Shown here one piece after another: positions 1-64,000 of a stretch of 64,000 bases of DNA (positions within the stretch are counted from its first letter, which is position 1; each line of letters starts with the position of its first letter). This DNA is from Gammaproteobacteria bacterium (GTDB lineage: Bacteria; Pseudomonadota; Gammaproteobacteria; JACCYU01). A program made the position numbers and the translations under genes. The DNA is taken from assembly GCA_013695765.1 (NCBI GenBank), contig JACCZW010000014.1:1-64000 (forward strand). The letters run 5' to 3'. Below the pieces are notes generated by a model, which had not been told where the DNA came from, did no database searches, and worked only from the letters and a program-made list of their open reading frames with translations.

Positions 1-288
1 GGCGCGGGCACGGCGATACGCAAGGTGACGATAAGCACGCGGCAGTCGAACGATACGCAACTTGAGGTCAGCGTGGCGGATACCGGGCCGGGCTTAACCG
101 CGAGGGGCTACGTCCGCGCGTTCGAGCCGTTTTACTCCACCAAATCCAGCGGCATGGGCATGGGGCTCGCGATTAGTCGCTCGATGGTCGAGGCGCACAC
201 CGGCCGGCTTTGGGGAGAACCCGGCGTCAAGGGCGGCGCGGTATTCAGTTTCACGTTGCCAGTGGCGCGCGCCGGTCATTCAGCGTGA
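1..288 (+). CDS. Sensor histidine kinase, C-terminal ATPase end (partial)
   Basis: Only the last 95 residues are in the window; the frame is open from base 1. They form the end of a HATPase_c domain: the G1-type box DTGPGL near residue 28, FEPFYSTK, the G2-type box GMGMGLAISRS, and a closing FSFTLPV strand. This is the ATP-binding part of a membrane or PAS-type sensor kinase of the FixL class. The stretch between DTGPGL and FEPF has normal length but unusual residues (TARGYVRA). The stop overlaps the GTG start of the next gene as GTGA, so kinase and regulator are probably translationally coupled. The signal sensed cannot be told, because the sensor part lies outside. Confidence 0.85.
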   Translation, partial: GAGTAIRKVTISTRQSNDTQLEVSVADTGPGLTARGYVRAFEPFYSTKSSGMGMGLAISRSMVEAHTGRLWGEPGVKGGAVFSFTLPVARAGHSA

Positions 289-917
289 ATGCGGCGCAGG
301 CAACGCCGACCGTCTTCGTCGTGGACGATGACCGCACGTTTCTGGGCGCGCTGCTGCTGGCGCTGGAATCGGCGGATCTGGCCGTTGAGACGTTCGTCTC
401 GGCGCCGCGCTTTTTGCATGCCTATCGCCCGGAGCGCCCGGGTTGCCTGGTGCTGGACGTGCGCATGCCGGAGATGACGGGGCTGGAGTTGCAACAGACG
501 CTGGATGCGCGCGGCGCGCGGATTCCCATCGTCTTTATCACCGGTCACGGCGATGTCGCGACCTCGGTCGCGGCGTTTCGGCGCGGCGCCGTCGATTTTC
601 TGGAAAAACCCTTCGGTGATCGCGCATTGCTGAACAGCGTCGAGCTGGCCCTGAGCCTCGATGCGCGCGACCGGCAGATCGAGAATGACAAGGCGACGGT
701 GATGGCGCGATTCGGACGTTTGACCTGTCGCGAGCAGGAAATCATGGCGCTGGTGGCGTCGGATATGTCGGCCCGGGAGATCGCCGCCGGTCTGCACATC
801 AGCCCGCGCACCGTCGAGCATCATCGTGAACACGTGATGACCAAAATGAGCGCGGGGTCCCTGCACGACCTCATCATCATGGCCGTGATCTGTGGCCTGC
901 ACGAGTTACGTCTATAA
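285..917 (+). CDS. FixJ/LuxR-type two-component response regulator
   Basis: This 210-residue protein has a receiver domain (about residues 9-125) followed by a LuxR-type helix-turn-helix (about 140-205). The acidic cluster VVDDD, the phosphorylated Asp in VLDVRMPEMTG, the Thr/Ser of FITGHG and the Lys of FLEKPF are all present. The DNA-binding part has TCREQEIMALV and ISPRTVEHHREHVMTKM. I chose the GTG at 285 because it overlaps the kinase stop (GTGA) and gives a normal receiver start; the longer frame upstream runs inside the kinase gene. It should be the output regulator for the kinase just upstream. Confidence 0.88.
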   Translation: MNAAQATPTVFVVDDDRTFLGALLLALESADLAVETFVSAPRFLHAYRPERPGCLVLDVRMPEMTGLELQQTLDARGARIPIVFITGHGDVATSVAAFRRGAVDFLEKPFGDRALLNSVELALSLDARDRQIENDKATVMARFGRLTCREQEIMALVASDMSAREIAAGLHISPRTVEHHREHVMTKMSAGSLHDLIIMAVICGLHELRL

Positions 918-1265
918 CAGCCGGGCTATGTACACATCCGCTTGTCGTTCGTGATCGTCTTCGCCAAGCCCGCCGACCATTCCTTTTGTAAGGCCACTTC
1001 CGCTTCCGCCCGTGACGCAAACCGTGGGGCCATTCGCCGCCCCCGATTGTCCGCTAAACATCGTGAATAATCCCGGCTACCCGGTTCTACCAAGTCATTG
1101 AGAAAGCCTACCCCGTACTACGATGAGCGCGCATCGCGCCTACAAAATCTTCTGAAGGATTTTGAACAGCTTTTGCTGGCCCGCCAGGGCGCGCACGCCA
1201 TGGATGGTGTGCATAATCCACCGCGGTCGGTGGATACGCCCTTGTCATCGCTGATGATGACGCGG
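918..1265. other. Intergenic gap between convergent genes, with a hairpin
   Basis: There is no convincing gene here. A 71-codon frame from a TTG at 1098 has no recognisable family and no ribosome binding site. Positions 1143-1164 form an inverted repeat (CAAAATCTT, loop CTGA, AAGGATTTTG with one wobble pair), a hairpin that could end transcription from either side in this convergent gap. Confidence 0.4.
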
Positions 1266-2156
1266 TTAGTCGAGGCTGTCCCGGCCCCAGACCATCCTCG
1301 CGATGGCGGCTGAATCCAGTTCGCCCTGGCCGGCCTCGACAAGGGTGTCTAGGTAGGTCAGCGTCCGGTCGGCGCCGGGGATTTGAACGCCCGCTTCGCG
1401 CGCGGCTTCCAGCGCAATGCGCATGTCCTTCAGATGCAGTTTGCTTTTGAAGCCCGGCGTGTAGTTGTCGTCCAGCATGCGCTGGCCGTGGTTTTCCAGG
1501 ATCTTGCTGTACGCCAAACCGCCCAGCAACGCCTCGCGTACGCGCACAGGATCGGCGCCCGCGGCGCGTGCAAGCAGCAATGCTTCGCCCGTCGCCGCGA
1601 TCGTCTGGGCCACCAGGATCTGATTGCAGGCCTTGGCGACCTGGCCCGCCCCGCTCGGGCCGACGTATACGATATTCTTGCCCAGACATTCGAAAACCGG
1701 CAGCATGCGCTCGAACACGTCGGTTTTGCCGCCCACCATGATAGACAGCTTGCCGTCGATGGCGCCCTGTTCCCCCCCGGAGACGGGCGCATCCAGCATA
1801 TCGATCTGGCGCGATGCGAGCGCTTCGGCAAACCGACGTGTGGCGGCGGGCGAAATGGTGCTCATGTCTATCACGACACATCCGTGTTTCGCGCCGCTCG
1901 CGATGCCTTGATCTCCTAGGATAACTGCTTCGACGTCGGGCGTGTCCGATACCATCGTGATGATGACATCGGCGTGCGCCGCGACCCCGGCTGGTGTCGG
2001 GTACACGTTCGCGCCGTGGTCCGCCAGCGGCCGCGACGCTTCCGGTCGGCGCGCGTAGACGGCGAGCGGGTAACCGGCGTTGACAAGGTTTAAGGCCATC
2101 GGACGCCCCATGATGCCGAGTCCGATGAAACCGATGACACGGTTGCTTGCAGGCAT
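1266..2156 (-). CDS. glxR: 2-hydroxy-3-oxopropionate (tartronate semialdehyde) reductase family
   Basis: This is a 296-residue beta-hydroxyacid dehydrogenase. The N-terminal Rossmann motif IGFIGLGIMGRPMALNL binds NAD(P)H, DAPVSGGEQGA is the substrate-binding signature (about residue 119), and GQVAKACNQ carries the catalytic Lys (about 170). Length and motifs fit GlxR/GarR, which reduces tartronate semialdehyde to glycerate. The related 3-hydroxyisobutyrate dehydrogenase is the main alternative, because the family separates poorly by eye. It stands alone, reading away from holA across a 215-bp gap, and no glyoxylate carboligase or hydroxypyruvate isomerase gene is nearby. Confidence 0.82.
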   Translation of the reverse strand: MPASNRVIGFIGLGIMGRPMALNLVNAGYPLAVYARRPEASRPLADHGANVYPTPAGVAAHADVIITMVSDTPDVEAVILGDQGIASGAKHGCVVIDMSTISPAATRRFAEALASRQIDMLDAPVSGGEQGAIDGKLSIMVGGKTDVFERMLPVFECLGKNIVYVGPSGAGQVAKACNQILVAQTIAATGEALLLARAAGADPVRVREALLGGLAYSKILENHGQRMLDDNYTPGFKSKLHLKDMRIALEAAREAGVQIPGADRTLTYLDTLVEAGQGELDSAAIARMVWGRDSLD

Positions 2157-2371
2157 CAGGACTCGCTCATGTCAAAACATGAATGGTCGCGCAAAGCAGG
2201 CGGGCAAGGCAACCGGTGCCCTCTTTGGATGGAGATTGGCGGACGGGAGATTACGGTTGCGCCAAGAAGTGTATCCTTGTGCCGGGTGGGTTGGCGCCGC
2301 GCGGCGGGCATCCCGAAGGCTTGCGCGCGAGAATACCCTGGCGATAACCCAAACGATAATGGACTCAAGCG

Positions 2372-3415
2372 ATGAGACTGCGATTCAACCAGCTTAAGGC
2401 CAGCCTCGATGAGACTCTCGCGCCGGTTTATCTGATCACGGGCGACGAACCGTTACAGGTGATGCTGGCGGCCGATGCGGTGCGCGCCGCCGCGCGCGCG
2501 CGCGATTATCAGGAGCGCCTGATACTGGACGTCGAAGCTGGTTTCGACTGGGCCGCGCTGCGTGAGGCCGCGACCAGTCTATCGCTGTTCGCGCAGCGGC
2601 GCCTGCTGGATCTGCGCATGCCGGGCAAACCAGGCGCGGCCGGCGCGCCCGCGTTAACCGATTATGCCCGCCAGCCGCCGCCGGACACCGTACTGCTGGT
2701 GCAGTGCGCAAGGCTCGATAAAGCCGCGGCGAATACCACATGGGTGAAGGCGCTGGAGCGCGCTGGCGTGATGGTGCAGGTGTGGCCGCTGGCGGCACGT
2801 GAGACGCGCCAGTGGATACAGGCGCGGCTAATCGAGAAAGGCCTGAAAGTCAGTCCAGATGCCTTGTCGCTGCTGGCGGAACGCGGACAGGGGAATCTGC
2901 TCGCGGCCAACCAGGAGATCGAAAAACTGAGCCTGCTGTATGGCGATACCCGCGCGCGGGAACCCTTAAGCGTAGCTGAGATCCTGGTGGACGTGGCCGA
3001 TAGCGCGCGCTTCAATGTGTTCGAGCTGGCCGAGACCGCGCTCGCCGGTCACGGCGCGCAGGCGGCGAGAATTCTGCAAAGACTTATCGCCGAAGACGTG
3101 AAGCCAGCGCTGGTGCTCTGGTCGCTGAGCGATCGGGTGCGCGCGCTGGCGGCGATCTCCGGCCTGATAAGTCAGGGCGCATCGGTGGATCGGGCCACTG
3201 CCGGCATCAATCCGTCGCGCAGGATACCGATGCTTAAGATGGCGTACAAGCGCAAGACCGCCGCGGCCTGGACTGCGTGGTTGCGGCGCTGCGCGCGGAT
3301 CGATCGTATGATCAAAGGGCAGGAGCCCGGCAACCCGTGGGACGAACTGCTAGTATTAACCATGAGTCTATGTGGGCAGCCGCTGTTTGATATTGCTAAC
3401 GAGAGAATACGTTGA
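2372..3415 (+). CDS. holA: DNA polymerase III subunit delta
   Basis: HolA is the clamp-loader subunit that opens the beta sliding clamp. The 347-residue protein has the family N-terminus (PVYLITGDEPLQVMLAADAVR), the middle part LLAERGQGNLLAANQEIEKLSLL and the C-terminal collar helices with MIKGQEPGNPWDELL. Its length matches the usual about 340. It opens the holA-proA-nadD-rsfS-rlmH-maf-rng run. In many relatives lptE and leuS lie directly upstream; here the neighbour is the divergent reductase gene. No strong Shine-Dalgarno sequence is visible before the ATG. Confidence 0.93.
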   Translation: MRLRFNQLKASLDETLAPVYLITGDEPLQVMLAADAVRAAARARDYQERLILDVEAGFDWAALREAATSLSLFAQRRLLDLRMPGKPGAAGAPALTDYARQPPPDTVLLVQCARLDKAAANTTWVKALERAGVMVQVWPLAARETRQWIQARLIEKGLKVSPDALSLLAERGQGNLLAANQEIEKLSLLYGDTRAREPLSVAEILVDVADSARFNVFELAETALAGHGAQAARILQRLIAEDVKPALVLWSLSDRVRALAAISGLISQGASVDRATAGINPSRRIPMLKMAYKRKTAAAWTAWLRRCARIDRMIKGQEPGNPWDELLVLTMSLCGQPLFDIANERIR

Positions 3416-3425
3416 GAATGTTTGA

Positions 3426-4709
3426 ATGAGTGCGACGCCAGAAACGACCGGTCTGGATGTGGTGGATTACATGCTGGATGCGGGCGTCAAAGCGCGCACC
3501 GCAAGCCGCCAGCTCTCGCGCCTTGAAAGCGGGGTCAAAGATACCGCGCTAATCGCAATCGCGCGGGTGATCGATACCTCCGTGGCGCAGCTCGCCACGG
3601 AAAACCGGAAAGACCTCGAATCCGGCCGCCGACGCGGTCTGGATCAGGCACTGCTGGATCGACTGACGCTTAACGACGCGCGCATCGCGGCCATGGCCGA
3701 AGGGCTTCGCCAGATCGCAGCACTCACCGATCCCGTCGGTACGATTACCGATCTCGCGTTCCGGCCCTCCGGCATTCAGGTGGGCCGCATGCGCGTGCCG
3801 CTGGGGGTGATCGGCATCGTCTACGAGTCGCGCCCCAATGTGACGGCCGATGCGGCCGGGTTGTGCCTAAAGTCCGGCAACGCCGCCATTCTGCGCGGCG
3901 GTTCCGAGGCCTATCATTCGAACCAGGCCATCGCGCGCTGCATCCGCGCCGGTCTTGACGAGGCCGGGGCGCCGCGCGATGCAGTGCAGGTAGTTGAGAC
4001 CACGGATCGCGCGGCGGTCGGCGCGTTGCTCGCGATGCGCGAGTATGTGGATGTCATTATTCCGCGCGGCGGCAAGGGGCTGATCGAGCGGGTCAGCCAC
4101 GAGTCGAAGATCCCGGTCATCAAGCACCTGGACGGTATCTGTCATGTCTATATCGACGATCGCGCCGATCTGAACAAAGCCGAAGAGATCGCCTATAACG
4201 CCAAGACCCATCGCTATGGCGTGTGCAACGCCATGGAAACGTTGCTGGTGGCCGAAGGCGTGGCGGACAAGATTCTGCCGCGGCTTAAAATCCGCTTCGA
4301 CACAAAAGGCGTCGAACTTCGGGGCTGCGCGCGCACCTGCGCCGTGCTTCCCGATATCGCGGCGGCTACCGAGGCCGACTGGGGCACGGAATACCTGGCG
4401 CCGATCCTGTCGATCCGCATGGTAGCCGACCTGGACGAAGCGATGGCGCATATTGCGACTTATGGTTCGGATCATACCGACACCATCGTCACCGAGGACT
4501 ACTCGCGCGCGCGGCGTTTTCTGCGCGAGGTCGATTCGAGTTCGGTGATGGTCAACGCCTCCACGCGTTTTGCCGACGGTTTCGAATACGGGCTGGGTGC
4601 GGAGATCGGCATCAGCACCGATAAGCTGCACGCGCGCGGACCGGTGGGGCTCGAAGGCCTCACGTCGCAAAAGTTCGTCGTCTTCGGTGACGGCCAGATT
4701 CGGGAATGA
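3426..4709 (+). CDS. proA: Gamma-glutamyl phosphate reductase
   Basis: ProA reduces gamma-glutamyl phosphate to glutamate semialdehyde with NADPH in the second step of proline synthesis. The 427-residue aldehyde-dehydrogenase-fold protein has [16 protein letters not shown], the [13 protein letters not shown] nucleotide site and the catalytic Cys in [16 protein letters not shown] (about residue 267). The end, [10 protein letters not shown]-like ([14 protein letters not shown]), is typical. It starts 10 bp after holA, so the two are probably co-transcribed. No proB is next to it. Confidence 0.95.
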
Positions 4710-4728
4710 TCCCGCTGATACCGGCTGC

Positions 4729-5376
4729 ATGATCGGCGTCCTGGGTGGCACCTTCGATCCCATCCACTTCGGACACATCAATCCCGCGCTGGAACTGTTG
4801 CGGACCCTGCCGCTGCGGGAAATTCGCTTCGTGCTCGCGCGCAACCCCCCGCATCGCGAGCCCCCGCTCGCTGACGCCGCGCACCGGTGGCGGATGTTAG
4901 AGCTGGCGTTGCAGGCGCACCCAAGGCTGCTGCCCGATGATAACGAACTGCGTCGCGACGGGCCGTCTTACACCATCGACACGGTGCGCGCTCTGCGCGA
5001 GGAAGTGGGCGACGTGCAAAGCCTGTGCCTGATTCTCGGCGCCGACGCCTTCGCCGACTTCACCGCATGGCGTAGCTGGCGCGAAGTTCTGGAACAAGTT
5101 CATATTGTCATTACTGCAAGGCCCGGCAGTTCGCTGCCGACCGACGGCGTGGTCGGCCGTTTGTTGCAGGCGCGACGTGTACCTGCGCCCGACGATCTCT
5201 CGCGACGTCCCGGCGGCAGCATTCTGGCGTGTTCCCTGCATTTGATGGACATCTCGTCCACGGCCATTCGCAAGGCGCTCGCGGGCGGAGACGACGCAGG
5301 CGCCATGCTGCCCGCTACGGTGCTGCGCTATATCCGCGAGTATGGTCTTTATCAAGTAACGCCCCGGGATCTTTAA
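4729..5376 (+). CDS. nadD: Nicotinate-nucleotide adenylyltransferase
   Basis: NadD joins nicotinate mononucleotide and ATP to give deamido-NAD. The 215-residue protein starts MIGVLGGTFDPIHFGHINPA, which contains the nucleotidyltransferase GTFDPxHxGH motif, and ends with DISSTAIRKAL, the family ISST-x-IR signature. I chose the ATG at 4729 because it places this motif at the N-terminus as usual; an open frame upstream overlaps proA and is not coding. It follows proA by 19 bp. Confidence 0.95.
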   Translation: MIGVLGGTFDPIHFGHINPALELLRTLPLREIRFVLARNPPHREPPLADAAHRWRMLELALQAHPRLLPDDNELRRDGPSYTIDTVRALREEVGDVQSLCLILGADAFADFTAWRSWREVLEQVHIVITARPGSSLPTDGVVGRLLQARRVPAPDDLSRRPGGSILACSLHLMDISSTAIRKALAGGDDAGAMLPATVLRYIREYGLYQVTPRDL

Positions 5377-5411
5377 TGACCTCCGACAACCCCAACGTCC
5401 AAAGGTAGGTG

Positions 5412-5777
5412 ATGGAAATAGAAAACTTGCAGCAACTCGTGGTCGCCGCGCTAGACGACCTCAAGGCCCATGATATTCAGGTAATCGACGTGCGCAACAA
5501 GACGCCCATTACGGATCTGATGGTGATCGCATCCGGCACTTCCGACCGACACGTCAAGTCGCTGGCCGAGAGCGTGGTCGCAAGTGCCAGACACGCCGGC
5601 ATAAGACCGCTCGGTATCGAAGGCACGCGCGACGCAGAGTGGGTACTGGTCGATCTCAACGACATTATCGTGCATGTCATGCTGCCACGCGTGCGAGATT
5701 TCTATAATCTGGAACGGCTGTGGATGGTGGACGAGCCCACGGCGGACGTGCCCGTGGAGAACCGGGCGCGGTCCTGA
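5412..5777 (+). CDS. rsfS: Ribosomal silencing factor
   Basis: RsfS binds ribosomal protein uL14 and blocks subunit joining in stationary phase. The 121-residue protein contains the family core: VIDVRNKTPITDLMVIASGTS, then EGTRDAEWVLVDLNDIIVHVML and FYNLERLW. A GTG three bases upstream is an alternative start, but AAAGG at 5401-5405 is best spaced for the ATG. The neighbours nadD and rlmH are its usual partners. Confidence 0.94.
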   Translation: MEIENLQQLVVAALDDLKAHDIQVIDVRNKTPITDLMVIASGTSDRHVKSLAESVVASARHAGIRPLGIEGTRDAEWVLVDLNDIIVHVMLPRVRDFYNLERLWMVDEPTADVPVENRARS

Positions 5778-5827
5778 TGCGGCACCCTCGTAAACATTGT
5801 AAGTAAGCATCGGCACAGTAGATCCGC

Positions 5828-6295
5828 GTGCGCGTTCGCCTGCTGGCCGTCGGCACGCGCATGCCGGACTGGATCAATGCCGGCGTTCACGATTACGCGC
5901 GGCGGCTGCCCCGACAATGGGCGTTCGCGGTCACGGAAGTGCCGGTTTCCAGACGACGGCCACCGGAGCCGGATCGATGCAGAACCGACGAGGGCGAACG
6001 GCTCATGGCGGCGCTCTACGGCGATACTCACGTCGTCGCGCTGGATGAACGAGGCAGCCATTGGCGCACGGCTGAGCTGGCTTCGAGAATCGAGGCATGG
6101 ATGCAGTCCGGCCAGGATTTGACCTTCATGATCGGTGGCCCGGATGGTCTGGCGCCGGCGTGTATCGAACGCGCCAATGAACGGTGGTCGCTTTCGGCGC
6201 TGACCTTTCCGCACGCGCTGGCGCGGGTTATCGTCGCCGAGCAGCTCTATCGGGCCTCGACGATTTTACGCAATCACCCCTACCACCGCTCCTAG
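5828..6295 (+). CDS. rlmH: 23S rRNA pseudouridine-1915 N3-methyltransferase
   Basis: RlmH is a SPOUT-fold enzyme that methylates pseudouridine 1915 in helix 69 of 23S rRNA. The 155-residue protein (usual length about 155) has LDERG, the knot signature FMIGGPDGL, the FPHALARVIVAEQLYRA helix and the C-terminal HPYHR motif. The start is GTG. It lies in the conserved rsfS-rlmH pair. Confidence 0.95.
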   Translation: MRVRLLAVGTRMPDWINAGVHDYARRLPRQWAFAVTEVPVSRRRPPEPDRCRTDEGERLMAALYGDTHVVALDERGSHWRTAELASRIEAWMQSGQDLTFMIGGPDGLAPACIERANERWSLSALTFPHALARVIVAEQLYRASTILRNHPYHRS

Positions 6296-6337
6296 CCGCT
6301 CGATGCATATCGCCGGTGTCGTTATCCGCCAGGGCGC

Positions 6338-6970
6338 ATGCGCAGGCCGCGGTTGATCCTCGCTTCCGCGTCGCCCCGGCGCGCGGCCCTGCTGCGACAG
6401 TTGGGTATCGATTTCGACGTTATGCCGGCGAACGTTGACGAGACCCCTCGCGCGGGCGAAGCTGTACGACACTACGTCGCGCGTCTGGCTTTTGATAAAT
6501 CACAGGCCGTTTTGCGCGCCGCGCCGCCGGGTCTGCCGGTGCTGGGTGCGGATACCGCGGTCGATCTGGACGGCGCCGTGCTGGGCAAGCCCGCAAACAG
6601 GGACGAGGCACTAATGATGCTGGCGGGATTGTCGGGCCGCGCGCACCGGGTGTTCAGCGCGGTGACGATAAGCACTATTGAGCGACATTCACAGCGGCTC
6701 GCCATTACGCGCGTGCGCTTTCGCGAAATCAGCGCGGCCGAGCGCGAGACGTATTGGGCGACGGGCGAGCCGCAGGGCAAGGCGGGCGCTTACGCAATTC
6801 AGGGCATGGCCGCGGTTTTCATAACCACGCTGCACGGCAGTTATTCCGGCGTAATGGGATTGCCGCTGTTCGAGACCGGCCAGTTGATGCGCGACTTCGG
6901 TATTGAAGTCTTGGGACCCTGGCTGGCATGGCGTTGTCGCGCGGCTGCGCAAACGGAGCGTGAGATATGA
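6338..6970 (+). CDS. Maf-type nucleoside triphosphate pyrophosphatase
   Basis: Maf proteins hydrolyse non-canonical or specific nucleoside triphosphates such as dTTP and UTP to the monophosphate. The 210-residue protein has LILASASPRRAALLRQLG at the start, DETPRAGE, the VLGADTAVDLDG metal site, GKPANRDEA and GKAGAYAIQG. It overlaps rng by four bases (ATGA), so the pair is coupled. Whether it is the YhdE (dTTP/UTP) or YceF (m7GTP) type is inferred from its position next to rng, which favours YhdE. Confidence 0.92.
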   Translation: MRRPRLILASASPRRAALLRQLGIDFDVMPANVDETPRAGEAVRHYVARLAFDKSQAVLRAAPPGLPVLGADTAVDLDGAVLGKPANRDEALMMLAGLSGRAHRVFSAVTISTIERHSQRLAITRVRFREISAAERETYWATGEPQGKAGAYAIQGMAAVFITTLHGSYSGVMGLPLFETGQLMRDFGIEVLGPWLAWRCRAAAQTEREI

Positions 6971-8442
6971 GCGAAGAGATCCTTATCAACGTCACGCCGC
7001 AGGAAACGCGCATCGCCATCGTCGAAAACGGTGTGCTACAGGAAATCTGGATCGAGCGCAGCCGCAAGCGTGGTCTGGTCGGCAATATCTACAAGGGCAG
7101 GGTCTGCCGCGTGATGCCGGGCATGGATGCCGCGTTCGTGGACATCGGGCTGGAAAAGGCGGCGTTTCTGCACGCCTCCGATGTGGGTGTGGTGGTCGAG
7201 GAGATGACCGAAGGCGTGCTGGCGACGCAGCGCGAATCCATCGGCCAGTTGCTGCACGAAGACCAGCAGTTGCTCGTGCAGGTGGTCAAGGATCAGCTAG
7301 GCACCAAAGGCGCGCGGCTGACCACCTACCTGACCATCCCTTCGCGTTATCTGGTGTCCGCGCCGGGCGCAATCGCCACCGGAATTTCGTCCAAGATCGA
7401 AGACGACGACGAGCGCCTGCGGCTTAAAACTATCCTGGAGCGGCTGGTGGCGCAAGGCGGTCGTCCCTGCGGATACATCGTGCGCACCGCCGCGGACGGC
7501 GCGACCGAAGAAGCGCTGGGCCGGGATATGCAATTTCTCGATAAGTTGTGGGCGAGTATCACCGAAACCGCCGAGCGCGCGGCCCCCGGTACGGCGGTGT
7601 ATGCCGATCTGCCACTGGCGCTGCGAACCTTGCGGGACATGGCGGGTTACGAGGTGGAGAAAGTGCGCATCGATTCGCGCGAAACGTTCCATAAAGTCAA
7701 CGAATTCATCGATTCACTGATGCCCGAGATGGCAGGCATGGTCGAGCACTATCCCGGCGAGCGCCCGATCTTCGATTTGTACGGTGTCGAAGACGAGATA
7801 CAAAAAGCGCTGGAACGCAAGGTGCAACTCAAATCCGGCGGCTATCTGATCATCGATCAGACCGAGGCCATGACCACCATCGACGTGAACACGGGCGGAT
7901 TCGTCGGTCACCGGAATCTGGAAGAGACGATCTTCAAGACCAACCTCGAAGCCACGCAAGCGATCGCGCGTCAGTTGCGGCTGCGCAATCTGGGCGGCAT
8001 TATCATCATCGATTTCATTGACATGACGCAGGAGGATCACAAGCGCCAGGTGATGCGTGCGCTGGAGAAAAGTCTGGAACGGGATCACGCTAAAAGCCAC
8101 GTCAGCGAAGTGTCGCCGCTGGGGCTGGTGGCCATGACCCGCAAGCGCACCCGCGAAAGCCTGGAACGCGTCCTGTGCGGCACCTGCGGCACCTGCGGCG
8201 GGCGCGGCACCTTAAAGACCGCGGAAACGGTGTGCTTCGAGCTGTTTCGCGAGATTCTGCGCGACGCCCGCCAGTTCGAAGCCAATGAATTGCTGGTGCT
8301 GGCGGCCCAGGAAGTCGTGGACATGTTGCTGGACGAGGAATCGACCAGTCTGGCGGAACTCGAGGAATTTATCGGCAAGCCGATCAAATTTCAGGTCGAA
8401 CAGCTATATACTCAGGAGCAGTTCGATGTCGTTCCGATGTAG
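6967..8442 (+). CDS. rng: Ribonuclease G
   Basis: RNase G is the single-strand endoribonuclease that matures the 5' end of 16S rRNA and turns over some mRNAs. The protein is 491 residues (E. coli 489). It has an S1 domain (GNIYKGRVCRVMPGMDAAFVDIG), the RNase E/G catalytic block with TTIDVNTGGFVG and IIIIDFIDM (metal-binding Asp residues), and a Cys-rich link CGTCGTCGGRG. It lacks the long C-terminal scaffold of RNase E. It overlaps maf by four bases and closes the operon. Confidence 0.95.
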   Translation: MSEEILINVTPQETRIAIVENGVLQEIWIERSRKRGLVGNIYKGRVCRVMPGMDAAFVDIGLEKAAFLHASDVGVVVEEMTEGVLATQRESIGQLLHEDQQLLVQVVKDQLGTKGARLTTYLTIPSRYLVSAPGAIATGISSKIEDDDERLRLKTILERLVAQGGRPCGYIVRTAADGATEEALGRDMQFLDKLWASITETAERAAPGTAVYADLPLALRTLRDMAGYEVEKVRIDSRETFHKVNEFIDSLMPEMAGMVEHYPGERPIFDLYGVEDEIQKALERKVQLKSGGYLIIDQTEAMTTIDVNTGGFVGHRNLEETIFKTNLEATQAIARQLRLRNLGGIIIIDFIDMTQEDHKRQVMRALEKSLERDHAKSHVSEVSPLGLVAMTRKRTRESLERVLCGTCGTCGGRGTLKTAETVCFELFREILRDARQFEANELLVLAAQEVVDMLLDEESTSLAELEEFIGKPIKFQVEQLYTQEQFDVVPM

Positions 8443-8629
8443 CACGCGGCCCGAGTGCGTCCGCGCGGCTGCATGTGGCGCTTACCGGACAGGAGGCACT
8501 TTGCACGCGTTTTGCCAATGGTTAGCGCGCAACATTCAGGCATTGTCTGACTATAACTCAGTAAATTTTTTCGTCCGCAACTGAGCTCACAAGACCCGCA
8601 CGGATTGCGCCGATGTCTCTTCATTCCCC

Positions 8630-11600
8630 GTGGCTGTCATGAAGGCGCTGCCTGCACGCTGTCTTGCGGCTGTGCTATGGCTGGCGCTACTGCTCACGCT
8701 CGTGTTTGCCGGTATCCGACTGGCTACGCCCTGGCTTGCCGGGCAGCGCGCAACCATCGAAAAACTGGCTAGTGGGGCGCTTGACCGGTCGGTGTCCATC
8801 GGCGCCATCGACGCGGCGTGGGGCGGGCTTGAATTAAACGTGCGCCTGCGCGATGTAAAGGTCAAAAACGCCAGCGGCCGGGTGTTGCTGAGTTTCGACG
8901 AGGCCCGCGCGACCCCCGATCTGATGCACAGCCTTGTGCGCCGGCGTCTGGCGCTGGTCGGCCTGCACGTCACCGGCGCCAGACTGCACGTGATCCGTGC
9001 GCATGGCGAGTTGACCGTGCGTGGCATCAGACGGCGGGACCGCCCGGCATTTGACCCTCACACTGAAAGAAACGTGTCGTTGCATGACAGTCAGATCCTC
9101 TGGGAAGACCGGCAGCTCGATGCCGCTTACCGCCTGAAACACGTAGACGCCACACTCGATGCCGGTGCCGGGGAGACTCGACTGCGCATCCGACTGTCCC
9201 TGGCTAATAATCGCGCGGCGCGCGTCGTGCTGGGGGCGGATTGGCAGCGATTGCCGGCGCGGCGCGCGGAAATGCGCGGAACATTTTATTTGCAGGGCGA
9301 GCAATTGCCGGCATCGAAGCTGCCCGCCTCGCTGCGCGCGAGAGTTGCGCGCGGCACCGCTTCGTTGCAGGTTCGGGGTAGCATGGAGAACGGCGCGATC
9401 GCGCGCGCTGTGGGCACAGCCAGTGTCGAAGACGCGAGGCTGGCTGACGGCCCGCAGCTCGAAAGAGTCGGACTGAAGTTCGGATGGCGGCGCCAGGCGC
9501 GCGGCTGGCGAATGCGGGTCAAAGATCTCGAAGTGGACAGTGCCGAACGCAGTTGGCGCGCCAGGGCAGCCGGTCTGGTTTCGCTCGCCGTGCGCAACGG
9601 GCAGATTGCTTACCGCGGCTGGCTGAGTGACGCAAAGGTCGAGGACCTGATGGCGTTGCTGCCTGACAGCGATAGCATCGATGCTTTGCGCCCGCTCATT
9701 GCGCGAGCGCCCGCGGGTCAGCTTGCGGACATGCAGCTGTCGGCGAGGGTTGAAAACGGCCAGCTTCTGCGCTACCGGGCACGCGGACAGTTTCGTGACC
9801 TGAGCCTGGCGGCGGACGCCGATTCGGCGGGTTTCGCGGGCGCTGACGGCCGCTTCGCGTTCGGTCGCGGCGCGGGGACTTTGACGTTGCGCACCCGTGG
9901 ACTCGAAATCCAGCATCCGGGACTGTTCGACGGGCCAATGCAATTCGACTCGCTACGGGGCGATGTGCGCTGGCGGCGTGAAGACGAAACGGTGGTCATG
10001 CGGTCGCCCAAACTTTCGCTGAGCAACGAGGACTTCGCCGCAAGCGGGCCTTTTGAACTGCGCGTGGGCGCAGGCCGGCCATACCTCGATACGCGGATCG
10101 CGCTCGCTCGCGGCGAGGTGGCCAGAACCGTCGATTACCTGCCCGTGAAGATTCTCTCGCCCAGAGCGACCCAATGGCTGGAGCAGGCGCTGGTCGCGGG
10201 CAAGCTTGTATCCGGCAATGTGCATGTCCGGGGCGATATCGCCGATTTTCCCTTTCGCCATAGCGACGGCGATGGTGTCGGTGAATTCGAGGCGCGACTC
10301 GATATCGAACAAGGCATCCTGGATTATCGTCCCGGCTGGCCGCGAGTAGAGTCAGCGCGAGCTGAAATCTGCTTTCGTGGCCCATCGGTGTCCGTCACAA
10401 GCGCGCGTGCGCGGGTGCTGAACAGCCAGATCGATGCCGCGACTCTCCTGATTCCGGATCTGCGGGAAGGCGAGCTGGAACTGTCGCTAAGCGGTCACGG
10501 ACCGGTAGATGACATCGCGCGGTATCTGCAGCGGTCGGTGCTTGCTGAGTCGAACATATTCGAGCGGCTCACTGTCAGCGGCGACAGCCGGCTCGCGCTC
10601 AACCTGAGGTTGCCGCTTTCCAAAGACATTGGCGAGGAGCCACGGGTGTCAGGCACGGTAACGTTCGACCGCGCGAGTTTGCGCATCGCGCCGCCCGGCC
10701 TCGAATTTACCCGTATCGAAGGCGAGCTCGCGTTCAGCCCGGAAGGCTTCAGGGCCGAGCACATAGATGGGCGGTTCCAGGGGCAAAAGGTAACGGTAGA
10801 TGTTGCACCTGGCGAAGACAAACGCACGGTCGCTATCGTGCGCGGTCGTCTGCCGGCGCGCTCGCTGCTTGCGGATTTCGAGCATCCATTTGTGCGGCAA
10901 CTACGGGGCAAGTCGCTATGGCAGGCGCGTCTGGGGCTGCCCGGGATCGGCAAACCTCCGGCGGACGCCGAGCCGCGGCCGCTCGGGTTCAGCCTCGTGT
11001 CCGGCCTAGAAGACATCACGGTCGATCTTCCACAGCCGTTGCATAAGCGCGCGGCCGAGCGCCGGCTGTTTCGCGTCGTCACCGCGATTGGCGGCGATGA
11101 ACGACAGCACCCCGTTCGCGTGCAGTACGGGCCCGATCTTTCCGCCGTGCTGTTGCTGACCGGGGAGCCGGGCGACATGCGCGTCGAACGCGGCGCGCTT
11201 AACTATGCCCGCGGGCTGGCGAGACTGCCGCGCGTGGGCGTTACCGTGAAGGCCGCGCTGGATGAATTCTCCGTGGAGGACTGGGCGCGCCGGCTGCGAA
11301 CGCAACCGTCTGGAACCGTGCGGGACGGTGGCGCTTCCATTGCCTTGCGACAACTGGACGTGGCCGCCCGGCGTTTGCGGTGGTCGGGACGGACATTTGA
11401 TAATCTGCGGCTCGAGGCCCTGCAACGCGACGGACGGTGGATGGCGCAGGTTCGCTCCGCGCAGGTTGCGGGCCGTGTCACGTTGCCAGTCGATCGCGGT
11501 TCACCCGAGCCGCTGGTGGCGAAGCTCGAGCACCTTGATCTGCAGGTGGGTCATGACAAGGGTGCTACGATGGATGCGCGCGAGCTGCCGCCGCTGAGTG

Positions 11601-12445
11601 TGACGGTCAAGGCGCTGCGCTTCGGCAACTTCGAATTCAGCGATGTGCGTCTGGAAACGTCGCGGATGAAAAACGGTCTGCGGTTGCGCGAGCTGGAACT
11701 CTCGGCGCCTTATTTCGAAGGTCGGGCGCAGGGCGCCTGGTACGTTGGGGATGCCGCTCAAAAATCCCGTTTCGACCTGGTGCTGGACAGCAACAATCTC
11801 GGTGAACTGTTGCGGCGCTGGGATCTACAGCACAGCATGCGCGATGGCATCGCGCACGTCGAGGCGCGGCTCGACTGGCCTGACGCGCCCGCCCGTTTCG
11901 ATCTCGCGCGCTTAAGCGGGCAGGCCAGCTTGCGGATCACGGGCGGCAGATTGCGCGGCCTCGATCCGGGGCCAGGGCGCCTGCTGGGCCTGTTCAATCT
12001 GGGTGCTATCCAGCGGCGGCTGTCGCTGGACTTCAGCGATCTGTTCAGAACCGGCTTCAGCTTCGATACCATGGGCGGCGACCTGGCGTTTCGCGACGCC
12101 AACATGTACACAGACAACACGTTAATCGATGGCCCGGCCGCGCTGATCAAGATTACCGGCCGTACCGGGCTGGTGACTCACGATTACGATCAGCGGGTGG
12201 TGGTCGTGCCCAAGATCATGTCGGGCCTGCCGCTTGCCGGCGTATTACTGGGTGGTCCGGCGGTTGGTGCGGCGCTATTCATGGCGGAAAAGGTGCTCGG
12301 TGAACTCAACGGGGGCGTCGATGAAGCGGATGGCATTGTCTATACGGTAACTGGCCCTTGGGAAACGCCACGGATCAAGATGGTCGATAAGCCCAGGCCG
12401 GCGTCCGAACCGAGGCGGAAATTTCCAGCTACCATACGCAGGTAA
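8630..12445 (+). CDS. yhdP: YhdP family AsmA-like envelope protein
   Basis: This 1271-residue protein matches the YhdP family (E. coli 1266): one N-terminal membrane segment (about residues 12-30), a long periplasmic beta-groove region and a conserved AsmA_2-like C-terminus with RLLGLFNLGAIQRRLSLDFSDLF and GPAALIKITGRTGL. YhdP, with TamB and YdbH, is known to carry phospholipids between the membranes. The start is the GTG at 8630 or the ATG at 8639. The order rng-yhdP-nit-tldD is conserved in many gammaproteobacteria. Confidence 0.92.
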   Translation: MAVMKALPARCLAAVLWLALLLTLVFAGIRLATPWLAGQRATIEKLASGALDRSVSIGAIDAAWGGLELNVRLRDVKVKNASGRVLLSFDEARATPDLMHSLVRRRLALVGLHVTGARLHVIRAHGELTVRGIRRRDRPAFDPHTERNVSLHDSQILWEDRQLDAAYRLKHVDATLDAGAGETRLRIRLSLANNRAARVVLGADWQRLPARRAEMRGTFYLQGEQLPASKLPASLRARVARGTASLQVRGSMENGAIARAVGTASVEDARLADGPQLERVGLKFGWRRQARGWRMRVKDLEVDSAERSWRARAAGLVSLAVRNGQIAYRGWLSDAKVEDLMALLPDSDSIDALRPLIARAPAGQLADMQLSARVENGQLLRYRARGQFRDLSLAADADSAGFAGADGRFAFGRGAGTLTLRTRGLEIQHPGLFDGPMQFDSLRGDVRWRREDETVVMRSPKLSLSNEDFAASGPFELRVGAGRPYLDTRIALARGEVARTVDYLPVKILSPRATQWLEQALVAGKLVSGNVHVRGDIADFPFRHSDGDGVGEFEARLDIEQGILDYRPGWPRVESARAEICFRGPSVSVTSARARVLNSQIDAATLLIPDLREGELELSLSGHGPVDDIARYLQRSVLAESNIFERLTVSGDSRLALNLRLPLSKDIGEEPRVSGTVTFDRASLRIAPPGLEFTRIEGELAFSPEGFRAEHIDGRFQGQKVTVDVAPGEDKRTVAIVRGRLPARSLLADFEHPFVRQLRGKSLWQARLGLPGIGKPPADAEPRPLGFSLVSGLEDITVDLPQPLHKRAAERRLFRVVTAIGGDERQHPVRVQYGPDLSAVLLLTGEPGDMRVERGALNYARGLARLPRVGVTVKAALDEFSVEDWARRLRTQPSGTVRDGGASIALRQLDVAARRLRWSGRTFDNLRLEALQRDGRWMAQVRSAQVAGRVTLPVDRGSPEPLVAKLEHLDLQVGHDKGATMDARELPPLSVTVKALRFGNFEFSDVRLETSRMKNGLRLRELELSAPYFEGRAQGAWYVGDAAQKSRFDLVLDSNNLGELLRRWDLQHSMRDGIAHVEARLDWPDAPARFDLARLSGQASLRITGGRLRGLDPGPGRLLGLFNLGAIQRRLSLDFSDLFRTGFSFDTMGGDLAFRDANMYTDNTLIDGPAALIKITGRTGLVTHDYDQRVVVVPKIMSGLPLAGVLLGGPAVGAALFMAEKVLGELNGGVDEADGIVYTVTGPWETPRIKMVDKPRPASEPRRKFPATIRR

Positions 12446-12590
12446 ATTCCGGGCAAGTGAATTTTGGCGTGGCAGCCATTGTCTGCTTAAATGAGGTGCG
12501 GCGTGGATGAGGCGATGTGTCCACAACTTGCTGATTTCTGTGCACCGGCCGCGGCGCGCGCCGTGCGATTTAACGATCCGGGATTGAGTC

Positions 12591-13463
12591 ATGCATAAGA
12601 TGGCGGCTGTCCAGATGGCGTCCGGGCCCAACGTCGAGGCGAATTTGCTGGAGGCGGAGCGGCTCATCGCCAGGGCGGCGGAGGCGGGCGCGGAGCTGGT
12701 GGTGCTGCCCGAGAACTTCGCCATCATGGGCATGTCCGAAATTGATAAGGTTACAATTCGCGAACGCGCGGGTCAGGGCCGTATCCAGAAATATCTCTCT
12801 TTCCAGGCGCGTCGGCACGGTGTCTGGATCGTCGGCGGAACCATTCCGCTGGAATGCGAGGACCCTGGCAAGATTGCCGCAGCCTGCCTGTTGTTCGATG
12901 CAAGTGGCCGGCAGGTCGCCCGTTACGACAAGATACACCTGTTCGACGTGCACATCGTGGAAAGTGGCGAGCGCTACGTCGAATCCGAGACGATCACCAG
13001 CGGCGACGATGTGGTTGTGGTCGATACGCCGTTCGGCCGGCTGGGACTGGCGGTCTGTTACGATTTGAGGTTCCCGGAGATGTTTCGCGCCCTGCTGGAC
13101 CGCAACGCGGAAATTGTGGCGCTGCCCGCGGCGTTCACCGCCATGACCGGCAAGGCGCACTGGGAGTGCCTGGTGCGGGCGCGCGCCATCGAGAACCTGA
13201 TTTACATGGTGGCGGCCGCACAGGGCGGCTACCACGTAAACGGCCGCGAAACTTTCGGCGACAGCATGGTGGTAGATCCCTGGGGTCACGTACTGGACCG
13301 CCTGCGGCACGGGTCCGGCGTGGTCGTGGCTTGTGTGGATCGAGGCCGGCTGGAATCGACGCGGCGCAATTTTCCGGCGATTGCTCATCGCAAACTGAGT
13401 GGGGATAAATTGAATCAGGGCACGTTGAATCAGACTTACTCAACCAAGGTTAAAACGCTATGA
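12591..13463 (+). CDS. Carbon-nitrogen hydrolase, Nit (deaminated glutathione amidase) type
   Basis: This 290-residue nitrilase-superfamily amidase has the Glu-Lys-Cys catalytic set: Glu in VVLPENF (residue 41), Lys in YDKIHLFDV (about 110) and Cys in VCYDLRFPE (about 152). The DKIHLFDV wording is characteristic of the Nit1-like branch that repairs deaminated glutathione; the exact substrate is inferred from that resemblance. It overlaps tldD by four bases (ATGA), as is common in this neighbourhood. Confidence 0.9.
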
Positions 13464-14899
13464 CGGCAGCTATCGACATCGCACGCCAGCACATCCTGGA
13501 GCCTTCGGGGCTCGACGACAACAAACTCGGCAACGTGCTGTCCACTTTGCTGGGTTCGGCCATCGACAGCGGCGATCTTTATTTTCAGATCAGCCGGCAC
13601 GAAGGCTGGTCGCTGGAAGACGGCACCGTCAAGGGCGCCAGTTACAGCATCGAGCGTGGCGTGGGTGTGCGCGCGATGAGCGGCGAGAAGACCGGCTTCG
13701 CCTACTCGGACGACATCGTGCTGCCGGCGCTGATGGACGCCTCCACCGCGGCGCGGGCCATCGCGCGGGGGTCCGCCAGCGGCCAGCTCGCCGCCTGGTC
13801 CGGCAATCAGGGCCACGCGTTGTATCTGCCCGACAGCCCGCTGGAGTCCATGAGCGAGCAGGGTAAGGTGGATCTTCTGCAGCAGGTCGATAATGAGGCG
13901 CGACGCCAGGATCCGCGCGTAACACAGGTGATGGTGAGTCTTTCCGGTGTGCACGAAGTAATTCTGGTAGCGGCCAGCGATGGCACCCTGGCGGCGGACG
14001 TCCGCCCACTGGTGAGGCTGAACGTGGGCGTGATCGCCGAACAGAATGGACGCCGGGAGCAGGGCAGCGCCGGCGGCGGCGGTCGCTCGGGCTATGCTTT
14101 TTTTATCGATAAGGATCGAGCGCTGGGCTACGCGCGCGAGGCCGTGCGGCAGGCGCTGCTGAACCTGGATGCCGTGGACGCGCCGGCCGGCAACATGACG
14201 GTTGTGCTGGGACCGGGCTGGCCCGGCGTGCTGCTACACGAGGCCATCGGCCACGGTCTGGAAGGCGACTTCAACCGCAAGGGCACCTCGGCCTTCAGCG
14301 GTCGTATGGGCGAAAGAGTGGCGAGCCCCGGGGTGACCGTGGTCGATGACGGCACCCTGGCCGGTCGTCGCGGCTCGCTCAATATGGACGACGAAGGCAC
14401 GCCCACGCAGTGCACAACCCTGATCGAGGACGGCATTCTGACCGGCTTCATCCAGGACAAGCTCAACGCGCGGCTGATGGGCGTGCGCTCTACTGGCAAC
14501 GGTCGGCGCGAGTCGTACGCGCACCTGCCCATGCCACGCATGACCAACACCTACATGCTCGCGGGCCAACATGATCCGCAGGAGATCATCGCCTCGGTGG
14601 ATAAAGGATTCTATGCCGTCAACTTCGGCGGCGGTCAGGTCGATATCACTTCGGGCAAGTTCGTGTTTTCGACCTCCGAGGCGTATCTGATCGAAAACGG
14701 CAAGCTCACCCATCCGGTCAAGGGCGCGACCCTGATCGGTAACGGGCCGGACGTGCTGACGCGGGTGTCCATGGTCGGCAACGACTTGCAACTGGACGAA
14801 GGCGTCGGTACCTGCGGCAAGGAAGGTCAGAGCGTGCCGGTTGGCGTGGGGCAGCCAACCTTGCGCATTGACGGGCTCACCGTCGGTGGCACCGGCTAG
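13460..14899 (+). CDS. tldD: Metalloprotease TldD
   Basis: TldD is the active subunit of the TldD/TldE(PmbA) protease, which trims antitoxins and modified peptides. The 479-residue protein carries the zinc motif HEAIGH (about residue 259) within [20 protein letters not shown], followed by [10 protein letters not shown] and the C-terminal zinc ligand region around [10 protein letters not shown]. Length matches E. coli (481). The partner gene pmbA lies 142 bp downstream. Confidence 0.95.
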
Positions 14900-14935
14900 C
14901 GCCACTCTTTCGTGGTGCTCCAGCGTAAAATTTCG

Positions 14936-15033
14936 CGCAAAAGCGCCAAGACGCAAAGGTTTTATCTTTGAAAATCAATTCTGAACGACTGATCATCCGC
15001 TTGAGCGTTGCGCCGCACCTCAGCGCTTTTGCG
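14936..15033. repeat. Perfect 11-bp inverted repeat between tldD and pmbA
   Basis: CGCAAAAGCGC at 14936-14946 is answered by GCGCTTTTGCG at 15023-15033. The arms match exactly and enclose 76 bp, including the short direct echo GCGCCAAGACGCAAAG. The RNA could fold into a long hairpin in the space where many relatives have the yjgA (darP) gene. There is no T-tract, so a simple terminator is unlikely. Confidence 0.5.
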
Positions 15034-15041
15034 AGCGCCTC

Positions 15042-16385
15042 ATGAGCCAGCTTCAAACCACGCAACGCAGCCTTGACGACCTCAAAAGCCTGGCCGCGCA
15101 GGTGCTCGAAGAAGCTAAACGCCAGGGCGCCAGCAGCGTCGAGGTGGACGTGAGCGTGGATTCCGGCTTGTCCGTAACCGCGCGCATGGGCGACGTCGAA
15201 ACCCTGGAACATCACAAGGATCAAGGCTTGGGTGTCACCATTTATCTCGGTACCCGCAAGGGTTCCAGCAGTACTTCGGATTTGCGGCCGGAAGCCATGC
15301 GGGAGACGGTGGAGGCCGCCTGCCGCATAGCGCGTTACACCGCCGAGGACGAGTGCGCGGGCCTTGCCGACCCCGATCTCATCAGCCGCGATTACCCCGA
15401 TCTGGACCTGGACCATCCCTGGGAATTAGCCCCGGAGCAGGCGGTGGAGCTGGCGATCGAGTGCGAAGCGGCGGCCCGCGCGGTGGATAACCGCATCTCC
15501 AACTCGGAGGGCGCAAGTGTCAGCCGACTGCGCGGCATGTCCGTGTACGGCAACAGTCACGGATTTATCGGCGGCTACCGCGCCACCCGGCATTCATTGA
15601 GTTGCGCGGTCATCGGTCAGCACGACGGCCACATGCAGCGCGATTACTGGTACACGGTGGCGCGCGAAAGCGAGCTGCTGGATTCGGCGCAAACCGTGGG
15701 CCGTATCGCGGCCGAACGCACCCTGCGGCGGCTGGATTCCCGGCAGCTAAACACCCGCCAAGTGCCGGTGATCTTCGAAGCCAGTGCCGCGCGTAGTCTG
15801 CTCGGGCACTTCGTCGGCGCGATCAGTGGCGGTGCGCTTTACCGCAAGGCGTCGTTTCTGCTCGATCAGGTCGGCAAGCCCGTGTTCCCGGAGTTCGTCC
15901 ACATTCATGAGCAGCCGCATCTGAAAGACGCGATGGGCAGCGCCCCGTTCGACAACGAAGGCGTGGCGACAAAGGCGCGCGACCTGATCAGTGGCGGCGT
16001 GTTACAAGGCTACGTACTGGCGAGCTACTCGGCGCGGCGCCTGGGTCTGCAGAGCACGGGCAACGCCGGCGGCGTGCACAATCTGATTATCGAGCCGGGC
16101 GCGCACGATCTGCCGGGGCTTATGGCGGAACTGGGTGAAGGCCTGCTGGTGACCGAGCTGATCGGCCACGGTGTCAATCCGGTGACCGGCGATTATTCGC
16201 GCGGCGCAGCCGGCTTCTGGATAGAGCAAGGCGAGATTCAGTACCCGGTGGAAGAGATCACCATTGCCGGCAATCTCAAAGAGATGTTCAAGAGCATTCA
16301 GGCCGTCGGCAACGACGTGGACAAGCGCGGCAATATCCGCAGCGGCTCCATTCTGATCGGGCCCATGACCATCGCCGGCGCCTGA
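15042..16385 (+). CDS. pmbA: Metalloprotease subunit PmbA (TldE)
   Basis: PmbA/TldE is the partner of TldD and lacks the HExxH motif, as seen here. The 447-residue protein has SVTARMGDVETLEHHKDQGLGVT and GTRKGSSSTSD at the N-terminus and the conserved end LLVTELIGHGVNPVTGDYSRGAAGFWIEQGEI. E. coli PmbA is 450 residues. Finding both subunits in one run supports a functional TldD/E protease. Confidence 0.95.
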   Translation: MSQLQTTQRSLDDLKSLAAQVLEEAKRQGASSVEVDVSVDSGLSVTARMGDVETLEHHKDQGLGVTIYLGTRKGSSSTSDLRPEAMRETVEAACRIARYTAEDECAGLADPDLISRDYPDLDLDHPWELAPEQAVELAIECEAAARAVDNRISNSEGASVSRLRGMSVYGNSHGFIGGYRATRHSLSCAVIGQHDGHMQRDYWYTVARESELLDSAQTVGRIAAERTLRRLDSRQLNTRQVPVIFEASAARSLLGHFVGAISGGALYRKASFLLDQVGKPVFPEFVHIHEQPHLKDAMGSAPFDNEGVATKARDLISGGVLQGYVLASYSARRLGLQSTGNAGGVHNLIIEPGAHDLPGLMAELGEGLLVTELIGHGVNPVTGDYSRGAAGFWIEQGEIQYPVEEITIAGNLKEMFKSIQAVGNDVDKRGNIRSGSILIGPMTIAGA

Positions 16386-16394
16386 GCGCTGTCG

Positions 16395-17585
16395 TCAGCG
16401 TTTTTCCAGCCGATCGATCACCACCCGCGCCAGCGCCGCGGTTTTAAGATCGATCAGCGGGTCGAGAAAGTAATGGTCCAGCCCTGGCTCGACCAGGGTC
16501 GCCCCGCCCAGCACGAGCTCATCGACCAGCAGGGTCAGGCCGTCGTTGGGGCCCAGCTGGCGCATCGAGGAAAAGTTATCGCTCGTGCGGCCGGGTAAGA
16601 CCTGTCCCGACAGCGGCGCGCCGACGTAGTTAAGCACGAACAGATGCGCCGGCATGTGGATCCGTCGCAGACGCGCATCGCTTCGTCGCCCGGTAAGGCT
16701 CGCAACACCCGCCATATCCCAGCCCTTGTACAGAAAGTAAGCTCGCGCCAGCCAGCTTGTCGGCCACTCGAAGGCGCGATTCGCCAGCGGCGTGCCGCGC
16801 AGCAGGCCGCCGACATTAATCCAGGCCCCGACCCGGCGCGTCTCGTGTGGTTCGAGCAGATGGCCCAGCGCGAACGCGGCCTCCGGGCCACCTTTGCTCA
16901 CGCTGACCAGGATGATGTCGCGCGCCTCTGGGCTGAACCGCCTGATCGTGTCGGCGATGATGACGGCGTTGTCCTCTACAGTGCCGTTTTCCTGCGTCTC
17001 GATCAGCCGCGCGTCGTAGCCCATGCGAGTCAAGGTTTCGCGCTGACGGGCGAAGTCGGCACCGGAATCGGTGGTCGCGTAAAACCAGCCGGGCGCGAAC
17101 AGCAGCGTGTAGCCGGGATCGCTGACTTCGGGCAGCGGCTTGTCCGCCGCGAGTGCGCTAAGCAGCCGCTCGTTTTCGCGTTGCACGGCGCGATGCAGGC
17201 GCCGGTTGCTATCCTGCCTGAGCAGTTGTCGGGTGAACAGCAACGTGGCGAAGTCGGGCGAGAAGCGTGCTGACAATTCACGCAGGTTCTCGCGGGTGAA
17301 GTCCGCGCGCCTCGTGCGCTTTTCGACCACCGCGATGCGCGTGTCCAGTTCGGAATCGGTATCTTCGCCGGCAATATAATGCTCAAGGTAATAGCGTGCG
17401 ATCCGCGAATCGACGGTGGTTTCGATCGCCTGGCCCGCCAGCTCCCCTGTAACCGGCAATGTGGACGGGGGCGCCGCGCAGCCCGCCAGTAACACGATCG
17501 CGCCAAGCCATCTCACAGCCGTGGTGGTCCTTCTACGTGCTATACACGGTGCCGCGGATTCGAATGCATTATCGATTGGCTGCAC
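16395..17585 (-). CDS. Lipoprotein with alpha/beta-hydrolase features, unknown substrate
   Basis: This 396-residue protein starts with a basic stretch (RRR) and a hydrophobic segment ending in the lipobox LLAGC (about residue 35), so it is probably lipid-anchored. The C-terminal half looks like an alpha/beta hydrolase: DIILVSVSKGGPEAAFALG offers a nucleophile-elbow Ser, followed by a late acidic region and LDHYF with a candidate His. I do not recognise a named family, and the catalytic assignment is inferred. It is the last gene of the leftward purM-purN-DUF3108 run, 24 bp after DUF3108, and converges on pmbA with a 9-bp gap. Confidence 0.7.
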   Translation of the reverse strand: MQPIDNAFESAAPCIARRRTTTAVRWLGAIVLLAGCAAPPSTLPVTGELAGQAIETTVDSRIARYYLEHYIAGEDTDSELDTRIAVVEKRTRRADFTRENLRELSARFSPDFATLLFTRQLLRQDSNRRLHRAVQRENERLLSALAADKPLPEVSDPGYTLLFAPGWFYATTDSGADFARQRETLTRMGYDARLIETQENGTVEDNAVIIADTIRRFSPEARDIILVSVSKGGPEAAFALGHLLEPHETRRVGAWINVGGLLRGTPLANRAFEWPTSWLARAYFLYKGWDMAGVASLTGRRSDARLRRIHMPAHLFVLNYVGAPLSGQVLPGRTSDNFSSMRQLGPNDGLTLLVDELVLGGATLVEPGLDHYFLDPLIDLKTAALARVVIDRLEKR

Positions 17586-17609
17586 GCATAACCGCCTTAG
17601 CCGTGCGCT

Positions 17610-18332
17610 TTAGCGCCATTCCACTTCGTCGAGCAGCAGGCTCAGCACCACGTCGCCGTCCTCGCGATTTTCGACCTGCACCGGCAGGTATTTGAGTTCG
17701 GCCGCGTACCAGGTGGTATACGTGGTGTTTTCCTCGTCCTCCTTACGGCGCTCCAGTTTGACTGTGTCGAACTCGCCCAGAGGTGTCTCGATGGTTTCCT
17801 GTCCTATGCTGGTGAAGGTGTAGGTCTTCAGTTCGCCCTTCGAGATCACGGGGTAGGTTAGGGTCTTGCGGCCGTTTTGGGCGTCCTGAATCAGCGCCAG
17901 TTGCAGCGTGAAGTTATCCAGCGTCCCATCGGGAATCCTGAATGTGCGTGGTGTGCCGCGGTAGTTGGTCCGCGCGACGTGACCCGTCCAGTTGTAGCGG
18001 TAATACTCGTTGCGGTTTTCGTCGCTGCGCTGATGCGTGTACCGGTAGGTCAGCGGGATGACCTGCCCGTCCACCTGTTCCAGCAAAGCCTGCTCGTAAA
18101 TTCTGTGGTCGCCGACAAACCAGGAGGCCATACCGATTGGTTCGGCCTCGGAACGGTACACAATGTTTTCCGGCCCGCGCGTCAAACTGATGGTCGTGGC
18201 GATGACGTTCAGTCCGGCTTTCTTGATGACATAGCGCGCGGTGAAGTCCGGTATCTGAGCATCCGCGGCATATAAAGTGAGCGGGGCGATCGCGCATATC
18301 ATGCCCAGAAGCGCCGTGGTCAGAACTCGCAT
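17610..18332 (-). CDS. DUF3108 domain periplasmic protein
   Basis: This 240-residue protein has a signal peptide (MRVLTTALLGMICAIAPLTL... ending ALYAADA-like) and the DUF3108 pattern of repeated beta strands: FTARYVIKKAGLNVIATTISL, YRYTHQRSDENRNEYYRYNW and TTWYAAELKYLPVQVENRE. The family is found in the periplasm next to purN in many gammaproteobacteria; its function is not established. I chose the ATG at 18332 because it begins the signal peptide; that overlaps the end of purN by 13 bp and suggests coupled translation. Confidence 0.85.
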   Translation of the reverse strand: MRVLTTALLGMICAIAPLTLYAADAQIPDFTARYVIKKAGLNVIATTISLTRGPENIVYRSEAEPIGMASWFVGDHRIYEQALLEQVDGQVIPLTYRYTHQRSDENRNEYYRYNWTGHVARTNYRGTPRTFRIPDGTLDNFTLQLALIQDAQNGRKTLTYPVISKGELKTYTFTSIGQETIETPLGEFDTVKLERRKEDEENTTYTTWYAAELKYLPVQVENREDGDVVLSLLLDEVEWR

Positions 18333-18988
18333 TGATACTCCGTGAGCATCACGGGTCTGACGAGCGGCGAACCGTCGAGCCACGCCGCGCCGTTTGCGAA
18401 CGTCAGGCGCCCTTCGCAGAACCAGCGCACCGTACGCGGATAAATGATATGTTCGCGCCGCAACACGCGCGCGGCCAGCATTTCCTCATCGTCGTCCGGC
18501 GCGACCCGCATCCGCGCCTGCGCCACCACCGGCCCGGCGTCCAGTTCATTGGTGACGAAATGCACGCTGCAGCCATGTTGCGCGACACGAGCCGCCAGCG
18601 CGCGCCGATGCGTGTTGAGGCCGCGGAATGCCGGCAGCAGGGAAGGGTGGATGTTCAGCATGCGACCCGCAAAGCAGGCGATGAATTCGGGGCTCAGGAT
18701 ACGCATGAAACCGGCCATCGCAATCAGTCCGGGGCGATAGACTTCGATGCGCGTTAGGAGTTCTCGATCATAGCTGGCGCGGTCAGGGAAGCGCCTGGGC
18801 TCAAGCGCCTCGGCAGTGATGCCGGCTTCGCGGGCGCGTGTAAGCGCATAAGCGTCGGCACGGTTGCTTACAACCGCCCGAATCGCGCCCGCAAGCTCGC
18901 CGCGCGCCTGGGCATTGATGAGGGCCTGCAGATTGCTGCCGCGACCGGAGACGAGCACGACAACGGGCAACGCGTTCGTGTTGCTCAC
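18320..18988 (-). CDS. purN: Phosphoribosylglycinamide formyltransferase
   Basis: PurN transfers a formyl group from 10-formyl-THF to GAR, the third step of purine synthesis. The 222-residue protein has VVVLVSGRGSNLQALINA, the signature MAGFMRILSPEF and the catalytic NIHPSLLPAFRGLNTH (Asn and His), with VHFVTNELDAGPV supplying the Asp. I chose the GTG at 18988, two bases after the purM stop; the longer frame upstream lies inside purM. Confidence 0.94.
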   Translation of the reverse strand: MSNTNALPVVVLVSGRGSNLQALINAQARGELAGAIRAVVSNRADAYALTRAREAGITAEALEPRRFPDRASYDRELLTRIEVYRPGLIAMAGFMRILSPEFIACFAGRMLNIHPSLLPAFRGLNTHRRALAARVAQHGCSVHFVTNELDAGPVVAQARMRVAPDDDEEMLAARVLRREHIIYPRTVRWFCEGRLTFANGAAWLDGSPLVRPVMLTEYQCEF

Positions 18989-18990
18989 AA

Positions 18991-20058
18991 TTACTGATAA
19001 ACAACCCGTGGCTCGCCGTCGTCCGCGATTACCGCGCCGATCGTCCAGGCCGCTAGGTCGGCGCGCGCGCAATGGTCGATGATAGCGGCGCTTTGGGCGG
19101 CGGGCACGATTGCGATCATGCCGATGCCGCAGTTGAAGGTGCGCAGCATCTCCTGTTCCGCGACGCAGCCCTGCGTCCGCAGCCAGTTGAATATTTCCGG
19201 GCGCGGCCAGGCACGGGTATCGATGCGCGCATGGCAGCCCGCCGGCAGCGCGCGCGGCAGGTTTTCCGTGATGCCGCCGCCGGTAATGTGGGCGAGCGCG
19301 TGAATGCGCTGGTCGTTCAGATTGTCGATCAGGAGGGGCAACAGGGTTTTCACATAAATACGCGTGGGCGCGATGAGTGCGTCGCCGATAGTGGTATCGC
19401 CGCAGCGCTGATCGAAGGCGAAGGCCGCACCGCTACGCCAAAGAATTTTGCGGATCAGCGAATAGCCGTTTGAGTGCGGCCCACTCGAGGCCATACCGAC
19501 GATCGCATCGCCCGGCCGCACCCGCGAACCGTCGAGAATCCGGTCTTTTTCCACCACACCCACGCAAAATCCGGCGAGATCGTAATCACCCCGCGCATAC
19601 ATGCCCGGCATCTCGGCGGTTTCGCCGCCCACCAGCGCGGCGCCGGCCCGCAAGCAACCGGCGGCAATCCCCTCGATGACCTGCGCGGCGGCATCGACTT
19701 CGAGTTTGCCGGTCGCGTAGTAATCGAGAAAGAACAGCGGTTCGGCGCCGTGCACCAGCACGTCGTTGACGCACATGGCCACCAGATCGATACCGATGGT
19801 ATCGTGTCGGCCGAGTTCGCCGGCGAGCTTGAGCTTGGTGCCGACGCCGTCGGTGCCGGCCACGAGCACCGGCTGGCGGTAGCGCGCCACGGGCAGTTCG
19901 AACAGCGCGCCAAAGCCGCCCAGGCCACCCAGCACCTCGGGTCGCAACGTGCTTATGACCGCGGGTTTGATGCGTTCCACTAGCGCCTCGCCCGCATCGA
20001 TGTCCACACCCGCGTCGCGATAGCGCAGGGAAGGCGTTGATTCCGGGTGCTCGGGCAT
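18991..20058 (-). CDS. purM: Phosphoribosylformylglycinamidine cyclo-ligase
   Basis: PurM (AIR synthetase) closes the imidazole ring in the fifth step of purine synthesis. The 355-residue protein has [13 protein letters not shown], the [12 protein letters not shown] loop, [21 protein letters not shown] and [16 protein letters not shown]. It is the first gene of the leftward operon and is followed at two bases by purN. A 74-bp gap separates it from the divergent DUF2066 gene, so promoters for both operons should lie there; I did not find convincing boxes. Confidence 0.96.
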
Positions 20059-20132
20059 GGGGGAATGAACGGTGGGGATACGGATTTTGATGGTAACGAT
20101 GTCGCCAGGAACTGTAAACTGGACGGGAGACG

Positions 20133-21338
20133 ATGGTGCTGAATCATCTATGTTATCGTACTTTCTTCAAGCCACTCCCCCGAATGATTCTAAGGACAAG
20201 GCGTCATTACGTGCTTCGTTTCTCGGCTAATTTTGCCGTTTTTCTGTCAGGCGTAGCACTCCTGCTGATGGGTTCGATCGGCCTGGTGGACTGCGCGCGC
20301 GCCGCCTCCGTAAGTGATCTGTACCGGGCTGAGGTGGCGGTGGGCAGCCAGGAGCCCGCCGCGCGCGAGCAGGCGTTTAAGGACGCGCTGGAAGTGGTTC
20401 TGGTCAAGGTAACCGGCAGCCGCGCAATCGCGGAGCAGCCGGCGGCCGCCACGTTGCTGTCCTCGGCGGCGGCTTATGTTCAGCAGTTCGGCTACCGTAC
20501 AAGGGGCCAGGCGACCACGCTCAACGTATTATTCGACGGCGCGGCCGTGGACGCGGCGTTGACCGATGGCAATCTGCCGGTGTGGGTCGATGAGCGGCCC
20601 GCCGTGCTCATCTGGTTGGCGGTGCAGCGCGGCGACCGGCGATACCTGATCGCTGACGACCATGGCGGACAGTCTGATCGCGTGGTCAGAACGGTCGCCG
20701 CGCGGCGCGGCATCCCGGTGCTGTTTCCGTTGCTGGATATGGAGGATCGCGCACAGGTCGAAGTCGCGGATCTGCTCGGCGGCTTCGATGAAAACGTTCT
20801 CCAGGCATCGGTGCGGTACGATGCCGACGCCGTCGTGGTCGCGACAGTTACGGCCTTGCGCGATGACGACTGGCGCACCGACTGGCGGCTCTATTACGGC
20901 GGTGAGCCTTTGGCCGCCAGTCTTGAGGGCGCCAGTCTGGAGGCCGTGCTGAGCGATGGCCTGCATTTTGTCGCCGACGCGCTCGCCGACCGACTGGCGG
21001 CAGTCGAGACCGCCGGCGCGGCGGGCGGATTGCTGATATCGGTGCAGGGCGTGGACTCGCTGGAGGACTTCGCTAGACTCGCAACCTATCTGGACAATCT
21101 CGCGCTGGCAAAAAGCAATCGCATCTACCGGATCGAGCCCGGCTACGCCAGTTTTTTGCTGGAGGTGAGCGGCAACGCGGCCAACGTCGGGCGGCTCATC
21201 CGGCTGAGCGACGTGCTGGAAGCAGCGCCGCCGCCGATGCTTGCCCCGGCCACACGCAAGGGTAAACCTGTGGACGGGGGCAAACTCGTGGACGTCCGCG
21301 AACGCGTGCCGGCGCTGCATTTCCGGATGCTCCCGTGA
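20133..21338 (+). CDS. DUF2066 domain protein
   Basis: This 401-residue protein has a hydrophobic signal or anchor (about residues 31-55, ending CARAAS) followed by the DUF2066 region: [34 protein letters not shown]. Function is unknown. The family sits beside purM and hda in many gammaproteobacteria and is probably periplasmic. An ATG at 20184 would give a shorter leader. The longer start has GGGAG just upstream but only three bases away, so the start is uncertain. Confidence 0.85.
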
Positions 21339-21375
21339 ACGCGGGCCAGCGCCACGCACGCGGACTCAAACCATC

Positions 21376-21927
21376 GTGAAGGTGCGGTTACAATATCTCC
21401 CGAATCTGATCACGGTGTTGCGGTTTGCGCTCGTGGCGCCGCTGATGGGCCTGCTTGCCGGCGGACATTACGCAGCGGCTTTGAGCCTGTTCGCGGTGAT
21501 GGGCGCGTCCGATGCGGTGGACGGGTTCCTCGCCAAGCGTTTCCACTGGGAGAGCCGGCTCGGACAGTTTCTGGACCCGCTGTCCGACAAGACCATGCTG
21601 GTCTGCACGTATCTCACGCTGGGCTGGCTGGGGTTACTGCCGGGTTGGTTGGTAGCGGCGGTTATACTGCGGGATCTGGTTATCGTGGTTGGCGCGCTGG
21701 CCTATCACTTTGTGACGCACCGGCTGGAGATGTGTCCTACCTGGATCAGCAAGATCAATACAGTAGCGCAGATTGTGCTGGCGGTGGCGGTGATCGCCGA
21801 CCAGTTTCTCGTCATGACCGATCTGATAGCGGACGCCCTGATGTTTATCGTATTAGCGACCACCGTAGCCAGCGGTCTGCATTACGTGCTGGAGTGGAGC
21901 CGGCTCGCGCGCGAGGCGCGGCCATGA
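21376..21927 (+). CDS. CDP-alcohol phosphatidyltransferase family protein
   Basis: This 183-residue membrane enzyme carries the complete CDP-OH motif: DAVDGFLAKRFHWESRLGQF then LDPLSDK, matching D-x2-D-G-x2-A-R-x8-G-x3-D-x3-D. Family members transfer a phosphatidyl group from CDP-diacylglycerol to an alcohol, as PgsA does for glycerol 3-phosphate. The exact acceptor cannot be told. The start is the GTG at 21376; the frame upstream overlaps the DUF2066 gene. It overlaps the next gene by four bases (ATGA). Confidence 0.88.
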   Translation: MKVRLQYLPNLITVLRFALVAPLMGLLAGGHYAAALSLFAVMGASDAVDGFLAKRFHWESRLGQFLDPLSDKTMLVCTYLTLGWLGLLPGWLVAAVILRDLVIVVGALAYHFVTHRLEMCPTWISKINTVAQIVLAVAVIADQFLVMTDLIADALMFIVLATTVASGLHYVLEWSRLAREARP

Positions 21928-22994
21928 TTATGTCGGAATCGCGTACCTGGCTGGTGCTCGCCTTCTTTCTGCTGTGCGTCTGGCTCTTGTATATTCTGTC
22001 GCCCATCCTCACGCCGTTTCTGATCTCGGCGCTGCTGGCTTATCTGGGCGACCCGCTCGTGGACCGGCTGCAGCGTCTGGGTCTGCCGCGCACCGTGGCG
22101 GTGGTGGTGGTGTTCGCGGGTTTTCTGGTGCTGCTGGCGGTGATAATTATCGTGCTGGTGCCGGTGATTGGCAAGCAGATCACAGCACTCGCCGACGCCA
22201 TGCCCGGCTATCTGGACTGGATCAATACCACGCTTATTCCGTGGCTGGAGCGACGGCTGGACGTCAGTATTTCCACCGTCGATCTGGCGGCGCTGAAAAG
22301 CACGCTGTCCGAGAATTTCCGCGCGGCGGGCAGTACCGCGGCCAATGTGCTGGGCTATATCACGCAGTCCGGCATGGTGCTGGTCGGCTGGGCGCTCAAT
22401 CTGCTGCTGATCCCGGTAGTGGTTTTTTACCTGTTGCGGGACTGGGATCGCATCATCGGCGCCATCAACGCGCTGCTGCCGCGCAATGTCGAACCGACGG
22501 TCAGCCGCCTCACGCGCGAGTCGAACGACATGCTGGGCGCGTTTTTGCGCGGCCAGTTGCTGGTGATGTTGGCGCTGGGCACCATTTATTCGAGCGGGCT
22601 GTGGCTGATCGGACTGAATTTCGCCTTGTTGATCGGCCTGGTCGCGGGGCTAGTGAGCTTCGTGCCTTATCTGGGTGTGATCGTCGGCTTCGTGCTTGCG
22701 GCGGTCGCGATACTGTTCCAGACCGGAGACGTGCTGCAAGTGCTGTGGGTCGCGGTGGTTTTCAGCGCCGGCCAGACGCTGGAAGGGATGGTGCTCACGC
22801 CCTGGCTGGTGGGCGATCGTATCGGCATTCATCCGGTGATGGTCATCTTCGCGGTGCTCGCCGGCGGGCAGTTGTTCGGCTTCTTCGGCGTGCTGCTGGC
22901 GCTGCCGGTGGCCTCCGTGCTGGCAGTGCTCGCGCGCTACGCCCGTGAGCGATATATCGAAAGCGACTTGTACGAGGCCGACGACGCGCGGTGA
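21924..22994 (+). CDS. AI-2E/PerM family transporter
   Basis: This 356-residue membrane protein belongs to the AI-2E family (PerM, TqsA, YdiK). It has an N-terminal pair of membrane helices, a soluble middle part (LERRLDVSISTVDLAALKS) and a C-terminal cluster of helices with LLIPVVVFYLLRDWDRI, SFVPYLGVIVGF and EGMVLTPWLVGDRIGIHPV, a family signature. Substrate is unknown; members have been linked to autoinducer-2 export or sodium/proton exchange. It is coupled on both sides by four-base overlaps. Confidence 0.9.
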   Translation: MIMSESRTWLVLAFFLLCVWLLYILSPILTPFLISALLAYLGDPLVDRLQRLGLPRTVAVVVVFAGFLVLLAVIIIVLVPVIGKQITALADAMPGYLDWINTTLIPWLERRLDVSISTVDLAALKSTLSENFRAAGSTAANVLGYITQSGMVLVGWALNLLLIPVVVFYLLRDWDRIIGAINALLPRNVEPTVSRLTRESNDMLGAFLRGQLLVMLALGTIYSSGLWLIGLNFALLIGLVAGLVSFVPYLGVIVGFVLAAVAILFQTGDVLQVLWVAVVFSAGQTLEGMVLTPWLVGDRIGIHPVMVIFAVLAGGQLFGFFGVLLALPVASVLAVLARYARERYIESDLYEADDAR

Positions 22995-23686
22995 GTCATC
23001 AGCTTGCGCTGAACATCCGGCTGCGCGAAGGCGCGACTTTCGCCTCCTACCACGCCGACATCAATCAGGACGCCGTACACGCCATCAACGCGCTGGCCGA
23101 AGCGCACGGCCCGCCGCGGCAGGCCTACCTATGGGGTGGGCCCGCGACCGGCAAGAGCCATTTGCTGCAGGCGGTGTGTCACCGGGCGAGCTTTCAGCGT
23201 CGCTCCAGCGTGTACCTGCCGCTCGCACAGTTCGACGCAACGCAGGCGAGCGTGCTGGACGACCTGTTCGATATCGAGGCCATTTGTATCGACGATATCG
23301 ATGTGACTGTCGGGCATGCCGCGTGGGAACTCGCGCTGTTCAACGCCATCAATACGGCGCGCGACGCCAGCCATTGTCTGGTGCTGGCGTCGCGCGATAA
23401 TCCGGCGCATCTGACGCCGGACCTGCCGGATCTGCGTTCGCGGCTGCTATGGGGGCCGGTGTTTCACTTAAAGCCGCTGGACGATGCGGCCAAGCTCGAT
23501 GCGCTCAAAGCGCGGGCGAAGGAATGCGGGCTTGAATTGAAAGACGACGCGGGGCGCTTTCTGCTGAACAACTGCCGGCGCGACCTGCCCTCGCTGTTTG
23601 CAGCGCTGGCGCGGCTGGACCGGGCATCGCTTGCCGCCCAGCGGCGCGTAACCATTCCATTCATCAAGTCGGTGCTGGATTTGTAA
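22991..23686 (+). CDS. hda: DnaA regulatory inactivator Hda
   Basis: Hda works with the beta clamp to stimulate ATP hydrolysis on DnaA and prevent re-initiation. The 231-residue AAA+ protein has a clamp-binding-like N-terminus (QLALNIRL), Walker A GGPATGKSHLLQA, Walker B AICIDDID, sensor region LASRDNPAHL and DLRSRLLWGPVFHLKPLDD. It lacks the DnaA DNA-binding domain, as expected. The start is GTG overlapping the previous stop (GTGA). It closes the DUF2066-CDP-OH-PerM-hda operon. Confidence 0.93.
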   Translation: MSHQLALNIRLREGATFASYHADINQDAVHAINALAEAHGPPRQAYLWGGPATGKSHLLQAVCHRASFQRRSSVYLPLAQFDATQASVLDDLFDIEAICIDDIDVTVGHAAWELALFNAINTARDASHCLVLASRDNPAHLTPDLPDLRSRLLWGPVFHLKPLDDAAKLDALKARAKECGLELKDDAGRFLLNNCRRDLPSLFAALARLDRASLAAQRRVTIPFIKSVLDL

Positions 23687-23699
23687 CCGCTTTAGCATC

Positions 23700-24906
<1,207 letters not shown>

Positions 24907-24961
24907 TCCCATTGTATTTTGCGGTTTTAGCGGCATCAAGGCTGACTACACGGTTAGTGAA

Positions 24962-25249
24962 ATGACTTCCGGCGCCGACAAGAGTGTACGGTTTCTCGTG
25001 AGCGGCCAGGTGCAGGGCGTGTTTTTTCGCGCCGCCACGCAGGAACAGGCCAGTCGGCTGGGGCTCGCGGGCTATGTCAAAAACTTGCATGATGGCCGGG
25101 TCGAAGTGCATGCCTGCGGCGCGAGCGATTCCGTGGAGGCGCTGGAGCGCTGGCTGTGGCAGGGCACGCCCAACGCACAGGTAGACGCGGTGGAGGTCGT
25201 GCGCGTCTACCCCGGGCAGCCGGCCCCGGTCAGCTTCGACATCCGTTAG
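24962..25249 (+). CDS. acyP: Acylphosphatase
   Basis: Acylphosphatase hydrolyses carboxyl-phosphate bonds such as 1,3-bisphosphoglycerate. The 95-residue protein has the family signature [22 protein letters not shown], whose Arg binds phosphate, and [17 protein letters not shown] with the catalytic Asn. An in-frame ATG at 24890 would add 24 residues but overlaps the lipoprotein gene; the ATG at 24962 gives the normal length. Confidence 0.93.
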
Positions 25250-25461
25250 CCGCCCGATTCGCCGAGCAATATTTTCAAGGTTTTTGTAAAAGTTACCGGT
25301 TTGATGTTTGACTCACCATGGGATTGCCAACTGCTGCGGTGTTTTAAACTGATTTCTTGCGCCAACCCGCCGCTGAAGAGGCCGGCGACCGCGCGGAGGA
25401 TGCGACCGACTAGTCATCACTCATCATCACAACGTGCATTGTAGAGATTTTTACGCCTCCG

Positions 25462-25533
25462 ATGACGGTCGTCCCCCTCCCCCTTAGACCGTCATGTTGG
25501 GCCGGTTGCCAAAACAACCGGCTCATTTTTTTT
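25462..25533 (+). terminator. Strong rho-independent terminator with a preceding hairpin
   Basis: GCCGGTTG (25501-25508) and CAACCGGC (25515-25522) form a perfect 8-bp stem with a 6-base loop, followed by TCATTTTTTTT. Just before it, ATGACGGTC (25462-25470) pairs with GACCGTCAT (25487-25495) around a C-rich loop. The terminator lies 250 bp after acyP, in a 368-bp gap (25250-25617) with no gene. It could end the acyP transcript or a small RNA made within the gap; TTGCCA (25324) and TAAACT (25345) are weak candidate promoter boxes. Confidence 0.75.
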
Positions 25534-25617
25534 GGCCCCCATAAAAATTTCCTGGATAGGCACCCGGCGATACGATGATGATCTTGCCGCGTGCTGCGTA
25601 TTCTTTAAAGATCGACC

Positions 25618-26673
25618 CTAAAGATCGAAGAACACGCCCAGGCCCCAGAAGCTTAATGGCGTGTCGAAAAACTGGCCGTTCGGTGAGAAGCCGTTGAAAC
25701 GTTCCAGCATCAGCCGCAGTTCGCGTCCGCCGTCCCGGCGCCACGCCAATCCCAGCAGATAGGACTGATTGACTTCCCACTCCTGCTGTTCGAAGCTCTG
25801 CAAATCGGCCGCGCCGACCAGATCCAGTTCGCCGAGCGCGCCCGGCCAGCGGGTTTCCAGTCCAGCGTGCCAATGTGCGGGGTCGAGGCCCGGGTTGGCC
25901 GCAAAGATATAGCCGCCGCCGCCATACACGCGTATGCCGGGCAGGTCGTAGGCGAGCAGCAGCTCCGCGTCCTCGTAGCTTAGATTAATGCGCTCGACCC
26001 CCGGATTGCCGAGCAGGAATTCGTCGCCCAGATGTGAGCTCTGATGATAGACCCGGCCGCGCGCGGAGAACGCGCCGCGCCTGTAGCTCACCGGAAAGCC
26101 GATTACGAAGTCGGTGTTGATCAGGTTCAGCGATGCGGTGTCCAGGTTGAACAGCGAGAAGATGCCGGCCTGTATGCCGAGCTCAAAACGGCCCGCGCGC
26201 GTAGCGGCTCGCGCCAGCGCAAAAGAGTCGCCGATTGCAGCGAGGCCCGCGTTAAAACCCGCGCCGGGGATGTCATGCGCCTGATAGTGAGCGGCGAAAC
26301 GCGGCTGGCGCGGATCGGCCAGCAGCGGCGGGAACAGTTCACCCGCCGGCAGCGCGCCTTCGTCTTTGCCTAGCGGCGCTGGTGTCTGGCTGCCCGCTAG
26401 TGCCTGCGTGGTAGTGCAGGGCGATGCGCGCCATCGTACGCGCGTGATGTCCGCCGAGCCCGTCAGCGCTTGTTCAAGCGCCTGGCGTTGTTTTAAGGAT
26501 ACGCAGCCCCGGTCGCGCAATATCGCGTTGCCGTCCATGACGGACAGCACCTTTATGCGAATATTTTTGAAGCGCGCGTCGAGCAGCCCCTGCGCGTAGC
26601 CCCGCTGATAACTGTTCGCGTTGGCGCCGGTTGCAAACAGCAGGATGACTGTGAGGGCAATACGTCGGAGCAT
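25618..26673 (-). CDS. DUF1207 domain envelope protein
   Basis: This 351-residue protein has a cleavable signal peptide (MLRRIALTVILLFATGANA). The first part is a small periplasmic region with two Cys residues; from about residue 110 the DUF1207 signature begins (ELFPPLLADPRQPRFAAHYQ) and runs into amphipathic strands ending with aromatic FFDL, typical of an outer-membrane beta-barrel. Function of the family is unknown. It stands alone, with an opposite-facing terminator downstream and the 25-residue peptide gene upstream on the same strand. Confidence 0.8.
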   Translation of the reverse strand: MLRRIALTVILLFATGANANSYQRGYAQGLLDARFKNIRIKVLSVMDGNAILRDRGCVSLKQRQALEQALTGSADITRVRWRASPCTTTQALAGSQTPAPLGKDEGALPAGELFPPLLADPRQPRFAAHYQAHDIPGAGFNAGLAAIGDSFALARAATRAGRFELGIQAGIFSLFNLDTASLNLINTDFVIGFPVSYRRGAFSARGRVYHQSSHLGDEFLLGNPGVERINLSYEDAELLLAYDLPGIRVYGGGGYIFAANPGLDPAHWHAGLETRWPGALGELDLVGAADLQSFEQQEWEVNQSYLLGLAWRRDGGRELRLMLERFNGFSPNGQFFDTPLSFWGLGVFFDL

Positions 26674-26820
26674 ATCGACAAGGCGTCAGACCACGTAATC
26701 CGCGGACAACTTGGTTTAACGAAACAGTTGCAAACACCGACAGCGGACTGCGCTTGATCAAAACAGTCCGTCTGGCCCGCGTTTTACGAACCTGCAAAGC
26801 ACCTTGGGAAGTGGTGGATA

Positions 26821-26850
26821 CCCTTGCCACGGGATCCCTTGCCAGGGGAT
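26821..26850. repeat. Two tandem 15-bp repeats
   Basis: CCCTTGCCACGGGAT (26821-26835) is followed directly by CCCTTGCCAGGGGAT (26836-26850), one base different. They lie between the small membrane-peptide gene and the DUF1207 gene. No role is evident; a protein-binding site is possible. The rest of the gap 26674-26868 shows nothing else. Confidence 0.45.
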
Positions 26851-26868
26851 CAGCCCATCTTATGGACT

Positions 26869-26946
26869 TTATACGATACCGACTAAAGACAGCACCACGA
26901 TGATGACCACAATGATACCGATAATGTAAAAGATGTTGTAACCCAT
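26869..26946 (-). CDS. Tiny hydrophobic membrane peptide (25 residues)
   Basis: This reading frame is below normal gene-caller limits. It starts MGYNIFYIIG and continues as an uninterrupted run of Ile, Val and Leu, ending LSLVGIV, so it is a single membrane helix with almost no flanks. A textbook AGGAG lies 8 bases before the ATG, which is the main reason to call it real. Short Tyr-Ile-Ile-Gly/Val peptides of this kind occur in other proteobacteria as unnamed small membrane proteins (recalled resemblance, not searched). It lies upstream of DUF1207 on the same strand and is divergent from the large kinase. The 221 bp between it and the kinase start hold no other gene. Confidence 0.6.
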   Translation of the reverse strand: MGYNIFYIIGIIVVIIVVLSLVGIV

Positions 26947-27167
26947 GCCTTGTTCTCCTGTTTTTTTCCGGTGCGCTGGTATGGAGGCCGCAGCAATTAA
27001 TGTGCCGCGGGTTCTGGCCTGCCGCCCTGAGTACAGGTTATTGCGGTGTTAGACTTGAGGCCGGGAAGCTTTTGTGAAGGATAATCCGTAATCCCGGCGC
27101 GAACGCGCGCTGGCGCCATAATCAGGAGGGGGCCCTCACCACGAGAACCCACTACCGGGAGAAAGAT

Positions 27168-30100
27168 TTGCCTGACCACGAACACGCTGAAACACGTGAT
27201 AAGCCCGAAACCCACGATGACAAAAGGCAGCCGGAGGCGGACGCCGTAACACCCGCCGGCACGGGTTTCCCGATCGTGGGTTTGGGCGCCTCGGCGGGCG
27301 GTCTCGAAGCCTTTAACAGTTTCTTCGACAACATGCCGCCGGACAGCGGCATGGCTTTCGTGCTGGTGATGCATCTGGCGCCGGATCGCGAAAGCCGGGT
27401 GGCGGAACTGCTCGAGCGCCAGACGGAAATGGCCATACATCCAGCGCGCGAAGGCATGCGGGTCGAGCCTAACAATGTTTACGTCATCCAGCCGGATAAC
27501 GTCCTCACCATCGGCGAGGGCGTGTTGCATGTCACCGCGCCCGCGCCTCCACGCGAGCATCGCAACCTCATCGACGACTTTTTCTGCTCGCTGGCCGCAG
27601 CGCAGGGTCGCAACGCGATCTGCATCGTGCTCTCCGGCACCGGCACGGATGGCACGCGGGGGCTGTGCGCGATCAAGGAGCTCGGTGGCATCACCATGAC
27701 CCAGTCTGAGGCACGCTATGGGGACATGCCGCACAGCGCCCATGCCACCGGACTCGGCGACTACAGCCTCCCCGTGGAACAGATGCCGGCTTCCCTGTGC
27801 GATTACGCGGCGCATATCGGCCACGTCGATAACGAGAAGGTTATCGAGCGGTTGCGGGGCAACGGCCGCGAGCAGCTTGGCCGGATTCTGGCCATGCTGC
27901 GATCGCACACCGGGCACGACTTTAGCCATTACAAGGAAACCACCATCATCCGCCGGATCGAGCGGCGCATCCAGGTTACCCAAAAGATCTCGCCGGACGA
28001 ATACCTGGAGCACCTGCGCGAAACGCCCGGTGAGATCGGGCGGCTGTTCGGCGACATGCTGATCGGCGTGACCCAGTTCATGCGCGACGAGGAGGTCTTC
28101 GAGGCGCTTGAAAGCAAGGTTGTGCCGGCGCTTTGCGCGCAACGCAGCGCGGGCGACACGGTGCGCGTCTGGGTGCCGGGTTGCGCCAGCGGCGAGGAAG
28201 CCTATTCGCTGGCCATCCTGTTTCTGCGCGAGACAGACCGCGGCGGTCCCGGTCTCACCCCGCAGGTGTTCGCCACCGATATCGATAGCAAGGCGCTGGA
28301 CACCGCCCGCGCCGGCATTTATCCGCAAGTAATTACCGCGCACCTGACCGAGGAGCAGCTCGAGCGTTATTTCCGCAAACACGGCCAAGGCTATGGAGTC
28401 GTCAAGCGCCTGCGCGAGACGTGCATCTTCTTAAAACACGACCTCATCAGGGATCCGCCATTTTCGCGGCTGGACATGATTTCCTGCCGCAATGTACTCA
28501 TCTACATGAATCCCATCCTGCAGCAGCGCCTGATCCCTATTTTCCACTATGCGCTGCGCGCAGGCGGCGTGTTGCTGCTGGGCCCTTCCGAAACCATCAC
28601 GGGATTCGAGCAACTGTTCGAGCCCATAGACCACAAGCAACGTCTGTTCCGCCGCCGGGACGTACAGGTCGTATCCCGGTTCGATTTTTCGATGGGAAAT
28701 TATGGCGACTCGACAGTGTCACGCGAAACCGGTAACCAGGAGCGCCAGCGTAACCGCGAAATGAGTGTCAGCCGCCACACGGAGCGGTATCTGCTGGAGC
28801 AGTACGCGCCATCCTGTGTGGTGGTCGACAGCCGCTATGAAGCGGTCTACTTTTCGGGCGACACGGGGCAATACCTGCAACCGCCGCCCGGCGCGCCGGA
28901 TAACGCGGTCCTAAACATGGTCCGCCATGGGCTCAAAAACCATCTACGCCAAGCACTCGATGACGCGGTGCGTACGCAGCAGCCGGTGGTGCGCGAAGAC
29001 GTCCATGTGCGAACCAATGGCGCATACAAGACCATCCGCCTGCGGGTGCGTCCGATCCCGCGCCTAGAACAGCAGGCCGATTATTACGCGGTGATTTTCG
29101 AGTCCTGCGATCAGCAGGGCGGGGAGGCGTCGCGGCCGAAGGCGTCCGAGCCGCTGTCGGCGGAGCAGGAACACTCGCTGGTCCAGCAGCTTGAGGCAGA
29201 GCTTGCGAGCACGCGGCGCCATCTGCGCGCCACCACGGAAGACATGGAATCTTCCACCGAGGCGCTGAAACCGGCGAACGAAGAGCTGATGTCCAGCAAC
29301 GAGGAACTGCAGACAAGCGCCGAGGAACTGGACACCTCGAAAGAAGAGTTGCAATCGGTGAACGAGGAACTGAGCTTCGCCAACGAGGAACTGCGGCGCA
29401 ACAACGACCAGCTCTCGCGCGCCAACAGCGACATCAAGAATCTGTTCGACAACACCCGGATCGCGATGATGTCTCTGGACAAGCGCCTCAACATCCGCAG
29501 TCTCACGCCGCGCATGAGCGACCTGTATAACCTGCTGGCTTCGGATACCGGACGCTCGATCATGGATATCCGCGCCAGGCATGACTACACGGAGTTCGAG
29601 GCCGACGTTAAGCGCGTGCTCGACACCCTGGCGCCGGTGGAGCGCAGGGTGAGCACCGCCGAGGGCGAATACATGCTGCGCATCCTGCCCTACCAGACGC
29701 TGGATGGCCGCATCGACGGCGCGGTGGTGACGTTCTTCGACATTACTACCCTGACCCGGGCGCGCGCGGATATCGAACAATTGACCGAGGCGCGGGCGCG
29801 GCGCGCCGGCGAGCTGGAGGCGATGCTCTCCGTGTTACCCGTGGGCGTGCTCATCTGCGCCGACGCAAAATCAGGACAGGTGCGCACGAACAGGATGGGC
29901 GCTGACATTCTGGGGGTGGCCGAAAACGCCGAAATCTCCGGCCAGAGTGGCCCACCGCCGTTCAAACTGTTGCGCGACGACAAGACCGTGGCGAGCGCGG
30001 AGTTTCCGTTGCAAAGGGTGCTCGCGACCGGCGATCACGTACGGCAGGAGGCATTGAGCGTGGAGCGCGCCGATGGGGTCGTGCTCGACATCGAAGTTTC

Positions 30101-31430
30101 GGCCTGGCCGGTAAAAGACGACGAGGGCGCGCTGCGCGGCGCGGTCGGTGTGTTCACCGATGTGACCGAGCGCAAGCGCCAGCTCGATGTCTGGAAGGCC
30201 CAGCAGTCCGCGTTATCCGCGCTCGCACTGTTCGCCTTCGGCGAAAGCGACGTCGCCGCGGTGCTGCGACAGGTCGTCACCTGTCTGTGCGAAGTGCTGG
30301 ACAGCGCGCGCTGCGAGGTGTGGCGGCTGCACGCGGAGCGCAATGAACTGGTGTTGGAAGCTACGTCGGTCGAGGCGTCCGGCGATACGAAAACACAGGC
30401 CGTGCCTGCCGATGCCGGCAACCTGTTCGGTTACACGCTTGCTTCGGAACTTCCCGTCGTCATCGAAGACGCAGCCGCCGAGAATCGCTTTGCCTATCCA
30501 TCCCACCTGCGCGGCGAGCGCATGGTGCGCGGTCTGAGTGTGGCCGTGAGAATGGATGGCGGGCTGTGGGGTGTGCTCGGCGTACACGATCACCGGCAGC
30601 GCAAATTCATGCCGTACGACACGAATTTTATGCAATCGGTCGCGGATCTGCTGGGCGGTGTATTGCGACGTAAAGCATTGGAGATCGGTCACGGGGAAGC
30701 TCAACGGCGGCAGGCGTTTGCCGAAGCCGAGGATCGGGTGCGTCAGGCCGCACGTCTGGCGTCGCTCGGGACCCTGGCGGCCGGCATCGCGCACGAGGTC
30801 AACAACCCGCTGAACTCCATTCTCATGAACGCCGAACTGGGGATCGTGTCGCTGCAAAACGGGAGCGCCCACGAAAAGCTGCCCAGGCTGCTGGATAGGA
30901 TCATCAAGGAGGCGCGGCGCGGCGGCGCTATCACCCGTAACGTTTTGCAGTTTTCCAAGGCCGATCGCTTCACTCCCAAGGGTCTCGCGGATCTGAACAA
31001 TCTCATTCTCCGCGCACGGGACTATGTGGCACCGGTATTGCAAGATTCCGCCGTGGAACTCGAATTTGCGCTAGATCCCGCATTGCCGCGGATCGAGCTC
31101 AATCAGATCGCTTTGGAGCAGGCCATGGTCAATCTCATTAACAACGCCGCGCAGTCCGGAGCCTCGAAGGTGAAGATCAAGACTGAACGTGAGCAGCACT
31201 ACGCGCGCGTGACGATCAACGACGATGGGCGTGGCATTCCGGAGACGGAGCTTCAGTATATTTTTGACCCGTTCTACACAACCCGCCGTTCGCAGGGTGG
31301 TTCCGGGCTGGGCCTGAGCCTGGTGCACCGCATCATTGCCGACCACGACGGCACCGTTGAAGCGCGGAGCACGGAAGGCAAGGGCACGCAATTTATATTG
31401 CGGTTGCCGCTTGGCGATACGGATGCGTGA
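27168..31430 (+). CDS. CheB/CheR-PAS-GAF hybrid sensor histidine kinase
   Basis: This 1420-residue protein joins a chemotaxis methylesterase and methyltransferase to a kinase. CheB domain about 34-215 with catalytic Ser42 (GLGASAGG), His69 (VMHLAP) and Asp161 (SGTGTDG). CheR domain about 235-490 with the SAM site WVPGCASGEEAYSLA. A long Glu/Leu/Asn-rich coiled coil (about 690-800, repeated NEEL units) leads to PAS-like domains (about 800-1040) and a GAF domain (about 1060-1180). The HisKA box has His1209 (GIAHEVNNPLNS), and the HATPase has NLINNAAQ, DDGRGIP and GSGLGLSL. The start is TTG at 27168 with GGGAG upstream. No membrane segment is seen, so it is cytoplasmic. The receiver gene downstream is its likely partner. 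Confidence 0.92.
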   Translation: MPDHEHAETRDKPETHDDKRQPEADAVTPAGTGFPIVGLGASAGGLEAFNSFFDNMPPDSGMAFVLVMHLAPDRESRVAELLERQTEMAIHPAREGMRVEPNNVYVIQPDNVLTIGEGVLHVTAPAPPREHRNLIDDFFCSLAAAQGRNAICIVLSGTGTDGTRGLCAIKELGGITMTQSEARYGDMPHSAHATGLGDYSLPVEQMPASLCDYAAHIGHVDNEKVIERLRGNGREQLGRILAMLRSHTGHDFSHYKETTIIRRIERRIQVTQKISPDEYLEHLRETPGEIGRLFGDMLIGVTQFMRDEEVFEALESKVVPALCAQRSAGDTVRVWVPGCASGEEAYSLAILFLRETDRGGPGLTPQVFATDIDSKALDTARAGIYPQVITAHLTEEQLERYFRKHGQGYGVVKRLRETCIFLKHDLIRDPPFSRLDMISCRNVLIYMNPILQQRLIPIFHYALRAGGVLLLGPSETITGFEQLFEPIDHKQRLFRRRDVQVVSRFDFSMGNYGDSTVSRETGNQERQRNREMSVSRHTERYLLEQYAPSCVVVDSRYEAVYFSGDTGQYLQPPPGAPDNAVLNMVRHGLKNHLRQALDDAVRTQQPVVREDVHVRTNGAYKTIRLRVRPIPRLEQQADYYAVIFESCDQQGGEASRPKASEPLSAEQEHSLVQQLEAELASTRRHLRATTEDMESSTEALKPANEELMSSNEELQTSAEELDTSKEELQSVNEELSFANEELRRNNDQLSRANSDIKNLFDNTRIAMMSLDKRLNIRSLTPRMSDLYNLLASDTGRSIMDIRARHDYTEFEADVKRVLDTLAPVERRVSTAEGEYMLRILPYQTLDGRIDGAVVTFFDITTLTRARADIEQLTEARARRAGELEAMLSVLPVGVLICADAKSGQVRTNRMGADILGVAENAEISGQSGPPPFKLLRDDKTVASAEFPLQRVLATGDHVRQEALSVERADGVVLDIEVSAWPVKDDEGALRGAVGVFTDVTERKRQLDVWKAQQSALSALALFAFGESDVAAVLRQVVTCLCEVLDSARCEVWRLHAERNELVLEATSVEASGDTKTQAVPADAGNLFGYTLASELPVVIEDAAAENRFAYPSHLRGERMVRGLSVAVRMDGGLWGVLGVHDHRQRKFMPYDTNFMQSVADLLGGVLRRKALEIGHGEAQRRQAFAEAEDRVRQAARLASLGTLAAGIAHEVNNPLNSILMNAELGIVSLQNGSAHEKLPRLLDRIIKEARRGGAITRNVLQFSKADRFTPKGLADLNNLILRARDYVAPVLQDSAVELEFALDPALPRIELNQIALEQAMVNLINNAAQSGASKVKIKTEREQHYARVTINDDGRGIPETELQYIFDPFYTTRRSQGGSGLGLSLVHRIIADHDGTVEARSTEGKGTQFILRLPLGDTDA

Positions 31431-31851
31431 TCTGCCGCGGATAAACTGGACGGACATTGTGGCCGAAATGAAGAAAATGCTGATCGCCGAGGACGAGGTC
31501 CATGCGCGCGAAGCGCTGGTGGCGTTTTTCGAAAGTCAGGGTTTCGAGGTGCGCTGCGCCGCCGACGGCCAACAGGCGCTCAGAATCGGTAACGAGTTCG
31601 TGCCCGATGTGCTCATCACCGACTGGTTGCTGGAGGGCGAATGCAGCGGCGTGGGCGTCGCGCGCGCGCTGGCGCGGGCCTTGCCGCACACGGCGATTAT
31701 TCTAGTTTCCGGCTATCCAATGGCGGAACTGCGAGCGATCACCGCCGATCTGGAGGTAGAGGCCTATATGGAAAAGCCAATCAGCCTGTTCGAGCTCAAC
31801 GCCGTCGTTGAGCGCGCGGCTCAGAAAGAGGCCGCGAAAACGACCACATGA
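31423..31851 (+). CDS. Single-domain response regulator
   Basis: This is a stand-alone receiver of about 128-142 residues: MLIAEDEVHAREALVAFFESQGF, the phospho-acceptor Asp in VLITDWLLEG, SGYPM and the Lys in AYMEKPISLFEL. It has no DNA-binding domain, so it passes phosphate on or acts by protein contact, probably as partner of the CheB/CheR kinase. The ATG at 31423 overlaps the kinase stop by 8 bases; ATG 31468 is an equally possible start and gives a tighter receiver. Confidence 0.82.
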   Translation: MRDLPRINWTDIVAEMKKMLIAEDEVHAREALVAFFESQGFEVRCAADGQQALRIGNEFVPDVLITDWLLEGECSGVGVARALARALPHTAIILVSGYPMAELRAITADLEVEAYMEKPISLFELNAVVERAAQKEAAKTTT

Positions 31852-32019
31852 ACATCACGCGGCTTGCCTGAGCGCGGTGACGACACGCATAAACGCCAGC
31901 CGGTTCCGGGCTGCAATCGATTGCCCGTGATTAGGCGCCCCTGACTATCCGCTATGTCCAAACACGCCTGTAAACGCGGCGGAACGTGCACGCTACCCGA
32001 CGATAAGTCTGAATCGTGC

Positions 32020-32682
32020 ATGATGAATACTCGTGCCTGGCGCGGCGCTATTGCCGTGCTTTGCATACTGTTGCTGGCCGGTTGCCAGACCGCTTATTAC
32101 AACGCGCTGGAGGAATTCGGTTTTCATAAGCGCGACCTGCTAGTGGGCCGCGTACAGGACGCGCAGGATTCGCAAGCCGCGGCCAAGGAGCAGTTCGAGT
32201 CCGCGCTGGCGGCTTTCCAGAGCGTGGTGGACGTGGACGGCGGCGAACTGGAGACGCAATATGAGCAGCTTAACGCCGAATACGAGGGCAGCGAGTTGCG
32301 CGCGGAGGCGGTGAGCGATCGTATCGACGCCGTGGAAGGTGTCGCCGACGCGCTGTTCGATGAATGGTACGCAGAGCTGGATCAATACAGCGATCCGGAT
32401 TTGCGCGCCGACAGCGAACGCAGCCTGGAAGCCACGCAGGAACGGTACGAACTTCTGATGGACGCCATGTACCGGGCCGAAGGCAGCATGGAGCCCGTGC
32501 TCGCAACGTTGCGCGATCAGGTGCTGGTGCTCAAGCATAACCTCAATGCGCAGGCAATCGCGTCGCTACGCGGCGAACGCACCACCGTGGAGGCGGACGT
32601 GGCGGCGCTGGTGGCGGACATGGAAGCCGCAATCAGGGAAGCCGAGACATTTCTGGCCGAGGTCGATCGCCAAAACGGATAA
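32020..32682 (+). CDS. DUF2959 lipoprotein
   Basis: This 220-residue protein has a signal with lipobox LLLAGCQ followed by TAYYNALEEFGFHKRDLLVGRV, the conserved DUF2959 beginning, then an all-helical acidic body with EQFESALAAFQSVVDVDGG and VLVLKHNLNAQAIASL. The family is an envelope lipoprotein of unknown function. The start is one of two adjacent ATG codons (32020, 32023). The 168-bp gap before it holds nothing else recognisable. Confidence 0.85.
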   Translation: MMNTRAWRGAIAVLCILLLAGCQTAYYNALEEFGFHKRDLLVGRVQDAQDSQAAAKEQFESALAAFQSVVDVDGGELETQYEQLNAEYEGSELRAEAVSDRIDAVEGVADALFDEWYAELDQYSDPDLRADSERSLEATQERYELLMDAMYRAEGSMEPVLATLRDQVLVLKHNLNAQAIASLRGERTTVEADVAALVADMEAAIREAETFLAEVDRQNG

Positions 32683-32797
32683 ATATTCCAGAACCTGTAA
32701 ATACACGCGTTATCCACAATCTTCCGTGTCATTTATCGCCTGGATTAAGCCGAACCCCGAAGCGGTTTCGGCTCGCATAAATGATCAGTCGCTACTA

Positions 32798-33151
32798 TCA
32801 CAACAACTTCCACGTTTGCTCAAGGACGTGTAGATCATCAAGCGTAAGAGGAAAGTAATTATTGACGCCGGCGCCGCGTCCGCCCGTCTGCACGGTTGTG
32901 GCGTCAGACTCGATTTCACGTCGAGTGTTTTCCGACAGAAATGGGGAAAGCCGCGAGTAAAGTACGCCTTCGCGGAACTTGTGCTTATCCAGATCCGCGT
33001 CTAATTCCAGTCTTGCACTTGCAATGAAGTCGCGTCGTGCCGCCAGCCTTAGCTTACGTTTCTCGATTCCCCAGTTAACCCACGGAGCGATCAATGAACC
33101 AATCGCTCCGGCCACCAAGCCAATTACTCAGGAATCGCTAATTTGTGGCAC
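32798..33151 (-). pseudogene. Small membrane-anchored protein with an early stop
   Basis: Reading leftward from GTG at 33151 gives VPQISDS, then TGA (33130-33128), then VIGLVAGAIGSLIAPWVNWGIEKRK and a further 85 or so residues to a stop at 32798. The part after the stop has one membrane helix and a basic helical region, a pattern I associate with small accessory membrane proteins. If the TGA were TGG (Trp), one continuous 117-residue protein with a natural N-terminal helix would result. Alternatively translation starts at TTG 33118, giving 106 residues and a cut helix. The surrounding 32.7-33.25 kb is AT-richer than its neighbours, which suggests acquired DNA. Confidence 0.5.
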
Positions 33152-33264
33152 AAGTGCTCTCAAGAAACACAATAAATACAATGTGTTCAGAGATTCACTT
33201 GTCATCTAAATTGCTGTCTACTGAGTAAGGCAGGGATTGCGATTTTCACAAACTCTTCCATGGG

Positions 33265-33702
33265 CTATCGCGTCTTTGCCGCCGCAAGCTGCTGGCGGGC
33301 ATTTGCAATGTCCTCGCGCACCTGTTGCAGGTAATCCTTGGTGTCCTCCGGCAAGTCCTGTTGCAGTGCTGTCGCCAGCATCGTGTCGATTTCGCCCTCG
33401 ACATGTTCGCGCGCGGTCAAAAGCTCGATGCGTTTATCGGCCGAAAAGGTGGCCTTCAGCCGCGCGAGCAGGCGCGCGACGGTTTCGCGGTCGCCATCCG
33501 CGTTGCGCGGCAAACCGCCCAGATTTCGAATGTGGGATTCGAGGTTTTCGGCGATTGCGCGGCGTCGGCGCGCGAGTTCGCGGAACAGCTCCGCGGTCGC
33601 GTCCGGTTCCAGCATGCCGGCAGCGTCCTCGTAATGATCGGCGGCGTCCTTGATGTTGACGAGCACATCGTTGAGCGCGATCTGGGCATCATTGAGCAGC
33701 AT
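33265..33702 (-). CDS. DUF2383 (PA2169-type) four-helix bundle protein
   Basis: This 145-residue protein is all helical and resembles ferritin-like four-helix bundles of the PA2169/DUF2383 family: ALNDVLVNIKDAADHYEDAA, ELFRELARRRRAIAENLESHI, LGGLPRNADGDRETV and AREHVEGEIDTML with DLPEDTKDYLQQVREDI. Members appear in stress conditions, and their function is not settled. No signal peptide is seen. It is monocistronic and divergent from the PAP2 gene. Confidence 0.85.
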   Translation of the reverse strand: MLLNDAQIALNDVLVNIKDAADHYEDAAGMLEPDATAELFRELARRRRAIAENLESHIRNLGGLPRNADGDRETVARLLARLKATFSADKRIELLTAREHVEGEIDTMLATALQQDLPEDTKDYLQQVREDIANARQQLAAAKTR

Positions 33703-33853
33703 CGGGGGGCCTCGCGCCAGGGCGCTCTTTAAGTCGAAGCGGCGATTGCATGAGCCACGTCAACCGCTGCTTACATGAGTATAAAGCTTTGCGCGCCGTC
33801 CGCACGCGCGGAGTTCGTGAACAAAAATCCGTGAGTCTTTATACTGCGCGCCC

Positions 33854-34750
33854 ATGGACACGCCCCCGAGTCACCCGCTATTGATCCTGCTGGTCGCTGT
33901 CCTGACTATCCTGATGGTATGGCAATTGTCATGGTGGTTGCTGCGCCTGGGCGGGCGCGCGAGCGTCGCACTCGTGTCGCAGTTTCCCGCCACGCAGATC
34001 ATGGCGCGCACCCACCCGCTACGCGCCGCGCTGTCTCGCCGTGCGCCCCGCACCTACGCGTTTACCGTCAGGCGGCTGACACCGCGGCACTTCGAAGGTC
34101 TGCCGCTGACCCTGATGGTGGTGGCGGCGTTATACCTGATCTTTCTGCTGGGCGGGCTGATCGAAGACGTCGTGGAGGCGCAGGAGATCGTGGCGTTCAA
34201 TGAGGCGATCAACGGTTCCTTCGTGCCCTACCGCACGCCTTATCTGGTCGAGATCTTCGCATGGATTACGGACCTTGGCGGCATGCCCGCGCTGACCCTG
34301 GTCTCGTTCGTCACCACCGGGTTTTTGTGGACGCAGCACCGCGGATTCCTGATCCTGCCGCTGTGGGTGACGATCCTAGGCGCGAACGCCACGACCTGGG
34401 CGGGCAAGTTCGGTTTCGACATGGAGCGCCCGGAGTTTGCGACATCCGTAACGGCGCTGTCCCCGTCTTTCCCGAGCGCACACGCCACCGGCTCCATGGC
34501 CGTGCTGGGTTTCATCGCTTACTTGCTGGCGCGCGATCTTAAGCATTTGCGCGAGCGCTTCGAAGTGGCGTTCTGGAGCCTGACCCTGATCATTCTGATC
34601 AGCTTCAGCCGCATATTCTTGAGCGTGCACTTTGCCAGCGACATCGCCGCCGGCCTGCTGATCGGCGGCTTCTGGCTGGTGGTGGGTTTCGCCATCGCCG
34701 AGCGCGCGCGTTTCGCCCACGCTCGAAACTTAGGCGATCCGCGGCCATAA
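33854..34750 (+). CDS. PAP2-family membrane phosphatase
   Basis: This 298-residue protein has five or six membrane helices and the three PAP2 phosphatase motifs: KFGFDMERPEF (a KxxxxxxRP variant), PSFPSAHATGS (PSGH-like, His) and SRIFLSVHFASDIAAG (SRxxxxxHxxxD). Such enzymes dephosphorylate lipid phosphates, for example undecaprenyl pyrophosphate or phosphatidic acid. An extra N-terminal helix and a cytoplasmic linker of about 70 residues precede the core. The substrate is not predictable from sequence. Confidence 0.88.
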   Translation: MDTPPSHPLLILLVAVLTILMVWQLSWWLLRLGGRASVALVSQFPATQIMARTHPLRAALSRRAPRTYAFTVRRLTPRHFEGLPLTLMVVAALYLIFLLGGLIEDVVEAQEIVAFNEAINGSFVPYRTPYLVEIFAWITDLGGMPALTLVSFVTTGFLWTQHRGFLILPLWVTILGANATTWAGKFGFDMERPEFATSVTALSPSFPSAHATGSMAVLGFIAYLLARDLKHLRERFEVAFWSLTLIILISFSRIFLSVHFASDIAAGLLIGGFWLVVGFAIAERARFAHARNLGDPRP

Positions 34751-34804
34751 CGCTGCCGGTTTAGTCGCCGTGACGTGAACGAGTCGATGCGTGAATAGCG
34801 ATTG

Positions 34805-35482
34805 TCAGGGCTTTGGCGGCGCGTCTTGCTTGTCTGGAGCCGCGGGCTGAGTGTCTGGCGTCTTTTTTTCCGCCTGCGCCGGCCATCGATTCTCGTCGAA
34901 GCCCCGCATCTGCTCCAGCGCGGCCTGACTAAGATCGAGTACGAAGATTTCGCGGTCCGCGGGCGCGCGCAGATCATTCCAGGGTACTGCCACCAGCTTC
35001 TCGCTTAGGCCGATCAGGCCGCCGGTGCTGATCGCCACATAGGCGATCTTTCCACTGTCGGGATTCAGGGCGATGTTTTCGATCGTGCCCAGCGCCTGGT
35101 CCTTGAGGTTAACCACCTCGGCGCCGACGACGTCCTCGGCTTTCAAAATTCCCTGTATCTTGCTGACGGGGCTCGCGCTATGCAGATAGGCTAGCCGCTG
35201 CGACAGTTCGCGCCGTGTCTCGATCTTTTGCGCCACGTCGTCCAGCAGTTCGTCCATGCCGTCGGCGATGGCAGCGCATTCGGATTCGCGACCGCGCTGA
35301 TAAAACACGAGCGCCGCGTCGCGCAGCTGCCGCAACTCGCTCTTGAGCGCATTGGGGTAGGGGTCTTGTTCGACGCGCTCCACGAGCGCGTCTACCTGGC
35401 TATCACAGCCGCCACCCACGGTGCAGCCCCACGGAAGCAGCGCGGTCAGCGCAACGCCGGTGATTATACGGATGATCATCAA
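34805..35482 (-). CDS. PRC-barrel domain protein (copy 1)
   Basis: This 225-residue protein has a short hydrophobic N-terminus (possible lipoprotein signal, ALLPWGC), a helical region (about 30-105) and a PRC-barrel (about 115-205: VVGAEVVNLKDQALGTIENIA, GKIAYVAISTGGLIGLSEKL, VPWNDL, FVLDLSQAALE), then a Pro/Ala-rich tail. It shares its barrel and the ending GFDENRWPAQ with the protein at 37.4-37.9 kb (GFDDDHWPQQ), so the two are paralogues on either side of the sigma-54 activator gene. The biological role is unknown. Confidence 0.82.
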   Translation of the reverse strand: MMIIRIITGVALTALLPWGCTVGGGCDSQVDALVERVEQDPYPNALKSELRQLRDAALVFYQRGRESECAAIADGMDELLDDVAQKIETRRELSQRLAYLHSASPVSKIQGILKAEDVVGAEVVNLKDQALGTIENIALNPDSGKIAYVAISTGGLIGLSEKLVAVPWNDLRAPADREIFVLDLSQAALEQMRGFDENRWPAQAEKKTPDTQPAAPDKQDAPPKP

Positions 35483-35685
35483 ATTTCCTTCGATTCAGTC
35501 ATCGGGAGCAGCCCATTCTCGCGGAACCGGGACAGACCAGCGCTGGTGCCGTATTCGAAGCGGCTGGTTCAGTCAGTACGAACGGCGGTTGCCACCCCAA
35601 AGTGTAATGCAATTTTCGCGGCGTTACGGCACGGCGCTTCTAAACATCGGGAACACATCTTATGGCAATGGTATGAGCGGCGGTG
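35483..35685. other. Left part of a 450-bp intergenic region upstream of the sigma-54 activator
   Basis: No gene, tRNA or clear sigma-54 promoter (TGGCAC-N5-TTGC) was found here on either strand. It links the divergent PRC-barrel gene to the 20-bp repeats at 35686-35745. Confidence 0.5.
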
Positions 35686-35745
35686 CAATTTTTGATTCAA
35701 TGCGGAAATTTTTGATTTAGCGACGACATTTTTAATTCAATGCCC
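35686..35745. repeat. Three tandem 20-bp repeats upstream of the sigma-54 activator
   Basis: CAATTTTTGATTCAATGCGG (35686-35705), AAATTTTTGATTTAGCGACG (35706-35725) and ACATTTTTAATTCAATGCCC (35726-35745) follow each other with an exact 20-bp period and share the core ATTTTTxATTxA. A TATACT box lies just downstream at about 35758. They could be regulator binding sites (two helical turns apart) or the multi-repeat end of an IS21-type element left after loss of its transposase; no transposase is present. Confidence 0.55.
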
Positions 35746-35932
35746 ATGGGGGGTGAAGTATACTTTAGTTGCAGAGCCTGACCGATGCGCGGGTATTGCG
35801 AATTCCGCTGGCGCCGGATACCTGCATCAGTATCAAAAGCAGAAACTTTAAGAAATCCTAAAGGAGACTTAAACAGTTGCGACGAGTAACAGGTGTCGCG
35901 GTCAGCGCTGCGAACAGGGGGAAATATCACTC

Positions 35933-37282
35933 ATGACAGATGTCCTGATAGTCGACGACGACTCGGCGTTCGGTCCCGAGCTTGCGAACTACGTGCGTCA
36001 GGAAGGTTATTCGGCGCGCACCGCGGCTACCTTGCACGATGCGCGTACGGTGCTGGCCGAAGGACTGCCCGAATTGCTGCTGATCGACCTGCAGCTCCCC
36101 GACGGCAGCGGGCTTGACCTCATCAGAGAACTTCCCAACGGTGGTGGTACGCAGGTGGTGGTGCTTACCGGCTACCCCAGCGTGGACACGGCGATTGAGG
36201 GGTTGCGCGCCAACATTGCCGATTATCTGACCAAACCTATTGATATGCAGCTGTTCCACGACTGCCTGACGCGGGTATGCGGCGTTCCGCGCATACCTCC
36301 CCCCGCGCAGGAAGACCGCCGCCGGTTTCGCGCTTTCGTGGGCAATTCCGCGGCCATGCGCCGAGTATACCGAATGATAGGTAAGGTCGCGCAGACCGAC
36401 GCGACAGTGCTGGTGCAGGGCGAAAGCGGCACCGGCAAGGAATTGGTCGCGCAGGCCATACATACCTTGAGCGCGCGCAGCCACTTGCCGTTTCTGGCGC
36501 TCAACTGCGGCGCCGTGCCGCAGGAACTCATCGGCAACGAGCTGTTCGGCCACGACCGCGGCGGTTACACGGGCGCCAGCCGCCAGCACAAGGGCTACTT
36601 CGAGCGCGCGCAGGGCGGCACCCTGCTGCTGGACGAGATCACTGAGATGCCGCTGGAGCTACAGGTGAATCTGCTGCGCGTGCTGGAGACAGGCAAGCTC
36701 ACGCGTATCGGCGGCGACAAAGAGATCGACATCGACGTGCGCCTGGTGGCGGCGACCAATCGCGACGCGCGCCGCGCGATCGCCGAGGGGCGCCTGCGTG
36801 AAGATCTGTTCTATCGACTGCAGGTGTTTCCCATCCACATGCCGCCGCTGCGCGACCGCGCGGATGACATCCCGCTGCTGGTCGAACATTTTCTGGACCG
36901 GCTCAATGCCAGGGCGCAATTGAACAAGCGAATGACGGACGGGGCGCTGGCGTGCATGGCCCGCCACGCCTGGCCGGGCAACGTGCGCGAACTCAAGAAT
37001 ATGTTGCATCGCATTTTTATTCTGGCGGAGGACGATATACAGGCCGCGCTGTTATTGCAGATGCCGGAGTTCGCCCAGCCGTCGCACGAAATTGTTGACG
37101 ACGAAATTTCCGCCCTGAATGGCAACGCCGTCATGAACGGCACGCCGCTGGAAGACGCCGAGCGGCGCCTGATTCTGGACACCATGGCGGAATGCAACGG
37201 CGACAAGAAACTCGCCGCGCAGTCCTTAGGGATAAGCCTGAAGACGCTTTACAACAAGCTGAAACGTTATGAAGCGCACTGA
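35933..37282 (+). CDS. Sigma-54-dependent response regulator (NtrC family)
   Basis: This 449-residue activator has a receiver (1-120; Asp in LLIDLQLPDGSGL, Lys in DYLTKPID), an AAA+ domain (about 137-370; Walker A GESGTGKE, Walker B GGTLLLDEI, R-finger region DVRLVAATNRD and LREDLFYRLQVFPI) and a C-terminal Fis-type helix-turn-helix (DKKLAAQSLGISLKTLYNKLKRY). The sigma-54 contact loop reads GGYTGA (residues 210-215) instead of the usual GAFTGA. AGGGGG lies upstream of the ATG. No kinase gene is adjacent, so it is an orphan unless served by the CheB/CheR kinase 4.5 kb away. Confidence 0.93.
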   Translation: MTDVLIVDDDSAFGPELANYVRQEGYSARTAATLHDARTVLAEGLPELLLIDLQLPDGSGLDLIRELPNGGGTQVVVLTGYPSVDTAIEGLRANIADYLTKPIDMQLFHDCLTRVCGVPRIPPPAQEDRRRFRAFVGNSAAMRRVYRMIGKVAQTDATVLVQGESGTGKELVAQAIHTLSARSHLPFLALNCGAVPQELIGNELFGHDRGGYTGASRQHKGYFERAQGGTLLLDEITEMPLELQVNLLRVLETGKLTRIGGDKEIDIDVRLVAATNRDARRAIAEGRLREDLFYRLQVFPIHMPPLRDRADDIPLLVEHFLDRLNARAQLNKRMTDGALACMARHAWPGNVRELKNMLHRIFILAEDDIQAALLLQMPEFAQPSHEIVDDEISALNGNAVMNGTPLEDAERRLILDTMAECNGDKKLAAQSLGISLKTLYNKLKRYEAH

Positions 37283-37369
37283 TAACCGGTGCGTCCAGCC
37301 GCCGTTGAGACCAGTCGACCAGCAACCGGGCGACGTAGTCGCGCCGGCCACTTTGCCGGGCGCGGTCTG

Positions 37370-37888
37370 ATGAACACGGTACGCGGCGCAACGGCGTTGT
37401 TGCTAGTGTCGCTGGCCATCGGTGCACACGCTTACGCCGGCGGCGCTGGTTACGACGCGCCAGCCTCGGTTGAGCAGGTCGCGCCCGCCACTGGCGTTAC
37501 CCGCATCATTCGGGCCGACAACTATCTCGGCAGGACGGTGCGAAATATACGCAAAGAGACACTCGGTGAAATCATCGATCTTGCGATCAACGGGCAGCGC
37601 GCAACGGTGGCGTACGCGGTTATGGCCTCCGGCGGCTTTTTGGGTTTGGGGCAAACGTTGCACGCGATACCGTTGCATGAGCTGCGAGACCCGGGCGAAG
37701 ACAAGGATCTGGTGCTCGATCTGTCGCTGGCCGCGCTCAAGCGCCAGAGCGGTTTCGATGACGATCACTGGCCACAGCAAGCCGGCCTGGGGCCGCGGAG
37801 CCGAAACGGTGGCGAACTTTCAAATGCGCCCGCTGGCGCAAGCAAACGCGGGGGCGTCGCGGCACCGAACGGGGCGCGGCCGCAATAA
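37370..37888 (+). CDS. PRC-barrel domain secreted protein (copy 2)
   Basis: This 172-residue protein has a cleavable signal peptide (MNTVRGATALLLVSLAIGAHAYA) and a PRC-barrel (YLGRTVRNIRKETLGEIIDLAI, VAYAVMASGGFLGLGQTLHAIP, LVLDLSLAALKRQSGFD). It is paralogous to the protein at 34.8-35.5 kb. I chose the ATG at 37370 because it starts the signal peptide; the frame upstream is open but not conserved in character. It follows the sigma-54 activator by 87 bp on the same strand. Confidence 0.82.
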   Translation: MNTVRGATALLLVSLAIGAHAYAGGAGYDAPASVEQVAPATGVTRIIRADNYLGRTVRNIRKETLGEIIDLAINGQRATVAYAVMASGGFLGLGQTLHAIPLHELRDPGEDKDLVLDLSLAALKRQSGFDDDHWPQQAGLGPRSRNGGELSNAPAGASKRGGVAAPNGARPQ

Positions 37889-37942
37889 TGTTTACCGAGC
37901 CGGCCGGTAGGACACACTCAGACCCGTACGGCCTCAGAACCT

Positions 37943-38131
37943 CTAACCGTTTGCGCTGCGTGGGCCGAAGATCAGCCATGCGATAAATCCCAGCAGTGGC
38001 AGCAGCAGTATCGCCACCACCCAGACAACTTTGATGCCAGTGGAGTCGCTGCTCTGCACGACGTTGACGATCGCCCATACATCGGCAATCAGGATAAGCA
38101 GACCAAAAAATCCGCCGATTTCAATTTCCAT
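37943..38131 (-). CDS. PLDc_N-type small membrane protein
   Basis: This 62-residue protein has two membrane helices and the phospholipase D nuclease N-terminal pattern (FFGLLILIADVWAIVNVVQSS, then WVVAILLLPLLGFIAWLIFGPR). Such stand-alone domains are common small envelope proteins without enzyme activity. Its ATG overlaps the stop of the DUF2254 gene by one base (TAATG on the reverse strand), so the two are coupled. Confidence 0.85.
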   Translation of the reverse strand: MEIEIGGFFGLLILIADVWAIVNVVQSSDSTGIKVVWVVAILLLPLLGFIAWLIFGPRSANG

Positions 38132-39507
38132 TACCGGGCTCCCCTCGTTTGTGTGTCAGGAATTTTATCGTGCGTGGCGCCGGGTTTAGCGGCTAGCAGC
38201 CGCACGATGTCGCGATAACGATGGGCCACATCGTCGCGATCGCTGGCTTCCGGCAAACCATCATGGCTGCCGCGTTCGAGCATGTCGGCTTGGTGTTTCA
38301 GTGCCCGCAGGTGATCCCGATTTTCGGTTCTCGCGACGATTTTGGCGATGCACTCCAGCAGGCGGATGGTTGCCGCGGCAATCGGGCGGGCATCCTGGCG
38401 GAATTCGTCGAAGGCGGTTTTGACGATTCCCTCGAAAGTCAGGGTGTCGTTGATCATGCGCAGCCTGCCGTCGCCATCGTAGCGGCGCGTCGAGGGAAAA
38501 TCCCGCGACGCCAGGCGGACGATGCCGGCGCACAGCCAGTCCGCGCAGACCATGGCGGTATACGGGTCATTCAGGCTCGGCGACAAGGCGCGCGCGGCGA
38601 CCTGATTGATCTGGTCGATCACATATTCGATGTCCTGCACCGGCGAGCGTTGTCTGGCGAAGATAAAGGCTTCCTGGGCAACCTTGCTGATGTCCTCTGG
38701 CGCCGCCGCGGGCGTGTAGTCGATCAGCCCGGAGCCCTCGATGCAGAAGTGTCCGGCTCGCAGCTGGATTCTCAGACAAATATTATGCCGTTCGGCGAGT
38801 GCAAGCAGGCCGGCGTAATCCACGGACTGGATATAGCCGCTTGTGGGTGACGGTATGAGCGCGCTCCCCCGGGACCCCGCGATTTGCGCCCAGCTTCGCG
38901 CATCGGTGTGTTCATTGTGTTTCGTTGTGTCGTCGTTATCGGCGATCCATGCGTCGATCGCATCGATGAGTTCGCGACCGATCATCGCAACAACGTTATC
39001 CGCCTGGATCGATGAGGAAATATGGTGGAAGAAATAGATCAACAGCCCGAGGCTGGCGAGCGCGAGCACGGTGCTGAAGTTGACCGCGAGATAGGGCACG
39101 AAGGGATCCGCGTCGCCGCTTCGCACGTACCTCAGCACCATCAGGCAATAAACGAAGTCCGCGATAAAAGTGCCCAGCACGATCTGATTGCCCCGATCGC
39201 GCATGTAATTGCGCAGCAGCTTGGGGCCAAATTGCGCGGAGGCCATGGAAAGCGCGACGATTGTGATCGAAAATACCACCCCCGCGACCGTCAGCATCGA
39301 GCCGCCAATGAGGGTTAGAAGCTGGCGCGCGCCTTCGGCATCCACGGCGCAAAGCCAGGCTAACAGTTCGGAGTCGCACGAGCTGACGGTGCTGTCTACC
39401 CACACGAGGATCATGGCGAGCGCGATCGCCGCGCACGCGAACATGGCCGGCACAAACCAGAAGCTGGTGCGTAGCACGTCCAGCCAATGTTCGACGTATG
39501 CTTTCAT
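38131..39507 (-). CDS. DUF2254 membrane protein
   Basis: This 458-residue protein has about four N-terminal membrane helices (FWFVPAMFACAAIALAMILV; LLTLIGGSMLTVAGVVFSIT; IVLGTFIADFVYCLMVLRYV; LALASLGLLIYFFHHI) and a large cytoplasmic part with DVEYVIDQINQVAARALSPSLNDP-like wording (IEYVIDQI...LSPSLNDPYTA), the DUF2254 signature. Function is unknown. The ATG at 39507 was chosen because the upstream frame lies antisense to the next gene. It is co-transcribed with the PLDc_N gene. Confidence 0.87.
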   Translation of the reverse strand: MKAYVEHWLDVLRTSFWFVPAMFACAAIALAMILVWVDSTVSSCDSELLAWLCAVDAEGARQLLTLIGGSMLTVAGVVFSITIVALSMASAQFGPKLLRNYMRDRGNQIVLGTFIADFVYCLMVLRYVRSGDADPFVPYLAVNFSTVLALASLGLLIYFFHHISSSIQADNVVAMIGRELIDAIDAWIADNDDTTKHNEHTDARSWAQIAGSRGSALIPSPTSGYIQSVDYAGLLALAERHNICLRIQLRAGHFCIEGSGLIDYTPAAAPEDISKVAQEAFIFARQRSPVQDIEYVIDQINQVAARALSPSLNDPYTAMVCADWLCAGIVRLASRDFPSTRRYDGDGRLRMINDTLTFEGIVKTAFDEFRQDARPIAAATIRLLECIAKIVARTENRDHLRALKHQADMLERGSHDGLPEASDRDDVAHRYRDIVRLLAAKPGATHDKIPDTQTRGAR

Positions 39508-39691
39508 GAACGCGCGGGTCCTATGCAATATGACGGGCCAACGGCGGGGCATATTAGCAGCCGCGGCAGGGCCATAGTCACTGGCCTTGCGGCCAGTAAC
39601 CTCCAGTAGCTTATAATAAATCGATCCTGGTCGGATGGGAGCGTCCCGAACCGACCGTGATCGCGACCCAAACACGTTCAGGAGCGCCGTT

Positions 39692-40066
39692 GTGAAAAAA
39701 TTCCGTCTGACCTCGCCGATCGGTGGCCTGGCCCTGGTGCTGGCTTGTTTATGCGGTTGCGCGAGCACACCGCCGCCGCTCGCGGAGGTCGCGCGTGCGG
39801 ACACGGCCATTGCTCTGGCCGAGCAGTCCGACGCACGCACGTACGCACCGGTGGAGCTGGACAGCGCAATCATGAAGCTTAGGCAAGCCCGCGCATCGAT
39901 GGTCACCGAAGACTTTCCAACCACACGGCGGCTCGCAGAGCAGGCGCAGGTCGAGGCTGAACTCGCGCAGGCCAAGGCGCAGAGCGGCAGAGCGCAGCAG
40001 TCCGTACAGCAGGTGCGCGAGAGCATTTGGGTGTTGCGTGAAGAAGTCAGCGGCACGCCTTACTAA
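39692..40066 (+). CDS. DUF4398 lipoprotein
   Basis: This 124-residue protein starts with GTG behind a good AGGAG, has a signal with lipobox LCGCAS (Cys about 24) and the DUF4398 pattern VARADTAIALAEQSDARTYAPVELD followed by a long helix rich in Ala and Gln. It is probably periplasmic-facing. It lies 124 bp before the OmpA-like gene, the common partner of this family, and is related to the small lipoprotein at 24.6 kb. Confidence 0.85.
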   Translation: MKKFRLTSPIGGLALVLACLCGCASTPPPLAEVARADTAIALAEQSDARTYAPVELDSAIMKLRQARASMVTEDFPTTRRLAEQAQVEAELAQAKAQSGRAQQSVQQVRESIWVLREEVSGTPY

Positions 40067-40190
40067 GACCGGGATGTCCGCGTGTATAGGGCGATCGTCG
40101 ACGCGAGAATCGACCGGGATGCAGTGTCCCGGTGCGCGCGCCATCGTAGGTCTCAAACGCGCGGCAGCGCCGCATATTCAAGGAGCAACG

Positions 40191-41114
40191 ATGAATACTC
40201 GTCCAATCGGCAATCTGGGTATCGTGGTACTGGCTGGCGCGCTGGCCGCGGGCTGCGTGACGATGCCGGCCGACAACCCGACGGTGAGCCAGGCGCAAAG
40301 GGCTTATAACAGTGCCGCCAATGATGCACAGATTGTCGAGGCCGCGCCCTTCGCGCTACGCGAAGCCGAGGATGCGCTGCGCACCGCCGAACGGCTGGCC
40401 GCCGCCGGCGCCGAACAGGACGATATTGACCATCATGGTTACATTGCCGAGCAACACGTCGCCATCGCGCGCGAACTGGCGGAGCTGGATGCCTCGGAGG
40501 CGGAGATCATGCGAGCCGAGGGCGAACGCCAGCAGATTTTGCTGGAGGCGCGCACGCAGGACATGCAGCGCGCCACCGAGCTGGCCGAGGAGCAGCGTGA
40601 GCGCGCCGAAGAGCAGGCGCGCGCGGCGGACATGGCGCGGCTGGAGGCCGAGCAGGCGCGCGACGAGGCCCGCGAACTCGCGCGCCAGGCGCAAGCGCTT
40701 TCGCAACAGGTGCGCGAGCTGGAAGCGCGCGAAACCGAGCGCGGTCTGGTGCTGACATTGGGGGATCTGCTGTTCGACACGGGTCAGGCCACCTTGAGCG
40801 GCGGCGGTGCGATTGCGGTCGACAAGCTGGCCGAGTTCCTGGATAACAATCCGGAGCGCAACGTTCTGATCGAGGGCTTTACCGACAGCACGGGCGATGA
40901 AGCCTACAATCAGGATCTGTCCGAACGGCGCGCGCTGGCCGTGCAGGGCACGCTCCTGACCGACGGAATCGATGCGGACCGCATGCGCACTACCGGCTAC
41001 GGCGAACAGTTTCCGATAGCGAGCAACGACAGCGACAGCGGGCGCGCGCAGAATCGCCGGGTGGAAGTAATCATCTCGGATCCCGAAGGGAGCATTCCCG
41101 AACGTACCGAGTGA
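40191..41114 (+). CDS. OmpA-like peptidoglycan-binding lipoprotein with DUF4398 domain
   Basis: This 307-residue protein has lipobox ALAAGCV, a DUF4398-like helical part (about 30-85), a charged coiled coil rich in Glu, Arg and Ala (about 95-195) and a C-terminal OmpA domain (about 200-300): GDLLFDTGQATL, VLIEGFTDSTGDEAYNQDLSERRALAV and RMRTTGYGEQFPIASN. The OmpA part binds peptidoglycan, so it probably spans from a membrane to the cell wall. AAGGAG precedes the ATG. It overlaps the ABC ATPase start by four bases (GTGA), tying envelope and osmoprotectant genes together. Confidence 0.9.
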   Translation: MNTRPIGNLGIVVLAGALAAGCVTMPADNPTVSQAQRAYNSAANDAQIVEAAPFALREAEDALRTAERLAAAGAEQDDIDHHGYIAEQHVAIARELAELDASEAEIMRAEGERQQILLEARTQDMQRATELAEEQRERAEEQARAADMARLEAEQARDEARELARQAQALSQQVRELEARETERGLVLTLGDLLFDTGQATLSGGGAIAVDKLAEFLDNNPERNVLIEGFTDSTGDEAYNQDLSERRALAVQGTLLTDGIDADRMRTTGYGEQFPIASNDSDSGRAQNRRVEVIISDPEGSIPERTE

Positions 41115-41878
41115 GCCGGCGGGAGATACCGCCGGCGGACGCCGCGGTATTTGAGCTGGCCGGTGTCACCAGGCATTACGGCGAGTCCGTGGCGCTGGCG
41201 CGCATCGATTTATCGATAGAAAAGGCGTGCACCACGGTACTCATCGGCCCCAGCGGCTCGGGCAAATCCACCTTGTTGCGGCTCCTGGTGCGGCTTATCG
41301 CGCCGGATACGGGTACGGTGCTGTTCGAAAACCAACTGCTGACCAACGACAACGCCGGGTACTTGCGCCAGCGGATCGGCTTTGTCGTGCAGGAAGGCGG
41401 GTTGTTCCCTCATTTGAACGCACACGACAACGTCGTCCTGATGGCGCGCTATCTGCGCTGGAACACGTCACGCATCGCGGCGCGAGTCGGCGAGCTGGCC
41501 GAACTCACGCACTTTCCCGCCGACGGCTTGCGTCGCTTTCCGGTGGAACTCTCCGGCGGTCAACGCCAGCGGGTGAGTCTGATGCGCGCGCTGATGCTCG
41601 ATCCGGACGTGCTGCTGCTGGACGAACCGCTGGGCGCGCTGGACCCGATGATCCGCTTCGATCTGCAAAACGAACTGAGGGACATTTTCCAGGGTTTAAA
41701 AAAAACCGTGGTGATGGTGACGCACGACCTCAGCGAAGCCGGCTTCTTCGCCGATACCATCGTGTTGCTGCGCGAGGGCCGCATCGTGCAGCGCGGTTCG
41801 CTGACCGAACTCCTGCGCGCGCCGGCCGATGCGTTCGTGGAGCAGTTCATCCGCGCGCAGCGGTCGTCGATTGTATGA
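41111..41878 (+). CDS. Osmoprotectant (glycine betaine/choline) ABC transporter ATPase
   Basis: This 255-residue ATPase has Walker A GPSGSGKS, Q-loop VVQEGGLFPHLN, signature LSGGQRQRVSLMRAL, Walker B LLLDEPLGALDP and the switch THD. The wording (QEGGLFPHL, DPMIRFDLQNELRDIF) fits the OpuC/OsmV branch; it lacks the CBS domains of OpuCA-type proteins. It starts with GTG, overlapping the OmpA gene, and ends overlapping the transporter fusion gene (ATGA). Confidence 0.9.
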   Translation: MSRREIPPADAAVFELAGVTRHYGESVALARIDLSIEKACTTVLIGPSGSGKSTLLRLLVRLIAPDTGTVLFENQLLTNDNAGYLRQRIGFVVQEGGLFPHLNAHDNVVLMARYLRWNTSRIAARVGELAELTHFPADGLRRFPVELSGGQRQRVSLMRALMLDPDVLLLDEPLGALDPMIRFDLQNELRDIFQGLKKTVVMVTHDLSEAGFFADTIVLLREGRIVQRGSLTELLRAPADAFVEQFIRAQRSSIV

Positions 41879-43389
41879 GCGCCGCGCCGACGCGGGTTCA
41901 CGCTGCCGTGACCTTATTAATTGCCTGCACCGTGTTCGCGGCGGCGCCCGTGCGCGCTGAAATCCGCGCCGGTTCCAAGCAGTTCACCGAATCGGTAATT
42001 TTGGGTGAAATGGCCACGCAGTTGATTGGCCACACGGCGATACCCGTCACGCATCGAGCGGAACTGGGCGGAACGCGTACCTTGTGGGGCGCGCTGCTCG
42101 CTGGCGACATCGATATTTACCCCGAATACACCGGCACCATCGTTCAGGAAATTCTGGCCGACCACTCGCTGACCGACGCCAATGCAATACGAGCGGCGTT
42201 GGCAGCGCATGACGTGCGCATGAGCGCGCCGTTGGGTTTCAACAATAGCTACGCCGTCGGCATGCGCCGGGTGCGCGCGGATCAACTGAATATCCGCAAA
42301 CTCTCCGACCTCGTCTCGCACCCGAAACTGCACTTCGGTTTCAGCAGCGAATTCATGGATCGCGCCGACGGCTGGCCGGGCCTGGCAAGGCAATACGGGC
42401 TGCCGCAAACCGACGTTCGCGGTCTGGATCATGATTTAGCGTATCGCGGTCTGGAGGCAGGCGAAATCGACGCCACCGATCTTTACGCTACCGATGCGGA
42501 GATCCATTATTACGATCTGGTCGTGCTCGAAGATGACCGCGATTATTTTCCCGCTTACGACGCGGTCTGGTTGTACCGCGCCGGATTGACCGAGCAGGCG
42601 CCGCGCTCGTTAAGCGCGCTGCGGCGGCTGGAAGGGCGCGTATCCCAAAGCGAGATGACAGCCATGAACGCGCGCGTCAAGCTGGATGGCGTGCCGGCCG
42701 CCAGGGTCGCGGCGGATTTTCTCAAGCGCGAGTTCGGGTTCGAAGCCCGGCTTGAACTGCCCAGTGCTACCGACGATTTTTTTCGCTATACGAGAGAGCA
42801 TCTGCTGCTGGTGCTGAGTTCGTTGTCGGCCGCGGTGCTCGTCGCCATTCCGCTCGGTATTGTGGCCGCGCGCAAACCCCGTTTCGGCCAGGCCATTTTA
42901 AGCATCACCGGCATCATCCAGACCATCCCCGCGCTCGCGCTGCTGGTGTTCATGATCCCCTTGCTCGGCATCGGCGCCGCGCCCGCGATCGTGGCGCTGT
43001 TTCTCTACAGCCTGCTGCCGATCGTGCGCAATACGTACACCGGCTTGCGCGGCATCCCGCCGCAGCTCACGGAGTCGGCCGTGGCGCTGGGGCTACCCGC
43101 CACGAGCCGCTTGCGGCTGGTGGAATTGCCGCTGGCGATGCCGACCATTCTGGCCGGCATTAAGACCTCTGCCGTGATCAATATCGGCACCGCCACCTTG
43201 GGCGCGTTGATCGGCGCGGGAGGTTACGGTCAGCCGATACTGACCGGCATACGGCTGGACGACATCGGCCTCATTCTGCAGGGCGCCATACCGGCAGCAA
43301 TGCTCGCGCTGCTGGTGCAGGGTGCGTTCGAACTGGGCGAGCGCTGGCTGGCGCCGAAAGGGCTGCGATTGTCCGCTTCGCGGCGCTGA
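41875..43389 (+). CDS. Osmoprotectant ABC transporter, substrate-binding protein fused to permease
   Basis: This 504-residue fusion has a signal peptide (AVTLLIACTVFAAAPVRA), then an OpuAC/OsmX-like binding domain (about 29-290: GSKQFTESVILGEM, IDIYPEYTGT, DATDLYATDAEI) and an inner-membrane permease domain (about 300-495) with the EAA loop ESAVALGLPATSRLRLVELPLAMPTILAGIK. The binding domain would be periplasmic and tethered to the first membrane helix. In the fused proteins I know best the permease comes first; here the order is binding protein then permease. It overlaps the ATPase gene by four bases. Confidence 0.9.
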   Translation: MSAAPTRVHAAVTLLIACTVFAAAPVRAEIRAGSKQFTESVILGEMATQLIGHTAIPVTHRAELGGTRTLWGALLAGDIDIYPEYTGTIVQEILADHSLTDANAIRAALAAHDVRMSAPLGFNNSYAVGMRRVRADQLNIRKLSDLVSHPKLHFGFSSEFMDRADGWPGLARQYGLPQTDVRGLDHDLAYRGLEAGEIDATDLYATDAEIHYYDLVVLEDDRDYFPAYDAVWLYRAGLTEQAPRSLSALRRLEGRVSQSEMTAMNARVKLDGVPAARVAADFLKREFGFEARLELPSATDDFFRYTREHLLLVLSSLSAAVLVAIPLGIVAARKPRFGQAILSITGIIQTIPALALLVFMIPLLGIGAAPAIVALFLYSLLPIVRNTYTGLRGIPPQLTESAVALGLPATSRLRLVELPLAMPTILAGIKTSAVINIGTATLGALIGAGGYGQPILTGIRLDDIGLILQGAIPAAMLALLVQGAFELGERWLAPKGLRLSASRR

Positions 43390-43521
43390 TCTTGCGTCGC
43401 TGCAGGTGCCGCAGTTGCGGTTCAGTGATTACGCCATTGAAGTTTTTGACAATCGATTGTAATGATGACAACACTTCAGGCGGCGTGTACATAAAATCGG
43501 AGGAAGGGCAAGGAAATAAAG
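43390..43521. other. Gap with AT-rich promoter-like patch before the acs remnant
   Basis: The 132 bp hold no gene. TTGAAG and TAATGA are 17 bases apart (about 43438-43466) and the palindrome CAATCGATTG lies between them. Because the following acs sequence is only a fragment, any promoter here may be a leftover or unrelated. Confidence 0.25.
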
Positions 43522-44096
43522 GGTGCGGGTTCCGGCAACCTGGTCATCAAGCACCCATGGCCCGGTCAGATGCGCACCGTGTATCGTGATCAGGAGCGTT
43601 TCATCGATACCTGTTTCAAGATGTTCCGGGCTGTTACACCAGCGGCGACGGCGCACGCCGAGACGAGGATGGTTACTATTGGATTACCGGCCGCGTGGAC
43701 GATGTCATCAACGTCTCCGGTCACCGGCTCGGCACCGCGGAGGTCGAGAGCGCACTGGTGCAGCACGCCTCCGTCTCCGAAGCGGCGGTGGTCGGCTTTC
43801 CACACGACCAAAAGGGCCAGGGCATCTACGCTTACGTGACTCTGAAGGAGGGCGAAAAAGGTTCGGACGAACTCAAAAAAGAGCTGGTGCAACTCGTGCG
43901 CGACGACATCGGCGCCATCGCCAAGCCGGACGTGATCCAGTGGGCGCCGGGTTTACCCAAGACGCGCTCCGGCAAGATCATGCGTCGGATTCTGCGCAAG
44001 GTCGCGGCCAACGAAGTCGATGCGCTGGGTGATACGTCAACGCTGGCCGAACCGGCGGTGGTGGATGATTTGATTGAGAATCGGGCGAATAAGTAG
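43522..44096 (+). pseudogene. acs: Acetyl-CoA synthetase C-terminal remnant
   Basis: Acetyl-CoA synthetase is about 650 residues; only the last 190 or so remain. Similarity begins abruptly at [20 protein letters not shown] and runs to FKMF (43626), where the frame is lost. It resumes one base off as [39 protein letters not shown] and ends with the acetylated-Lys motif [19 protein letters not shown]. Restoring one C in CC(C)GGG joins the two parts. The ATP-binding N-terminal domain is absent. It is a broken relic; a functional acs must be elsewhere if the cell has one. Confidence 0.88.
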
Positions 44097-44167
44097 CGGG
44101 CAATATTTCTGAGTCTGAGGCTCAGCCGCAGAAGTTAATTCAACGTCAGTTAATGCAGGCTGGAATA

Positions 44168-44488
44168 ATGAAACGCATTATTTTCGCGCTTACTTTGTTC
44201 GCTGGAAATTGTTTCGTTACTCCAGCGGTTGCTGCACAGGGGGTAGTTGTTTACTACGAGTCTGGGTGCGATTACTACATAGTCGAGACGAATCATGGAT
44301 ATGCGCTTCTTGAGTGGTATGGTGGAAACGATCCTAGCGAGGGTGACATTCTGGTCGGGGACTACGAGAGTTACGGCATGGAAGACATCTGGAACCTGAC
44401 GGCCGATGCGGAAACACAAGTCTGGGTCGAAGATTATTGGATGTCTGAAGATAACGTCATCGAAGACTACCATGAACAATGCGACTGA
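44168..44488 (+). CDS. Small secreted protein, unknown function
   Basis: This 106-residue protein has a signal peptide (MKRIIFALTLFAGNCFVTPAVA) and a mature part rich in Tyr, Trp, Asp and Glu (VVVYYESGCDYYIVETNHGY, WYGGNDPSEGDILVGDYESYG, WVEDYW) with two Cys residues that could form one disulphide. I do not know a named family. The AT-richer codon use differs from the core genes and fits acquisition. An in-frame start 15 bases upstream is possible. Confidence 0.72.
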   Translation: MKRIIFALTLFAGNCFVTPAVAAQGVVVYYESGCDYYIVETNHGYALLEWYGGNDPSEGDILVGDYESYGMEDIWNLTADAETQVWVEDYWMSEDNVIEDYHEQCD

Positions 44489-44594
44489 CGTTCTCTAACA
44501 TTCCGCTGTCATCGGACTTTAAGGAAAACTCTCTCTGCATTAGCTGTAGTTGCTGCTTGAAGCTGATTTACTGGGTTAAGCGTCGGGTGTATGT

Positions 44595-44812
44595 GGGGTT
44601 CCGCCCCCGCCGGCGGGTTACTTTCTCTTGCGCGGTCAAGAGAAAGTAACCAAAGAGAAGGCCGCCCGACTGGCGCTTGATCGCTGCGCTGCGCGCCTTT
44701 GACTCGGCGGTCGCCCGACGGCACATCCATGTACCGCAGGCGACGCGCGTGATTCATCACGCGTCCTTCGGCGCTCGGCCAAGGTTTACGGTGCTCGCTA
44801 GCGCCAAACGGG
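44595..44812 (+). repeat. Dispersed-type repeat, left copy of an inverted pair
   Basis: This 218-bp non-coding stretch begins GGGGTTCCGCCCCCGCCGGC, has an inner hairpin TTACTTTCTCTTG...CAAGAGAAAGTAA, and ends at GCTAGCGCCAAACGGG. It reappears inverted at 45534-45752 with most bases identical. The type (GTTACTTT...AAAGTAACC arms, GC-rich body) resembles a repeat I have seen near genes in several proteobacteria. Antisense frames across it are not genes. The rest of the gap 44489-44883 shows nothing else. Confidence 0.85.
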
Positions 44813-44883
44813 AAAGTGGAATGAAAGTGCAGAACATATACTGGGCGTGACATTCGATCGAGCATTAAGAGGGAGGATACTAA

Positions 44884-45478
44884 ATGAAGCACATATTGCT
44901 TACCGCGTTACCGGTATTGATTGCGGGCTGCGCTTCAACGAACATCACGGGCTATTCAGATCCTGCCTACTCAGGCACGGAGTACGACAGTACGGTTGTA
45001 TTTGCCAGCAATCTAGACTTGGAAAAGGCTGCAGATCTGGAGTCATCGATCTGTAACGAATTTAGTGACCGTGGCGTTAGTTGCACTACCTTTCTGTCAC
45101 TTTTCCCGCCAACGCGTGGACATACAATAAGACTCGGTGTTCGGAACTCTGTCCCAGCGCGGTATCGATTCCTTCATCATGCTCACTAGCGGTGGAGACA
45201 ATTCGTCAAGTGAGGTATTCGCCTATCAAGCGTACGGAAATGCTTCCAGTTATGGCGGTTACACCTCAGCTCAAGCGACGGCCGTACCCTTACGATCTTT
45301 CTCCCGCGAAGGCCATATGCGCGTCATCCTGATAGATTCTGCGACTGGTGAGACCGCGTGGTTAGGCGACGCCAAAACCGAGGGACAAGGGATGGTGAAC
45401 GTAACTGACAGCGCATTTCAGTCCAGTTTGGCTGCAGAGGTCGTTGAGGTACTCGCGGATTCTTCCCATTTCCCGTAA
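44884..45478 (+). pseudogene. Lipoprotein gene broken by two frameshifts
   Basis: The frame starts MKHILLTALPVLIAGCAST (lipobox LIAGC) and runs to about FPPTR (45117). It must shift by one base to read WTYNKTR (45117-45137), and by one more to read VFGTLSQRGIDSFIMLTSGG and on to VLADSSHFP at 45478. Each shift equals a one-base loss. Joined, the product would be a lipoprotein of about 197 residues with a Ser/Tyr-rich middle. AGGGAGG lies upstream of the ATG. Its family is unknown to me. It is the only cargo between the two inverted repeats. Confidence 0.7.
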
Positions 45479-45533
45479 GAGGAATTAGCCGCAGACGGAT
45501 AGAGTGCCGAAACGCATCGCACGGCTCAGGTTA

Positions 45534-45752
45534 CCCGTTTGGCGCTAGCGAGCAGCGCAAGCCTTTGGCCGAACGCCGGAGGGCGCGTGATGGATCACGC
45601 GCGTCGCCTGCGGTACAGGGAAGTACCGTCGGGCGACCGCCGAGTCAAAGGCGCGCAGCGCAGCGATTAAGCGCCAGTCGGGCGGCCTTTCTTTTGGTTT
45701 CTTTTCTTTGGCCGAGCAAAGAAAAGTAACCCGCCGGCGGGGGCGGAACCCC
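45534..45752 (-). repeat. Dispersed-type repeat, right copy of an inverted pair
   Basis: This is the reverse complement of the copy at 44595-44812, 219 bp long, starting CCCGTTTGGCGCTAGC and ending GCGGAACCCC. Differences from the left copy cluster in the inner TTACTTTTCTTTG hairpin, where the copy-specific loop differs while pairing is kept, which points to RNA or DNA structure being conserved. It ends eight bases before the start of the mug gene. Confidence 0.85.
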
Positions 45753-45760
45753 GCTCACAT

Positions 45761-46315
45761 ATGTCAATTGAGGCACACACGTTACCGGACTATCTGCGCA
45801 AAAACCTGCGCATCGTATCCATCGGTCTGAACCCGTCGATCATTTCCGCGCGCGCCGGATTTTATTTCGCCAATCCCCGCAACCGCTTCTGGCGGGCATT
45901 GAATGCTTCGGGGCTGGTGCCGGAGCCTTTACTTCCGGGTGTCGCCGCGCAAAAAGTGATGTTCAAGCGATACGACATCGGCTTCACGGATGTGGTCAAG
46001 CGCGCGACGCGTGGGGGTGCTGAATTGCGGGCGGACGATTATCGACAAGGCGCGCTGCTGCTGACCGAAAAACTAATTCGCTATCGGGCGCGCGTGGCGT
46101 GGTTTCACGGCAAGGTCGCGTACGCCCAGTTTCTCAAATACACCATCGGCTCGAAGTCGCCGCCCATCGACTGGGGCATGCAGCCGGCATGTGTGAGTCA
46201 ATCGCGCGTGTTCGTGACGCCCAATCCCAGCCCCGCGAATGCGGCCTTCTCGCTGTCTGTGCTGACCGGGTGGTATAGAGCGCTCGCGCAAGTGGTGCCG
46301 TGTTCCGCCAATTGA
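45761..46315 (+). CDS. mug: Mismatch-specific uracil/thymine DNA glycosylase
   Basis: Mug removes U or T from mismatches with G and ethenocytosine. The 184-residue protein has the motif IVSIGLNPSIISARAGFYFANPRNRFW, where the Asn of GLNP activates water, and the C-terminal VFVTPNPSPANAAFS loop (NPSP-type). Length fits (E. coli 168). The ATG lies eight bases after the inverted repeat, so the normal promoter region has been replaced by the repeat; ACATATGTC gives no clear ribosome binding site. Confidence 0.88.
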   Translation: MSIEAHTLPDYLRKNLRIVSIGLNPSIISARAGFYFANPRNRFWRALNASGLVPEPLLPGVAAQKVMFKRYDIGFTDVVKRATRGGAELRADDYRQGALLLTEKLIRYRARVAWFHGKVAYAQFLKYTIGSKSPPIDWGMQPACVSQSRVFVTPNPSPANAAFSLSVLTGWYRALAQVVPCSAN

Positions 46316-46343
46316 GTTGCGCAGGCACAACTACAGCGATGAG

Positions 46344-46820
46344 CTACCTTTGCAGACTATCCAGAAACGTGCTGTTAATGGGTTCAGCCGCGCCGTTGAG
46401 CAACTGGACATTCTCCATGGCGACTTCCTGGAAGGTATGCACGTCGATTATCTGGCCGGGCATCAGCCTGTATTTGTTGAAGATGGCGCCGGCCAGCGCT
46501 ACCCTGTTTTCCGGCGTTATCGCGTCCGCATCGCCGGGACTCCCGCAACAGAACACATAGGGCTGCCAGCCGGAATCCATGGCATGGTGTAAACGTGTAA
46601 GGGCATATCTCTCTTCAAGCGTAAACTCCATGTCTTCACGAAATCTGTAACCCGGTTTCTCCGTGGGTTGCGGCATTTTGCTGATCACTTCATTGTTATC
46701 TTCGACGGTGACGTGCGCGGGTTGCGGGTAATCTTCGAGTATGGCCCGCCGGTAGGGTTGCGCGCTGATGGCTGACGCGTAAAAACAGACCGCGATGAAC
46801 GCGATTCCAGTGAGTTTCAT
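46344..46820 (-). CDS. Secreted protein of unknown function
   Basis: This 158-residue protein has a signal peptide (MKLTGIAFIAVCFYASAISA) and a mature part with MEFTLEERYALTRLHHAMDSG, VFCCGSPGD (two adjacent Cys) and LAGAIFNKYRLMPGQIIDVHTFQEVAMEN. No family is recognised. A strong AGGAGG lies before the ATG. It converges on mug with a 28-bp gap and is divergent from metX. Confidence 0.72.
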   Translation of the reverse strand: MKLTGIAFIAVCFYASAISAQPYRRAILEDYPQPAHVTVEDNNEVISKMPQPTEKPGYRFREDMEFTLEERYALTRLHHAMDSGWQPYVFCCGSPGDADAITPENRVALAGAIFNKYRLMPGQIIDVHTFQEVAMENVQLLNGAAEPINSTFLDSLQR

Positions 46821-46948
46821 GGTTGTCCTCCTGCCTGGTCTTGGCGGGTCATAATACGCGGGATAACAGCTCGTAATTGATCTTCAATAGGAACTGACTT
46901 CAATCCGGAGGTTCATACGAATCTTCAAGCTCCACCACAAAGTAATTC

Positions 46949-48067
46949 ATGGCCGTATCCTTAGCCGCGCTGCCCCGCACACTGCCCGCGACGCAATTCG
47001 TCGATCTCGTCCAGCCATTTGCGATGCGGCGTGGTGGCGCGCTGTCGCGCGTGCGCGTCGCCTATGAGACCTGGGGTCGATTAAATGTCGCGCGTGATAA
47101 TGCCGTGTTGCTGTTCACAGGGCTCTCGCCCAGCGCGCATGCGGCGTCCAGCCGCGCTGATCCCGCGCCCGGCTGGTGGGAATACATGGTGGGACCTGGT
47201 AAGCCGATCGACACCGATCGCTTGTTTGTGGTGTGCGTCAACTCGCTTGGCAGTTGCTTCGGTTCGACCGGTCCGGCGTCTATCGATACTGCGACCGGCA
47301 AGCCATACGGCGTGGATTTTCCGGAGTTGACTATCGAGGACATCGCGGCGGCGGGCCATGAGGTGATGCGCGCGCTGGCTATCGAGCGGCCGCACGCCAT
47401 CGTCGGCGCCTCGCTTGGCGGCATGACGGCGCTGGCCTACGCGGTTTCGCATGCCCGCAAGGTGGAAAAGCTGGTGATTATCTCGGCGGCCGCGCGCGCC
47501 AGTGCTTTCGCCATCTCCATCCGTTCGCTCCAACGGGAAATCATATGCTCGGACCCGGCCTGGGCTGGTGGCCATTACGCGCCAGATCAGCAGCCATTGA
47601 TGGGTATGCGGCTGGCGCGCAAGCTCGGGATGATTTCGTATCGTTCCGCGCAGGAATGGCAGCAACGGTTTGGCCACCACGAAGTCACCACGCGCGGCGA
47701 ACAGCCCTTCGGTATTCTGTACGAGATCGAATCCTATCTGGACTACAACGCGCGCAAGTTCGTCGGCGGCTTCGACGCCAACTGCTATCTGTACCTGTCG
47801 CGCAGCATGGATTTGTTCGATGTGGCCGCGCACGGCGGCTCGCTCGCGGCGGCGTTAAGTAAAATTCAGGCGCGACGCGCGACCATTATCGGCGTGACAA
47901 GCGATGTGCTGTTTCCGTTCGATCAGCAGCAGGAGCTGGCTAATTCCATGCGGGACGCCGGGCTGGACGCGCGCCTGCTCCGGCTGGACGCCATCAACGG
48001 CCACGATTCGTTTCTGATCGATCACGACCGGTTTGCGCCGGTGGTGCGGGATATTTTTTCAGGGTGA
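46949..48067 (+). CDS. metX: Homoserine O-acyltransferase (MetX)
   Basis: MetX activates homoserine with an acetyl or succinyl group for methionine synthesis. The 372-residue alpha/beta hydrolase has the nucleophile Ser in IVGASLGGMTALAYA, the catalytic Asp in VTSDVLFP and His in NGHDSFLID. NSLGSCFGSTGPASID is typical of the family. The donor is not certain; in gammaproteobacteria many MetX enzymes use succinyl-CoA. The usual partner metW is absent directly downstream. Confidence 0.92.
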   Translation: MAVSLAALPRTLPATQFVDLVQPFAMRRGGALSRVRVAYETWGRLNVARDNAVLLFTGLSPSAHAASSRADPAPGWWEYMVGPGKPIDTDRLFVVCVNSLGSCFGSTGPASIDTATGKPYGVDFPELTIEDIAAAGHEVMRALAIERPHAIVGASLGGMTALAYAVSHARKVEKLVIISAAARASAFAISIRSLQREIICSDPAWAGGHYAPDQQPLMGMRLARKLGMISYRSAQEWQQRFGHHEVTTRGEQPFGILYEIESYLDYNARKFVGGFDANCYLYLSRSMDLFDVAAHGGSLAAALSKIQARRATIIGVTSDVLFPFDQQQELANSMRDAGLDARLLRLDAINGHDSFLIDHDRFAPVVRDIFSG

Positions 48068-48092
48068 GTCGGGCCATTCGATAGACTCAGGG

Positions 48093-48113
48093 GCGGAGCG
48101 AATAAAGCTCCGC
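48093..48113. terminator. Hairpin between convergent metX and gltA
   Basis: GCGGAGC (48093-48099) and GCTCCGC (48107-48113) form a perfect 7-bp stem around GAATAAA. No T-run follows on either side, so it is at best a weak or rho-assisted terminator in this convergent gap. Confidence 0.35.
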
Positions 48114-48223
48114 GCCGGCGAACGACCCGCAGGGATGCTGGGTTGGATCACTGCGCCACGGATGGCTCGCCATGACAAGCGATCGATATGTCGCTGCAAT
48201 CTACCTCTACCCGGCCTGCAGGA

Positions 48224-49543
48224 CTACCTCTTTTTCCGTTCGCCGATCGGCGTGTAGTCGCGCTGCTGGTGACCCGTGTAGAGCTGCCGCGGACGGCCGA
48301 TGCGCGCCTGCGGATCGCCCATCATCTCCATCCAGTGCGACAGCCAGCCGACCGTGCGCGCGAGCGCGAAGATGACCGTGAACATGTTCAGCGGAATGCC
48401 CATCGCGCGCAGGATGATGCCCGAGTAGAAGTCCACGTTCGGGTACAGTTTGCGTCCCACGAAATAGTCATCCTCCAGCGCGATACGCTCCAGTGCCATG
48501 GCGACATCGAACAGTTGCTGGTTGGGGTTGTTGTCGCCCAGTTCGGCCAGTATTGCGTGGCAGCTCTCGCGGATGATCGTGGCGCGCGGATCGTAATTCT
48601 TGTACACACGGTGACCGAAGCCCATCAGCCGGAAGCGGTCATCCTTGTCTTTGGCGCGATTGATGTAGTGCTGCACGTCGTGGTCGGATTGGACGATACG
48701 TTCCAGCATCTTGATCACGGCTTCGTTGGCGCCGCCGTGCGCCGGCCCCCACAACGAACCGATACCCGCCGACAGCGCGGCGAACGGACTCGCTTCCGAA
48801 CTGCCGGTCAGCCTCACCGTAGAAGTCGAGGCGTTCTGTTCGTGATCCGCGTGCAGGATCAGGATAAGGTCAAGTGCGCGCACCATGACGGGGTTGGGTT
48901 CATAAGGCCGCGCGGGCACGGGTAAACCGTACATCATGCATAAAAAGTTGCGCGTGTAATCGAGCTGGTAGTTCGGGTACATGAACGGCTGACCGATCGA
49001 ATACTTGTAACACCAGGCGGCAATGGTCGGCATCTTGGCGATCAATCGGTGCGCGGACTGCTCCCGCACTTCGGGGTCGTGGACGTCCATGGTGCTGTGG
49101 TAAAATGCCGCGAGCGCGCCGACGGTGCCGACCATGATTGCCATGGGGTGCGCTTCGTGCCGGAAGCCTTTGAAGAAGCCCCGCATCGCCTCGTCGAGCA
49201 TCGTGTGGCTGCCGATGCTTGTCTGGTATTGTTCCAACTGTTCTGGCGTCGGCAGCTCGCCATAAAGCAATAGATAACACACTTCGGGGTAGCTGCTGTG
49301 TTTGGCCAGTTGTTCGATCGGATAGCCGCGATAGCGCAGAATGCCTTCGTCGCCGTCGATAAAGGTGATCTGACTTTCGCAGCTGGCGGTGGACATGAAG
49401 CCCGGGTCGAAGGTGAAATAACCCAGCTCGCTGTAAAGCTTGCGGATATCGATCCCGGCAGGGCCATCGGCGCCTTTCACTACGGGCAGCTCCACCTGCT
49501 TGCCGGTCGCGTTGTCGGTTACGGTTACAGTGTCTTCGGCCAT
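48224..49543 (-). CDS. gltA: Citrate synthase
   Basis: Citrate synthase condenses oxaloacetate and acetyl-CoA to open the TCA cycle. The 439-residue protein has the type I Gram-negative form: N-terminal small domain ([19 protein letters not shown]), [17 protein letters not shown], catalytic His in [15 protein letters not shown], the His of [14 protein letters not shown] and the catalytic Asp in [11 protein letters not shown] chose the ATG at 49543, with GGGGG five bases upstream; six more residues are possible from 49561. Confidence 0.96.
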
Positions 49544-49774
49544 AGTCGCCCCCTTTGGCACAGGAAAATATGTCAGGAATTAAAGATTAAAACGCTTACG
49601 CCCCCGGATGTCGCGCTGCGGTCATTGGCAGGCGTTGGCTGGTGCGTATCGGGGTGTGGCGGGCGGTGCGCGCACCAGTGCGGACGGCGTAGTCTAACAT
49701 CACCCGGCGCATAAACACCTCTGCGGCACTGCAATATACAACCGTTGCTGACACAAATAAACCAATGTCAAGTC

Positions 49775-50377
49775 TCACGTCGCCAGCCGCGCCTCAAGTG
49801 CCGCGCATTCCTCCGGCGTATTGACGTTCAGGAACGCATCCGGACAATCGGTAAAGTCCGCGGTCGCCATGCGGTGCAGGCGATACCAGCGATCGATCTT
49901 GCGCTCGCCTTTTTGCAGATAATCGTTAAGGCTTGCCAACAGTTCACGTTTTAGCATCGAGAACACCGGCTGTATGCGATCCGCATCGCGGGCCACGGCA
50001 ATCTCGGCGTCGTCGCGCGAAAGCGCAGCCCACAGGCGCGCGCCCAGGTCGTGCGGCAACAGCGGGCTGTCGCAGGGTACGGTGACGGCATAGCGAGTGT
50101 CGATTTGGGACAATGCGCTGGCAATGCCCGCCAGCGGCCCCTGAAAATCCTCGGAACTATCCGCTACCACCGGCCAGCCGTAGCGTGCGTATTGCTCCAG
50201 ATTGCGATTGGCGTTGATGACGACGGCGCCACACTGAGGTACTAAGCGCGCGAGCACATGTTCGATCATCGGGAGCCCACTGATCTCGATCAGCCCCTTG
50301 TCCTCGCCGCCCATGCGGGTGGCGCGCCCGCCCGCCAAAACGACGCCGGTGATGTCGCTGCAGGGGTAACTAGGCAT
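49775..50377 (-). CDS. mobA: Molybdenum cofactor guanylyltransferase
   Basis: MobA attaches GMP to molybdopterin to form the bis-MGD cofactor. The 200-residue protein has the nucleotide signature GVVLAGGRATRMGGEDKGLIEI, then FQGPLAGIASAL and VPCDSPLLP (metal-binding Asp) and NVNTPEE near the end. Length matches E. coli (194). It is not adjacent to moaB/moaE/moeA at 55.6-58 kb but completes that pathway. Confidence 0.93.
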   Translation of the reverse strand: MPSYPCSDITGVVLAGGRATRMGGEDKGLIEISGLPMIEHVLARLVPQCGAVVINANRNLEQYARYGWPVVADSSEDFQGPLAGIASALSQIDTRYAVTVPCDSPLLPHDLGARLWAALSRDDAEIAVARDADRIQPVFSMLKRELLASLNDYLQKGERKIDRWYRLHRMATADFTDCPDAFLNVNTPEECAALEARLAT

Positions 50378-50524
50378 CTTCCGGGAATGGGTTTGGCCGT
50401 GGAATCCGGCGACCTGCCATAAACCGTAGTTGCGCCGCGCGGTGGGTGCAATTGCGCATCAATCGGTCGCTGATGGTGCGGGCTTTACCCGCGGCGCACC
50501 GCGTCGCGGCAGTCTCAGCTTCGC

Positions 50525-51868
50525 TCAATGCAGCTTCAGTTGCGGCTTGCCAGAGCGGATCAGCCAGTGCCCGATGGTCGATACCACCACCCAGCCCGTG
50601 CCATGCAGCGCCCACAGGTGCATCTTGTAAAGCATCAGATATGCCATGCGCGCCAGCCAGCCTTCGATCATCACGTTGCCGGCCTGTTTGCCCCTGAGGT
50701 TTCCCATCAGGGTGCCCACGGTTTCGAAACGGCTGAGATTGACTAGTGAGCCGTAATCCTTGTATACGTACTCCGCTAACGGTTTGCCGTCCAGTCGGTG
50801 CTGAATCGATTTGACCAGCAAAGCGGCCTGCTGATGCGATGCCTGCGCGCGGGGCGGCACCGTATCGTCCCTTCCCGGACGCGGACAGCTCGCGCAATCG
50901 CCGAACGCGAAAATCGAATCGTCGCGGGTAGTTTGCAGCGTTGTCCTGACCATGAGCTGATTGATCTTGTTGGTTTCGAGATCGTCCAGGCTGGCAAGAA
51001 AATCGGGCGCGCGGATGCCGGCGGCCCACACTTTTGTTTTGGCCTTAACGTATCTGCCGCTATCCATGTGAAATCCGCCCTCGTCGGCGCTAACGATACG
51101 GTCGCCGAGCACCAACTCGATGCCGATCGAGCGCAACACCTCCGCGACGTTTGCCGAGATCTTGGGCGGCAGGGCGGGCAACACACGGTCGGCGCCCTCG
51201 ATCAGGGTAAACTTGATCTCGTCATCGGCGGGCGGGCGCTCCAGCGCGTGGGTGCCCATGATGCTTAGCGCGCGGCGCAGCTCGGCGGCCAGTTCCACGC
51301 CGGTGGCCCCGGCCCCGGCGATGCCGATGTTGATATGGTCCTCGACCGACGCCTCGCGCCTGCTCGCGACGCGAAAATAGCGGTTGAGCAGGTGACGATG
51401 AAACTCGTCGGCCTGGGGGCGCCGGTCGAGGAAGAAGCAGTGCTCGCGCACACCCGGCGTGCCGAAATCGTTGGTCGTACTGCCCACCGCGAACACCAGC
51501 GTATCGTACGTCAGTACGCGTTCGAGCACCGTCTCGCTGCCGTCTTCGTCCAGGATGGGCGCCATGCGAAGTTCCCGCCGCGCCCGGTTCAGGCCATGGA
51601 CCGTGCCCAGGCGAAAGCGGAAATGATGGTTGCGGGCGTGTGACAGATAGTTGAGTTCATCCTCGCTGGAATTCAGCGTGCCCGCGGCGACCTCGTGCAG
51701 CAGGGGTTTCCACAGATGCGTGGTCGCGATATCGATCAGGGTAATCTCCGCACGGCCGCGCTTGCCGAGCTTGTTACCCAGCATGGTGGCGAGTTCCAGC
51801 CCGCCTGCGCCGCCACCTACGATAACGATACGGTGCGGGTGGGATGTCATGGTTTCGTTAGCGCTCAT
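50525..51868 (-). CDS. ndh: Type II NADH:quinone oxidoreductase
   Basis: NDH-2 passes electrons from NADH to quinone without pumping protons. The 447-residue flavoprotein has the FAD motif IVIVGGGAGGLELATMLG, the NADH-binding INIGIAGAGATGVELAAELR, the ATG-like VWAAGIRAPDFL and FAFGDCASCP, and an amphipathic or hydrophobic C-terminus (LMLYKMHLWALHGTGWVVVST) that anchors it to the membrane. A second ATG at 51850 is possible. The 147-bp gap to mobA holds nothing recognisable. Confidence 0.92.
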   Translation of the reverse strand: MSANETMTSHPHRIVIVGGGAGGLELATMLGNKLGKRGRAEITLIDIATTHLWKPLLHEVAAGTLNSSEDELNYLSHARNHHFRFRLGTVHGLNRARRELRMAPILDEDGSETVLERVLTYDTLVFAVGSTTNDFGTPGVREHCFFLDRRPQADEFHRHLLNRYFRVASRREASVEDHINIGIAGAGATGVELAAELRRALSIMGTHALERPPADDEIKFTLIEGADRVLPALPPKISANVAEVLRSIGIELVLGDRIVSADEGGFHMDSGRYVKAKTKVWAAGIRAPDFLASLDDLETNKINQLMVRTTLQTTRDDSIFAFGDCASCPRPGRDDTVPPRAQASHQQAALLVKSIQHRLDGKPLAEYVYKDYGSLVNLSRFETVGTLMGNLRGKQAGNVMIEGWLARMAYLMLYKMHLWALHGTGWVVVSTIGHWLIRSGKPQLKLH

Positions 51869-51985
51869 GGTAAAGCTCGCGGATTATACGTGGCATGCCG
51901 CGGTACACAACAACTATATGCTAAGGTTTGGGCCCGAAGCGAAAACCCCGAAGCATAATCCCCAAAAGACCCTATGGAGGCTACC

Positions 51986-52303
51986 ATGAAAACCGGTCCG
52001 GACATCGACGCTGGCGACCGCACTGAGATCGAGGCGGCGGTTTACCGCCGGCTGATCGAGCACCTGCGTGCGCATCCGGAAGTGCAGAACATCGACCTGA
52101 TGAATCTCGCGGATTTCTGCCGTAATTGTCTCTCCAAGTGGTATCGCGCGGCCGCGGAGGAGAAAGGCATTGAGATCGATTACGACCACGCGCGCGAACT
52201 CGTGTACGGCATGCCGTATGCCGAATACAAGCAGAAATATCAGCGCGAAGCCTCGCCGGCGCAGCAGGCCGCGTTCGACGCGCGGCAGCGCGATGAGGCG
52301 TAG
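51986..52303 (+). CDS. DUF1244 protein
   Basis: This 105-residue protein matches DUF1244: YRRLIEHLRAHPEVQNIDLMN, LADFCRNCLSKWYRAAAEEKG and HARELVYGMPYAEYKQKYQ. The family is a small helical protein of unknown function, widespread in proteobacteria. GGAGG lies 8 bases before this ATG, so I preferred it to the earlier one at 51974. It is the first of two rightward genes. Confidence 0.9.
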   Translation: MKTGPDIDAGDRTEIEAAVYRRLIEHLRAHPEVQNIDLMNLADFCRNCLSKWYRAAAEEKGIEIDYDHARELVYGMPYAEYKQKYQREASPAQQAAFDARQRDEA

Positions 52304-52347
52304 CACGGCGCGCAATACACGCCAACAACCAAGAGGAATCATACGTA

Positions 52348-53052
52348 ATGCTGAATTTGGGCAATCGATACAACCGGCTCCGTTATAATCTGTCCGCGCG
52401 CGGGCGCCGCGAACGCAGGCTTGCCGCAGAGGTCATGGCGCGGCAGTTGCCACCAGACCAGGTCCGCGCGGTGCAGGAAAGACATAGCGGCGTCATCTCC
52501 AAGGGCGAGCACCACAGAAAATGGCTGGATGTCGAGTCTCACATGCAAAGGGCTGCGCGCGAAGCCATGGCGCTCGGCCTCGACGAGTCCGAGCCACTAA
52601 ACATTCTGGATATCGGTTGCGGCGCCGGCTATTTTCTCGCTGTGGCCAGGCATCTGGGCCATAACACAACCGGGCTCGATATGTCTGATAACGAGGTATT
52701 TAATGACTTCATTGCGTTGATGGCCATACCGCGAGTGATCCACTGTATTACCCCCTTCACGCCGTTGCCCGATTTCGACCGCCGGTTTAACCTAATAACG
52801 GGGTTTGAAGTTCGGTTTAACTGGAAAATCAAGCGAAAAAGCAGGCTAGATAGATGGGCTTATGATGAATGGTCCTACTTCCTCGATGATTGCAGGTCCA
52901 AGCTGGCGCCGGGAGGCCGGATGAGGTTGGAGCTCAATGCGGGGAAGGATGCAAGCTACAGGTTCTTGCCGGAGGATATCGCCACGCGGCTGCGGGGCGT
53001 GGCGGGGGCCACGATTCCAGCGGACAAGAGCACCATTACTGTGGCGGCTTAA
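52348..53052 (+). CDS. Class I SAM-dependent methyltransferase
   Basis: This 234-residue protein has methyltransferase motif I ILDIGCGAGYFLAVARHLGH, then TTGLDMSD, and later FNLITGFEVRFN and FLDDCRSKLAPGGRMRLELN (motif for strand 5). The substrate cannot be told. Parts of the gene are less GC-rich than the flanks, suggesting transfer. AGAGGA lies about 10 bases before the ATG. The next 230 bp to the YihY gene show nothing recognisable. Confidence 0.82.
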   Translation: MLNLGNRYNRLRYNLSARGRRERRLAAEVMARQLPPDQVRAVQERHSGVISKGEHHRKWLDVESHMQRAAREAMALGLDESEPLNILDIGCGAGYFLAVARHLGHNTTGLDMSDNEVFNDFIALMAIPRVIHCITPFTPLPDFDRRFNLITGFEVRFNWKIKRKSRLDRWAYDEWSYFLDDCRSKLAPGGRMRLELNAGKDASYRFLPEDIATRLRGVAGATIPADKSTITVAA

Positions 53053-53282
53053 GCTGGGATAGATCTGCCTGTATATGGCGGCGCGAACCTCTGCGTGAAC
53101 AGAGGGTCTTCAACCGATGGCGGGCATAACGGTTCGCCGCCCATTGCTAGCGCGTGTCTGATCCGACACGCTACGGCCCTGGCAGCGGCGTCACTGCCCG
53201 GATGCAAGCACGCTAACACAGCCGAGATCAGCCCAAAGACTCGAATAAATACCGGAGTGCCTACATCTGCCAGACGGCCGTC

Positions 53283-54665
53283 ATGATCGACATCCATAAA
53301 TTGACGATTAGCTACCAGCGGCTGGTGTGGGGTACCGACACGGACGATTTGCCGTGGTGGCGAGCGCTTGCCGTGAAGGCCGTGCGGCTGGTACACGTGC
53401 TGGTGCGCGATATGGTCGACGGCCAGCTGACCCTGCGCGCGATGAGTCTGGTGTTCACGACCTTGCTGTCCATCGTGCCGCTGCTGGCGGTCAGCTTTTC
53501 GGTGCTCAAGGCCTTCGGCATGCATAACGAGCTGGAGCCGGTGCTGCAGAATTTTCTCGCGCCGCTGGGTTCGCAGGGTGCGGACATCAGCAGACAGATT
53601 ATCGATTTTGTTGACAACATAAAGGTGGGCGTGCTGGGCGCGGTGGGCATCGCGTTCCTGTTTTACACGACCATCACGCTAATCCAGAAGGTCGAGGAAG
53701 CGTTCAATTACATCTGGCACATCGAGCGCTCGCGCACCCTGGCGCAGCAGTTCAGCAGTTACTTGAGCGTCATCATGGTAGTGCCGGTGTTGGTCATCGC
53801 GGCACTGGGCGTGACCGCCTCGCTGACCAGCAGCACCATCGTGCAGGCAATCGTGGCCGTCGAGCCGTTGGGCAGCCTGTATGAGTTCGCCAGCTGGCTG
53901 GTGCCTTATCTGTTGATCATCGCGGCGTTCGTATTCATCTATATTTTCATCCCCAACACGCGGGTGCGGCCGGTCGCGGCCATCACCGGCGGCGTGGTGG
54001 CGGGCGTGTTGTGGCAGACCACAGGCTGGGTGTTCGCGCAGTTCATCGCCAACTCCGCGAGTTACGCCGCGATCTATTCCGGTTTCGCGATCCTCGTGGT
54101 GCTGATGATCTGGATTTACTGGAACTGGCTGATCCTGCTGGTCGGCGCCAGCATCGTGTTTTATCAGCAACACGCGGAATATCTGGTGGCGGGGCGCAAG
54201 CAAAGTCGGCCCAGCAACCGCGTGCAGGAGGAACTGGCGCTGATGGTAATGGCGCTCATCGGCCAGCGCTGGTATCAGCAGCGGCCCGGCTGGAACGCGG
54301 ACGAACTCGTGGAGCACCTGCATATTCCGTTTCCCGCGATACAGGAGACGCTGAACGTGCTGGAGGAGGGCGGCTTGTTGTCCCAGACCACGGATACGCC
54401 AGCGCTGTGGCTGCCTGCGTTACCACTGGAAACAACACCGATCAAGCAGGTGCTGGATGTGGTGCGAGACGCCAGCGACGGTGGTGACCTGGCGCCCCGG
54501 CGCGCGCCCGATCTGCGCGCCACGCGTGACATCGTGGCGGAAGTCGAACACGCGGTCACCGAAACATTGCATGGGCGCACGCTCAAGGATCTCGTCGCGG
54601 CCAGCGAAAAATCGGCCACGCGCCTGAACGCGGTCGCGCCCGAATCCGCGGAATCCGCAAACTGA
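53283..54665 (+). CDS. YihY/BrkB family inner membrane protein
   Basis: This 460-residue protein has six predicted membrane helices in the first 300 residues with the family pattern TLRAMSLVFTTLLSIVPLLAVSFS, EAFNYIWHIERSRTLAQQF, IFIPNTRVRPVAAITGGVVA and IYSGFAILVVLMIWIYWNWLI. A C-terminal cytoplasmic part of about 150 residues includes a winged-helix-like region (ELVEHLHIPFPAIQETLNVLEEGGLL). The family was once wrongly called ribonuclease BN; its role is unknown. Confidence 0.9.
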   Translation: MIDIHKLTISYQRLVWGTDTDDLPWWRALAVKAVRLVHVLVRDMVDGQLTLRAMSLVFTTLLSIVPLLAVSFSVLKAFGMHNELEPVLQNFLAPLGSQGADISRQIIDFVDNIKVGVLGAVGIAFLFYTTITLIQKVEEAFNYIWHIERSRTLAQQFSSYLSVIMVVPVLVIAALGVTASLTSSTIVQAIVAVEPLGSLYEFASWLVPYLLIIAAFVFIYIFIPNTRVRPVAAITGGVVAGVLWQTTGWVFAQFIANSASYAAIYSGFAILVVLMIWIYWNWLILLVGASIVFYQQHAEYLVAGRKQSRPSNRVQEELALMVMALIGQRWYQQRPGWNADELVEHLHIPFPAIQETLNVLEEGGLLSQTTDTPALWLPALPLETTPIKQVLDVVRDASDGGDLAPRRAPDLRATRDIVAEVEHAVTETLHGRTLKDLVAASEKSATRLNAVAPESAESAN

Positions 54666-54801
54666 TGGCATTCAGCACCATCGGCTTAGCCGTGGCGTCT
54701 GCATCCAGACGATGGCATTTGCGCGCGGTGGTTTCGGTTGCTAACGCGCGAGTCGCGCCCCTTCTTCCGTACTGATTAACTGTGGGTTGCTTCGCGCACC
54801 A

Positions 54802-55584
54802 TCATCCGCATGCCGGTGTTTCGCCGCTCGCCTGCGCCTGGTTATAGAGCTTCAGCGCATCCGGCATGCGACCGGTGAGATTTTCGATGCGCGTCTCGTG
54901 TGAGGGGTGCGTGGACAAGAATTCCGGCGGTTGCTCGCCGCCACTGGCGGCCATGTTCTGCCACAGCGGTACGCTCTGACGCGGATCGAAGCCCGCGCTC
55001 GCCATAAGATCCAGCCCCAGCAGATCGGCTTCGCTCTCCTGCGAGCGGCCATAGGGGAGCAGAATGCCGACCTGCGCGCCCAGGCCCAGCAGCCCGAGTA
55101 ACTGCTGCTGTTCTCCGCCCGAGCTGGCCGCGTAGATCTGCGCGGCCGTTAAGCCCGCCTGCGTGACCACAGCCGCCGACATGCGCGCATTGCCGTGCTC
55201 CGCCAGCACATGCGCAACTTCGTGGCCGATTACGGTGGCGAGCTGATCCTGGTTTTCCGCGACATCCAGCAGGCCGGTGTAGACGCCGATCTTGCCGCCG
55301 GGCAGCGCGAAGGCATTGACTGCCTTGTCCTCAAATACCTGTACTTCCCAGACCTGATCCGAGTCCAGCGCGCTCGTGACCGCATCGGCGACGCACTCTA
55401 CGTATTGATTGACTTCCGGATCGCTTTCCGACGGCGTTTCCTGCTTCATCTGCTGGAAGGCGCTGGCGCCCATCTCGCTCATCTGATCGTCCGGAAACAG
55501 TTGCAGCTGTCTATGGCCCAGGGGGGACGTGGCGCAGGCCGTGAGCCAGGCCGCTATAAACGTAATCAGGCAACCGCGTAGCAT
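54802..55584 (-). CDS. M48-family metallopeptidase lipoprotein
   Basis: This protein of about 260 residues has a lipobox (AAWLTACAT, Cys about 17 from the ATG at 55584) and a zinc peptidase domain with HEVAHVLAEHG (HExxH) and the third ligand in SQESEADLLGLDLM. STHPSHETRI near the end is typical of LoiP/YcaL-like outer-membrane proteases that degrade misfolded envelope proteins. The ATG at 55584 has GGAG 9 bases upstream; ATG 55599 would add five residues. Confidence 0.9.
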   Translation of the reverse strand: MLRGCLITFIAAWLTACATSPLGHRQLQLFPDDQMSEMGASAFQQMKQETPSESDPEVNQYVECVADAVTSALDSDQVWEVQVFEDKAVNAFALPGGKIGVYTGLLDVAENQDQLATVIGHEVAHVLAEHGNARMSAAVVTQAGLTAAQIYAASSGGEQQQLLGLLGLGAQVGILLPYGRSQESEADLLGLDLMASAGFDPRQSVPLWQNMAASGGEQPPEFLSTHPSHETRIENLTGRMPDALKLYNQAQASGETPACG

Positions 55585-55626
55585 CGTATCATTCTCCATT
55601 TGACGACACCTTTTCTGGCATGAACT

Positions 55627-56148
55627 TCAGCACTCGCGCAGCCGCGGCATCAACTCGACCAGGTTGCAGGGCCGGGTCCGGTAATCGAGCTGGTGCACGA
55701 TCAATCGATCCCAGGCATCCGCGCACGCGCCCGACGATCCGGGCAGACAGAAGATATAGGTGCCGTTCGCTACTCCCGCTACGGCACGCGACTGCAGCGT
55801 GGACGTGCCGATGGTTTCGAACGACAGCACCCGGAACATCTCGCCGAAGCCGTCGATTTCCTTGTCTAGCAAGGGTCGTACCGCTTCAGGTGTGCCGTCG
55901 CGCCCGGTGATACCGGTGCCGCCGGTAGTGAGGATCACCTGCAGGTCTTCTTCTGCGATCCAGCGGGACAACGCCTCGCGGATGCGGTACCTGTCATCCG
56001 GCACAATCGCCTTTTCATATAGACGGTGGCCGATATCCTTGAGACGCGCGGCCAGCAGCTTGCCGGACTTGTCCGTATCCTCAACGCGACTGTCCGAGAT
56101 GGTCAGCACCGCGATATTCAGGGCAACGAAAGTCCGCGCATCCGCCAT
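55627..56148 (-). CDS. moaB: Molybdopterin adenylyltransferase MoaB
   Basis: MoaB/MogA-type proteins adenylate molybdopterin before metal insertion. The 173-residue protein has LNIAVLTISDSRVEDTDKSG, the binding motif LTTGGTGITGRDGTPEAVRPLL and FCLPGSSGACADAWDRLI. Length and the SDSR start fit MoaB rather than a MoeA domain. It is 43 bp upstream of the M48 gene on the same strand and divergent from moaE. Confidence 0.93.
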   Translation of the reverse strand: MADARTFVALNIAVLTISDSRVEDTDKSGKLLAARLKDIGHRLYEKAIVPDDRYRIREALSRWIAEEDLQVILTTGGTGITGRDGTPEAVRPLLDKEIDGFGEMFRVLSFETIGTSTLQSRAVAGVANGTYIFCLPGSSGACADAWDRLIVHQLDYRTRPCNLVELMPRLREC

Positions 56149-56265
56149 CGCGATCAGACCTGCGCCGAAAAACGGTTTGCGTGCGCCATGACGATGAGCA
56201 TAGCATTAACGTTTGCGTTCAAATAGCCGCGGCGCGGCGCCATCGATCCCCATGCAGTTAAAGGT

Positions 56266-56308
56266 ATGCCCGTAGAAATATGCCCCGTAAAAATATGCGT
56301 ATAGAAAT
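56266..56308 (+). repeat. Threefold 14-15-bp repeat containing the moaE start codons
   Basis: ATGCCCGTAGAAAT (56266), ATGCCCCGTAAAAAT (56280) and ATGCGTATAGAAAT (56295) follow each other directly. Each begins with ATG. The first opens a 12-codon frame that stops at 56304; the second and third are in frame with moaE. It is a duplicated start region, and AAAGG precedes only the first ATG. Confidence 0.55.
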
Positions 56309-56729
56309 TCGTCAAGACCCGCTCGATCCGTGGGCTGCTGTAGCGCTTCATCAGGCCTCGATGGAACTGGCGGGGCAGTTCGGCGCCACCGCCGTGTTCG
56401 TCGGCAGCATGCGGGATTTCAACGAGGGCGCGCGCGTGATCGCGATGACTCTGGAGCATTACACGGCCATGGCCGAAAAGCACCTGGCGCTCATCGCCGA
56501 ACAGGCGATGGCGCGCTGGGACATTCTCGATGTGCTCATTATTCATCGGGTCGGTGACGTGTACCCGAACGACCCCATCGTGCTGGTCGCCACCTGGTCC
56601 GCGCATCGCGCAGCGGCTTATGACGCCAACCGCTTCATCATGGAAGATCTCAAATCGAAGGCGCCGTTCTGGAAGAAAGAGACGTTGCGCGACGGCAGCC
56701 GCTGGGTGGAGAAGAATACGCCGGGTTAG
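56280..56729 (+). CDS. moaE: Molybdopterin synthase catalytic subunit
   Basis: MoaE transfers sulphur from MoaD to precursor Z to make molybdopterin. The 149-residue protein has VFVGSMRDFNEGARVIAMTLEHY, VLIIHRVGDVYPNDPIVLVA, WSAHRAAAYDANRFIMEDLK and the catalytic Lys segment APFWKKETLRDGSRWVE. The start could be 56280 or 56295; typical family members begin near the second. No moaD or moaC is next to it, and moeA converges on it. Confidence 0.93.
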   Translation: MPRKNMRIEIRQDPLDPWAAVALHQASMELAGQFGATAVFVGSMRDFNEGARVIAMTLEHYTAMAEKHLALIAEQAMARWDILDVLIIHRVGDVYPNDPIVLVATWSAHRAAAYDANRFIMEDLKSKAPFWKKETLRDGSRWVEKNTPG

Positions 56730-56759
56730 CCAGTTACGATTTCTGGAGGGCGCCCGGAC

Positions 56760-58040
56760 TTACACGAAACTCGAAAACGGCAGCACCTCGACCTCACTGC
56801 CCGGTTCGACGTTGCCATTCTCCATCGGCAAAAAGATAAAGCAGTTGGCTGATGCCATCGACGTTAAAACCCCGGAGCCCTGTGCGCCGGTTTTGCGCAC
56901 GGTTAGCTGCCCGTGTTGGTCGCGTTCCACCATGCCGCGCTGATATTCGACCCGCCCCCGACGCTTTTTGAGTTTCGAACCGCAGCGCATTTTGAGCGTC
57001 AGCGGCGGTAACGGCGGTGCGCCCATGAGTGCCTGTAGGGCAGGCTGCACGAATATGTAAAACGTCACCATTACCGACACCGGGTTGCCGGGCAGCCCGA
57101 AAAACCAGGCGCCGGCATCATTATCGCCAATGCGCCCGAAGGCGAGCGGTCGTCCCGGTTTCATGGCGATCTTCCAGAAACCGATCTGGCCCAGCTTGTC
57201 CAGCGTGCATTTGACGAAATCAGCTTCGCCCATGGATACGCCGCCGGAAGTAATGACGACATCGGCGAGCCGCGCGGCCTGGGCGAAGGCTTCTTCCAGT
57301 GCTAGCGGTTCGTCGCGAACGACACCCAAATCGATGATGTCCGCGCCTAAACGCGTAAGCATGCCGTGCAAGGTGTAGCGGTTGCTGTCGTAAACGTCGC
57401 CCATCGTCAGCGGCTCGCCGATCGATTTGAGTTCGTCGCCGGTGGAGAAAAACGCGACCCGCAGGCGCCGCCGGACCTTGACTTCGCCGACGCCCAGCGA
57501 CGCGAGCAGGCCCAGATGCGCCGGCAACAGTCGCTGGCCCACGGCGAGGACACGCTCGTCGCGCGCAATATCCTCGCCCGCCGCGCGTACGTTCTGGCCG
57601 CGTTGGTTGTCGGCGCCGATGCGGATCGATTCGCCCTGAACTTCCGCGCGCTCGACGATCACGACGCTGTCTGCGCCGGCCGGTATGGGCGCGCCGGTCA
57701 TGATGCGTACGCAGTTGCCTTTACCACATTCGCCGTGGAACGGTCGGCCGGCCCAGGCCGTGCCGATGATCGTCAGGGTGCGCGCGCCGTCTGCCGGAAT
57801 GTCCGCGCCGCGAATGGCGAAACCGTCCATGGCCGAGTTGGTGTGACCGGGCACGTCGAGTTTCGAGTACACGTCTTCGGCCAGCACGCGGCCCAGCGCG
57901 TCGCGCAAGGCGACCTGCTCGAAACCGTCCACCGGACGTAGCTGCGCGCGCACGCGCCTGGCGGCCTCATCGACGGGCAGGGAATCGGGATCGTAATCGT
58001 CCTGACAGCTTACGGTTGTCTCGATGCGGTTCTGGCTCAT
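56760..58040 (-). CDS. moeA: Molybdopterin molybdenumtransferase MoeA
   Basis: MoeA inserts molybdate into adenylated molybdopterin. The 426-residue protein has GHTNSAMDGFAIRGADI, RIMTGAPIPAGADSVV, the central VITSGGVSMGEADFVK and FGLPGNPVSVMVTFYIFVQPAL, plus a C-terminal domain IV (RRGRVEYQRGMVE). The ATG at 58040 gives the normal length (E. coli 411). It ends 30 bp from the convergent moaE. Confidence 0.94.
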   Translation of the reverse strand: MSQNRIETTVSCQDDYDPDSLPVDEAARRVRAQLRPVDGFEQVALRDALGRVLAEDVYSKLDVPGHTNSAMDGFAIRGADIPADGARTLTIIGTAWAGRPFHGECGKGNCVRIMTGAPIPAGADSVVIVERAEVQGESIRIGADNQRGQNVRAAGEDIARDERVLAVGQRLLPAHLGLLASLGVGEVKVRRRLRVAFFSTGDELKSIGEPLTMGDVYDSNRYTLHGMLTRLGADIIDLGVVRDEPLALEEAFAQAARLADVVITSGGVSMGEADFVKCTLDKLGQIGFWKIAMKPGRPLAFGRIGDNDAGAWFFGLPGNPVSVMVTFYIFVQPALQALMGAPPLPPLTLKMRCGSKLKKRRGRVEYQRGMVERDQHGQLTVRKTGAQGSGVLTSMASANCFIFLPMENGNVEPGSEVEVLPFSSFV

Positions 58041-58183
58041 GCGATTTACTCGGGATAGCGAAGCTCGCCGTTCAATGTCAATTGTAGGCCGTTGTGGCAA
58101 TCGTGCGTTCCAGGCGAGACAAATTCCTATGCCCGCCACGCTGAAGTTAGCCAGCCCGGCGTCGTTGGCGATACACTACGGAC

Positions 58184-58409
58184 ATGGCGGAGTTGGATCG
58201 CGTAAAAGAAAGAATCGGCTGGCTCAAAGTGGTTTTCGCGGTCCTGATGGCGACCGACATTACACTCTCGGCTGGTTGGCGCAGAACTATAATATGGCGA
58301 GCGATTTCCAATCATTAATGGCGTTTGTGGCGGTAATCGTCGTCACGGCCGGCGTGGTCTGGATTAACCGATCGCTTTCATCCTCATTGACAAACTGGGA
58401 GAACTTTAA
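58184..58409 (+). pseudogene. Small two-helix membrane protein, two frameshifts
   Basis: From ATG 58184 the frame reads MAELDRVKERIGWLKVVFAV then MATDITL. It then slips by one base at 58267/58268 to GWLAQNYNMASDFQSLMAFV and on to VVWIN, and again at 58370/58371 to AFILIDKLGEL and a stop at 58407-58409. Each slip is a single missing base (CTC(A)TCGGC and AACCG(N)ATCGC). The joined product would be about 75 residues with two membrane helices, like the small VKEEIGWLK-type membrane proteins seen in many genomes (recalled). The restored stop overlaps the next ATG (TAATG), which supports the reconstruction. Confidence 0.7.
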
Positions 58410-58501
58410 TGGAGTGGGTGCCCGTAGCAGCGCTGTTGGTTTTCCTTATCGGGATCGGTCTGATTCTCCGCGAAATCGCCGCGCATAACGACAAGAAATA
58501 G
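58409..58501 (+). CDS. 30-residue membrane peptide, second gene of the small pair
   Basis: This tiny gene starts MEWVPVAALLVFLIGIGLIL and ends with a charged tail (HNDKK): one membrane helix plus a cytoplasmic end. GGGAGAA lies 7 bases before the ATG, and the ATG shares a base with the stop of the preceding broken gene (TAATG). Such coupling suggests the two once formed an operon and perhaps a complex. Function is unknown. Confidence 0.62.
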   Translation: MEWVPVAALLVFLIGIGLILREIAAHNDKK

Positions 58502-58577
58502 CGTAACGCCGCGCGGAACAGGCGCTTCATTAAAATAAACAATGCCTTTAACCCGACGAGTCGGCGAGGAGTGGCAT

Positions 58578-61055
58578 ATGGGGTGGGTAATCTGGATCGG
58601 TTTGATTGCGGGCGCGCTATACGCGCTGGCGCGTACCCGTGCGTCCTTGCGACTCTGGACTGCCGCACTGGCGGCCGCATTGATCGTGCTCGGCGGGAGC
58701 GGTTATCTTGCTTTCCCGCCTGGCGTCGTCCTTTGGGGTATGTGGCTGATCGTGGCCCTGATGAACTTGTCAGGCCCACGACGCAGCGCGTTAAGCGCGC
58801 CGCTGCGCGATTACGTACGGCGAGTGTTGCCGCCCATGTCGCAGACTGAGAAGACCGCCATTCAGGCAGGTGGCGTGTGGTGGGATGCCGAGCTGTTTCA
58901 GGGCGATCCGCAGTGGGACAGATTGCTGAACACGCCGGCGCCGCGGTTTAGCGAAGAAGAACAGGCGTTTATAGACGGTCCGGTCGAAACGCTGTGTCGA
59001 ATGCTAGACGACTGGCAGATCACGCACGAATTGAACGATCTGCCGCCCGGCGTGTGGGCGTTTCTTAAGGCGAACCGCTTTTTCGGCATGATCATCCCGA
59101 AAGAATACGACGGGCACGGTTTCTCCGCTTTTGCGCATTCCACCGTGGTGATGAAAATCACCAGCCGCAGCTGCGCGGCCGCGGTCACGGTAATGGTGCC
59201 TAACTCGTTGGGCCCGGCGGAATTGCTGCTGCACTACGGCACCGACAATCAGAAAAATCATTATCTGCCGCGTCTGGCGCGGGGCGAGGAGATCCCGTGT
59301 TTCGCTTTAACGGGGCCCACCGCGGGCTCTGACGCAGGCGCGATACCGGATTTCGGCTTGGTCTGCCGGGGAGACTACCAGGGCCAAAACGTGCTGGGTC
59401 TGCGCGTCACCTGGGACAAGCGGTACATCACCCTGGCGCCGGTCGCCACCGTGCTGGGGCTCGCCTTCAAGGCCGTGGATCCCGATCACCTGCTGGGCGA
59501 CACGGAGGAACTGGGCATTACCTGCGCGCTGATTCCTACCGATACGCCGGGTGTGAATATCGGCCGTCGTCACAACCCGCTGGAGACGGCATTTCAGAAT
59601 GGCCCCACCAGTGGTGCAAATGTGTTTATACCGATGGACTGGATCATCGGCGGTCAGCCGCAGATCGGGCGCGGCTGGTCGATGCTGATGGAATGTCTGT
59701 CGGTAGGTCGCGGCATCTCGTTGCCGGCGCTGGGTACGGGTCTCGGCAAGCACGCCAGTCGATCTGCGGGCGCCTACGCGGCCGTGCGCAAACAGTTCGG
59801 ACTTCCGATCGGCCGCTTCGAAGGCGTGGAAGAAGTGCTTGCGCGCATCGGCGGGTTGACCTACATGATGGACGCCGCGCGGCTGCTCACCGCCGCGGCT
59901 ATCGATGCCGGCGAAAAGCCGTCGGTCGTGTCGGCGATCGTCAAATATCACAATACCGAGGCCATGCGACAGGTAATCAACGACGCCATGGATATTCACG
60001 GCGGGCGCGGCATTTGTCTGGGTACGCGCAATTATCTTGCCTCCGGCTACAAGTCCACACCGGTCAGCATCACGGTCGAGGGCGCGAATATTCTGACCCG
60101 CGGTCTGATTATCTTCGGGCAGGGCGCGCTGCGCTGCCATCCATACCTGGTCCGCGAGATGGACGCGGCCGGCGACCCGGATCGCGAGGCGGGCCTGGCC
60201 GCGTTCGATCAGGCGTTGTTCGCGCATCTGGGTTACGGCGTACGCAACGCGGCGCGCGCGCTGCTTTACGGGCTGACAGAGGGCCGGCTCGCACCGGCGC
60301 CGGTCGATGCGCCGACCACGCGTTATTATCAGCATGCGGCGCGCTTGAGCGCGGCCTTTGCCGTGATCGCGGATGTGGCGATGCTGCTGATGGGGGGCGC
60401 CCTCAAGCGCAAGGAAAAACTGTCAGGACGTTTCGCCGATGCGCTCGGCTGCCTGTTTCTCTGCACCGCCGCGCTCAAGCGTTTCGAGGACACCGGCAGG
60501 CCGCGGGCCGACCTGCCGCTGGTGGAATGGGTCGCGCAATATTGTCTTTATCGCGTGCAGGACGCGCAGGATGGCATTCTGCGCAACTTCCCCTCGCGCG
60601 TACTGGGCGTGTTGCTGCGCGTGCTGGTGTTTCCGCTGGGGCGGCGCTTTCGCTATCCGGGTGATCCGCTGGGTGCCGAAATTGCCAATCTGCTGCTGAC
60701 GCCATCGGAGGCTCGCGATCGCCTGACCGCAGGCATTCATATCTCTTCGGATTCGAACGATGCGGCGGGGCGCATGGAATATGCGTTGCAACAAACGATA
60801 GCCATCGCGTCCGTGGAACACAAACTGCGTGCCGCGCGCATCAAACCACCGTCGTATGGCTATGGCGACGAATGGCTCCATGCGGCCGTTGCAAGCGGCA
60901 TCATCACCACCGCCGAGGCGGCGCAATATCGCACCGCGCAGCAGGCGGTCATGGAGGCGATCAAGGTGGACGATTTTCCGCAGACCCTGAACGAAGATTC
61001 GCAGGCGCCGCCGCAAGGGTCAGTCCGGGCATATTCCGGGCAGGCATGGTCATGA
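58578..61055 (+). CDS. fadE: Acyl-CoA dehydrogenase FadE
   Basis: FadE makes the first oxidation of fatty acyl-CoA, using FAD. The 825-residue protein (E. coli 814) has two N-terminal membrane helices, the acyl-CoA dehydrogenase core with FFGMIIPKEYDGHGFSAFAHS, ALTGPTAGSDAGAIPD, KYHNTEAMRQVINDAMDIHGG and ILTRGLIIFGQGALRCHPY, then the extra DUF1974 C-terminal region. I chose the ATG at 58578 because GAGGAG precedes it by 6 bases; another ATG lies at 58542. It overlaps the next gene by four bases (ATGA). Confidence 0.94.
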   Translation: MGWVIWIGLIAGALYALARTRASLRLWTAALAAALIVLGGSGYLAFPPGVVLWGMWLIVALMNLSGPRRSALSAPLRDYVRRVLPPMSQTEKTAIQAGGVWWDAELFQGDPQWDRLLNTPAPRFSEEEQAFIDGPVETLCRMLDDWQITHELNDLPPGVWAFLKANRFFGMIIPKEYDGHGFSAFAHSTVVMKITSRSCAAAVTVMVPNSLGPAELLLHYGTDNQKNHYLPRLARGEEIPCFALTGPTAGSDAGAIPDFGLVCRGDYQGQNVLGLRVTWDKRYITLAPVATVLGLAFKAVDPDHLLGDTEELGITCALIPTDTPGVNIGRRHNPLETAFQNGPTSGANVFIPMDWIIGGQPQIGRGWSMLMECLSVGRGISLPALGTGLGKHASRSAGAYAAVRKQFGLPIGRFEGVEEVLARIGGLTYMMDAARLLTAAAIDAGEKPSVVSAIVKYHNTEAMRQVINDAMDIHGGRGICLGTRNYLASGYKSTPVSITVEGANILTRGLIIFGQGALRCHPYLVREMDAAGDPDREAGLAAFDQALFAHLGYGVRNAARALLYGLTEGRLAPAPVDAPTTRYYQHAARLSAAFAVIADVAMLLMGGALKRKEKLSGRFADALGCLFLCTAALKRFEDTGRPRADLPLVEWVAQYCLYRVQDAQDGILRNFPSRVLGVLLRVLVFPLGRRFRYPGDPLGAEIANLLLTPSEARDRLTAGIHISSDSNDAAGRMEYALQQTIAIASVEHKLRAARIKPPSYGYGDEWLHAAVASGIITTAEAAQYRTAQQAVMEAIKVDDFPQTLNEDSQAPPQGSVRAYSGQAWS

Positions 61056-63427
61056 AAGATTACACACGCAAAATCCGTCGCGCGGCGGTGCTGGGCGCCG
61101 GCGTCATGGGCGCGCAGATCGCCGCGCATCTGGCCAACGCCGGCGTGCCAGTGTATTTGTTCGACCTGCCGGCGGATGGCGACGACAAGAACGCCATCGC
61201 CAAAAAAGGCATGGCGGCGCTGCTCAAGCTCAAGCCCGCGCCGCTAGCCAACATCGCCGCGGCTGCCGCCATCGAGCCCGCCAATTACGAGCACCATCTC
61301 GCTCGGCTTGCGGACTGCGATCTCGTAATCGAGGCTATCGCGGAAAAGCTGGACTGGAAGCACGATCTGTATCGAAAGATCGCGCCTTGCGTAAACGAAA
61401 ACGCCTTACTCGCTACTAACACCTCGGGCATCGCCATAGCAATGCTCGCGGAAGGGTTGCCGGAAACCTCGCGCGCCCGGTTTTGCGGCGTGCACTTTTT
61501 CAATCCGCCGCGCTATATGCCTCTGGTGGAATTGATCGCGCACAAGGGCACGGACGACGCAATGCTCGACGTGCTCGAAGGCTTTCTCACGACGACACTG
61601 GGCAAGGGCGTGGTGCGCGCCAACGACACCCCCGGCTTCATCGCCAACCGGGTAGGCGTATTCGCAATGTTGGCGGTGATTCATCACGCCGAACGGTTAA
61701 GTCTGCCGTTCGATTTGGTCGATAAATTAACCGGCGCGGGTATCGGGCGTCCCAAGAGCGCGACGTTTCGCACCGCGGATGTGGTCGGACTGGACACCTT
61801 CGCGCACGTAGTTCGCGGCCTGGCGTCCGTATTGCCAGACGATCCGTGGGCGGCATGTTATCGCGTACCGGCGTGGGTGGATAAACTGATCGAGAAAGGC
61901 GCGCTGGGACAGAAGGCCGGCGCCGGTGTTTACACCCGGGCTGGCCGCGATATCCAGGTGCTCGATCTTGAAAATAAGACGTATCGCAGAGTGCGGTCGG
62001 CGCTGGACGATCGTGTACGCAAGATACTCGCGGAGCGAGACCCCGCGCGGAAATTTCAGGCGTTACTCGCACTCGATCACCCCCAGGCGGAATTTCTACT
62101 CGCCATCCATCGGGATCTGTTCCACTTCTGCGCCGTGCACGTGGCGGAGATCGCGCCTACCGCGCGGGATGTCGATGTCGCCATGCGCTGGGGTTATGGC
62201 TGGCAGTTCGGGCCGTTCGAGATGTGGCAGGCGGCCGGCTGGCGAGAGGTGACGCGGTTCATTCAGGACGGTATCGAAGCGGGCAATACCCTGAGTGCAG
62301 CGCCGCTGCCGGACTGGGTTACTGACCCGAAGCGGGCAGCGGTCCACGACGCGCACGGCTCATGGTCCGCGTCCGAAGGCGACGCGACGCCGCCGGTAAG
62401 TCACCCGGTTTATCGCCGCCAGATATTCCGTCAGCGCGTCTTGGGGGAACCGGAACCGCGCTGGGAGACGGCGTACGAGACCGACGCGGTGCGCCTGTGG
62501 CACACGGGCGACGACGTGGCCGTGCTGAGCTTCAAAACCCGGCTGCATGTCATCGGCGCGACGGTGCTGGAGGGCGTACAGGCGTCGCTAGACATTGCCG
62601 AGCACGATTTCAAGGCGCTGGTGCTGTGGCACGCGGAGCCGCCGTTCTGCGCCGGCGCCAACCTGCGTGAACTAGGCGAAGCAGCCCTCGCGGGTCGTTT
62701 CGATGACATTAAGGCGCTGGTGGAGAAATATCAGCAGACCAGTATGGCGTTGCGACACTCGATGGTGCCGACCGTGGCGGCTTGCCAGGGCCTGGTATTG
62801 GGCGGAGGCTGCGAATTTCTGCTGCACTGCGACCGCACGGTCGCGGAGCTGGAAAGCTACATCGGGCTGGTCGAGGTCGGCGTGGGCCTGATCCCAGGCG
62901 GCGGTGGCTGCAAGGAAATGGCGACGCGCGCGGCGGATGCGGCGCAGGGCGGCGATCTGTTGCCCTTCGTGGCCCGTTATTTCGAACGCGCGGCAAAGGC
63001 TATGGTCGCCGCCAGCGCCGCGGAGGCGCGCGATTGGAATTACCTGCGCGCGGGTGACAGAGTGATATTGAATCCGTACGAATTGCTGCACGTCGCGAAG
63101 TCCGAAGCGCTGGCGCTTTATGAGTCTGCCTACCGGCCGCTGCTGCCACGCACCGATATCGCGGTCGCCGGCGCACCCGGCATCGCCACCTTGCAGGCGC
63201 AACTGGTGAACATGCTGGAAGGCGGTTTCATCTCGCCGCACGACTACGAGATCGTGCGGCGGCTGGCGTACGTGATGTGCGGCGGTGAAGTGACCGCGGG
63301 CACCAAGGTCAGCGAGCAATGGCTGCTCAAGCTCGAACGCACGGCGTTCATGGAACTGCTGCGGATGGAAAAGACGCAGCAGCGGATTCGTCATACGCTG
63401 GAAACCGGTAAGCCACTGCGCAATTAG
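61052..63427 (+). CDS. fadN: 3-hydroxyacyl-CoA dehydrogenase/enoyl-CoA hydratase, FadN type
   Basis: This 791-residue bifunctional beta-oxidation enzyme has the dehydrogenase first: NAD motif AAVLGAGVMGAQIAAHLANAG (residue 11 on), FCGVHFFNPPRYMPLVELI and NDTPGFIANRVGVFAML. The crotonase-like domain follows at about 520-720 with ALVLWHAEPPFCAGANLRE and CQGLVLGGGCEFLLHCDRTV. That order fits the FadN branch and is the reverse of E. coli FadB/FadJ. It is coupled to fadE (ATGA). Confidence 0.92.
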   Translation: MKDYTRKIRRAAVLGAGVMGAQIAAHLANAGVPVYLFDLPADGDDKNAIAKKGMAALLKLKPAPLANIAAAAAIEPANYEHHLARLADCDLVIEAIAEKLDWKHDLYRKIAPCVNENALLATNTSGIAIAMLAEGLPETSRARFCGVHFFNPPRYMPLVELIAHKGTDDAMLDVLEGFLTTTLGKGVVRANDTPGFIANRVGVFAMLAVIHHAERLSLPFDLVDKLTGAGIGRPKSATFRTADVVGLDTFAHVVRGLASVLPDDPWAACYRVPAWVDKLIEKGALGQKAGAGVYTRAGRDIQVLDLENKTYRRVRSALDDRVRKILAERDPARKFQALLALDHPQAEFLLAIHRDLFHFCAVHVAEIAPTARDVDVAMRWGYGWQFGPFEMWQAAGWREVTRFIQDGIEAGNTLSAAPLPDWVTDPKRAAVHDAHGSWSASEGDATPPVSHPVYRRQIFRQRVLGEPEPRWETAYETDAVRLWHTGDDVAVLSFKTRLHVIGATVLEGVQASLDIAEHDFKALVLWHAEPPFCAGANLRELGEAALAGRFDDIKALVEKYQQTSMALRHSMVPTVAACQGLVLGGGCEFLLHCDRTVAELESYIGLVEVGVGLIPGGGGCKEMATRAADAAQGGDLLPFVARYFERAAKAMVAASAAEARDWNYLRAGDRVILNPYELLHVAKSEALALYESAYRPLLPRTDIAVAGAPGIATLQAQLVNMLEGGFISPHDYEIVRRLAYVMCGGEVTAGTKVSEQWLLKLERTAFMELLRMEKTQQRIRHTLETGKPLRN

Positions 63428-63442
63428 CCTCCAGGCACCACC

Positions 63443-63897
63443 GTGCGCCGAATAGCTTATCTGATTGTTCTTGCATCTGCTTGTACGATGGGAAACGATT
63501 TCGCCGCGCGGCGTGAGTCGTATGTTGAGACATGGGATGAGCCATACGCTTTAGTGTCTCTTTGCTCGTTAATTACTGACCCCGATTCATTCGACAAGGA
63601 AAATGTTCGCCTAATCGGGGTAATTGACTGGGAGGCCGAGGGCGACAAGGTGTGCTTGCATAAGGAAGACCTGAAATATGGGCTACTTCAAAACTGTCTC
63701 TCGGTCGAGATTGATTCTAAACAACGTGAGGCGACGTACGAGAGCCTCTTCAAAATGAACAAGGACTTGTCGTGATGGATGGTGTTTTTGATAAAGATGG
63801 TTTCGGCGGCGTCTTTGCGGGTTCAATAAGAGGCGTTCGGCAGATTCGTGGGTGGGGGTCTGCTGAAAGTTGGCGCCTGAGATTGCATTATAAGTAG
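63443..63897 (+). pseudogene. Small secreted protein broken by one frameshift
   Basis: From GTG 63443 the frame reads RRIAYLIVLASACTMG (signal-like), then DEPYALVSLCSLITDPDSFD, VRLIGVIDWEAEGDKVCLHK and YESLF. There one base is missing (CTCTTC(C)AAAAT, at 63751/63752). The adjoining frame continues QNEQGLVVMDGVFDKDG, FGGVFAGSIRGVRQIR to a stop at 63897. The joined product is about 151 residues, a Cys-containing secreted protein of unknown family. Without repair the reading frame ends at 63775. AT-rich codon use contrasts with the fad genes. It lies between fadN and the thiolase gene, where operon partners usually adjoin. Confidence 0.68.
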
Positions 63898-63946
63898 CGG
63901 CTCGATTTACGTATTCTGCCGGAGCTAGACTTTGGGAAGGCCATTG

Positions 63947-64000
63947 ATGAATAAACAAACTCAAGACGCCTACATCGTCTCCGCCCTGCGCACGCCCGTT
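63947..64000 (+). CDS. Acetyl-CoA C-acyltransferase (thiolase), N-terminal start (partial)
   Basis: The last 18 codons read MNKQTQDAYIVSALRTPV. DAYIVSALRTPV is the universal start of thiolase-fold enzymes, and the gene follows fadE and fadN, so it should be the thiolase that completes beta-oxidation (FadA/FadI role). The rest lies beyond the window. Confidence 0.85.
   Translation, partial: MNKQTQDAYIVSALRTPV

Follow-up and report, generated by a model that had tools for sequence, protein, structure and literature searches.

In the window, by which we mean the whole stretch of 64,000 nucleotides that was analysed, two REP-like repeats face each other around one gene and form an interrupted palindrome. 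On balance, the probable explanation is that such a unit is not a transposon but a site with a hot spot of gene exchange by general recombination at its centre; folding as the cause, and the enzymes at work, are what we infer. Exchange was observed in Burkholderia, and by analogy the window pair may behave in the same manner. Structured REP-like or PIT-like repeats and gene cassettes are known kinds of sequence, and the surprising part is the exchange behaviour. An earlier note on this DNA had proposed a mobile cassette; for the repeat family the evidence supports a cassette, and it does not support a mobile unit.

The two arms of the window pair were located by repeat finder and BLAST, the left one (44588–44815, plus strand) also by the covariance model, and the right one (45531–45759) lies on the minus strand, so that the copies, of 218–219 bp, stand head-to-head around a lipoprotein gene. 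They are 88–89% complementary. BLAST within the genome aligned 44595–44813 (plus) with 45534–45752 (minus) at 89% identity (E 2e-77, far beyond chance), which confirms the near-identical, opposite copies described in the earlier note, and a gapped comparison matched 202 of 234 positions. Also as described there, the right copy ends eight bases short of mug (45752 versus 45761). The enclosed gene (44884–45478, plus strand) is indeed a single one, but it is broken by a frameshift: in the open reading frame list, the frame 44884–45189 is carried on in another frame at 45137–45478. An unbroken homologue of 209 amino acids exists in another genome (L250 in G270), in a region free of inverted repeats of at least 25 nt, and no Pfam or NCBIfam family matched the window gene. 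The slot in the window holds a decaying lipoprotein gene. The GTATGTG/ATATGTG echo between the outer flanks, pointed out earlier, is present, but it is offset by 4 bases, is too short to carry meaning and is no target duplication.

This pair represents the sole copies found by BLAST in a 3.13-Mb genome that is 99% complete. BLASTN showed that in a congener (G001) the same neighbours enclose another gene, and that positions 43393–45779 of the window have no homology to the corresponding locus (L199), so the whole of this stretch is variable. Concerning a clean empty counterpart of the site, none was present in this congener, which has other genes there. In the window's own lineage no exchange was seen, the comparison being with one congener over a variable region that offers no clean before-and-after pair. 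Inside the same variable stretch and adjoining the cassette, positions 43695–44096 encode a C-terminal piece of an acyl-CoA synthetase, which looks like a stray gene fragment.

The exchange itself was followed by searching the joined flanks of a pair from Burkholderia seminalis (L078) in 41 Burkholderia genomes, to which the site is common. The distance between the flanks was about 555–1045 bp in most of them, 2.3–4.5 kb in six and 140–238 bp in four. Of the long interiors, those of four genomes contained PAAR-Tae4 followed by small genes, and the remainder either four proteins of the DUF1120 type or a transposase of the IS256 type (Mutator family). Among the 28 species with complete arms, flanks and arms align, and the interiors fall into 11 unrelated classes. 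The flank tree requires four changes in the PAAR-Tae4 cargo, which belongs to the type VI secretion system (T6SS), and well-supported branches force every one of them. The loci L229–L248 and L251–L267 are one orthologous site, and the four species with PAAR-Tae4 genes are scattered on that tree. In two sister species (L233 and L252, support 100/99) the arms are mostly 88–100% identical as far as their inner ends, and exactly there the similarity breaks: one interior is a 2.7-kb PAAR-Tae4 cassette and the other an unrelated 182-bp spacer, which is also present in the further relatives of its bearer.

The orientation of the interior changes as well. Homologous interiors lie opposite with respect to the same flanks in L235 and L259 versus L253, L258 and L260 (local scores of 52–68 when inverted and of about 10 when direct), a difference that can be accounted for by replacement or by inversion in place. 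The Burkholderia arms evolve in concert: in 19 of the 28 species the nearest relative of the left arm is the right arm of the same genome, and the identity over arm segment 75–150 is 0.933 within genomes and 0.827 between them. Two apparently empty sites were considered as pre-insertion sites and rejected, because their outer-arm remnants mark them as deletion scars; L244 has the two outer ends fused, and L243 keeps part of the left one. No outer-arm remnants were found at the site in L245 and L246. As to a dedicated invertase, neither the DNA enclosed by the arms nor the short flanks yielded a recognisable recombinase gene at the Burkholderia loci inspected. Interiors that are exchanged or inverted, and arms that evolve in concert, are in this way recorded for a single site in a single genus. 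With the cargo changing between conserved arms, the description of the unit as a cassette without transposase proved apt.

Each copy of the repeat has features beyond those of a hairpin. In the left arm (plus strand), an outer G+C-rich hairpin (GGGGTTCCGCCCC, 44595–44607, from sequence and DNA fold) precedes the main hairpin (44616–44651; 15-bp stem, 6-nt loop; repeat finder and fold), the purine arm of which is AAGAGAAA (44638–44645). Directly after it comes AAAGAGAA (44652–44659), a mirror repeat of that purine arm and a putative triplex third strand, followed by GGCCGC (44660–44665), a putative pseudoknot strand, to judge by covariation, whose complement is GCGGTC (the loop plus one base, 44632–44637). 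On the minus strand, the right arm has its main hairpin at 45696–45731 with the purine arm AAAGAAAA, the mirror repeat AAAAGAAA at 45688–45695 as putative third strand, and GGCCGC at 45682–45687 as putative pseudoknot strand. The inner hairpins differ between the two copies and their pairing is kept, apart from a single A-A mismatch on the right. The copies differ exactly by a coordinated change in three strands, the purine tract after each hairpin changing together with the stem, a feature that the earlier note had not remarked.

The aligned relatives share the layout: an outer G+C-rich hairpin, then GTTACTTTCTYTTG, a 6-nt loop and CAARAGAAAGTAAC, then CAAAGARAAGGCnnCCC. Within the main stem, 12 of the 14 pairs are changed on both sides somewhere in the alignment, and so are all five pairs between the loop and the downstream GGCnn strand (e.g. 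TCGCC/GGCGA, GTGGCC/GGCCAC, TAGCC/GGCTA and TGTGC/GCACA). The 17 pairs with double changes that support the pseudoknot were reached in none of 500 shuffles, and the whole structure exceeded all 500 on covariation and collapsed when slid. The purine tract following the stem mirrors the purine arm, as in AAGAGAAA...AAAGAGAA, AAAAGAAA...AAAGAAAA, AAAGAAAA...AAAAGAAA and AAGAAAAA...AAAAAGAA. Mirror matches occupied 182 of 218 positions, compared to 152 ± 5 (maximum 171) after shuffling, with perfect mirrors in 19 of 28 distinct strand pairs, and exceeded all 2000 shuffles. The earlier claim that structure rather than sequence is kept thus gains support, and extends to the pseudoknot and to the mirror strand.

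An intrastrand triplex (PIT) requires a mirror third strand, which would here be of the purine motif on the written strand and of the pyrimidine motif (T.A-T, C+.G-C) on the other. A purine/pyrimidine hairpin followed by such a mirror repeat is what was found, and the copies are, judged as sequences, candidates for this fold. By eye and without scoring, the loop of the outer hairpin fits the four bases that precede the main one (TTGC/GCAA, TAGC/GCTA, TGGC/GCCA), a putative second pseudoknot. The mismatches in the stem, nine A-C and no G-T on the written strand and clustered largely at one position, favour the outward-reading strand as the one that would fold; the pseudoknot mismatches point to no single strand, so this lean is confined to the main stem. 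Reading frames that cross the hairpin yield spurious proteins, such as ...MLRQKKVTKEKATP..., in all copies (e.g. L053:3730–3963 and L090:3662–3958), and many genome annotations are likely to list these as hypothetical proteins.

Concerning the distribution of the repeat, a pattern scan of named genomes gave at least 120 loci, mainly in Beta- and Gammaproteobacteria. The search of other genomes proposed in the earlier note turned up many carriers with recurrent inward-facing pairs and different cargos, so the repeat is neither peculiar to the window nor limited to single, randomly oriented copies lacking cargo. A profile run over these listed loci and their relatives counted 48 neighbours within 4 kb, of which 38 were '+-', five '--', four '++' and one '-+', i.e. 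38 inward-facing pairs and one outward-facing pair among the matches listed and relatives. Solo copies are common, 89 of 134 loci showing one copy in the sequence stretch examined. Most paired units measure 450–700 bp and have no gene inside, and in some compact pairs the spacer is merely 8–16 bp. Larger units enclose one to several unrelated genes: toxin-antitoxin modules (HigBA, Phd/ParE, FitA-like antitoxin), two lipoproteins (window and L150), a DUF2441 protein, a weak FG-GAP match, unknown genes and IS3 genes; nothing convincing was found among the cargos as to defence genes. In Rheinheimera (L212:1119–3458) the array + [Phd/ParE] + + [160 aa] - has its cargos separated by copies, resembling a cassette array, and in Neisseriaceae JH1-16 (L211:1347–2399) four copies in the same orientation stand in tandem at a spacing of about 330 bp.

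By covariance model, the genomes searched contained from 3 to 147 copies, counts that may include palindromic self-matches, with high numbers in Silvimonas and Luteimonas. Up to 147 copies per genome imply that some dispersal process also exists, outside the exchange model. The window module matched nothing in plasmid or phage collections. A consensus-like copy matched one record of the plasmid collection, an Ilyobacter chromid, and no phage; that chromid (NC_014633.1, Ilyobacter polytropus), outside the Proteobacteria, has six places resembling the module. Literature open to reading without subscription yielded neither a description of the repeat nor its sequence as text.

Could the arms be the ends of a non-autonomous transposon (a MITE or mobile insertion cassette) served by a transposase in trans and enclosing passenger genes? 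We consider this unlikely. Transposition does reach the module in Methylobacter, where it lies inside IS701-type MITEs with 5-bp duplications (CTGTA in L158, AAGTA in L128 and TACTA in L184), the autonomous IS being present in M. tundripaludum, so ordinary transposition also carries the module along; yet the mobile ends there are those of the IS, and the module occurs singly. These MITEs (L131, L144, L158, L184 and others) measure 316–444 bp and have the ends ACTGATGTTACGC, matched by the IS701-family element at L204:182–1243. The many copies in Silvimonas and Luteimonas also suit a transposon, and so does a Sideroxydans site (L126) that is empty in four congeners (23–43 bp intergenic), but no target duplication is evident at the junctions of that site or in the window, and where the site is filled, several inverted repeats of different kinds are nested. 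Moreover, the pairs have no termini in common, their outer ends differing between lineages, the window genome has one pair alone, and in Burkholderia the pair is fixed and its content moves. On such grounds the word mobile, applied to the unit, is not supported. Nesting was also seen in the genus of G024, where the congener's counterpart of L053 holds another nested palindrome without the module; L053:3661–5305 and L272:622–908 consist of concentric shells of different inverted repeats, of which the congener keeps the outer shells and not the module.

A RAYT/REPIN-type system, in which a Y1 (HUH) transposase recognises folded single-stranded ends, would fit repeats that are folded, inverted and REP-like in a genome (G000) with two Y1 transposase genes. 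It seems quite improbable, since neither gene has a repeat copy nearby and one has different inverted ends of its own, and no Y1 gene was recognised in the inspected pairs; a Y1/RAYT partner was accordingly rejected. The ends in question are a 23-nt inverted repeat, TAGTATAAATAGGGTCAGACACG (L201:7–29 and 800–822, contig C127), unrelated to the window repeat. With somewhat more probability, but still doubtful, the outward strand of the arm could be a functional RNA that ends or protects transcripts, with pairing and cargo as by-products. It would form an RNA pseudoknot with U.A-U triples, a fold known from telomerase RNA and SAM-II. In favour of an RNA, the stem mismatches become G-U on the outward strand, although their count depends largely on one position, and RNA can adopt the pyrimidine triplex open to that strand but not purine-motif triplexes, according to the introduction of PMC4666352. 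Against it, the orientation relative to the flanking genes has no clear preference, so a role as terminator or 3'-UTR judged from gene orientation was discarded, and Rfam gave no known RNA in the window, the one match being RF02421 over the outer end in the Burkholderia pair (L078). Lastly, the repeats could be ordinary intergenic palindromes that enclose the window gene by chance, as most pairs are without a gene and the window genome has a single pair. This is very unlikely, being already disfavoured by the 38:1 inward bias among the matches listed and relatives, by the recurrence of unrelated cargos confined between arms, and by the replacement of interiors at a fixed site.

Exchange at the centre of a resident palindrome could proceed as follows. 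A single-stranded arm would fold into the hairpin, its loop pairing with the downstream strand (pseudoknot) and the mirror third strand lying on the purine/pyrimidine stem (triplex). Folding of the palindrome during replication would lead to replication-linked breaks, most likely through hairpin cleavage by an enzyme of the SbcCD type. Homologous recombination would repair the breaks, using the partner arm, a further copy of the repeat, or DNA that comes in with similar arms, and the outcome would be conversion of the arms, and inversion, deletion or replacement of the centre by other genes, while the arms persist. The published support for this mechanism may be called general. Interrupted palindromes of about 480 bp in the Escherichia coli chromosome form hairpins that are cut to breaks repaired by homologous recombination (PMC4245961), and intrastrand triplex motifs are associated with rearranged loci (PMC4666352).

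More tentatively, and with less than even confidence, it can be proposed that such sites are widespread: resident, recombinase-free triplex-pseudoknot palindromes in which folding makes the centre capture accessory genes (toxin-antitoxin modules, T6SS effector-immunity pairs, lipoproteins) and conversion keeps the arms alike. If so, bacteria would have a further way of gaining genes, for which the unit itself requires no transposase, integrase or phage, and exchange sites could be recognised and listed with one covariance model. The cargo types seen, toxin-antitoxin modules and T6SS effector genes, turn over fast between related bacteria. The repeat would also be a natural, experimentally tractable case in which to ask whether folded repeats such as palindromes and intrastrand triplexes are a cause of gene exchange or simply a mark of it.

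Among the closest known systems are interrupted palindromes that SbcCD cleaves in E. coli (PMC4245961, PMC3315005), which are similarly long, form replication-dependent hairpins and are repaired by homologous recombination; those are engineered constructs, and natural gene exchange at the centre is a proposal of the present analysis. The TM_ECO/BoxC (PIT) elements of Enterobacteria (Holder et al. 2015, PMC4666352) have the same order of Y stem, R stem and mirror R strand, are chromosomal and of many copies, may form inverted pairs and are tied to rearranged loci. They differ in their unrelated sequence, with a 9-nt G/C-rich motif, and the passages of that paper covered here describe no loop-downstream pseudoknot and no gene cassette between inverted copies; by eye, their consensus (CCCTCNCCCN3-6GGGNGAGGGN3GGGNGAGGG) is absent from the AT-rich stem found here. 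REP, BIME and REPIN sequences are likewise short, folded, extragenic, inverted in pairs and numerous, while here a pseudoknot module of about 75 nt sits in an arm of about 220 bp, the pairs bear cargo, and no associated RAYT was found. The Burkholderia predicted sRNA Bp1_684 (RF02421) has a match at either outer end of the Burkholderia pair, covering the outer end and the module start alone, and neither the pairing nor the interior.

Mobile insertion cassettes and cargo-carrying MITEs also have inverted repeats around passenger genes and no transposase inside, but the arms described here are long structured repeats instead of transposon ends, target duplications are missing, and the unit stays while its content changes; terminal inverted repeats in common with an autonomous transposon were found for the solo copies of Methylobacter alone. 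Integron cassettes typically consist of single small genes or toxin-antitoxin modules and recombine through folded single-stranded sequences (attC). In the inspected pairs no integrase gene was recognised, and the direct-repeat arrangement of attC sites was not seen, 38 of the 48 neighbours being '+-' among the matches listed and relatives. The resemblance lies in the single small genes, the toxin-antitoxin modules and the folded sequences; the difference is that an inverted pair takes the place of one attC per cassette, and that the arms remain at the site.

Follow-up and report, generated by a model that had tools for sequence, protein, structure and literature searches.

A two-gene family of candidate membrane microproteins and its decaying copy in a gammaproteobacterial genome

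Towards the end of the window, by which we mean the whole stretch of 64,000 nucleotides of gammaproteobacterial DNA that was analysed, lie two minute overlapping genes, the first of them broken (Table 1). The question raised by this locus is whether they belong to a real gene family and, if so, what such a pair would do.

The window copy and its lesions

Read from its ATG at 58184, gene 1 opens as MAELDRVKERIGWLKVVFAVLMATDITLS... and continues from about 58267 one frame over as GWLAQNYNMASDFQSLMAFVAVIVVTAGVVWINR; after a second frame shift near 58370 it ends in ...LIDKLGEL-TAA, with the TAA at 58407-58409. The last A of this stop codon is the first A of the gene 2 ATG at 58409 (a TAATG overlap), and gene 2 is an open frame from there to 58501 (MEWVPVAALLVFLIGIGLILREIAAHNDKK). 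An earlier note, made from the letters of the window, had proposed a first gene degraded by two single-base losses, coupled by TAATG to an intact second gene with a good ribosome binding site. The reading frames at 58184-58501 and the GGGAG just 5' of the gene 2 ATG bear out the second part of this proposal, and the first is confirmed by alignment to the syntenic copy in a congener (G001), against which both breaks are seen directly as single-base losses; an HMM built from intact relatives likewise matches the two gene 1 pieces in different frames. The module is also spanned, out of register, by a 154-codon frame (window 58024-58488) that an annotation might mistake for a single protein.

The flanking genes, which from sequence knowledge we take to be moeA and a FadE-like acyl-CoA dehydrogenase gene, enclose the pair in the same order in the window and in G001, and in a third related genome (G002) the pair adjoins the same acyl-CoA dehydrogenase gene. 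The G001 copy has an internal deletion in gene 1 and a TGA at codon 3 of gene 2, while gene 1 of the G002 copy carries a duplication and a frameshift. As three related genomes have the pair at one site, each with lesions of its own, the window copy is a decaying, pseudogene-stage remnant. Window and G001 differ at codon positions 1, 2 and 3 by 1, 0 and 7 nucleotides in gene 2 and, over 34 codons of gene 1, by 2, 0 and 7, and since these differences fall mostly at third positions the decay looks recent.

Table 1. Features of the module copy and its surroundings, in window positions
Feature	Position	Strand	Remark
Gene 1, helical-hairpin membrane protein (predicted), about 75 codons, broken	58184..58409	+	Two single-base losses near 58267 and 58370
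Gene 2, single-helix membrane peptide (predicted), 30 codons, open frame	58409..58501	+	Relatives present in every complete module
-10-like box TACACT, starting 12 nt 5' of gene 1 ATG	58172..58177	+	Conserved in five aligned subfamily members
GGGAG, Shine-Dalgarno-like site of gene 2, within gene 1 tail codons	58397..58401	+	
moeA (presumed), divergent neighbour	56760..58139	-	True start probably nearer 58040; same neighbour in G001
Acyl-CoA dehydrogenase (FadE-like, presumed), neighbour	58542..61055	+	Same neighbour in G001 and G002

Relatives, pairing and protein anatomy

Short translated searches revealed paralogues in the genome of the window (G000), with intact copies at C19, C26:36142 and C125 and broken or rearranged ones at C14 (the window), C26:39453 and C23, as well as an intact pair in G001. 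Further afield, a gene 1 profile search identified carriers in 16 of 369 gammaproteobacterial genomes, and a scan of named genome contigs yielded 49 loci that span Gamma-, Beta- and 'Delta'-proteobacteria, Binatia and an Acidobacterium, among others, with carriers including Nitrosomonas mobilis, Methylococcaceae, Salinisphaera, Kushneria and Hydrogenovibrio. The distribution is patchy: in a phylum-wide sample of 398 the carriers were the window genome and one other, 12 of 85 members of the order of Salinisphaera carry the module, and further sampling of relatives by order gained few extra copies.

The gene 2 ATG lies 2-6 nt after the gene 1 stop in all 36 complete copies with downstream DNA, and the homologous pairs on which the earlier note had made its reading depend, with gene 2 conserved beside gene 1, do therefore occur elsewhere. 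In these copies gene 2 has 26-32 codons, with one of 44, and follows the pattern ME(I/W/L), hydrophobic stretch, DA(A/T/V), basic residues. Close pairing holds in divergent subfamilies too; a second subfamily, to which the window copy belongs, combines a 'RVKEEIGWLKVVFAV' gene 1 with a 'MEW..' gene 2. Both genes are under purifying selection (dN/dS 0.04-0.38), differences at codon positions 1/2/3 amounting to 143/59/389 and 63/22/161 for the two genes, and we are virtually certain that the family and its pairing are real. In the sources searched the pair is an undescribed family: neither gene matched a curated profile over the cut-off in Pfam, NCBIfam, PHROGs or PADLOC, in agreement with the earlier view that such pairs are rarely annotated, and a literature search found no description of this membrane microprotein pair. 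Two loci (L055, L057) hold a more remote variant of the pair (gene 1 ..FHEKMFFAALA.., gene 2 ..YLAWDSY..) in the same order and with an overlapping start, possibly a sister family, and in one complete genome several gene 1 copies or fragments lie within a few kilobases near repeated TAGCAAGACGGGGTCAGGTCGATAAT (L123, G322:C1:2745000-2764000).

The AlphaFold model of gene 1 is a helical hairpin (helices 3-35 and 41-74, pLDDT 92.7), and a PDB fold search returned no significant match, only generic helical hairpins. In gene 1, positive residues gather at the two termini (means 2.9 and 3.3) and not in the loop (0.44), and in gene 2 they gather at the C-terminus and not at the start; by the positive-inside rule, this distribution suggests that both gene 1 ends and the gene 2 C-terminus are located in the cytoplasm. 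We envisage a gene 1 product of about 75 residues with two predicted membrane helices and both ends probably cytoplasmic, and a gene 2 product of about 28 residues that would have one membrane helix and a basic C-terminus after a conserved DA motif. Gene 1 shares its two-helix hairpin architecture with SLATT / DUF4231 (Pfam), to which it scores E = 0.015 and 16.2 bits, below the gathering score of 24.7, and is shorter (75 residues versus 103 profile positions). Gene 2 is comparable to KdpF, CydX and AcrZ, small accessory subunits of membrane complexes and single-helix peptides of about 28-50 residues that act with a larger partner, but here the partner has only 75 residues and the pair appears mobile and dispensable.

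Of 57 copies, 40 have a -10-like box no more than 50 nt upstream of gene 1, compared with 21 in shuffles, and in 8 copies, the window included, the box starts exactly 12 nt before the ATG; this clustering at one position has a p of about 0.0005 after correction. The module on a Campylobacter plasmid has TATAAT at -12, the same spacing, and at the window copy no convincing -35 box was seen. As a box at -12 would start the message at or beside the ATG, a leaderless message is predicted, and from these position statistics the module appears to bring a promoter with it, often at a spacing that suits leaderless mRNA. GGAG, GAGG or AGGA precedes the gene 2 ATG within the gene 1 tail in 32 of 36 copies. 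We propose that the module would be transcribed from its own promoter, in many cases as a leaderless message, and that gene 2 would be translated by coupling, from the Shine-Dalgarno site inside gene 1.

Carriage by integrons, plasmids and prophages

When all loci were compared, the homologous DNA between unrelated sites was the module only, about -75 to +335 at widest, and the common DNA unit measures roughly 320-400 nt with unrelated flanks. The neighbours comprise 142 frames over 65 Pfam families, with HicB-like antitoxins the commonest (4), and as the neighbouring genes vary the module is self-contained; a fixed conserved neighbour gene is ruled out by the same spread.

It is very probable that the pair constitutes a mobile unit and that integrons are involved. 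A home-made attC scan detected 28 attC-like sites compared with 1 in shuffled sequence, and attC flanks the module or is carried in the relatives L035, L077, L082, L083, L088, L092, L094, L101 and L115; by the same scan, a recognisable attC is absent at most module copies. In two Methylococcaceae loci (L088, L092) the module stands in an array of 91-nt attC sites together with HicAB and PEP-CTERM cassettes, in L094, L096 and L115 the homology begins at the GTT of the cassette edge, in Endozoicomonas (L101) closely similar attC-like sites lie on both sides of the module, and on a contig of the window's congener (L035) an attC within a four-site array ends about 60 nt upstream of it. Of the 16 module carriers, 11 have the integron integrase IntI, compared with 129 of 353 non-carriers (Fisher p = 0.011); none scored above the cut-off in the window genome, and it is absent also from G001 and G002. 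At the window copy the search found no attC, only GTTAGCC at 58146, which lacks a partner arm. Single cassettes have been described to insert at secondary (attG) sites (Loot et al. 2024, as cited in PMC11023631), and such an event would be one possible route for the window copy.

Two further observations concern the surroundings of individual copies. In L092 a tyrosine recombinase lies next to an IS91-like transposase, and in G001:C164 (L015 / L037) an intact module belongs to an island of tiny genes separated by repeated GAAAGCCCCTCGCGGGGAGGGGCTTTC hairpins, which also holds a RelE-like gene and coiled-coil membrane proteins with EFRTATKAD repeats.

With the congener protein as query, searches of plasmids and phages gave no match, and neither did two viral-contig scans; a more typical member as query reached the Campylobacter plasmid, and the protein of that plasmid led on to a second plasmid and Helicobacter prophages. 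A complete module is carried by two cryptic plasmids, pN29710-2 of C. coli (3.7 kb), on which gene 2 occurs twice in tandem and whose annotation is limited to replication, hypothetical and mobilization genes, and pRGF00013 (3.6 kb). Prophages of Helicobacter canis carry it too; in one of these the annotation lists both genes as hypothetical proteins, at a distance of one gene from a vapC. On the 3.7-kb Campylobacter coli plasmid (L155; NC_022348.1, 3469-3696 and below, minus strand) the module is unannotated, and the two tandem gene 2 copies are joined by TAAATG. In the proposed scheme, integrons would spread the module as a cassette, and small plasmids and prophages would carry it as well.

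Possible functions of the pair

The manner in which copies decay bears on what the two products might do. Gene 1 is broken with gene 2 intact in about 17 copies, and the reverse is seen at most once (L149, in which gene 2 is shortened). Gene 1 is lost and gene 2 open in the window, L003, L064, L048, L051, L114, L066, L083, L106, L107, L113, L115, L150, L154, the G002 copy and BK070056/57. L034 (G000:C23) and L040 (G001:C7) have a gene 2 homologue, MVWVPIVALTVLVVSLLIVVRDAAAHSRE, with no gene 1 before it; in G000:C23 the truncated beginning of a gene 1 is situated about 670 nt away. Given the gene lengths, the asymmetry corresponds to p = 0.0045 for 17 to 0 and p = 0.026 for 17 to 1, values that are approximate, as losses were counted by eye, events are few and some copies are related. 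Loss of gene 1 first fits what is expected if gene 1 were the toxin and gene 2 the antidote; the asymmetry is modest, and such a pattern would also arise if gene 2 were useful by itself and gene 1 dispensable.

Mobility as a unit, an own promoter, carriage by tiny plasmids and gene 1-first loss give indirect support to a toxin-antidote function, an idea raised in the earlier note, which we consider only slightly less than evenly probable. The gene 1 product would perturb the membrane, and the gene 2 peptide would hold it inactive by helix packing. Integron toxin-antitoxin cassettes carry their own promoters, while other cassettes usually have none (PMC11023631). Toxin-antitoxin gene cassettes of chromosomal integrons, for example of the HicAB, HigBA and ParDE types, resemble the pair in consisting of two small coupled genes with an own promoter and in their cassette mobility, patchy distribution and several copies per genome, and the pair also sits beside HicAB cassettes; in contrast to them, it consists of two candidate membrane microproteins, without a DNA-binding antitoxin or an RNase. 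That both partners would be membrane proteins, unlike in type II systems, speaks against a toxin-antidote function, and the pair matched no toxin, defence or phage family profile over the cut-off in Pfam, NCBIfam, PHROGs or PADLOC. The type I and type V membrane toxins TisB, Hok and GhoT are, like the products considered here, tiny hydrophobic proteins with one or two helices. Their partner is an antisense RNA or a cytosolic RNase, whereas here it would be a protein with its own membrane helix, and no sequence match to such toxins was obtained in the libraries searched.

The pair may instead be accessory cargo that forms a small membrane complex without toxicity, with gene 2 as the small subunit and a role in stress response, as a transporter regulator or in phage defence; we judge this serious contender somewhat short of an even prospect. 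Strict pairing and strong purifying selection suit any obligate complex, and integrons carry many cassettes with other functions, phage and antibiotic resistance genes having been reported in them (PMC12690207). However, the own promoter, the tiny-plasmid carriage and the gene 1-first decay suit an addiction-type pair better, and a defence-type complex is disfavoured by the lack of a PADLOC match, in a library limited to described systems.

Small type I membrane toxins are similar in size and shape to a 28-residue single-helix peptide with a basic tail, and by this analogy gene 2 might be the toxin and gene 1 the antidote. We regard such a reversal of roles as improbable, since gene 2 is intact in about 17 copies with a broken gene 1, the window included, and a free toxin should not persist so. 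That the open frames arose by chance, or that an intact gene was misread in the sequencing of the window assembly, is most improbable: the two lesions are read in a single assembly only, but the three independent breakages at one site favour real decay over read errors, and purifying selection on both genes and intact homologous pairs with the same junction in dozens of genomes place the window pair far beyond chance.

Returning to the toxin-antidote function, a new kind, in which a one-helix peptide would hold a two-helix toxin inactive, both being integral membrane microproteins encoded on a leaderless message, and in which integrons, cryptic plasmids and prophages would spread the pair, is a tentative proposal that we would sooner doubt than believe. 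Apart from this, the pair represents a widespread, selected two-gene module, the second gene of which is short enough to escape annotation easily. Should its function turn out to be that of a membrane toxin with its antidote, or of a defence cassette, it would add a protein-in-membrane antidote mechanism and help to explain part of the large store of integron cassettes of unknown function.
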